NCBI GenBank assembly: GCA_030018905.1
Contig: JASEHJ010000008.1
Location: 1 to 35,056 of the forward strand
Length of the DNA stretch: 35,056 bases
Direction: 5' to 3'
From: a bacterium
GTDB lineage: Bacteria; Sysuimicrobiota; Sysuimicrobiia; Sysuimicrobiales; Humicultoraceae
Position numbers and translations under genes: made by a program. The notes under the pieces are model-generated. The model searched no databases. It saw only the letters and a list, made by a program, of their open reading frames with translations, and had not been told where the DNA came from. How positions within the stretch are numbered: the first letter of the stretch is position 1; each line of letters opens with the position of its first letter. Positions 1 to 35,056 of this stretch are shown one piece after another.

Positions 1-240
1 CCCGCGCCCGTTACGAATCGGGAGTTTACCCGCGCGCTGGGGGCTGCGCTGGGGCGCCCGGCCGTCCTGCGCGTGCCGGCGTGCGAGTTGCGCCTGGTAG
101 GTGGTGCGGTGGCCGATGAGATGATGCTGGCCAGCCAGAGAGCAACTCCCGCCAAACTACAGGAGCACGGATTCCAGTTCCGGTGGAGTGAACTGGAAAC
201 GGCGCTGCGCGATCTTCTCTCCGGACCGCTGACCGCCTGA
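1..240 (+). CDS. C-terminal fragment of TIGR01777-type (SDR39U1-like) epimerase, DUF1731 region; 5' truncated by window
   Basis: Frame 1 reads PAPVTNREFTRALGAALGRPAVLRVPACELRLVGGAVADEMMLASQRATPAKLQEHGFQFRWSELETALRDLLSGPLTA*, typical of the C-terminus of this family. Confidence 0.85.
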   Translation, partial: PAPVTNREFTRALGAALGRPAVLRVPACELRLVGGAVADEMMLASQRATPAKLQEHGFQFRWSELETALRDLLSGPLTA

Positions 241-526
241 ACTCGCCTCCCAAAGCCGCAAGGACGAGGCGCCCCCTCGGCATGCGCCACGACGGTCTCG
301 CCCGTGGTACACTAACCTGAAGTCCGTGTGGTCGGGGAGGGGGTGCGGAGCAGGACAATCACGGATCCCCAGATCTAGTCCACGTCCCGGCGGCCCTCGT
401 ACCTGACGATCCTCTCACCGACACACAAACCCCAGAGCTTCTTGCACAGATGGGCAGAGCGAATCCCAACCGTGGCGCGGCGCACAGGGCGGCACACCGG
501 CTGAATGGATCCAGGGAGGTGATGAG

Positions 527-820
527 ATGCCTACGTACGTCATCTTGATGAACCTGACAGAGCAGGGCGTCAAGGATCTCAAGGGCGCCCCGGCACGGAT
601 CGAAGCAGCCTCCAAATCCCTCGAGGCGGCTGGGGGGAAGATGAAGGGGTTCTACCTAACGATGGGGCAGTACGACTACGTGGTCATCGCAGAGGGTCCC
701 AGTGACGAAGCGGCGATGCTGCAGCTCTTTGGGCTGGGGATCGCTGGCTACGTCAGGACGACGACGCTCAAAGCGTTCACTGCTCCAGAGTTCGCGGAAC
801 TCCTGAAGAAGCTGCCCTAA
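527..820 (+). CDS. GYD domain-containing protein
   Basis: 97 aa, MPTYVILMNLTEQGVKDLK...GYVRTTTLKAFTAPEF; SD-like aggGAGGTGatgag upstream of the ATG. Confidence 0.85.
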   Translation: MPTYVILMNLTEQGVKDLKGAPARIEAASKSLEAAGGKMKGFYLTMGQYDYVVIAEGPSDEAAMLQLFGLGIAGYVRTTTLKAFTAPEFAELLKKLP

Positions 821-1017
821 TCCGGCAGCCACGGTTAAGAGAGGGTAGAAGGTCTTGAGATCGAAAGCCGGCGTGCCGCCCTGTGCGGCGTTGCATACGA
901 CGGACCCCTAGCGACACCGCTCGGCCCCCTGCACTTGGAGTCTTCTTCCTGCTGGCGGGCGCCCGGACTCGTTGCCTACAACTGCCGGTACGATGTGTCC
1001 CCCGGCAGGAGCAGTGA

Positions 1018-1042
1018 AGGTATCGCGCCGGTGGTGGCGAAT
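1018..1042 (+). promoter_or_regulatory. candidate SigH-like promoter (AGGT-N17-GAAT)
   Basis: AGGT 1018-1021, 17-nt spacer, GGCGAAT with GAAT at 1039-1042, about 57 nt upstream of the SBP start. Confidence 0.45.
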
Positions 1043-1098
1043 CACGGCGAAACGCGGTGGGTGGATTGTAACGCACGCGCCGCAAGGGAGGGATCGGA

Positions 1099-2688
1099 AT
1101 GACACGCGCTCGTCTTGGCCTGCTGGCGGCGGCCCTGGCCCTGGTGCTGGCAGCAGCACCTGTCAGTTCGGGTCCGGCTGCGCCTGTTCGGGGTGGCACG
1201 CTCACCATCGGCCGGCCGGTGGATGCCGTTTCGCTGGATCCGCACTTCGAGACCACGGCACCCGGCGCCTGGATCTACCAGATGATTCTGGAGCCACTGG
1301 TCACCATGGGTCCGGACATGAAGGTCCGGGCCGCCCTGGCAACGGCGTGGCGAGTGATGTCGCCCACGCGCATCCGGTTCACGCTGCGGCGCGACGTGAA
1401 GTTCCACGACGGCACCCCATTCAACGCGGCAGCCGTTAAGTTCACCTTCGATCGGGCGTTCGATCCGCGCAGCATCTCACGGTGGGCCAGCCTGGCCGGC
1501 CCGATCAAGGGTGTCGAGGTTGTGGACGACTTCACGGCAGACCTGGTCACGACCGAGCCCTACGCCCCGCTGCTCCACAGCGCGGCGATGGTCTTCGCGG
1601 GCATAGTAAGCCCCACTGCGGTCGCGCGTCTGGGCGCCGATTTCAGCCGGCGGCCGGTGGGTACGGGTCCGTTCAAGTTCGAGGAGTGGCGCACGAATGA
1701 CCGGATAACCGTGGTGCGCAACGACGACTACTGGGGTCCGAAGGCGCACCTCGACCGCATCGTCTTTCGGGTGATCCCCGAGGAGTCGGCCCGGATGATC
1801 GCGCTGCGCACCGGCGAGGTGGACATGGTACTGGTACCGGCGCCCGCGCAGCTCGCCACGTTCGCGCGCGATCCGGGTTACACGCTGGCCCAGGCCACCG
1901 GACTGCGCGTGGTCTTTATCGGGATGAACCTCACCCGGTCCCCGCTCTCCGATGTCCGCGTGCGCCGCGCACTGGTCATGGCATCCAACCGGAAGGCGAT
2001 TCTGCAGAACATCCTGGAGGGTGCGGCAGGCCCGTCCGACGGCATCCTGGCTCCCGGGGTGTTTGGTTACAAGTCGCTGGGCCTCGACACGCTTTACCCC
2101 TACGACCCAGCGCGCGCCCGGGCGCTGATCCAGGAGGCAGGGTTCCGCCCCGGACCTGATGGGATCATGCAGCGGGACGGCATCCCGCTCACGCTGACCC
2201 TCATAACGGCGCGCGGCAGGTACTTCAAGGACGCCGAGATCGCCGAGGCCTACCAGGCGCAGTTGCGCGAGATCGGGGTGCGCCTCGAGATCAGCTTCCT
2301 GGAGTGGGCCACCGTGTTCACAATGGTGCGGGCTGCCGTGCTGGACGCCCACATGTTCGTGCTGGGATGGGTGACCACGACCGCCGACGCCGACTACACC
2401 CTGCTGCCCATGTTCCGATCCGACCAGGTCCCGCCGCGCGGTTGGAACACCTGGCGGTACTTCAACGCTGAGTTCGACAAACTCGTGGACCAGGCGCGCA
2501 CCAGTCTCAGCCCGCGCGAGCGGGAGGAGCTCTACGGGCGCGCGCAGGAGATGATCGCGCGTGACATCATGTTCGTGCCCTTCTACGTGACGAAGGAGAT
2601 CGCGCTAATGCGCTCCCACGTGAAGGACTTCGTGCCGCACCCGATAGAGTACAACCAGGGCTTTCAATACGTGTGGATTCAGAAGTAG
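1099..2688 (+). CDS. ABC transporter substrate-binding protein, peptide/nickel family (SBP_bac_5)
   Basis: 529 aa with signal peptide; GGTLTIGRPVDAVSLDPHF, VKFHDGTPFNAAAVKFTFDR, GTGPFKFEEW motifs of family 5 SBPs; SD GGGAGGGA upstream. Confidence 0.95.
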   Translation: MTRARLGLLAAALALVLAAAPVSSGPAAPVRGGTLTIGRPVDAVSLDPHFETTAPGAWIYQMILEPLVTMGPDMKVRAALATAWRVMSPTRIRFTLRRDVKFHDGTPFNAAAVKFTFDRAFDPRSISRWASLAGPIKGVEVVDDFTADLVTTEPYAPLLHSAAMVFAGIVSPTAVARLGADFSRRPVGTGPFKFEEWRTNDRITVVRNDDYWGPKAHLDRIVFRVIPEESARMIALRTGEVDMVLVPAPAQLATFARDPGYTLAQATGLRVVFIGMNLTRSPLSDVRVRRALVMASNRKAILQNILEGAAGPSDGILAPGVFGYKSLGLDTLYPYDPARARALIQEAGFRPGPDGIMQRDGIPLTLTLITARGRYFKDAEIAEAYQAQLREIGVRLEISFLEWATVFTMVRAAVLDAHMFVLGWVTTTADADYTLLPMFRSDQVPPRGWNTWRYFNAEFDKLVDQARTSLSPREREELYGRAQEMIARDIMFVPFYVTKEIALMRSHVKDFVPHPIEYNQGFQYVWIQK

Positions 2689-2703
2689 GCTCGGTTCGCC
2701 GCG

Positions 2704-2739
2704 GGGCGGAGGGGTTGGGACGCCCAGCCCCTTCCGCCC
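2704..2739 (+). other. intercistronic stem-loop between SBP and permease genes
   Basis: GGGCGGAGGGGTTGGG-ACG-CCCAGCCCCTTCCGCCC: about 16 bp stem with one bulge and one G-T wobble; no T-tract follows. Confidence 0.75.
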
Positions 2740-2774
2740 TGCACCGCGCAACTGCCGCCTGATCCTGATCTGAC

Positions 2775-3695
2775 ATGACGCGATTCGTCCTCCGCCGACT
2801 GCTGGCGATGATCCCCGTGCTGCTGGGGGTCGTCCTCCTTATCATGGTGACGATAGACCTGATTCCCGGCGACCCGGCGGCCCTGATGCTCGGTCAGGGC
2901 GCCACGCCCGAGATGGTTGCGAAGCTGCGGGCCTCCCTCGACCTGGATCAGCCGCTTCCGGTCAGGTACGTTCGATACATCGCACGCCTGCTGCGCGGCG
3001 ACCTGGGCCGTTCGGTCCGAGAAGGCCGCCGGGTGAACACCGAGATCGCCGATGTCTGGCCCGCGACGGTGCAGTTGGGGCTTGCCGCGATGACGCTTGC
3101 CGTCGCGATTGGCATTCCGGTCGGGATGATGTCGGCCCGCCGGCCCTACTCGCTGCTCGACAACTTGGTCCGCATCGTCTCGCTGGCGGGTCTCTCGATG
3201 CCGATCTTCTGGACCGGGATCATGCTGGTTGTGGTGTTCAGTCTCTGGCTGGGATGGCTCCCCGCAGGCGGCCGGGGCTCGTGGTATCACCTCATTTTGC
3301 CGGCCGTGACCCTGGCGACGCCCAGCATCGCGATGCTGGCGCGAATGACACGCTCGACGATGCTGGATGTCCTGCGGGAGGATTACATCCGGACCGCCCA
3401 GGCGAAGGGCGTGGCTACGCGCGGCGTGATGGTCCGCCACGCGCTGCGCAACGCGCTGATCCCGGTTGTGACCATCCTGGGCCTGCAAACCGGCCAGTTG
3501 CTTGGGGGTGCGGTGCTTACCGAGACGGTCTTCGCGTGGCCCGGCATCGGGCGCATGCTCGTGCGCGCGATCTTCGCACGCGACTACGTCCTCCTGCAGG
3601 GAGGCGTGCTCGTCCTGGCGGTCACGTTTGTGATGATCAACCTTCTGGTGGATCTCTCGTACGCATACCTAGATCCCCGGATTACCTACCAATGA
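2775..3695 (+). CDS. ABC transporter permease, DppB/OppB type
   Basis: 306 aa; MTRFVLRRLLAMIPVLLGV, EDYIRTAQAKGVATRGVMVRHALRNALIPVVTILGLQ (EAA loop), DLSYAYLDPRITYQ C-terminus. Confidence 0.95.
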   Translation: MTRFVLRRLLAMIPVLLGVVLLIMVTIDLIPGDPAALMLGQGATPEMVAKLRASLDLDQPLPVRYVRYIARLLRGDLGRSVREGRRVNTEIADVWPATVQLGLAAMTLAVAIGIPVGMMSARRPYSLLDNLVRIVSLAGLSMPIFWTGIMLVVVFSLWLGWLPAGGRGSWYHLILPAVTLATPSIAMLARMTRSTMLDVLREDYIRTAQAKGVATRGVMVRHALRNALIPVVTILGLQTGQLLGGAVLTETVFAWPGIGRMLVRAIFARDYVLLQGGVLVLAVTFVMINLLVDLSYAYLDPRITYQ

Positions 3696-4561
3696 CGGCG
3701 GCGGTGCAGGGCACACCTCACGTCTCAGCCGGGGCGGCCATGTGGAAGCGGTTCCGCCGTAACCGGCTGGCCCTGATGGGCCTGGTCATCGTCGGGTTCC
3801 TGATGGTGTTGGCGATTCTATCCCCGATGCTTGCACCGGCCGACCCCGCCCGTCAGACCCTCGACGACAAGCGGATGGCACCGGGCATCAAGTACAAGCT
3901 GGGCGCCGATGAGTTCGGCCGAGACATAGCCAGCCGCCTGATCTACGGCAGCCGCGTCGCGCTGGTGGTGGGGCTTGTCTCGGTGCTGATAGCCTTGCTG
4001 CTGGGGACCGCGCTTGGCACCGTGGCGGGCTATCTCGGCGGCGGGGTCGACGAGGTTGTAATGCGCGCCATGGACGTGCTACTCGCGTTTCCCTACCTGC
4101 TGCTTGCGATCGCAATAGTGAGCGCGTTGGGGCCCGGCTTGGCGAACACGATCCTGGCCGTGGGCATCTGGGCCACCCCAGCCTTTGCACGAGTGGTTCG
4201 CGGTTCGGTGATATCCGTAAAGGAGCAGGAGTACGTGCAGGCTGCCCGCGCGATAGGCGCCAGCACATCCCGCATCATCGTGCGGCACGTTCTGCCCAAC
4301 TGCATCTCCGTTGTGGTGGTGTACTCGGCCCTATACATGGCCAGCGCGATCCTGTTGGAAGCCGCGCTCTCCTTCCTGGGGTTGGGAATCCAGCCGCCGA
4401 CTCCCTCGTGGGGGTTGATGGTAAGCACGGGTCGCGACTACCTGGTGATTGCGCCTCACATCGCCACGTTCCCGGGCCTGGCAATCGCGTTTGCGGTGCT
4501 GGGATTCAACCTCCTCGGCGACGGACTCCGCGATGCGCTGGACCCGAAGCTCAGGACATAG
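3692..4561 (+). CDS. ABC transporter permease, DppC/OppC type
   Basis: ATG at 3692 overlaps the upstream stop (ATGA). MTAAVQGTPHVSAGAAMWKRFRRNRLALMGL...ADEFGRDIASRLIYGSR...GDGLRDALDPKLRT; the longer ORF 3254-4561 includes an out-of-frame overlap with dppB. Confidence 0.93.
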   Translation: MTAAVQGTPHVSAGAAMWKRFRRNRLALMGLVIVGFLMVLAILSPMLAPADPARQTLDDKRMAPGIKYKLGADEFGRDIASRLIYGSRVALVVGLVSVLIALLLGTALGTVAGYLGGGVDEVVMRAMDVLLAFPYLLLAIAIVSALGPGLANTILAVGIWATPAFARVVRGSVISVKEQEYVQAARAIGASTSRIIVRHVLPNCISVVVVYSALYMASAILLEAALSFLGLGIQPPTPSWGLMVSTGRDYLVIAPHIATFPGLAIAFAVLGFNLLGDGLRDALDPKLRT

Positions 4562-4588
4562 AGGCTAAGGGGTTCTCCTGGAGGAGTC

Positions 4589-5536
4589 ATGAACGCGAAC
4601 TTCGTCGTGGGTACTGCTTCGGCCGGTCCCGGGGAGAAGGGGTTCGGCACGCTGGGGGTCCCCGGCACCGGGGTGACCATGCCCGTGGCTGTGATCCAAG
4701 GGCGGACACCCGGGCCGTGCGTGTGCATCACCGCGGGAGTGCACGGCGCCGAGTACGTCGGCATAGAGGCGGCCATACGGACGATCGGCGGCCTGGACCC
4801 CCTCGCGCTTTCGGGGACGGTTGTTGTCGTGCCGGTGGTGAACACCCCAGCTTTTGCCGCCAGGTCCATCTACGTCTGCCCGCTGGACGGCAAGAACCTG
4901 AACCGGGTGTTTCCAGGCTCGCGAGAGGGCACACCCTCGGAGCGCATGGCCCACGCCCTCTTTGCCTCCGCGATCCGCGGCGCCGACGCGTACATTGACC
5001 TGCACGGCGGCGACCTCAACGAGGCGCTGTTGCCGTTCACCATCTACTTCGGCGGGGCAGACCCGGAGATAGTTGCGCGATCGTGCGAGATGGCCGAGGC
5101 CTTCGGCATCTCCCACATCATCGAGGGCTCGGTAGCGGGTTCCGCGTTCGAGGCCGCATCCGTGGCCGGGATACCATCCATCCTTCCAGAAGCCGGCGGG
5201 CAGGGCATTCTCGACGAGGCCATGGTGGCGATCCACCTGCGCGGGATCAGGAACGTGCTTTCCACGTTGGGTGTTATTCCTGGGGCAGTGGAGCCGGCGG
5301 CGCCGCCGGTGCACGTCAAGCGGTTTCTGTGGTTGCGCTCGGACCACGCCGGGCTTTTCTACCCCCGCGTGGCCGTGGGCGACTCGGTGGCTGAAGGAGA
5401 GGTGCTCGGCGAGATCCGCGACTGGTTCGGCCGGCGCCTCGCTCTGGTGAACAGCCCGGCGCACGGCTCGGTTCTGTTCCTGGTGACCACGCCGGCAACC
5501 AACCCGGGAGATCCGCTCCTAGCTATCGGCGCCTAA
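4589..5536 (+). CDS. succinylglutamate desuccinylase/aspartoacylase family protein
   Basis: HGAE zinc motif (TAGVHGAEYVGIEAA), DLHGGD, and C-terminal barrel-like domain; SD CTGGAGGAG upstream. Confidence 0.9.
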   Translation: MNANFVVGTASAGPGEKGFGTLGVPGTGVTMPVAVIQGRTPGPCVCITAGVHGAEYVGIEAAIRTIGGLDPLALSGTVVVVPVVNTPAFAARSIYVCPLDGKNLNRVFPGSREGTPSERMAHALFASAIRGADAYIDLHGGDLNEALLPFTIYFGGADPEIVARSCEMAEAFGISHIIEGSVAGSAFEAASVAGIPSILPEAGGQGILDEAMVAIHLRGIRNVLSTLGVIPGAVEPAAPPVHVKRFLWLRSDHAGLFYPRVAVGDSVAEGEVLGEIRDWFGRRLALVNSPAHGSVLFLVTTPATNPGDPLLAIGA

Positions 5537-7301
5537 CCTCTGCCCGCGCATCGCGCACGGTTGCTTCTGTCATCTCCGCTGCCAGGGACAGCGCGAACTG
5601 GACGGCGTTCAGGTCGCGCACCGCGCGTACCTCCAGCGGCCTGACCGCTTCGGGCGCAGCCGTTGCCTGCGCGCGGACCGCATCCAGCAGCGGCGTGTCG
5701 TGCTGCTCGAGCGCCGCGTCGTGGTCAAAGCGATCGCCCCGGGTGTGATCCGCGGGAATCAGCACACGCCCTAGCGCCATCAGGCAGTTGTTGAGTGCGC
5801 GCACCGCCGGCTTCCGTGGTTTTGCGCGTAGCCCACGGGCAAGCCGACCGAGTGCCTCGGTAGCCTTCACCAGACGCTGCGCCTCGGCAACCGCTGGCCG
5901 GAGATCCGCCCGCCGGCCGACCCCTTGCCTGAGTGCGCGTAGCTTCCGGAGCCAGGCGCGTGCCGTGGCCTGGTAGTCCAGCGGCAGGACCGGCTCTGTG
6001 CAGAACGCGTGGACGATGCCGAGATAGATCCTGCAGTCACGCTCAAGCGCATCCGGGTCGATCTTGTCGGGGAGGTCCTCGGTGGTGTGCCACCACCAAC
6101 CCAGGCCTCCTGTGGCCCCCCCGGTGCGGATGTTGAAGTCCTGACTGGCATTGGCCGAGTCCGCGGGCTGTTCGGACAGGCTCATGAGCAGCGAGGGGAT
6201 GCCCACGCCGAGGAACGACTGATCCCCGGCACGGCCGACGCGGCCTCCCTCGAACCGGCCGCCGGTCACCTCCGCTATGACACGGTCGGCCACACCGCTG
6301 GTCTCGGGCATCGCATAGGCGTGAGGATTGATGACCGCGCCGCGGCCGCCGACCGAGTCCACGTTGACGTGCGCCACGCACCGTTCGTCCAGTTCTTGCC
6401 AGTGATGGTCGGCGTACCAGGTGGACCCCGAGTAGCGGCCGTGCGAGTGTCCGGACCAGAACGCCAGGCGCACTCCCCGGTAGCGCCGCATGCGCGCCAG
6501 CACTCGGGCGACCTCGATCATGGTAGCGTTGGCCGTGCCGTTGTCCATCGCGCCGCGGTGCCAGGAATCCAGGTGTCCGGCCAGCAGCACGAACGTATCC
6601 TCGACCTCGCCGGGCAGGTCCGCCGTCAGCAGCGGGATCTTGCGCCAGCGCGTGTCCACTTTGGCGGTAATGCGCGCGCGCAGCTCTTCGGCCGCGACGG
6701 ACTTACGCAGGATGTCTCCCTCGGGTTGCGCCACCGAGACCACCGGCACGCCAGGCAGTTTGCGCACCCCTTCTGGAGTGGGGCTTCCCCAGACCGGGGA
6801 GACGATCATCTCGTGGACCAGGGGATCGCGGTTGAGGAAGATCAGTCCGACGGCGCCGGCCATCTCCGCCGCGTGCACGCGGTCAGGAGTGGCCAGCCCG
6901 TCCACCACCGCTATCTTTCCTATCGGATGGGCCGCGGCCAGTTCGGCGGATCGCCCGCTGCCCGCATACACCGCCAGGGCCTCGACGCCCTCAGGCCCCG
7001 TGCCTGCCGCGAAGGAGTGCGTGACACAGGCCACGGGCCCGCCCTGGCCGCGAGCCGGGATGACCAGGAGCGAGGCCTCACCCGGCAGGCTGACAAGGGA
7101 ATCGTGCAGGATCAGGCGTGTGGAGCATCCGGCTGCGCGTAGCCGACGCCGCACATAATTGAAGGATTCTATCTCCTCCGGTGTCCCCGACAGCCGGACC
7201 CACCGGGCCAGGGTCTCGACATCGGCCATCAACCTCTTGGCGCTCACCTGATCGTAAGGAGCTGCGTCCCTGCCTACGCGTGCCATCGCGCGCCTCCTCA
7301 T
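5523..7301 (-). CDS. M28 family peptidase-like protein with PA-like insert
   Basis: AGHLDSWHRGAMDNGTANATMIEVARVL and NVDSVGG motifs; ATG at 7301 overlaps the upstream SDR stop (ATGA); alternative start at 7286. The ORF track extends it artificially to 7667. Confidence 0.85.
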   Translation of the reverse strand: MRRRAMARVGRDAAPYDQVSAKRLMADVETLARWVRLSGTPEEIESFNYVRRRLRAAGCSTRLILHDSLVSLPGEASLLVIPARGQGGPVACVTHSFAAGTGPEGVEALAVYAGSGRSAELAAAHPIGKIAVVDGLATPDRVHAAEMAGAVGLIFLNRDPLVHEMIVSPVWGSPTPEGVRKLPGVPVVSVAQPEGDILRKSVAAEELRARITAKVDTRWRKIPLLTADLPGEVEDTFVLLAGHLDSWHRGAMDNGTANATMIEVARVLARMRRYRGVRLAFWSGHSHGRYSGSTWYADHHWQELDERCVAHVNVDSVGGRGAVINPHAYAMPETSGVADRVIAEVTGGRFEGGRVGRAGDQSFLGVGIPSLLMSLSEQPADSANASQDFNIRTGGATGGLGWWWHTTEDLPDKIDPDALERDCRIYLGIVHAFCTEPVLPLDYQATARAWLRKLRALRQGVGRRADLRPAVAEAQRLVKATEALGRLARGLRAKPRKPAVRALNNCLMALGRVLIPADHTRGDRFDHDAALEQHDTPLLDAVRAQATAAPEAVRPLEVRAVRDLNAVQFALSLAAEMTEATVRDARAEVRRR

Positions 7302-8092
7302 CCCAGCATCCACCGTCCACCGTCCACGCTCAGCGTCTGTCCCGTCACGTATCCGGCTTCCTCCGAGGCGAAGAAGAGCGCGGCGTGCGCGATCTCCTCC
7401 GGCCGGCCCAGGCGCTTGATCGCCAGGGCGTTGAAGAACGCCTGCTGCCCCGCTGCGCCCAGCGCTTCCCACTGGCGCTGGGAGGATGGGTTCGAGAGCA
7501 CGAACCCCGGCGCCACCGAGTTTGCGGTGATACCGAACTGTCCCAGCTCGCGGGCGATCTGCCGGGTGAATCCGATCAGACCGGCCTTGGCGCTGGCATA
7601 GGCCTGGATTCCGGTCTGGCTGTAGCTCCGGCCGGCGCCTGATGAGATGGTGACTATCCGCCCCCATCCCCGCGCCTTCATCCCTGGGACCACCTCGCGC
7701 ACCAGGAGGAACGCGGCTTCTAGGTTGACGGCGACGATCGCGCGCCAGTCATCTTCGGTAACCTCTTCCACCGGTTGCGCCACCTGCCCGAGCACGCCCC
7801 CGGCAGAGTGCACCAGAATGTCTGTGCCGCCGTCTTGCGCGGTGATCTCGGCTATGAGGGCGCGCACCGCGTCCGGCCGGCTGACATCAACAACCCGGCC
7901 AACGGCAACGCTACCCGCATCGCCACCCGCATCGCGACACCGGCGCACGGTTTCCTCGAGCGGCTCCTCCAGGACGTCGCAGACCCAAACCTTGGCCCCA
8001 TCCCGCACGAGCGCTTCGGCGATCGCCGCGCCTATGCCGTGCGCCGCCCCGCTTACCACCGCAACCCTACGCGCGAGTCCGCTGCTATGCAT
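7298..8092 (-). CDS. SDR family NAD(P)-dependent oxidoreductase
   Basis: MHSSGLARRVAVVSGAAHGIGAAIAEAL; YxxxK (YASAK) active site; C-terminal GYVTGQTLSVDGGRWML. Confidence 0.93.
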   Translation of the reverse strand: MHSSGLARRVAVVSGAAHGIGAAIAEALVRDGAKVWVCDVLEEPLEETVRRCRDAGGDAGSVAVGRVVDVSRPDAVRALIAEITAQDGGTDILVHSAGGVLGQVAQPVEEVTEDDWRAIVAVNLEAAFLLVREVVPGMKARGWGRIVTISSGAGRSYSQTGIQAYASAKAGLIGFTRQIARELGQFGITANSVAPGFVLSNPSSQRQWEALGAAGQQAFFNALAIKRLGRPEEIAHAALFFASEEAGYVTGQTLSVDGGRWMLG

Positions 8093-9143
8093 GGTTGCTC
8101 TCCGATCCGTAGGCCCGCGCGCTGACCGCTGCCAGGGCCGCGATGTTGTCCCAGGACATCTGGCGCGCGCCGGATTCGATCTCAAGGATCATCCCGCCCA
8201 GCGCCTCCACAAGCGGGATCGGCAGGCCGTGCCGGAGCGCGCGGGCGCGCAGCTCGTTCACCATTGATTCCACCTCGGTCTTGCGTTTGCGGACCGCCAG
8301 GTCGCGCCAGATGCCGCTCTTCGCCTTCAACGACTTCCGGTTGAACGCCACCAGGGCATCGAGGCTGGCCTCCACTTTGCCGTCATCACGCCGCGGGGGA
8401 AAGGCAAATGCGGGTGGGTCGAACCCGTCGAAGCCTTCCGGCCGGACGCCCTCGGCCGCGGCCACGGCTAGAACCTCGGCGGCCACGTTGGTCAGGACCG
8501 GCCGTGCGGTGGAATCGGAAAGCACATCCGCGATAGGCGCGTCCACGAGCGCTGTGGTCTTCAGGATGGCCCCGTAGGCGTGCTTGCCCCACAGATAACC
8601 CCAGATGTTGGAAGTGGCCTGTGTGTTTGGCATGAAATCAAGCAGGATCTTGACCAATCGCCCCAGGCGGTCGCTCTCGGAGCCGTCGAGTTCGCCGACG
8701 TAGAGGGCGCCCGAACCGCCGTACAGGATACGGCCCGGTTCGAGGTAGTCGGCGCCGAAGTTGACGAAGGCCCCGATCGTCCTCTCGCGTCCGACGACCG
8801 CGGCGATCCGTTCTTCATTGAAGCCGTTCTGCATAGAGACGACCGCGCCGTTTGGCGCCAGGTGGGGGGCCAGTTGCGCTGTGGCCAGGTCGGTGTGCAT
8901 GGTCTTCACGGCCAGGAACACCATTCCCAGCGGGCCTCGGATCTCCAGGGGAGTGAAGGCCGGTGCCAGCACGGTAAACGTCTCGCCGCTGCCCTCGATG
9001 GTCAGTCCGCGCTCGTTGATCGCGCGCACGTGCTCTTCGACAGCGTCCACGAACGTCACCCCGTGGCCGGCACGGACCAGACAGGCGCCGATTGTACCCC
9101 CGATCGCGCCGGCCCCAACGACGGTGATGTGATCAGATGGCAT
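8085..9143 (-). CDS. 2-dehydropantoate 2-reductase family protein
   Basis: HITVVGAGAIGGTIGACLVRAGHGVTFVD nucleotide-binding N-terminus; AVKTMHT and C-terminal ketopantoate reductase region; SD GGAAGGAGGT upstream on the minus strand. Confidence 0.88.
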   Translation of the reverse strand: MPSDHITVVGAGAIGGTIGACLVRAGHGVTFVDAVEEHVRAINERGLTIEGSGETFTVLAPAFTPLEIRGPLGMVFLAVKTMHTDLATAQLAPHLAPNGAVVSMQNGFNEERIAAVVGRERTIGAFVNFGADYLEPGRILYGGSGALYVGELDGSESDRLGRLVKILLDFMPNTQATSNIWGYLWGKHAYGAILKTTALVDAPIADVLSDSTARPVLTNVAAEVLAVAAAEGVRPEGFDGFDPPAFAFPPRRDDGKVEASLDALVAFNRKSLKAKSGIWRDLAVRKRKTEVESMVNELRARALRHGLPIPLVEALGGMILEIESGARQMSWDNIAALAAVSARAYGSESNHA

Positions 9144-9174
9144 AACCGCGACCTCCTTCCAGAATCGGCAGAAG

Positions 9175-9200
9175 ATTCGCCTGCCCCGCAGGTCCTACCT
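9175..9200 (-). promoter_or_regulatory. candidate SigH-like promoter (AGGT-N18-GAAT) for the panE-like/SDR/M28 operon
   Basis: Minus strand GCAGGTAGGACCTGCGGGGCAGGCGAATC; GAAT lies about 32 nt before the ATG at 9143. Confidence 0.45.
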
Positions 9201-9264
9201 GCAACTCACCTCAGGCAGCAGTTGCGGGGTGTGGGTTCCGTATCTCTTGGATCAGTACGAAGCG

Positions 9265-9293
9265 TTGACCCGGCTCCGGCCGGTTGCTAGACT
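9265..9293 (+). promoter_or_regulatory. SigA/Sig70-like promoter for tRNA-Phe
   Basis: TTGACC (9265-9270), 17-nt spacer, TAGACT (9288-9293), 13 nt before the tRNA 5' end. Confidence 0.6.
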
Positions 9294-9306
9294 ACAAGGC
9301 GCGGGT

Positions 9307-9382
9307 GCCGGGGTAGCTCAGGTGGTAGAGCGGCGGCCTGAAGAGCCGCGCGTCGGCAGTTCAACTCTGTCCCCCGGCACCA
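9307..9382 (+). tRNA. tRNA-Phe (anticodon GAA), CCA encoded
   Basis: Cloverleaf read by eye: GCCGGGG/CCCCGGC acceptor, GCTC/GAGC D-stem, GCGGC-CTGAAGA-GCCGC anticodon arm, GGCAG-TTCAACT-CTGTC T-arm, A73-CCA. Confidence 0.95.
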
Positions 9383-9425
9383 GATCTCACAACCCCGCGG
9401 CCGGTTCCCCGATTGCTTTCCATCG

Positions 9426-11168
9426 TCAGAGGTCCTCTCTGGGCAGCAGCACGCGATTACCGAGGACATCCCACAGGCCCCGGTACGTAAGCCGAACGTA
9501 CGGTAGCGAGTCGAACCCGAAGAACAGCAGGCTGTAGGCCAGGTCGTGGTGGGCATATCCACGCGCGCGCAGCAGGGTGGTGAGCGCCTCCAGATCAGCG
9601 GCCACCTCTCCCATGGTGCGCGGCGACATCAGCCCGCCCAGCGGGAGGGGCAGCTCGAAGACCACGGTTCCCCCTTCGGCCAGAACCACGCCGCCGCCCA
9701 GGTCCAGGGCACGCGACGCGGCCACGGCCATATCCGAGGGGTCGCGGCCCAGCACGTACATCCCAGCGCCGCTGGTATAGGTCGTCGCCAGGCCGCCGAC
9801 GCGCTCCGCAAACCCGGACAGCAGGGCGCGGCACCGCCACCGGCCGGCGCGATCCAGCAGGACCATACGAAGCACGCCCTCGGGCAGACCCTTCCCGATC
9901 GCGACGTCGCGGCGGCGCGTGATGACGGTGTTCTCGAAGTGCATCGCCGGAACCGGCGACGGCAGCCCGTCCGGGGAGAAGAACGATGGATCGGGTCGCC
10001 AGTCCCCCGGAGTGTACGGCCGCAACCATCGGTCCCACGGCATCGCCGGGAGGTCCGCCACCAGACGGCCGTCCTGCGCCACGAGTTTCCCGGCCGCAAC
10101 AACGGCCTGCGGCATGGGGCGGTCGAGGCCTTCGAGCACTACGAGATCGGCGCGGCGACCCGGCGCCAGGCCTCCCATCTCCTCGTCCAGCCCGAAGTAG
10201 GTCGCGGGGTTGACGGTTACCATCTGGTAGGCGGCCACAGGGTCTATACCCAGGCGCAGGGCCACATCCAGCAGGTGCTCCATGTATCCCTTCCCGTGGA
10301 CGAAGGTGGCGTTGGGACCATCGGGCGTCAGCATGATCCGGCCCGAGAAGGCGCGGCTGCCGGTGACCATCGGCGCCAGCGCCGGCAGATCCGGGCGCAA
10401 CGATCCGTGGCGTAGCATCACGTAGAGCCCTGCGCGCAGACGCGCCAGGGCCTGCTCCGCGGTGATTGCTTCGTGGTCGGACGAAAACCCCGCGGCGACC
10501 AGCACCTGCATCCGGTCGGCAGAGACGCCCGGTGCGTGTCCTTCGACGCGGCGCCCGGCGGCGACCCCGCGCGCGATTCGGCCCAGCAGTCCTGCCTCAC
10601 CCGCATACACCTGCGTCCACCGGGTGATCTCACCCAGGGTTCGGACGTCATCGAGCGCCAGCAGCGCCTCCAGCCGCTCTTCGCTGAGGGTTGTGGGGTC
10701 GTGCAGGCTGTGCGCCTGGCCGTGCAGCCGGAGGAACCAGAAATACCGGAGGGGCAGCGCACCCAGCGCGGCCAGCGCCGGGAGGGTCGCCTCCGGCACG
10801 GTCAGGTTCAGCAGCATTAGGGTGTCGGCCACGATGGCCGTGGTGCCCCGGGGGAGCACCGCGCGCGCGAGTTCATCCGGGGTGTACATTGCCTGGGGAT
10901 GCCCGTGCGGGTCAATGTACCCCGGCGCAACCAACCTGCCGCGCGCCTCTACCACGATCGTGGACGGTCCCACCGCGACAGGGCGCTCACCCACATAGGC
11001 GATGCGCCCGGCGGCCACTGCCACCGTGCCCGGCAGGACCTCACCCGAGTAGACGTTGAGCACGCGGCCTCCGGTGACGAGAAGGTCCGGGGGCGCCTCC
11101 CCCCGGGCGACCGCCATCAGCGCCCGGGTTTCGTCTAGAGTCCGGTAGGTACGCCTCACGGCGCACAT
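9426..11168 (-). CDS. adenine deaminase-like amidohydrolase with adenine deaminase C-terminal domain
   Basis: ARGEAPPDLLVTGGRVLNVYSGEVLPG, DPHGHPQAMYTPDELARAVLPRGTTAIVAD, GHAPGVSADRMQVLVAAGFSSDHEAITAEQALARLRAGLYVMLRHGS, NPATYFGLDEEMGGLAPGRRADLVVLE. The ORF track 5' extension to 11777 overlaps the divergent gene and is artefactual. Confidence 0.85.
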   Translation of the reverse strand: MCAVRRTYRTLDETRALMAVARGEAPPDLLVTGGRVLNVYSGEVLPGTVAVAAGRIAYVGERPVAVGPSTIVVEARGRLVAPGYIDPHGHPQAMYTPDELARAVLPRGTTAIVADTLMLLNLTVPEATLPALAALGALPLRYFWFLRLHGQAHSLHDPTTLSEERLEALLALDDVRTLGEITRWTQVYAGEAGLLGRIARGVAAGRRVEGHAPGVSADRMQVLVAAGFSSDHEAITAEQALARLRAGLYVMLRHGSLRPDLPALAPMVTGSRAFSGRIMLTPDGPNATFVHGKGYMEHLLDVALRLGIDPVAAYQMVTVNPATYFGLDEEMGGLAPGRRADLVVLEGLDRPMPQAVVAAGKLVAQDGRLVADLPAMPWDRWLRPYTPGDWRPDPSFFSPDGLPSPVPAMHFENTVITRRRDVAIGKGLPEGVLRMVLLDRAGRWRCRALLSGFAERVGGLATTYTSGAGMYVLGRDPSDMAVAASRALDLGGGVVLAEGGTVVFELPLPLGGLMSPRTMGEVAADLEALTTLLRARGYAHHDLAYSLLFFGFDSLPYVRLTYRGLWDVLGNRVLLPREDL

Positions 11169-11182
11169 TGTAGCATGGGAGG

Positions 11183-11207
11183 AGGAATGGGGACGCCAGG
11201 GCTGAAA
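11183..11207 (+). promoter_or_regulatory. weak candidate SigH-like promoter (AGGA-N17-GAAA) for the MBL hydrolase
   Basis: GGAGGAATG-N11-GCTGAAA; the -10-like element deviates from GAAT. Confidence 0.25.
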
Positions 11208-11267
11208 CGCATCGGTAGACGCCGCGGACACTTCGAATACGGACACCGTGCATGGAGGTGAAGAACC

Positions 11268-11924
11268 GTGGAGATTCGCTACTACGGGCACGCGATGTTT
11301 GGCCTGACCGCCCAGGGCACCACGATCGTCATTGACCCGTTCAACGACGACGTCGGTTATCCCAGGCCGAACGTAGAGCCGGACGCCGTTGTGACCAGTC
11401 ACGAGCACTCCGACCATAGCAGCGTTGACCTGGTCCGGGGCCGTCCCAAGGTGCTCCGCGGCCTGGCCGATGAGGGTAGGACCTGGGCCGCGCTCGACGC
11501 GCGCGTCGGGCCGATGCACATAACCGGAGTGCCGACCTACCACGATACCGAGCAGGGACGCGCGCGTGGAAAGAACGCGGTCGCAGTCATTGAGGTGGAG
11601 GGTCTGCGCGTTGCGCACCTGGGTGACCTGGGCCACGTGCTGACACCGGAGCAGGCGCGCGCGATCGGCCCGGTGGACGTTCTGATGGTCCCGGTCGGCG
11701 GGCATTTCACGATCGGTCCTGCCGAGGCCGACCGGGTCATCGCGCAACTGAATCCGCGGGTGGTGATCCCGATGCACTTCAAGACCCGGGTCACCGCGTC
11801 CTGGCCGATACGTGACCTGGAGGAGTTCCTGGGCAAGCGGACGGGAGTGAAGAGGGTTGGAACATCGGTGACCATAACGGCGGGGGGACTTCCCGGGGAT
11901 CAGGAGATCTGGATAATGGCCTGA
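11268..11924 (+). CDS. metal-dependent hydrolase, UPF0173-type metallo-beta-lactamase fold
   Basis: IRYYGHAMFGLTAQGTTIVIDPF, HxHxDH motif SHEHSDHSS, VPVGGHFTIGPAEADRVIAQLNPRVVIPMHFKT. Confidence 0.93.
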   Translation: MEIRYYGHAMFGLTAQGTTIVIDPFNDDVGYPRPNVEPDAVVTSHEHSDHSSVDLVRGRPKVLRGLADEGRTWAALDARVGPMHITGVPTYHDTEQGRARGKNAVAVIEVEGLRVAHLGDLGHVLTPEQARAIGPVDVLMVPVGGHFTIGPAEADRVIAQLNPRVVIPMHFKTRVTASWPIRDLEEFLGKRTGVKRVGTSVTITAGGLPGDQEIWIMA

Positions 11925-12017
11925 TCTTCCATCGGGCGGCCACCGGATGGACGCTCCCCGGCCCCTTCCCTACCTTAGTGGAGGTGTGCCCAAGTTCCCC
12001 ATGACTCGGAGGCGACT

Positions 12018-13172
12018 GTGAGGGTCTGCGTTCCGAAGGAGATTGAGCCCGGCGAGCAGCGCGTGGCTCTCGTGCCCGCGCTTGTTTCCAAGCTGACCAA
12101 GGCAGGAATCGAGGTGCTGGTCGAGAGCGGCGCAGGGGAGGCCTCCCTGTGCTCAGACCGCGACTACCAGGAAGCCGGGGCGACCATCGTCCCTGATCCG
12201 GGTACCCTACTGGGCCAGGCCGAGGTGGTTCTCAAAGTCCAGCGCCCGTTGTTGAACGTCCAGTTGGGTTGTCACGAGGTTGACCTCATGGCGCCCGGGG
12301 CGGTGATCATCAGCTTCTTCCTGCCGTCTACCGACCCCGACCTGGTGAGCAGGCTTGTCGAGCGCAAGCTGACGTGTTTCAGCCTGGACCTGCTGCCGCG
12401 CATCAGCCGCGCCCAGCCCATGGACGCCCGGTCGGCCATGAGCACGATCGCCGGGTACAAGGCAGTGCTCCTGGCCGCAAACGCCTACAGCAGGCTGTTC
12501 CCGATGATGTCCACGGCCGCGGGAACCGTTGCTCCTGCGAAAGTTCTGATCCTGGGCGCCGGGGTGGCGGGTCTTCAGGCCATAGCCACCGCGCGGCGTC
12601 TGGGCGCGGTCGTGTCCGCGTTCGACGTGCGCCCTGCCGTGAGGCAGGAGGTCGAGAGCCTGGGCGCCCGCTTCCTGGCGCTGGACGTGACCAGCGAGGC
12701 CGACGCCAGCGGCTACGCCAAGGGGCTCGCCGAGGAAGATGAGCGCCGGCAGCGCGAGTTGATGACCAAGTTCGTCAAGGAAGCCGACATCATCATCACC
12801 ACGGCCCTGGTGCCGGGGAAGAAGGCCCCGGTGCTGATCACCGGGGAGATGGTGGCGCAGATGAAGCCGGGCTCGCAGATCGTGGACCTGGCGGCGGAGC
12901 AGGGAGGGAACTGCGAACTCTCCCAGGCCGGCGTTGAGGTGACCACCGGCGGCGTGATGATCCACGGCCCGGTGAACCTGCCGGCCTCGATGCCGGTCCA
13001 GGCGAGCAATCTCTACGCCAGAACCATCACCGCCTTCCTTCTGAACATGGTGAAGGACAAAGCGCTGGACCTCGGCGCCGACGACCAGATAGTTCGAGAG
13101 AGCTGCGTTGTGCGTGACGGAGAGATCGTCGCCGCTGCGGCCGCACTGGGCCAGGCGACATCCGGAGGGTAG
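12018..13172 (+). CDS. pntAA: NAD(P) transhydrogenase subunit alpha part 1 (PntAA)
   Basis: GTG start with upstream GGAGGCGAC; MRVCVPKEIEPGEQRVALVPALVSKL, ILGAGVAGLQAIATARRLGAVVSAFDVRPAV, SQIVDLAAEQGGNCE. Confidence 0.95.
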   Translation: MRVCVPKEIEPGEQRVALVPALVSKLTKAGIEVLVESGAGEASLCSDRDYQEAGATIVPDPGTLLGQAEVVLKVQRPLLNVQLGCHEVDLMAPGAVIISFFLPSTDPDLVSRLVERKLTCFSLDLLPRISRAQPMDARSAMSTIAGYKAVLLAANAYSRLFPMMSTAAGTVAPAKVLILGAGVAGLQAIATARRLGAVVSAFDVRPAVRQEVESLGARFLALDVTSEADASGYAKGLAEEDERRQRELMTKFVKEADIIITTALVPGKKAPVLITGEMVAQMKPGSQIVDLAAEQGGNCELSQAGVEVTTGGVMIHGPVNLPASMPVQASNLYARTITAFLLNMVKDKALDLGADDQIVRESCVVRDGEIVAAAAALGQATSGG

Positions 13173-13181
13173 GCTTGAGGT

Positions 13182-13493
13182 ATGGCTGACCTGCTGTTTG
13201 CCGTCTACATATTCGTCCTGGCGACCTTCGTGGGTTTTGAGGTCATCACGAAGGTCCCGAAGCTCCTGCACACTCCGCTCATGTCCGGGTCGAACGCGAT
13301 CTCCGGGATCTCGATCATTGGCGCCCTGCTGATAGCCGGCCAGGTGGAGAGCCCGGCGCGGACGATCATCGGGTTCTTCGCCGTGATCCTGGCCACCGTC
13401 AACGTGGTGGGAGGGTTCCTGGTCACGGACCGGATGCTCCAGATGTTCAAGCGCAAGCCTGCGGGCAAAGAACCACGGGGGGCCGGGTCGTGA
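13182..13493 (+). CDS. pntAB: NAD(P) transhydrogenase subunit alpha part 2 (PntAB)
   Basis: LLFAVYIFVLATFVGFEVITKVPKLLHTPLMSGSNAISGISIIGAL, then NVVGGFLVTDRMLQMFK. Confidence 0.95.
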   Translation: MADLLFAVYIFVLATFVGFEVITKVPKLLHTPLMSGSNAISGISIIGALLIAGQVESPARTIIGFFAVILATVNVVGGFLVTDRMLQMFKRKPAGKEPRGAGS

Positions 13494-14887
13494 TCGGGCT
13501 GCTCATTGAGCTTTCATACCTCGTCGCCGGTGTCTGCTTCATTGTCGGACTGAAGTGGCTCAGCTCTGCCGAGACGGCACGGACCGGTAACATCGTCGGC
13601 GCGGCCGGCATGTTCATCGCCGTCGTCTCCACCCTGTTCCACCACGGGATCCTGAAGTTCGAGTACATCCTGGCGGGCATCCTGATCGGGGCCGCGATCG
13701 GCGCGGTGAGTGCCCTCAAGGTCGCGATGACCGCGATGCCGCAGATGGTGGCCATCTTCAACGGTGTGGGCGGCGGCGCTTCGATGCTGGTGGCCTGGGC
13801 CGAGTACCTGCGCTTGGCTCCCGGTACAGCCAGGCTGGACTTCCCCATCAGCATCGCGTTCACGACGGTCGTGGGCGCGGTGACGCTTTCCGGATCACTG
13901 GTGGCGTTCGCGAAGCTGCAGGAGCTGGTCACCGGCCGGCCGGTAACCTACCGGTTCCAGCAGGCGGGGAATCTGGCGGTGGCGCTGGGCATCCTGGGCC
14001 TGTGCGCCTACCTGGTGTCGCAGGCGGCGCCGGTCGGGCCCGTGATGGGTCCCTTCTACGTTGCCATGCTGCTGTCGCTGCTGTTGGGAGTGCTGTTCAT
14101 CCTGCCGGTCGGCGGCGCGGACATGCCCGTGCTGATTGCGCTTCTGAACGCGTTCTCGGGCCTGGCCGCCGCCGGCGCAGGCTTCGTCCTCCACAACCAC
14201 GTTCTGATTGTCAGCGGGGCGCTGGTGGGGTCATCGGGAATCATCCTCACCCAGATCATGTGCTGGGCCATGAACCGTCGGGTGTCCAATGTCCTCTTTG
14301 GGGCCTTCGGCGCAACGGTGGGTCCAATCGGTGACGCCGCCGTCACCGGTGGCAGGACGGTGAAGCCCATCACCGCCAACGAGGCGGCGATCCTGCTGGC
14401 CTACGCCAAGTCCGTCATCATCGCGCCGGGTTACGGGCTCGCCGTCTCGCGGGCCCAGAACGAGGTGCGCAAGCTGGCCGACGTTCTGGAAAGCCGCGGT
14501 GTGGACGTCAAGTACGCCATCCACCCGGTGGCCGGCCGGATGCCGGGGCACATGAACGTGCTCCTGGCCGAGGCCGATGTTCCCTATGACAAGCTGCTGG
14601 ATATGGACGATGTCAACCCGCTGCTGCCCGAGGCCGATGTGGCGCTGGTTCTTGGGGCCAACGACGTCGTCAATCCGGCCGCCCGTCACGACAAGAGCAG
14701 CCCGCTATACGGGATGCCGATTCTGGACGTGGACAAGGCCGCCCACACGATCGTCATGAAGCGCAGCATGAACCCCGGCTTCGCCGGCGTGGACAACGAG
14801 TTGTTCTACCTGGACCGGACCCGGATGTTCTTTGCCGACGGCCGGGCAGGCCTGGTCCAGATCCTGCAGGAGATCGAAACGGTCTAG
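13490..14887 (+). CDS. pntB: NAD(P)(+) transhydrogenase (Re/Si-specific) subunit beta
   Basis: GTGA overlap with pntAB; VAIFNGVGGGASMLVAWAEYL, IAPGYGLAVSRAQNEVRKLADVLESRGVDVKYAIHPVAGRMPGHMNVLLAEADVPYD. Confidence 0.97.
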   Translation: MIGLLIELSYLVAGVCFIVGLKWLSSAETARTGNIVGAAGMFIAVVSTLFHHGILKFEYILAGILIGAAIGAVSALKVAMTAMPQMVAIFNGVGGGASMLVAWAEYLRLAPGTARLDFPISIAFTTVVGAVTLSGSLVAFAKLQELVTGRPVTYRFQQAGNLAVALGILGLCAYLVSQAAPVGPVMGPFYVAMLLSLLLGVLFILPVGGADMPVLIALLNAFSGLAAAGAGFVLHNHVLIVSGALVGSSGIILTQIMCWAMNRRVSNVLFGAFGATVGPIGDAAVTGGRTVKPITANEAAILLAYAKSVIIAPGYGLAVSRAQNEVRKLADVLESRGVDVKYAIHPVAGRMPGHMNVLLAEADVPYDKLLDMDDVNPLLPEADVALVLGANDVVNPAARHDKSSPLYGMPILDVDKAAHTIVMKRSMNPGFAGVDNELFYLDRTRMFFADGRAGLVQILQEIETV

Positions 14888-14908
14888 CCGGGTCGGGGCC
14901 CCGTCCCC

Positions 14909-16396
14909 CTAGTCCCGCGCGGTTAGATACTCCAGCAGCGTCCGAACGCCGTAGCCCGATGCACCCTTGGGCTGGACGGCGGTCGTGCCTTCTTCCTTAT
15001 CCAGGTATGCCACGGGCGCGATGTCCACGTGGGCCCAAGGTATGCCGCCCGCGAACTCCCGGATGAAGATGGCGCCCTTCTGCGCACCCCCCGGACGTGT
15101 GCCGGAGTTCTTGATGTCCGCCACGTCGCTGCGCATGGCCTGGCGGTATTCCTCGTAGAGCGGCAACGGGACCAGCCGCTCCCCTGCCCTGCCGGCCGCC
15201 GCCACCAGGCGATCCATCAGGGCCTGGTCCGTTCCCATCAGGGCAGCGGCGTACGGGCCCAGCGCAACGCTGGCCGCGCCGGTGAGCGTTGCCAGGTCAA
15301 CGATCTCGCTCGGCGCGCCCGCGGCCAAATGCGCCACCGCGTCGGCCAGGATCAGCCTGCCCTCGGCGTCGGTGTTCGTGATCTCGACGGTAGTGCCGTT
15401 GACCCCGCGGAAAACGTCGCCGGGCCGCATCGCCCGGCTGCCGACGGCGTTCTCCACGGCGGCGATCGCGGCGGTCACACGCACCTGCGGCGCGAGCAGA
15501 GGCAGGGCGCGCATGGTTGCCAGTACGGCCGCGGCACCGGCCATGTCGCCCTTCATTGTTGCCATGCCCTCGGCGGGCTTGAGGTCGAGGCCGCCGGAAT
15601 CAAACGTGACGCCCTTTCCGGCCAGTGCCACCGTGCGCTTGGGCCGCGGCGGCGCATACTCCAGCAGGATCAACCGAGGCGTGTGCGCGCTGGCCCCGCC
15701 CACCGCCATGATCAACTCCATACCCCGCTTCTTGAGTTCCGAAGGTCCCCAAACCTGGACCTTGATCTTCGTGCCCTTCGCGGCGCGGCGGGCGTGCGCG
15801 GCAAGCGCGTCCGGGGTGAGGATGTTGGTGGGCTCGTTGACTAGGTCGCGGGCGTAGTTGACCGCGTCGGCCACCACCTTTCCGCGGCGGCACCCGGCTT
15901 CCACCGCGGCGGCCTCTGCGCGGTTGGCGGCCAGCAACTCCAGGTGGACGGTGTGGCCCTTTTCCTTGCGGTACTTGGTGAACGAATAGGTTCCCATCAG
16001 CGCGCCTTGGGTTCGTGCGGCCGCGATTGCAGCCGGCTCCCAGTCCCGGTGCTGGAAGGGCGGAAAGGCCAGGCGCGTCAGGCGGCGCCCAGATGTGGCC
16101 CGGGCCACCGATGCCGCTGCCAGCCGGAGCCTATCCATGGTGAAGGCGTCGCGATCGCCCAGCCCTACCACTGCCAGGCGCCCGGCCGGCAGGCGGCCGT
16201 GGGTGTGGAGAAACACCACCTTGCCGGCCTCGGCGGTGAACTGCTCTTCGTGGAGCACGCGGGCCAGCAGGCCGCCGAGCGCGTGGTCCACCTTGGCGGC
16301 GATACCCTCGAGCCGTGCAGGCCCGCCAAACACCCCCAGGGCGAGCACATCACAGCGGTGTGCGGTAGGATCGGCAACGGTCACGCGGACGGTCAC
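14909..16396 (-). CDS. pepA: leucyl aminopeptidase (M17)
   Basis: GKGVTFDSGGLDLKPAEGMATMKGDMAGAAAVL and NTDAEGRLILADAV signature motifs. Confidence 0.96.
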   Translation of the reverse strand: MTVRVTVADPTAHRCDVLALGVFGGPARLEGIAAKVDHALGGLLARVLHEEQFTAEAGKVVFLHTHGRLPAGRLAVVGLGDRDAFTMDRLRLAAASVARATSGRRLTRLAFPPFQHRDWEPAAIAAARTQGALMGTYSFTKYRKEKGHTVHLELLAANRAEAAAVEAGCRRGKVVADAVNYARDLVNEPTNILTPDALAAHARRAAKGTKIKVQVWGPSELKKRGMELIMAVGGASAHTPRLILLEYAPPRPKRTVALAGKGVTFDSGGLDLKPAEGMATMKGDMAGAAAVLATMRALPLLAPQVRVTAAIAAVENAVGSRAMRPGDVFRGVNGTTVEITNTDAEGRLILADAVAHLAAGAPSEIVDLATLTGAASVALGPYAAALMGTDQALMDRLVAAAGRAGERLVPLPLYEEYRQAMRSDVADIKNSGTRPGGAQKGAIFIREFAGGIPWAHVDIAPVAYLDKEEGTTAVQPKGASGYGVRTLLEYLTARD

Positions 16397-16423
16397 GGCT
16401 CTCCTCCTTTGTCAACTGTCAAC

Positions 16424-17404
16424 CTAACGGCCCGGCTTGGCCCGGACGGTCGAGAGGGGTATCTCCTCCCCCGCCCCGGATGCGACGGCACGGCGGTACA
16501 GCAGTTCCATCGTCACCACGTCTTCCATGGCAATCCCTTGGGACTCGAAAAGGGTGATCTGTTCCGGCCTGCTCCTCCCAGGAGTTGCTCCGGCCACGAT
16601 GCTCCCCAGCTCCGTCACCCGCTCCCAGACCACCTCCCCGGCCGCGGCAGGGGCGATGAGATCGCCGCACTCGATGCGCGCCTGTTCCAGGGAGTCCACG
16701 ACAATCAATTCGCTGCGGCGGACGGCCTCTGCGTCCAGCTCCCGCCGCGCCGACGCATTGGAGCCGATGGCATTGACGTGCATGCCGGGCCGCAACCATG
16801 CTCCCTGGAGCACCGGTTCCTTTGAGGAGGTGGCGGTGACGACGATCTCCGAACCCTCGACCGCCTCCTGGGCGCTCGCGACCGCCACTACCTCGGTCCC
16901 CAGCTCCGCCGCCATCTCAGCCGCAAACGCCTCCCGCCGCTCCTCCGATCGGCCGTACACCTTTACCAGCGCTACCGGCCGTACACGCGCCAAGGCCGCT
17001 ACCTGGCTGCGGGCCTGCCACCCGCTGCCGATGACGCCGAGCGTGCCCGCGCCGGCACGCGCCAGATACTTGGTGGCTACCCCGCTGGCCGCACCGGTCC
17101 GCATCTGTCCGAGGCGGTCGGCCTCAGCAATCAGCACAGGCTCACCATCCTCGAACCTGTAGAGCACGGCGATGAACCGCGATCCGCGAGGAGTAGAGGC
17201 GTAGGACTTGACGCCCATGACGCCGAGGGCGGGCGCGGAAGCGTGCATCACGTGCAGCGTGCCCGACGGTGTCACCGACCTGCTACGGGGTTGGTTGGAG
17301 CCCGTTCCCGAACCCAGGAAACGAAACCCGCCCTCGACGGCGGCGATCACGTCGTCCATGGTGAGAAGCAGGCCCACGTCGCTTTCGCGGAGCAGCAGCG
17401 CCAT
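16424..17404 (-). CDS. ornithine cyclodeaminase/mu-crystallin family protein
   Basis: MALLLRESDVGLLLTMDDVIAAVEGGFRFLGSG, LGVIGSGWQARSQVAALARVRPVALVKVYGRS, GMHVNAIGSNASARRELDAEAVRR. Confidence 0.92.
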   Translation of the reverse strand: MALLLRESDVGLLLTMDDVIAAVEGGFRFLGSGTGSNQPRSRSVTPSGTLHVMHASAPALGVMGVKSYASTPRGSRFIAVLYRFEDGEPVLIAEADRLGQMRTGAASGVATKYLARAGAGTLGVIGSGWQARSQVAALARVRPVALVKVYGRSEERREAFAAEMAAELGTEVVAVASAQEAVEGSEIVVTATSSKEPVLQGAWLRPGMHVNAIGSNASARRELDAEAVRRSELIVVDSLEQARIECGDLIAPAAAGEVVWERVTELGSIVAGATPGRSRPEQITLFESQGIAMEDVVTMELLYRRAVASGAGEEIPLSTVRAKPGR

Positions 17405-17527
17405 CGTTTCTCCCGGCGGCCTGGTTCGGCCGGAAAGCACCGTTGTTCCTGTGAGGTTCCCCAGTTGGGCGGGGCCTTCCTCCAGCGGGCGTGCACAATC
17501 CATGGGCGCGGCCGTCGTTCGTAGCGA

Positions 17528-17552
17528 AGGGCTTCCCAGAGCCTGGGCGAAC
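17528..17552 (+). promoter_or_regulatory. weak candidate SigH-like promoter (AGGG-N17-GAAC) for the M20D amidohydrolase
   Basis: GAAGGGCTT...GGCGAACTA, just upstream of the SD (GCAGGAGG) and ATG at 17574. Confidence 0.3.
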
Positions 17553-17573
17553 TATGAGCGCAGGAGGTACACC

Positions 17574-18749
17574 ATGACCGTACATTCGTTCGATACTGTT
17601 GAAGCCCACCGTGAGGAGCTTGTTGCACTTCGGCGCGACCTGCACGCCCACCCTGAGCTTGCCTTCCAGGAAGAAAGGACCGCAGGGATCGTGGAGGCCC
17701 GACTGCGGGCCGCCGGACTAGAGGTTCGAACCGGGCTGGCCCGAACCGGCGTCGTCGGAGTCCTGCGCGGGGGAAAGCCCGGGCGCACCGTCCTAATACG
17801 CGCGGACATGGATGCCCTGCCCATTCAGGAAGCGAGCGAGGCGCCTTACCGAAGCCGGATCCCGGGCTGCATGCACGCCTGCGGGCACGACGGCCATACC
17901 GCGATCGCGGTGGTCCTGGCGGAGATCCTATCAGAACGCCGGGCCGAGATGGCAGGCACGCTGGTCTTCGCCTTCCAGCCCGCAGAGGAGATCACGTCGG
18001 GCGCGCTGCCGATGATCGAGGCGGGGGTGATGGACGCCCCGCCGGTGGATGCCGTGGTGGGGCTCCATCTTTGGAACGACCTTCCCGTTGGGACCGTGGC
18101 GTTGAGTCCCGGCCCGGTCTTCGGCTCGGTGAACGAGATCATGATCTCCATCGAGGGTCAGGGCGGGCACGGCGCCATTCCCCACCGGGCGGTTGACCCG
18201 ATTGTGGCCGCCGCCCACGCGGTTACTGCCCTCCAGACCATTGTCAGCCGCGAGACGGCCCCACTCGATGCTGCCGTTGTGACCATCGGGACGATCCACG
18301 CCGGCACGGCGTTCAACATCATACCCGATCGCGTGGAGATGCGCGGGACAGTCAGGGCGTTCACCGAGGAGATACGCGAGCGCACGCTGCGCCGCGTCGA
18401 GGAGATCGTGGTCGGAGTGGCAGGGGCGGTTCGCTGCGGGGCAAAGGTGACCAACCGGTTCGGGTGCCCACCGGTGGTCAACGACGCGGCGGTAACGGCC
18501 GTCGTGCGGGACGTGGCCGTAGCGGTCGTCGCCGGCGAGCGGGTGGTGGACCTGAAACCAACGACCGGCAGCGACGACATGGCCTACTTCCTCCAGCGCG
18601 CCCCAGGATGCTACTTTGCGGTCGGGTCCCACAACCGCGATCGCGGTCTTGACGCCGCGCACCATAATCCCCGGTTCGATTTCGACGAGGAGGCGCTGGT
18701 CATCGGCGCGAAGGTCCTGGGTGGTGCGGCATTGAGGCTGCTCGAGTAG
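17574..18749 (+). CDS. M20D family amidohydrolase (hippurate hydrolase/N-acyl amino acid hydrolase-like)
   Basis: ALRRDLHAHPELAFQEERT, IRADMDALPIQEAS, HACGHDGHTAIA, FQPAEE; SD CAGGAGGTAC before the ATG at 17574. The ORF track start at 17208 is too far upstream. Confidence 0.94.
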   Translation: MTVHSFDTVEAHREELVALRRDLHAHPELAFQEERTAGIVEARLRAAGLEVRTGLARTGVVGVLRGGKPGRTVLIRADMDALPIQEASEAPYRSRIPGCMHACGHDGHTAIAVVLAEILSERRAEMAGTLVFAFQPAEEITSGALPMIEAGVMDAPPVDAVVGLHLWNDLPVGTVALSPGPVFGSVNEIMISIEGQGGHGAIPHRAVDPIVAAAHAVTALQTIVSRETAPLDAAVVTIGTIHAGTAFNIIPDRVEMRGTVRAFTEEIRERTLRRVEEIVVGVAGAVRCGAKVTNRFGCPPVVNDAAVTAVVRDVAVAVVAGERVVDLKPTTGSDDMAYFLQRAPGCYFAVGSHNRDRGLDAAHHNPRFDFDEEALVIGAKVLGGAALRLLE

Positions 18750-18766
18750 GCCGGGCCGCCGCCCAG

Positions 18767-18791
18767 AGGACCCCGCCGGACTCCGTCGAAT
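18767..18791 (+). promoter_or_regulatory. candidate SigH-like promoter (exact AGGA-N17-GAAT) at the M20 dipeptidase start
   Basis: AGGA 18767-18770, 17-nt spacer, GAAT 18788-18791. Confidence 0.4.
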
Positions 18792-18801
18792 GAGTTGGCC
18801 C

Positions 18802-20163
18802 ATGGACCAAGCAGTCGCTTATGCCCGTGAGCAGGACGGTCGGTTTCTCTCTGAGCTGATCGAGTTCCTCCGGATTCCCAGCGTGAGCACCTCGCCCGAA
18901 CGGGGCGCGGACGTGGCCCGCGCCGCGGCGTGGATCGCCGGGCACCTGGAAAGGCTCGGGTTTCGCAGCCGCGTCGAGCCCACCGACCGCCACCCTATCG
19001 TGCGGGCCGACTGGCTGGGTGCGCCGGGCCGGCCGACGGTGCTGTGCTACGGCCACTTCGACGTGCAACCGCCTGATCCGTTGAGCCTCTGGAACTCCCC
19101 GCCGTTTGAGCCCACGGTTGAGCAGGGTTCGCTTTACGCGCGCGGCGCGTCCGACGACAAGGGGCAGTTGTTCACGCACGTCAAGGCGGTGGAGGCGATT
19201 CTGCGCACGGCGGGCTCGCTGCCGGTCAACGTGAAGTTCTTGCTGGAGGGCGAGGAGGAGATCGGCAGCCCATCCCTGGCCACCTACATCCCGCGGCACC
19301 GCAGAGCCCTGGCCGCCGACGCCGTCCTGGTTAGCGACGGCGCGCTGTTCGCGCCCGGGTTGCCCACGCTCACCACCGGGCTGCGCGGGTTGCTCTACAC
19401 CGAGATCGAGGTTAGCGGAGCCCGATCAGACCTACACTCAGGCCAGTACGGCGGCGCGGCGCCCAACGCCGTCGGAGCGCTGACGCAGATCCTGGCCGTG
19501 CTCAAGGACCGGCGGGGCCGCATCCGGATTCCCGGATACTATGGACGGGTCCGGCCGCCGGACGACGCCGAACGATCTGCCTGGGCACGGCTCCCCTTCG
19601 ACGAGGCCGCGTTCTGCAACGAGATCGGAACGACCGTGGCCCCGGGCGAAGAGGCCCACCCCGTCCTGGAGCGTTTGTGGGTCCGCCCGACGCTTGACGT
19701 GCACGGTATCGCCGGCGGGTTCGCCGGCGTCGGCATGAAGACCGTTATTCCGTGCAGCGCGACGGCCAAGGTGAGCATGCGGCTGGTGCCGGACCAGAAT
19801 CCGGAGCGGATCTTCAAGCAACTGGAGAGGTTTGTGCGCCGGCAGGCGCCGCCCGGGGTGCGCGTGGACGTGCGTCATCTCGCGTCAAGGCCGCCCGTTG
19901 TGGTGTCTCCCGACGCACCGCCGGTGCGCGCGGCGGCACGCTCACTTGAGGCGGTCTTTGGCGTGCCCCCGGTCTATGTGCGGAGCGGCGGCAGCATTCC
20001 GGCGGTTTCTGCCTTCGACCGGGTCTTGAAGGCTTCCGCGGTATTGATGGGCTTCGGACTGCCCGACGACAACCTGCACGCGCCGAACGAGAAGTTCGCC
20101 CTGGTCAACTTCAGGCAAGGGATTGAAGCAACGATTCGCTTCTTCCACGAGTTCGGAGGGTAG
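18802..20163 (+). CDS. M20 family dipeptidase
   Basis: FLRIPSVSTSPERGADVARAAAWIAGHLERLGF, CYGHFDVQPPDPLSLWNSPPFEPTVEQGSLYARGASDDKGQ, LEGEEEIGSPSL; start could be 18790 or 18802. Confidence 0.93.
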   Translation: MDQAVAYAREQDGRFLSELIEFLRIPSVSTSPERGADVARAAAWIAGHLERLGFRSRVEPTDRHPIVRADWLGAPGRPTVLCYGHFDVQPPDPLSLWNSPPFEPTVEQGSLYARGASDDKGQLFTHVKAVEAILRTAGSLPVNVKFLLEGEEEIGSPSLATYIPRHRRALAADAVLVSDGALFAPGLPTLTTGLRGLLYTEIEVSGARSDLHSGQYGGAAPNAVGALTQILAVLKDRRGRIRIPGYYGRVRPPDDAERSAWARLPFDEAAFCNEIGTTVAPGEEAHPVLERLWVRPTLDVHGIAGGFAGVGMKTVIPCSATAKVSMRLVPDQNPERIFKQLERFVRRQAPPGVRVDVRHLASRPPVVVSPDAPPVRAAARSLEAVFGVPPVYVRSGGSIPAVSAFDRVLKASAVLMGFGLPDDNLHAPNEKFALVNFRQGIEATIRFFHEFGG

Positions 20164-20176
20164 TGGAGGAGCATCC

Positions 20177-21409
20177 ATGGAGCAACCCATGACTGCGAAC
20201 AGCGCGAGCACACAGAACTTCCCGCTGCGATACCGCTGGTTATCCGGCGTGGTCGGCACTGTCGGCCTGGCGCTCGTGGTAGCAGCGCTGCTACGCCTTC
20301 CCAATCTTCCGTGGGAGGTGTGGCTGCTCTTCGGCACCGTGTCACTGCTCTCAGGGGTGATTGTCTTCCCGCTGCCGATGAGCGTCACGTATCACCCGGT
20401 GGGTGGCATCTCGCTTGCCGTGCTGTTCCTGTTCGGTTGGGAGGCAGCGGTAGTAATGAGCCTGCTGGGGCTGCTGATCTTCTGGATTCACGGGAGGCGG
20501 CCGGTCTGGCGTGCCGCCTACGATCTCGGGAACGTCGGCTGCAGCCTGCTCCTGGCGGCCTCGGTTGCCCCGCTGGGAGCGGGGGGGTTGACCGAGGGAA
20601 TGCTGGCCTGGTTCATTCTCGCCGGCGGGATTCACGCCCTGGCCAACACGGTGCTCACCGTCTCCGGGCGGATGGCGCAACACGGCGGCACATTGCCCAT
20701 AACCCCTAGATTCACCCTCCGCATCATGGCACTGTCAGCCAGCATGGCGCTGGCAGGCATAATCATTGTCCTCCTGTTCGATTCGTTCGGCGAGGCCGGC
20801 GCGCTGTTGGGGTTCGCGTCGTGGCTGCTGGCGAGCGTCGCGCTCAAGGGTAACTACGAAGCCCGCGCGGCCGGAGAGCGCTACGCGGACACGAACCGCC
20901 GGCTCGAGGAGGCCCTGGTGGCCGTCGAACGCCTGTCCATCACCGATCCGCTCACCGGGCTGTACAACCGGCGGCACTTCCGGGTCCGCCTGGAAGAAGA
21001 GTTCAGGCGAGAAGCCCGCGATGCCACGCCGTTTAGTCTGCTGCTGCTCGACCTGGGCGGGTTCAAGGCCATCAACGACGCATACGGCCACCTGGCGGGC
21101 GACGTGGTGCTCCAACAGTTCGCCCGGCTGCTGGACGGCGCGGTGCGCCCCGGTGATCTGGTCTTCCGGTACGGCGGGGACGAGTTCGCCATTATTATGC
21201 CCCGGACCGATCGCCGAAGCGCCGAGGCCGCCGTGGCTCGCCTGGAGGCGCTTATGGCCCAAACCCCCTTCCTGGTTGGTACCAACCGCCTGTTCCTCGA
21301 TCTGGACGTGGGCATCGCCGTGGCTCCAGAGGACGGTACAGACGCGGATGCGCTTGTCCACTGCGCGGATACCGCCATGTACGGCGCCCGCGGGCGACGG
21401 CGCGGGTGA
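20177..21409 (+). CDS. membrane-anchored diguanylate cyclase (GGDEF domain)
   Basis: N-terminal hydrophobic region, then DPLTGLYNRRHFRVRLEEE...RPGDLVFRYGGDEFAIIMPR; SD GTGGAGGAG before the ATG at 20177. Confidence 0.94.
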   Translation: MEQPMTANSASTQNFPLRYRWLSGVVGTVGLALVVAALLRLPNLPWEVWLLFGTVSLLSGVIVFPLPMSVTYHPVGGISLAVLFLFGWEAAVVMSLLGLLIFWIHGRRPVWRAAYDLGNVGCSLLLAASVAPLGAGGLTEGMLAWFILAGGIHALANTVLTVSGRMAQHGGTLPITPRFTLRIMALSASMALAGIIIVLLFDSFGEAGALLGFASWLLASVALKGNYEARAAGERYADTNRRLEEALVAVERLSITDPLTGLYNRRHFRVRLEEEFRREARDATPFSLLLLDLGGFKAINDAYGHLAGDVVLQQFARLLDGAVRPGDLVFRYGGDEFAIIMPRTDRRSAEAAVARLEALMAQTPFLVGTNRLFLDLDVGIAVAPEDGTDADALVHCADTAMYGARGRRRG

Positions 21410-21918
21410 ATCACGCTGGCGTGCTCTTTCAGGTGGGGCACTGGCTGGAGGGCCTGAGCGCATTCGAGCAGGCGCTGGGGGTCGTGGCCCTAACGCTTGT
21501 CCCGTGGATCGAGTTGCGCGGGTCCATCCCGCTTGGGATCGCGCTAGGAATGCATCCCCTGGCGGTCATGGCGATTGCGGTTGCGGCCAACTGCGCCATC
21601 ATCGTCCCCGGGTACTACGCGCTCGAGCTGTTCTATGAACGATGGTTCTCTCGCTTTGCTCCGGTCCGACGGGCAGTTGTGCGGGTGCGGGCAAGGGGTG
21701 CCGGGCTCGTCGAGCGTTACGAGCTCCTGGGCCTGGCGCTGTTTGTCGCGGTGCCGCTCCCGGGCACCGGAGCCTATTCGGGGACTTTGCTGGCGTGGCT
21801 GCTGGGAGTGAACAGGCCGCGCGCGTGGGTTGCGATCGCGGTGGGCGTGACGCTGGCCGGGGCGGTTGTCACACTGGCGGCATCCGGAATACTTGCCGCG
21901 CTACGGCGATTGCCTTAG
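21406..21918 (+). CDS. small multidrug export protein family (COG2426-like) membrane protein
   Basis: VPWIELRGSIPLGIALGMHPLAVMAIAVAANCAIIVPGYYALE, VAVPLPGTGAYSGTLLAWLLGV; GTGA overlap with the GGDEF gene. Confidence 0.85.
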   Translation: MNHAGVLFQVGHWLEGLSAFEQALGVVALTLVPWIELRGSIPLGIALGMHPLAVMAIAVAANCAIIVPGYYALELFYERWFSRFAPVRRAVVRVRARGAGLVERYELLGLALFVAVPLPGTGAYSGTLLAWLLGVNRPRAWVAIAVGVTLAGAVVTLAASGILAALRRLP

Positions 21919-21950
21919 AATGAGGATTCAGGGTGCCGATGAACGAACGC

Positions 21951-21975
21951 AGGAAGCACCCGCTCCACACTGAAC
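21951..21975 (+). promoter_or_regulatory. candidate SigH-like promoter (AGGA-N17-GAAC) for ABC operon 2
   Basis: GCAGGAAGC...ACTGAACGG, upstream of SD AAGGAGGG and a GTG start at 22017. Confidence 0.35.
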
Positions 21976-22016
21976 GGACGGGATACCTACGTATTACGAA
22001 GGAGGGATCAGATCGC

Positions 22017-23576
22017 GTGCGAAGAGTCCTGGCCCTGATAGCTGCCATTGCCCTGACCGGCGCGCTCGTAATCTCCGCGGCCGCGGCGCCGGCGGTGACG
22101 CCGACGCGCGGTGGAACGCTCATCGTTGGATCTGGGGTGGACGCGGTGACACTCGACGCGCCCATGATTACCGATTCCCCGAGCGCGACCGTGTCGGAGC
22201 ACATGGTCGAGTCCCTCTATAGGCTGACCCCCGAGGGCAAGATCATCCCGATGCTGGCCCTTGGGCACACCGTATCGCCCGACGGCCGGACATGGACGGT
22301 CCGGCTGCGCACCGGCGTTCGGTTCCACGACGGGACCCCGTTTGACGCCGAGGCGGCCAAGTTCAACCTGGATCGCATGCTCGATCCGGCCACCCGCGCG
22401 CCGTTCCGGTTTCTGATCAGCCGCGTGACGAGCGTCACGGTGGTTGACTCCTCGACGATCCGTCTGGTCACCGATGCCCCGTTCGCGCCGTTGCTGGCGC
22501 ACTTCACCCACAGCTCGGTCGGCATGCAGAGCCCGACCGCCGTCCGGCGGCTGGGCGTGGACTATGCCCGGCAGCCCGTGGGGACCGGCGCCTTCAAGTT
22601 CAAGGAATGGGTGCGCGGCGATCGGGTGGTGATGACCCGCAACGACGACTTCTGGGGGGAGAAGGCGTTTCTGGACGAGGTGCAGTTCCGCGTGATCCCC
22701 GATGACGGCGCGCGTGTGGCGGCCCTGGAAGCGGGCTCGATTCACGTGGCCGTGCGCGTGCCTCCGCGCGAGATCGAGCGGTTGAAGGGCGCCCGGGACT
22801 TCACCGTCTCGATCGACGATAGCCTGCGCACGATCTACGTAGGTTTCAACGTGACGCGGCCGCCGTTCAACGATGTGCGCCTGCGCCGGGCGCTGAACCA
22901 CGCGGTGAACAAGCGGGCGATCGTGAACAGTGCCCTGAATGGAACGGCCCGCGTTTCCGATGCGCCGATTGTCCCGGCGGTCGAGGGCTACTCCAAGATC
23001 ATGACCTACGAATGGGACCTGGAGCGGGCCGAGGCGCTACTGCGTGAGGCCGGCTACAGCAGGGCCCGCCCACTGCGTGCCGTGTTCCACCACCCGTCCG
23101 GGCGGTACATACGCGACGCCGAGATTGCCGCTAGCATCCAGGGACTCGTGCGCCGCGCGGGCATCGAACTCGAACTGAGGACGATGGAATGGGGGGCCTA
23201 CCTGGCCCTCACCAACCGGCCGCAACCCGAGAACGACGTCCAGATGTACATGCTCGGGTGGGGCACCGTGACCGGCGACGCCGACTACGGCCTCTATGCC
23301 CTGTTCCACTCGTCGAATTGGGTGCCGACGGGCTCCAACCGGAGCTTCTACAAGAACGATCGCGTTGACGCGCTGCTCGATCGTGGCCGGACTACAGTCG
23401 ATCAGGCGGAGCGCAACAAGATCTATGCTGAGGCGATGCGGGTCATCATGGACGATGCGCCCTGGCTCTTCCTGCACAGTGAGTCGCAGGTGACCGGCAT
23501 CAGGCACACCGCGCAGGGGGTGGTCGTCCATCCCGCGGAGCGCATAGAGCTGTTCAAGGCGTGGCTGCGGCGGTAG
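22017..23576 (+). CDS. ABC transporter substrate-binding protein, peptide/nickel family (SBP_bac_5)
   Basis: GTG at 22017 with SD GAAGGAGGG; signal peptide VRRVLALIAAIALTGALVISAAAAP; GGTLIVGSGVDAVTLDAP, VRFHDGTPFDAEAAKFNLDR, GTGAFKFKEW. The ORF track start at 21933 is less likely. Confidence 0.94.
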   Translation: MRRVLALIAAIALTGALVISAAAAPAVTPTRGGTLIVGSGVDAVTLDAPMITDSPSATVSEHMVESLYRLTPEGKIIPMLALGHTVSPDGRTWTVRLRTGVRFHDGTPFDAEAAKFNLDRMLDPATRAPFRFLISRVTSVTVVDSSTIRLVTDAPFAPLLAHFTHSSVGMQSPTAVRRLGVDYARQPVGTGAFKFKEWVRGDRVVMTRNDDFWGEKAFLDEVQFRVIPDDGARVAALEAGSIHVAVRVPPREIERLKGARDFTVSIDDSLRTIYVGFNVTRPPFNDVRLRRALNHAVNKRAIVNSALNGTARVSDAPIVPAVEGYSKIMTYEWDLERAEALLREAGYSRARPLRAVFHHPSGRYIRDAEIAASIQGLVRRAGIELELRTMEWGAYLALTNRPQPENDVQMYMLGWGTVTGDADYGLYALFHSSNWVPTGSNRSFYKNDRVDALLDRGRTTVDQAERNKIYAEAMRVIMDDAPWLFLHSESQVTGIRHTAQGVVVHPAERIELFKAWLRR

Positions 23577-23608
23577 CGACGAGACTCGACACGCGTAGTA
23601 GGAAGGAC

Positions 23609-23643
23609 GAGGGGGGAGGGAGGTTTGTGCCCTCCCCTTCTCA
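23609..23643 (+). other. intercistronic stem-loop between SBP and permease genes
   Basis: GGGGAGGG-(aggtttgtg)-CCCTCCCC 8 bp core (23613-23637), extended imperfectly by flanking GAG/CTC. Confidence 0.65.
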
Positions 23644-23655
23644 CGGCTGCTGAAC

Positions 23656-24576
23656 ATGTGGGCGTACATCGTCAAACGACTCCTGCTGTCCATTCCGGTC
23701 ATCTTCGGCGTGGCGTTCATGGTGTTCGCCATGGTGCGGATTGTCCCCGGCGATCCCGCGCGGATTATAGCCGGGGAGGCGGCGACGCAGGAGATCGTCG
23801 AGGGGATCCGCAAGGACATGGGTCTGGACCGGCCGCTGCTGAGGCAGTTCGCCACGTTCATCGGGAACGTGATGCGCGGCGATTTCGGACGCTCGGTGCG
23901 GTCCAAGGCGCCGGTGGCCGGCGAGGTCGCCGCGCGTTTGCCCAACACCATCAGGCTGGCAACGGCCGGTCTCTTCGTCGCGGTTGTCGTCGGGGTTTCC
24001 GCGGGTATCATTTCGGCCATCCGCCCCTACTCGTGGATGGACACGGTGGTCATGCTCGTGGCGCTGGCCGGGCTCTCGATGCCGGTGTTCTGGTCCGGCC
24101 TGATGCTGATCCTGATCTTCGCGGTCTGGCTCGGATGGCTACCCGCCGTGGGGACCGGTGGCATGGCGCACCTTGTGCTGCCGGCGGTTACGCTGGGTAT
24201 GTCAACCGCGGCCATCATCGCCCGCATGTCGCGCTCCAGCATGCTGGAGGTGCTGCGGTCCGACTACATCCGCACGGCGCGCGCTAAAGGCCTGGCGGAG
24301 GCCGCCGTCGTCAACCGCCACGCGTTCCGCAACGCCTTGATCCCGGTTATCACCGTGGTTGGTCTGCAGATGGGCACGCTGCTCTCCGGGGCGGTCCTGA
24401 CGGAGACGGTGTTCGCGTGGCCGGGTATCGGCCGGCTGTTGGTAGAAGGCATCTTGGCCCGCGACTATCCCATCGTACAGGCCTCGGTGCTGGTGGTCGC
24501 GATGGCGTTCGTGATGGTGAACCTCATGGTTGACGTGCTATACGCGGTCGTGGACCCGCGGATCCACTATGACTGA
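23656..24576 (+). CDS. ABC transporter permease, DppB/OppB type
   Basis: MWAYIVKRLLLSIPVIFGVAFMVFAMVRIVPGDPARIIAG, SDYIRTARAKGLAEAAVVNRHAFRNALIPVITVVGLQMGTLLSGAVLTE. Confidence 0.95.
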   Translation: MWAYIVKRLLLSIPVIFGVAFMVFAMVRIVPGDPARIIAGEAATQEIVEGIRKDMGLDRPLLRQFATFIGNVMRGDFGRSVRSKAPVAGEVAARLPNTIRLATAGLFVAVVVGVSAGIISAIRPYSWMDTVVMLVALAGLSMPVFWSGLMLILIFAVWLGWLPAVGTGGMAHLVLPAVTLGMSTAAIIARMSRSSMLEVLRSDYIRTARAKGLAEAAVVNRHAFRNALIPVITVVGLQMGTLLSGAVLTETVFAWPGIGRLLVEGILARDYPIVQASVLVVAMAFVMVNLMVDVLYAVVDPRIHYD

Positions 24577-25444
24577 GGCTGCTAAGACCTCCCTGCGGCC
24601 AACGCGCTCACGCGCTCGGATGGTGTGGACGCAGTTCCGTCGCAACCGGGCCGGCCTGGTGGGTCTGGTGCTCCTGTCCGCGTTCCTGAGCGCGGGCCTC
24701 TTCGCGCCGGTGCTGGCGCCGTACGACCCTTACGAGATCGAGCTCGAATCCGGCCTGAAGAGGCCGGGCCCAGGGCACTTGCTGGGACAGGACGAACTGG
24801 GGCGCGACATGCTCAGCCGCGTCATCTACGGCGCTCGCCTCTCGCTCGTGATCGGCGTCATCGCCGTCACCATCGGGGTGGGGATCGGCGTTCCGGTCGG
24901 CGCCATCTCCGGCTACTTCGGCGGGTTGCCGGATCTTCTGGTGCAGCGCCTGATTGACGTCATGCTGGCGTTTCCGGGCATCCTTCTGGCGATCGTGCTC
25001 GTTGCGATCCTGGGGGTGGGACTCGTCCAGGTCATGGTGGCGGTGGGGATCGTGTCAATCCCCGTCTATGCGCGATTGGTGCGCGGGCAGGTCCTCTCGC
25101 TGCGCGGGCAGGAGTTCGTGGACGCGGCGCGGGCGGTGGGGGCGACCAGCGGGAGGATCATATTGCGCCACGTCCTGCCCAACACGCTGGCCGTGATCAT
25201 CGTTCAATCCACCTTGCAGATCGCCTCGGCGATTCTCGCCGCGGCCGCCCTGGGATTCCTCGGGCTCGGCGCCCAGCCGCCGGCCGCGGAGTGGGGCTCG
25301 ATGCTGAGCAACGCCCGGCAGTACATACGCCTGGCGCCACACAGCGTGATGTTTCCCGGGCTGGCGATCATGCTGACCGTGCTCGGGTTCAACCTGCTCG
25401 GCGATGCAATTCGGGACGCGCTCGATCCGCGGATGCGGATCTAG
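24569..25444 (+). CDS. ABC transporter permease, DppC/OppC type
   Basis: ATG at 24569 overlaps the dppB end; MTEAAKTSLRPTRSRARMVWTQFRRNRAGLVGL, GQDELGRDMLSRVIYGARLSL, GDAIRDALDPRMRI. Confidence 0.94.
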   Translation: MTEAAKTSLRPTRSRARMVWTQFRRNRAGLVGLVLLSAFLSAGLFAPVLAPYDPYEIELESGLKRPGPGHLLGQDELGRDMLSRVIYGARLSLVIGVIAVTIGVGIGVPVGAISGYFGGLPDLLVQRLIDVMLAFPGILLAIVLVAILGVGLVQVMVAVGIVSIPVYARLVRGQVLSLRGQEFVDAARAVGATSGRIILRHVLPNTLAVIIVQSTLQIASAILAAAALGFLGLGAQPPAAEWGSMLSNARQYIRLAPHSVMFPGLAIMLTVLGFNLLGDAIRDALDPRMRI

Positions 25445-25473
25445 CCTGAGATCGAAGCGGGGGGAGGTGGGAG

Positions 25474-25950
25474 ATGGATCCGATCGGACACCACTACATC
25501 GTTGAGGCTTCGGGATGCAATCCCGACATTATTGGCAAGGTTGAGACGGTTGAGCAGATTCTGGTGCGTGCCGCCGAGGTGGCCCAGGTCACCGTTTGGT
25601 CAATCTCCTTCCACCGGTTCAACCCGAACGGCGTTTCCGGCGTTGTCGTCATCTCGGAGTCGCACCTCTCCGTCCACACGTGGCCGGAGTACGGATACGT
25701 AGCCCTCGACATCTTCACCTGCGGCAACGACGCGAAGCCCGAGGCAGCCGTAGAGTACGCGCTCAAGGAGTTCAAGGCACGGACGATGCACATCACCGAG
25801 GTAACCCGGGGGCTGGAGGAGGGCGACCGCCAGTACTTCCACAGCATCGTCACCTGGGAGGAGACGCTGCCCACAAAGGACGACAAGAGACGGTCGAAGG
25901 TTGCAAAGCACCCAAAGCGGCCGTCGCGCCCGGCGTTTCGAGCCCGCTAG
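25474..25950 (+). CDS. speD: S-adenosylmethionine decarboxylase proenzyme
   Basis: GHHYIVEASGCNPDII, processing/active region ISESHLSVHTWPEYGYVALDIFTCG; SD GGGGAGGTGGGAG. Confidence 0.95.
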   Translation: MDPIGHHYIVEASGCNPDIIGKVETVEQILVRAAEVAQVTVWSISFHRFNPNGVSGVVVISESHLSVHTWPEYGYVALDIFTCGNDAKPEAAVEYALKEFKARTMHITEVTRGLEEGDRQYFHSIVTWEETLPTKDDKRRSKVAKHPKRPSRPAFRAR

Positions 25951-25989
25951 CACGACGCGCCCGGGGCGGCGCTCCGATGGGGGACTGCA

Positions 25990-26883
25990 GTGGCACTGCT
26001 TTCGGTCATCCTGCCCATAGTGTTGCTCATCGCGGCCGGGTACCTGCTCGCCCGCCTCATCCCGATCGAGATTCAGTCGCTCTCCCGCTTGACCATATAC
26101 CTGCTCACGCCCAGCCTCGTGTTCACCGCGCTGGTGCGCACCGACGTGTCGGCCGCAGCCGCCGCGAGGCTGATAGGGCTCATCGTTGTGCAGTTCGCCG
26201 TGCTGCTCGTCGTCGCGCTGGTCGCCGGACGGCTGCTGCGACTGGCACCGGTTAAGCGCAGCGGGTTGGCGGTGGCAACGGTTCTCTACAACGCGGGTAA
26301 CTATGGGCTTCCGGTGAGCCTGTTCGCATTTGGCGAGGAAGGAGTTCGTCTGGCCACGCTCATCTTCGTGGTCTCGGCGATCCTCATGCACTCCGTGGGG
26401 GTGTTCCTGGCCTCGGCCGGCAGGAACAAGCCCGTCCACGCAGTCTTCGACATGTTCCGCCTGCCGCTAATCTATGCCGCGGTTGCGGGCGTGGTCTTTG
26501 CGTACAAGGGGTGGACGGTGCCGGTCGCGCTGTGGCGCCCGATTGAGCTCATGGCCCAGGGCGCGATTCCCGTGCTGCTCATCACCCTTGGGGTACAGCT
26601 TTCCCAGGCACGGCCTTCGGCTGTGAATGCGCCTTTGGGCATCTCCGCCGTCCTGCGACTCGTCGTCTCTCCTCTGCTGACGATCGCCCTCGCGCCCTGG
26701 TTCGGCATCGCCGGACTCGCCCGCGACGTCGCAGTGCTGTCCACGGCTATGCCGACCGCGATCAACGCGTTCCTGATCGCCGCGCAGTTTGACGCTGCCC
26801 CGGATTTTGTGGCCAGCGCGGTTTTCCTGACCACGGTTGCGAGTTTCGTTTCGATCTCGATCGTATTGGCGCTCCTACTGTGA
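25990..26883 (+). CDS. AEC (auxin efflux carrier) family transporter
   Basis: 297 aa multi-TM; LARLIPIEIQSLSRLTIYLLTPSLVFTAL, NAGNYGLPVSLFAFGEEG, GAIPVLLITLGVQLSQ; GTG start. Confidence 0.9.
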   Translation: MALLSVILPIVLLIAAGYLLARLIPIEIQSLSRLTIYLLTPSLVFTALVRTDVSAAAAARLIGLIVVQFAVLLVVALVAGRLLRLAPVKRSGLAVATVLYNAGNYGLPVSLFAFGEEGVRLATLIFVVSAILMHSVGVFLASAGRNKPVHAVFDMFRLPLIYAAVAGVVFAYKGWTVPVALWRPIELMAQGAIPVLLITLGVQLSQARPSAVNAPLGISAVLRLVVSPLLTIALAPWFGIAGLARDVAVLSTAMPTAINAFLIAAQFDAAPDFVASAVFLTTVASFVSISIVLALLL

Positions 26884-28061
26884 GGCTGGGGCGGCCGCGC
26901 GCGCCGTTGTGGTCCCGCCTGGGCGCACTGACTTTCGCCCACTTCACCAACGATCTCTACGCCGCTTTCCTGGCGCCCCTGCTGCCGCTTGTGGTTGCCA
27001 AGTTCGGCCTTACGCTGGCGCTCGCCGGGCTCCTCGGCAGCGCGTTCAACCTCTCGTCCGCGTTCTCCCAACCGTTTTTCGGGATGGTGGCCGACCGCGT
27101 TCGGCGGCCCGTATTCATCGTCATGGGCGCGCTCGTCACGGTATCCATGATGGGGTTGCTCGGGCTCGCGCCCTCCTACCACGCGATGCTCGTGGTGCTC
27201 TTCCTCGCGGGCCTGGGCACCGCGGCGTTTCACCCCCAGTCGTTCGCGGCCGCCGGGGCCGTGAGCGGGGACCGCCGGGGAGCCGGGCTTTCGCTCTTCA
27301 TTGCCGGCGGTGAGCTGGGATACTCGCTGGGCCCGGTCTACGTGGCCGCGATCGTGGGTGCGATCGGTCTTGCTGGAACCGCGGTGGCCGCGCTTCCAGG
27401 TGTGGTGGCCTGCCTGCTGCTCTGGAGGCCTGTCGGCTCCTGGAGGTCTGTTCTGGAAACGCCCACACGGGTGGGCCTGCGCTCCGAAGTCCGGCGGCAC
27501 GGGAGAGCCCTGGCACTGATCTGGCTCGTGGTAGTGATCAGGAGTGTGGTCACGCTGGGGCACGTCCTGTTCATCCCGCTCCTGCTGCGCGATCGCGGAG
27601 AGACGCTGATGATGGGAGGGACCGCGGTCCTTCTCTTTGGGGGGATCGGTTCGATCGGCGGACTGATAGGCGGGGCGCTCTCCGACCGGATCGGGCGGCG
27701 CGCTGTGATGGCGATCTCGCTGATTGCAACCGCGCCTCTGCTTGTGCTCTTCGGCAGCATCGAGAGCGCCTGGGGCCTGGTACCGCTGGCTCTGGGTGGC
27801 TTCACGCTCTTCCTGGCGGCCCCGGTCAGCATAGTGATGGCGCAGGAGATGTTTCCCTCACGGACGAGCCTGGTGAGCAGCCTGGTGACCGGGATGGCGT
27901 GGGGAACCGCAGGCCTTTCCATGACGCTGATTGGCGCAATTGCCGACAAGATCGGGCTGGCCCAGACCCTCTCGGCAAGCGTCGGCCTCTTCCTGATCGC
28001 GCTGGCTGCAATCTGGGCGCTGTCGGCGCAGCCCCCGCGCGCAAAGACTACGCCGGTCTGA
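26880..28061 (+). CDS. MFS transporter, fosmidomycin-resistance-like subfamily
   Basis: LTFAHFTNDLYAAFLAPLLPLVVAKFGLTLALAGLLGSAFNLSSAFSQPFFGMVADR; GTGA overlap with the AEC gene. Confidence 0.88.
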   Translation: MRLGRPRAPLWSRLGALTFAHFTNDLYAAFLAPLLPLVVAKFGLTLALAGLLGSAFNLSSAFSQPFFGMVADRVRRPVFIVMGALVTVSMMGLLGLAPSYHAMLVVLFLAGLGTAAFHPQSFAAAGAVSGDRRGAGLSLFIAGGELGYSLGPVYVAAIVGAIGLAGTAVAALPGVVACLLLWRPVGSWRSVLETPTRVGLRSEVRRHGRALALIWLVVVIRSVVTLGHVLFIPLLLRDRGETLMMGGTAVLLFGGIGSIGGLIGGALSDRIGRRAVMAISLIATAPLLVLFGSIESAWGLVPLALGGFTLFLAAPVSIVMAQEMFPSRTSLVSSLVTGMAWGTAGLSMTLIGAIADKIGLAQTLSASVGLFLIALAAIWALSAQPPRAKTTPV

Positions 28062-28067
28062 TCCCGC

Positions 28068-28310
28068 TCACCTTTCGCTGACCGGTGTGACCACGCAGGT
28101 TGTCGTCCGCGTGACGCCGGTTGTCTCCTGGAACCGGGAGACGATCAGCCTGCCCAGCGTGTCCATGCTCTCGGTTTCCACGAACGCGATGATGTCGGTC
28201 GGCCCGGTAACGGCGTGGGCCATCTTGACCCCTGGCGTCCGCAGAATGTGCGCCAGCGCGTCAGAAAGCTTGCCGGGCAGGATGCGTATGAGCACATACG
28301 CCTGAACCAT
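28068..28310 (-). CDS. stand-alone Lrp/AsnC ligand-binding (RAM-like) domain protein
   Basis: 80 aa MVQAYVLIRILPGKLSDALAHILRTPGVKMAHAVTGPTDIIAFVETESMDTLGRLIVSRFQETTGVTRTTTCVVT; no HTH present. Confidence 0.88.
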   Translation of the reverse strand: MVQAYVLIRILPGKLSDALAHILRTPGVKMAHAVTGPTDIIAFVETESMDTLGRLIVSRFQETTGVTRTTTCVVTPVSER

Positions 28311-28334
28311 CGCTTCTCCCTCCTCCGTTCGATC

Positions 28335-28598
28335 TCAGGGCCGCAGCGTCACCAACAGATCCACGAGCAGGTTGCGCGCCAGATAGAGCAACAGGATGGC
28401 GACAATCGGTGACAGGTCGAGGCCTCCGGCTGCCGGTATCACCCTCCGGATCGGATCCAGGATGGGCGAGGTGAGATCGTGGACCACCTTGACCGCGGGA
28501 TGGCGGAGGGTCGGAAACCACGAGAGTGCCACGCGCACGAAGATGAGCGTGGTGATGATCTTGTAGGCGAGGTCGAGGAAGTAGATCAGCTCCAGCAT
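28335..28598 (-). CDS. YggT family membrane protein
   Basis: MLELIYFLDLAYKIITTLIFVRVALSWFP...VVHDLTSPILDPIRRVIPAAGGLDLSPIVAILLL. Confidence 0.93.
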   Translation of the reverse strand: MLELIYFLDLAYKIITTLIFVRVALSWFPTLRHPAVKVVHDLTSPILDPIRRVIPAAGGLDLSPIVAILLLYLARNLLVDLLVTLRP

Positions 28599-28646
28599 CC
28601 GTTTCTCCCGTGGCAGTCCTCTGGCGGTGCGCGGAGCCCGCTAATA

Positions 28647-28675
28647 ATTGTACCAAGCCGGTCTCAGGCAGGCAA
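28647..28675 (-). promoter_or_regulatory. SigA/Sig70-like promoter for the yggT/RAM-domain pair
   Basis: Minus strand TTGCCT-N17-TACAAT (28675-28647), about 50 nt upstream of the yggT ATG. Confidence 0.6.
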
Positions 28676-28802
28676 CGAACCCCTGGCGCCCGCGGGTTGC
28701 GGAACCCGGCATCCCGCACGATCTGTCGCGGGGGGATGGTCCGGCCGACCGTCGAAGATGGTCGCGAGAACGCCAAGACCTTTGGATAGCGAGGACCGGA
28801 CC

Positions 28803-30098
28803 ATGGCAGTCAAGCTCTATCACGCCGACGCGTACGCGCGCGAGTTCACCTCTGTGGTGACCGGCGTGCGCCGTATTGAAGGCAGTGTCACCGCGGTCGC
28901 GCTGGCGGAGACCGCGTTCTACCCGGCATCCGGCGGCCAGCCCGCGGACCAGGGTCACCTCGATGCCATGGAGGTAACGGACGTACTGGAAGAGGACGGT
29001 GAGATCTGGCACGCCGTTCGGCCGTCTGCGCAGGGGCAGGTTGAAGGCCTCTCCGTTGTCGGATCTCTCAACTGGGAGCGGCGCTTCGACCACATGCAGC
29101 AGCACACCGGCCAGCACATCCTCTCAGCGGCCTTTCTGCAGGCGCTGGGGGCGGAGACGCTGTCCGTGCACATCGGTACCACCTGCACACTGGACCTGGA
29201 TCTTCCCCTCCTCGACGATGAAGCCATTGCCCGCGTGGAGGACCTAGCCAACACGATCGTCACCGAGAACCGTGTGGTGGCCGCGCGCGAAGTTGAGATC
29301 GAAGAGGCGGTCGCGATGGGGCTGCGCCGTCCGCCCAGACAGGCCGGGCGGATACGGGTGGTGGAGGTGGCGGGTTTCGACCGCTCGGCCTGCGGCGGCA
29401 CGCACGTCCGCGCCACCGGCGAGGTCGGTGCCATCGCGCTCCTGCGCCACGAGCGGCACAAGGGTGGCGTACGGGTGGGCTTCCAGTGCGGGTGGCGCGC
29501 GCTGCGGCACTACAGGTGGGCGCGGAGGTTGATCACCTCGGTTGCCACCGAGCTCACCGTGGGCGAGCCCGACCTGGCCGGTGCGATCGGGCGTCTCTCG
29601 ATTCGCGCGCGGGAGGTGGAGCGGGAGCTGGAGACCGCCCGCCTGGAACTGCTGGGGTACGAGGCCCGGGCGCTCATCGCACGAGCGACCTCCGCGGGCA
29701 CACCCGCCTGTGGCCAGGGGCATTTGGTCGTCGCCGCGGCCTATGACGGTCGTGCCATCGAGGACCTGCGCGCACTGGCCCGCACCCTCACGGCGCAGGC
29801 GGACTGTGTTGCGATCCTGGCCACCGATCCGGGCCGGCGCGTGCTGGTGGCGCGCAGCCCGGCGGTGGCCGTGGATGCGGCCGCGGTGCTGCGGGAGACC
29901 GTTGCGGCGTTCGGCGGCCGGGGCGGCGGCAAGTCCGAGGCAGCAGAAGGCACGGCGCCCGAGGCGCCCTCGACCGCGGCCCTGGTGGACGCCGCGCGCC
30001 TGGCCCTGCTGCGCCAGGCAGCCTCGGGCGAGGGAGCCGGAGGCACGGCGCCGCCACGCCCACCCGCGGCCCCACACGAAGGTGGTGCTGTGGCATAA
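28803..30098 (+). CDS. alanyl-tRNA editing protein, AlaX-L type with DHHA1-like C-terminus
   Basis: AETAFYPASGGQPADQGHL, QQHTGQHILSAAF, ACGGTHVRATGEVG, C-terminal AFGGRGGGKSEAAEG; ATG at 28803. Confidence 0.9.
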   Translation: MAVKLYHADAYAREFTSVVTGVRRIEGSVTAVALAETAFYPASGGQPADQGHLDAMEVTDVLEEDGEIWHAVRPSAQGQVEGLSVVGSLNWERRFDHMQQHTGQHILSAAFLQALGAETLSVHIGTTCTLDLDLPLLDDEAIARVEDLANTIVTENRVVAAREVEIEEAVAMGLRRPPRQAGRIRVVEVAGFDRSACGGTHVRATGEVGAIALLRHERHKGGVRVGFQCGWRALRHYRWARRLITSVATELTVGEPDLAGAIGRLSIRAREVERELETARLELLGYEARALIARATSAGTPACGQGHLVVAAAYDGRAIEDLRALARTLTAQADCVAILATDPGRRVLVARSPAVAVDAAAVLRETVAAFGGRGGGKSEAAEGTAPEAPSTAALVDAARLALLRQAASGEGAGGTAPPRPPAAPHEGGAVA

Positions 30099-30105
30099 TA
30101 CCCGT

Positions 30106-30834
30106 ATGAGCGAGGTAGGCTTGATTCTGGCCTTTTCGGCCGGCGTGCTGGGTTTCTTGAGTCCATGCATCGTGCCGTTGATTCCGGGCTACCTCTCGTT
30201 CGTCTCAGGACTCTCCCTGGCCGAGATGAGCGTAGAGGAGCGGCGCCGGCACCTGGGCCGGATACTGGCTTCCACGGGCCTGTTCGTCCTGGGCTTCGCC
30301 ACGATCTTCACCGCGATGGGTGCCTCGGCCTCGGCTCTGGGGGCCCTGGTGATCGAGAACCGCCTGCTGCTGACGCGCCTGGGAGGCGCGTTGGTGATCT
30401 TCCTGGGGCTGGGCGTGCTGGGGATAATTAGGGTGCCCGGGCTCTCGCGTGAGCGCCGTTTCCAGGTGCGACGCCGTCCCCTTGGGCTGATCGGGGCGTT
30501 TCCCGTCGGCATGGCGTTCGGCTTCGCCTGGACACCGTGCGTGGGTCCTGTGCTCACCGCGGTGTTGACGATGGCAGCGACAACCCAGACGGCGTCCAGC
30601 GGCGCGCTGCTGCTGTTTGCCTACTCGCTCGGCCTCGGCCTGCCGTTCCTCGTTGCGGCCGCGCTGATGACGGCCGCGTTCGATGCCGTGGGATGGCTGC
30701 GCCAGCACGCCCGCTCGGTTTCGACGGTCAGCGGGATCTTTCTCGTCGTGATGGGCGGCGCCATGGTGACCGACCTGCTGTTCGCATTCAATACCTGGAT
30801 GATCCGGCTGGTGCCGTTTCGGCCCGTCATCTGA
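30106..30834 (+). CDS. ccdA: cytochrome c biogenesis protein CcdA
   Basis: MSEVGLILAFSAGVLGFLSPCIVPLIPGYLSFVSG, GMAFGFAWTPCVGPVLTAVL. Confidence 0.94.
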   Translation: MSEVGLILAFSAGVLGFLSPCIVPLIPGYLSFVSGLSLAEMSVEERRRHLGRILASTGLFVLGFATIFTAMGASASALGALVIENRLLLTRLGGALVIFLGLGVLGIIRVPGLSRERRFQVRRRPLGLIGAFPVGMAFGFAWTPCVGPVLTAVLTMAATTQTASSGALLLFAYSLGLGLPFLVAAALMTAAFDAVGWLRQHARSVSTVSGIFLVVMGGAMVTDLLFAFNTWMIRLVPFRPVI

Positions 30835-30860
30835 GATCCAGCAGACTGGGAGAACTCGAA

Positions 30861-32240
30861 ATGAGACCACTCGCAACCCGGGGGGCGCGACTGCACCTTC
30901 CCGTAGCCATCCTGCTTCTGTCCCTGGTCGTGGTGCCCCTGGCGGCGGCGCCTCCCGTGCACGCCGCCGACGCAGGCCTGGCGCTGGAGGCGCTGGGGCT
31001 GCTCCGCGAGCGGTACGTGGATCCCGTGGACTCCGTTGTGCTGCTGAACGGGGCGATCGGGGGGCTGCGCTCGGCGCTTTCGGCGGCGGGCATCCAAACC
31101 GACCTCCCCGACATCCCTTCCGGCACCCCGAACGGGCAGGCCGATGCCGCGTTCCGCACCCGGTTTGGCGCCGCGGTCGCCGCATCCGGCGGCCGCGTCT
31201 CAGGCGCCTCGCTGGCCTATGCCGCGATCCGTGCCATGACCGCGGTGCTTCGCGACTCTCACACCGGCTTCCTAACCCCCGAACAGATCCGCGAGCGGCA
31301 GGCCTATCAGCGCCAGCAGGCAGCGTTCTCGGGCGTTGGCGTGGTGCTGATGCCGCGCGAGGGGCGCTTCTACGTGCGCGACGTCATCCCCGGCAGTCCG
31401 GCAGAGGCCGCAGGCGTGCAGCCGCTGGACCGCGTCGTGAGGATTGACGCGATCCCCACCGCCGGGCTCCAGGTGGAACAGGTGGCCGGGACGATTCGCG
31501 GTCCGGCAGGGACCTCGGTGATGCTCACTCTTGCTCGCCCCGGCCGGGTGGACAACATAACGCTCACCGTGACGCGGGCTCCGATTCAGGTCCCCGCGAT
31601 CTTCCAGGCCCGGGTCCTCGAGGGCGGAATCGGCTACCTTCAGCTCTACCAGTTCGCCACTCGCACCGGGGCGGAGTTCCGCCAGGCGCTGGAGCGGATG
31701 CTCGCCGGCGGGATGCGGGCCCTCGTGCTCGACCTCCGGTCCAACAGCGGCGGCTACCTGCACGAGCTGACCGCTGTTGCAAACGCCATGCTGCTTCCGG
31801 GCCAGCCCATCTACCAGGAGGTCTCCCGTAGGGGAGGTACGCGGACGGTGCGGACTTCCGCGGCTCCTATCCTGCCCTCGCACGTGCCGGTGGTCGTGCT
31901 CGTGGATGAGGGCAGCGCCTCGGCGGCCGAGCTGCTCGCCGCGGCGCTGCAGGAGCACGGCCGCGCGACGCTAATGGGCGCTAAGACCAGCGGCGCGGTC
32001 GAGGCCAGCGTGTTTCTAGACCTCTCGGACGGCTCGGCGCTCAGCGTGACCGTGCTTCGGCTTTCCACTGGGATGGGACGGCGCCTGGAAGGGGTTGGGC
32101 TCTCGCCTGGCGTCCCGGTGGTGCTGCTGGTTGCCGATCTCGACCAGGGCCGCGACACCCAGCTCCAGCGCGGGGTGCTGGTGGCCCGGCAGCGCCTGGG
32201 CCTGGCGCACAAGGCCGCCCCGGTTGCCGCGGGCCGATAG
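30861..32240 (+). CDS. S41 family carboxy-terminal processing protease
   Basis: Signal peptide, PDZ region (GVGVVLMPREGRFYVRDVIPGSPAEAAGVQPLDRVVRID), catalytic VVLVDEGSASAAELLAAALQEHGRATLMGAKTSG. Confidence 0.94.
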   Translation: MRPLATRGARLHLPVAILLLSLVVVPLAAAPPVHAADAGLALEALGLLRERYVDPVDSVVLLNGAIGGLRSALSAAGIQTDLPDIPSGTPNGQADAAFRTRFGAAVAASGGRVSGASLAYAAIRAMTAVLRDSHTGFLTPEQIRERQAYQRQQAAFSGVGVVLMPREGRFYVRDVIPGSPAEAAGVQPLDRVVRIDAIPTAGLQVEQVAGTIRGPAGTSVMLTLARPGRVDNITLTVTRAPIQVPAIFQARVLEGGIGYLQLYQFATRTGAEFRQALERMLAGGMRALVLDLRSNSGGYLHELTAVANAMLLPGQPIYQEVSRRGGTRTVRTSAAPILPSHVPVVVLVDEGSASAAELLAAALQEHGRATLMGAKTSGAVEASVFLDLSDGSALSVTVLRLSTGMGRRLEGVGLSPGVPVVLLVADLDQGRDTQLQRGVLVARQRLGLAHKAAPVAAGR

Positions 32241-32252
32241 GGGGGATTCGAG

Positions 32253-34073
32253 ATGCTGCCTTCCGACCGCCTGCGCGACAAGCTGATCGTGATGAACGGC
32301 AGGGGCACCCAGGTCTACCGGACCCTGGCCGGCGCCTACCGATTCGACCGGTTCGAGCTTCACCTGGACGCCATACACCCTGATCCCTCATCACCGTCCT
32401 GTTGGGCCCGCGTGCGCATGGACCAGGCCGAGGCCCAGGTCCCGCCTGCGCTATGGGAAAGCCCATCCGGCCGGTTGGCGGCGGAGGCCTTCCTGTCGCG
32501 CGCGGTGCACGAGGCCATAGGACACCATGTCCGCACCCGGTGGCAGGGGAAGGCAGCGCCCGTGGTGATCCATGCGGGCGGGGGGGAGATCCTGAGGCGC
32601 TCGTGCTGCACGGTCGGCGAGGAGTTCGTGGAGATCCGCCTTACGATTGGGCTCCCTGCCGAGGGACGCAAAGTGCTGGCCAAGATGGCACAAACGCTGC
32701 TCTTCGATGAGCTGCCCGCAGCGGTTCAGGCCGGCCTGGTGTGGGCGAACCTCGCCGCCGATGCCGGATTGCGCCACCGCGACGCGCTGGAAGACTACCT
32801 GGCCCTGCGGGAGGCCCTGGACGCGCTTGGGCTGGTAGCGTTCGTCGCCGACGGCTCGGTGTTGCCGAGGGAGGATGGACCGGGTGACCGACCGCTGCGT
32901 GGAGGTCGGGCCGTTGCCCTGCATGCTCCGGACGAACTGGCCGCTACGGTCACCCTGCCTCACCGTGGTGCGGTGCGCGGGCTGGGCATTCGCCGCGGCG
33001 TCACGGTGATCGCCGGAGGGACTTTCTCCGGGAAGTCCACCCTGCTGGCCGCGCTATCTGCCGGCGTGTATCCGCACGTCCCCGGGGATGGTCGCGAGCT
33101 TGTGGCCACGGTTCCGGACGCGGTGTGGATCCTCACCGAGCCCCTCAGGCGCGTCGAGCATGTGGACGTCAGCGCTTTTCTCCGGGGACTACCGCACCGT
33201 CCGGACGCGACCACGGTTTCGTTCGAACACGTGACAGGGACGGTCTCCATGGCCGTGGGAGTCGCGGAGGCCGTCGAGATCGGGTCCCGCATGCTGCTGT
33301 TCGATGAGGATGAGAGCACGGTTGCGTTCCTGGTACGGGATGCGGCGATGCAGCAGTTGGTCCCGGCGGAGCGCGACCCCGCGATCCCGCTTGTGGACCG
33401 CCTCCGGGCGCTGTGGGAAGTCCGTGGCGTCTCGTCGGTGATCGCCACCGGAAGTCTTGGGGAGTACCTCGACGTGGCGGATGAGGTAATCGTCATGGAA
33501 GGGTTTCAACCCCACGCGGCGACCGACCGTGCGCGCAGCATCGCTGCGGGATTCACCGGGCGTCGCACGTACATCAGCGGGGAGTTTGGCATGCCGATGC
33601 CGCGCTGTCCGCTGCCGCGGGGGTTTGGCGGGCTGCGGGGGCGCGGCCACCGAACCGAGCCGCGCGGCCATGCTGAGATCGGCATCGGGCGCGAAGCGAT
33701 CAGCACAGCAGCGCTCCGGCAGCTTGTGGGCGCGGGTCAGGCAAGTGCGGCCGGCGATGCGATCCTCTACGCACTGGCGAAGGGCTACGTGGACGGAAAC
33801 GCATCTGTGGCCGAGATCCTCGACCGCGTATTCGCGGATATCGAGGCGCACGGGCTGGGCGTGCTGGCAACTGAGGGGAGTCATGCCGGTGGCTACGCGC
33901 TGCCCAGGCGGCACGAGGTGGCGGCGGTGCTGAACCGGATGCGGGCCCTCCAGGTGCGAACGCGGCGGGTGATCCAAGAGGCGCCTCCCCCCGTTGCTTC
34001 CGAGGCAGATGAGGCAGATAAGGTTGAGCCGCCAGCAGGAGATCCGCCCCCGGCGGCGAATGAAACAGTTTAA
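32253..34073 (+). CDS. ABC-class ATPase of COG3044 type (MRB1590-like)
   Basis: P-loop GVTVIAGGTFSGKSTLLAAL, VWILTEPLRRVEHVDVSAFL, Walker B-like RMLLFDEDESTVAFLVRDAAMQQL, SVIATGSLGEYLDVADEVIVME; characteristic long N-terminal domain. Confidence 0.9.
   Translation: MLPSDRLRDKLIVMNGRGTQVYRTLAGAYRFDRFELHLDAIHPDPSSPSCWARVRMDQAEAQVPPALWESPSGRLAAEAFLSRAVHEAIGHHVRTRWQGKAAPVVIHAGGGEILRRSCCTVGEEFVEIRLTIGLPAEGRKVLAKMAQTLLFDELPAAVQAGLVWANLAADAGLRHRDALEDYLALREALDALGLVAFVADGSVLPREDGPGDRPLRGGRAVALHAPDELAATVTLPHRGAVRGLGIRRGVTVIAGGTFSGKSTLLAALSAGVYPHVPGDGRELVATVPDAVWILTEPLRRVEHVDVSAFLRGLPHRPDATTVSFEHVTGTVSMAVGVAEAVEIGSRMLLFDEDESTVAFLVRDAAMQQLVPAERDPAIPLVDRLRALWEVRGVSSVIATGSLGEYLDVADEVIVMEGFQPHAATDRARSIAAGFTGRRTYISGEFGMPMPRCPLPRGFGGLRGRGHRTEPRGHAEIGIGREAISTAALRQLVGAGQASAAGDAILYALAKGYVDGNASVAEILDRVFADIEAHGLGVLATEGSHAGGYALPRRHEVAAVLNRMRALQVRTRRVIQEAPPPVASEADEADKVEPPAGDPPPAANETV
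34037..34061 (+). promoter_or_regulatory. candidate SigH-like promoter for the T-box/trpB2 unit (exact AGGA-N17-GAAT)
   Basis: GCAGGAGAT-N11-GGCGAATGA at the 3' end of the COG3044 gene, about 20 nt before the T-box leader. Confidence 0.5.
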
Positions 34074-34080
34074 CCAGCCC

Positions 34081-34345
34081 GATGACCGGGACGAGTACGC
34101 GCCAGGCGGGCGCGCAGAGAGCTGCTAAGGTGGAAGGCAGCCGCCGCGCGGCGCGGAATGGACCCGTGAGGTGTGCGGTGAACGCGCGGGAGGCGCCGCA
34201 AGCGCAACCGCGTCACTAGTCGCACCGGTTGATTCGCCGTTAGCGGATCAGAGCGCTGCGGGTTCGCGCACAGCGATCCCCCGGAACTTGGGTGGTACCA
34301 CGGAGCCGGCCTCCGTCCCTCGACGGAGGCCGGCATTATTCTTCC
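34081..34345 (+). promoter_or_regulatory. T-box riboswitch leader, Trp specifier (UGG)
   Basis: Stem I with specifier loop GAA-UGG-A (UGG 34159-34161) closed by CGCGCC/GGCGCG; GGTGGAA-like distal loop; T-box AACTTGGGTGGTACCACG (34285-34302); antiterminator GGG-[UGGUACC]-ACGGAG-CCGGC-CTCCGT-CCC (34290-34319). Confidence 0.93.
34305..34334 (+). terminator. T-box intrinsic terminator
   Basis: Perfect 13-bp stem GCCGGCCTCCGTC-cctc-GACGGAGGCCGGC followed by ATTATTCTT; overlaps the antiterminator 3' arm. Confidence 0.85.
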
Positions 34346-34392
34346 CGTCGCGGCCTGGGGCCGGCGAGGGAAAACAACGAGGGGGTGTAGAG

Positions 34393-35056
34393 ATGGATTC
34401 CACCAAGATCTTGCTCGGCGAGGACGACGTGCCGAAGGCCTGGTACAACATCGCCGCGGACCTACCGGTGCCGCCGGCGGCGGTGCTCCACCCGGGGACC
34501 AGGCAGCCGATCGGCCCGGCAGATCTAGCGCCGTTGTTCCCGATGGAACTCATCATGCAGGAGGTCAGCACCGAGCGGGATATCGAGATCCCCAAACCGG
34601 TGCGCGACGTCTACCGCATGTGGCGGCCGACGCCTCTGTATCGGGCGCGGCGGCTGGAGGCGGCGCTCGACACGCCGGCCCGCATCTACTACAAGTACGA
34701 GGGCACCAGTCCGGCCGGTAGCCACAAGCCCAACACCGCGGTGGCGCAGGCCTTCTACAACAAGCAGGAGGGTGTGCGGCGGCTGGCCACCGAGACCGGC
34801 GCCGGCCAGTGGGGCAGCGCGCTGGCGCTGGCGTGTCGCATGTTCGGCCTCGACTGCACGGTGTACATGGTGCGCGTCTCCTACGACCAGAAGCCCTACC
34901 GCAAGCTGATGATGCAGACCTGGGGCGCGGATGTGCTCTCCAGCCCCACCGACCGCACCCATGCCGGCAGGGCGATCCTCGAGAAGACGCCGGATTCGCC
35001 CGGCAGCCTGGGCATCGCCATCAGCGAGGCGGTGGAAGACGCCGCGACCCATGACG
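34393..35056 (+). CDS. trpB: TrpB2-type tryptophan synthase beta chain (3' truncated by window)
   Basis: [50 protein letters not shown]..., [15 protein letters not shown] lysine motif [18 protein letters not shown]; extended N-terminus typical of TrpB2. Confidence 0.94.

Follow-up and report, generated by a model that had tools for sequence, protein, structure and literature searches.

A structured leader immediately upstream of a tryptophan synthase beta-type gene (trpB2), found in a 35,056-nucleotide stretch of a Sysuimicrobiota genome (the window, contig JASEHJ010000008.1), raises the question of which tRNA it would sense and what a TrpB2 protein controlled in this way would do for its host. 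The Rfam T-box model RF00230 aligns over its full length (model positions 1-219) to positions 34073-34323 of the forward strand with 76.3 bits and an E-value of 7.4e-17, in a search run in E-value mode because the score lies below the gathering score of 93; at the gathering threshold Rfam reports one tRNA only and no T-box in the window. Sub-cut-off scores are typical of this GC-rich genome, in which none of the 12 RF00230 matches reaches 93 and the best attains 89.9 bits. The full-length match bears out the T-box assigned by a first-pass annotation made from the sequence, which had placed the element at 34081-34345; the element stands, whereas its start has to be moved about 8 nucleotides upstream, giving a leader of 34073..34345 on the forward strand including the terminator tail, as defined by the RF00230 match and by its retention in congeners. 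A scan for promoter consensus sequences upstream of the leader found none.

The 3' half of the leader carries the anatomy expected of transcription attenuation. A GAGCG-Stem III-AA region (34251..34286), corresponding to the RRRNG-Stem III-AA motif (PMC7778990), precedes a predicted antiterminator at 34290..34319, in which the T-box bulge UGGUACC (34293-34299) is flanked by a GGG/CCC helix (34290-34292 with 34317-34319) and an ACGGAG/CUCCGU helix (34300-34305 with 34311-34316), all on the forward strand and recognized both in the sequence and in the RF00230 alignment. Over 7 nucleotides the 3' strand of this antiterminator also forms the 5' arm of a 13-bp intrinsic terminator at 34305..34334 (+), with arms GCCGGCCUCCGUC and GACGGAGGCCGGC closed by a CCUC loop and followed by the U-rich tail AUUAUUCUU (34335..34343). 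Both helices are intact and mutually exclusive, and each of the pieces described in the first-pass annotation, including the overlap of the two structures, was recovered. The terminator folds with -30.9 kcal/mol and a z-score of -7.35 against shuffled sequences. By comparison the minimum-energy fold of Stem I on its own does not stand out from shuffled sequences (z -0.64), such energies being uninformative in GC-rich RNA. As the terminator is this strongly non-random, and the leader is kept before trpB2 in congeners and in more distant bacteria, the element is beyond what chance would produce.

The identity of the tRNA depends on the register in which the specifier loop is read. This loop, GAA-UGG-A, was located at 34156..34162 (+) by the RF00230 alignment, a calibration of the register, and conservation, with the specifier UGG, denoting tryptophan, at 34159-34161. 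For the calibration, the conserved Stem I GAG served as the reference point, and the codon lying a set number of bases upstream of it was taken from 13 T-boxes found in the source genome and its congeners, preceding thrC, a serine-type aminotransferase gene, ilvE, valS, proC, hisS-aspS, pheS, proS, ileS, ilvB, thrS, a DAHP synthase gene and trpB2 (ileS, ilvB and thrS being named from their protein starts rather than from profile searches). In all 13 the amino acid read in this register agrees with the gene that follows, against 0-4 for shifts of up to four bases, with the rule having been derived from the same 13 T-boxes on which it was scored and some amino acids occurring twice. For the thrC T-box, GAC (Asp) in the -1 frame is a further plausible specifier, and this element could be an aspartate T-box. 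Variation in architecture was also seen among the proS T-boxes (L127, L225 and L234), which measure only 147-165 nucleotides and have a very short Stem I, with the CCC (Pro) specifier retained.

The source genome encodes one full tRNA-Trp(CCA) with a GCCA 3' end and thus G73 as its discriminator. Opposite this base the window T-box presents the U of UGGU, forming a G:U wobble, a weaker pair than that offered by the UGGC of the other three genomes of the genus. We considered this wobble as an anomaly and rejected it, because 46% of Trp T-boxes have U opposite G73 (PMC7778990). The proC (L135, contig C286) and thrC (L131, contig C148) T-boxes of the same genome fit their discriminators worse: both carry UGGC, and the variable C faces, without pairing, A73 of the expected tRNA-Pro or U73 of the expected tRNA-Thr, respectively. 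Additional tRNA-Trp sequences were encountered as a lone copy of the first 34 nucleotides of the gene, 97% identical, in the source genome (L252, contig C122, 26905-26938), and as a second, slightly different tRNA-Trp gene in the congener G003.

Downstream of the terminator a likely ribosome-binding site inferred from the sequence, GAGGGGGUG (34379..34387, +), precedes the trpB2 reading frame, of which 221 codons (34393..35056, +) are present before the contig ends. This part scores 372 bits against the NCBIfam model NF009057 (cut-off 366), and the full-length protein of a congener passes both NF009057 (739 bits) and TIGR01415 (643 bits) but falls far short of the canonical TrpB model TIGR00263 (147 bits, cut-off 392), in agreement with the TrpB2 type originally proposed for this gene. 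By sequence, the solved structures closest to the congener protein are 6hul, 4qys and 6hte, annotated as tryptophan synthase beta chain 1 or 2. No trp genes follow trpB2 in the congeners G002 or G003, where the next gene lies on the opposite strand. On the upstream side the leader abuts a gene for a conserved ABC-class P-loop ATPase, the stop codon of which (34073) touches the leader start; in G002 the same trpB2 leader is preceded by a different sequence. Elsewhere in the window (28479-30098) we noted a gene for a 539-residue AlaX-like protein. Its match to alanyl-tRNA synthetase is confined to the editing and DHHA1 part at the C-terminus of that enzyme, and about 110 additional residues precede the matching region.

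Leaders with GAA-UGG stand before trpB2 in each of the genus's four genomes (the source genome G000 together with G001, G002 and G003) and in seven other bacteria, namely G011, G014 and five genomes whose records are labelled Symbiobacterium, Chloroflexi, Bacillota and Dehalococcoidia (L021, L028, L033, L055 and L079). UGG is thereby conserved in 10 trpB2 leaders besides that of the window, which is itself nearly identical to the leaders of G002, where the tryptophan pathway is kept, and of G003.

The wider pathway context is the one unusual point of an otherwise ordinary switch. In searches covering trpA, trpC, trpD and canonical trpB, the first three genes were not found in the source genome (92% complete), G001 (96%) or G003 (95%), but G002 and the majority of other relatives have them. 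Likewise, no match to canonical trpB above the cut-off was obtained in the source genome, and G001 and G003 showed no second trpB-like match comparable in size to those of relatives. An assembly gap could explain such an absence in one genome, less easily in three. The earlier suggestion that TrpB2 is an orphan or salvage-type subunit is strengthened by these absences, and it may be the sole tryptophan-making enzyme of the source genome and of two of its three congeners. We also examined the T-box before trpB2 as a potential tracker of trp gene loss; this was rejected, as G002, G011 and G014 carry both the T-box and trp genes. A second UGG T-box was observed before a DAHP synthase gene in G000 (L128, contig C107, 569-899, minus strand), G001 and G002 (further loci L213 and L236). 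It is followed in G002 by trpD, trpC, trpB and trpA on the same strand, and is kept in G000 and G001 although those two genomes yielded no trpA, trpC, trpD or canonical trpB.

Taken together, these observations make it very probable that the leader is a class I, tRNA-Trp-specific transcriptional T-box controlling TrpB2, with tRNA binding, read-through and enzyme activity all predicted from sequence. Stem I would hold tRNA-Trp through pairing of UGG with the CCA anticodon. When this tRNA is uncharged, its 3' GCCA would pair with UGGU of the antiterminator bulge, blocking the terminator and allowing transcription of trpB2; when charged, it would leave the 13-bp terminator to halt transcription. 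The enzyme would thus be made when tRNA-Trp runs uncharged, most likely synthesizing tryptophan from indole and serine, and in the three genomes with no trpA, trpC, trpD or canonical trpB found it would act as an indole-salvage enzyme. A role in both tryptophan synthesis and indole salvage has been ascribed to the TrpB2 of T. kodakarensis (Hiyama 2014, as cited in PMC11085991). For the genus as a whole we tentatively propose, at slightly under even confidence, that some species lost their trp genes while keeping TrpB2 and its Trp T-box, leaving TrpB2 as the only tryptophan-making enzyme, fed by indole salvage and induced directly by uncharged tRNA-Trp. Were this true, the way TrpB2 is regulated could reveal its physiological role, which is a matter of debate.

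Several alternative readings have to be set against this one. That the hairpin at 34305-34334 merely terminates the upstream ATPase gene is suggested by the end of that gene at 34073, exactly where the leader begins; yet 230 nucleotides of structured T-box separate the two, and G002 has another upstream region with an unchanged leader, making this reading exceedingly improbable. Scarcely more credible is a genuine T-box read in another register (AUG, GGA or AAU) and hence sensing another tRNA. The T-box database TBDB does allow the frame of some T-boxes to be shifted by -1 or +1 (PMC7778990), but the 13 of 13 fit of the UGG register, against at most 4 for any other, and the retention of UGG as the codon in all aligned trpB2 leaders favor the tryptophan assignment of the first-pass annotation over the AAU or GGA specifiers that it had named as damaging to its case.

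It is also conceivable that the T-box is a decayed, non-functional remnant of lost trp genes, given that these genes were not found in the source genome and that the window has U where congener T-boxes have C. Nevertheless, every motif and both alternative helices are intact, and the near-identity of the leader in G003 and in G002, with its retained pathway, leaves this very improbable. The alternative to which we give most weight, though still an unlikely one, accepts T-box control and assigns TrpB2 a function other than making tryptophan, for example serine deamination, which was once proposed for TrpB2 (reported in PMC1854888). The TrpB2_o proteins tested showed poor serine-deaminase activity (PMC1854888), one TrpB2 is reported to act in indole salvage (PMC11085991), and the repeated Trp T-box control across different bacteria points to tryptophan supply.

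The survey of T-boxes uncovered a further arrangement that is more novel and stranger than the Trp T-box of trpB2. In the source genome the leader of a leucine (CUC) T-box (L133, contig C177, 17835-18177, minus strand), situated ahead of ilvE and a leuS-like gene, contains a tRNA-Ala(GGC) gene in the same orientation, the T-box and tRNA matches overlapping. Pattern searches of 43 Sysuimicrobiota genomes found the tRNA pattern in 38, and reading of each locus showed that in 22 of these, spread over five families, tRNA-Ala(GGC) is flanked by Stem I and the antiterminator of a Leu T-box, with one of the 22 loci truncated at the end of its contig; in the remaining genomes with the pattern it stands alone. 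None of the 22 genomes matches the tRNA pattern more than once. The nested gene occupies the place of Stem III, mostly before ilvE and in G014 before leuS (further loci: L210, L222, L231, L240, L241, L254-L266, L275, L276, L279-L283 and L296). In most cases it is enclosed by a helix of 6-10 bp whose sequences differ while complementarity is kept by covariation, as in GACGGACGC/GCGTCCGTC and GATAGCGT/ACGCTATC; helix length averages 6.8, as opposed to 5.4 when the partners are shuffled, and 6.8 was not attained in any of 500 shuffles. Minimum-energy folds placed a clear tRNA cloverleaf atop the enclosing helix in two of four cases tried. Possibly the tRNA-Ala caps and stabilises Stem III of the Leu T-box, and the T-box terminator might double as that of the tRNA gene, which would then be made with or without ilvE. 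A search of open-access papers found no description of a tRNA gene nested in the Stem III of a T-box.

A T-box before a trpB-like gene was already published in 2008, and the arrangement at our locus is itself not new. Wels et al. (2008, PMC2494555) described T-boxes ahead of trpE and of a trpB-like gene in Dehalococcoides, and the likeness extends to a Trp-related T-box directly before the trpB-like gene with a separate one on the trp operon; Dehalococcoides, however, belongs to another phylum (Chloroflexi), and the passages on these T-boxes describe no loss of trp genes. What seems new is the pathway context, namely the retention of TrpB2 and its T-box where trpA, trpC, trpD and canonical trpB are not found. 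The main paper on the phylum Sysuimicrobiota makes no mention of riboswitches, T-boxes or tryptophan (PMC11604079), and our analysis adds for this phylum a clear Trp T-box with trpB2; the way the gene is controlled is evidence that TrpB2 contributes to supplying tryptophan, including where other trp genes are missing. The trpXYZ leader of Streptococcus suis shares the UGG specifier and the terminator/antiterminator switch, demonstrated there by mutating the specifier and the T-box, but it controls a tryptophan uptake system rather than a biosynthetic enzyme (PMC9382623). Pyrococcus horikoshii offers the converse resemblance, in that this archaeon retains trpB2_o having lost its other trp genes, but without T-box control (PMC1854888).
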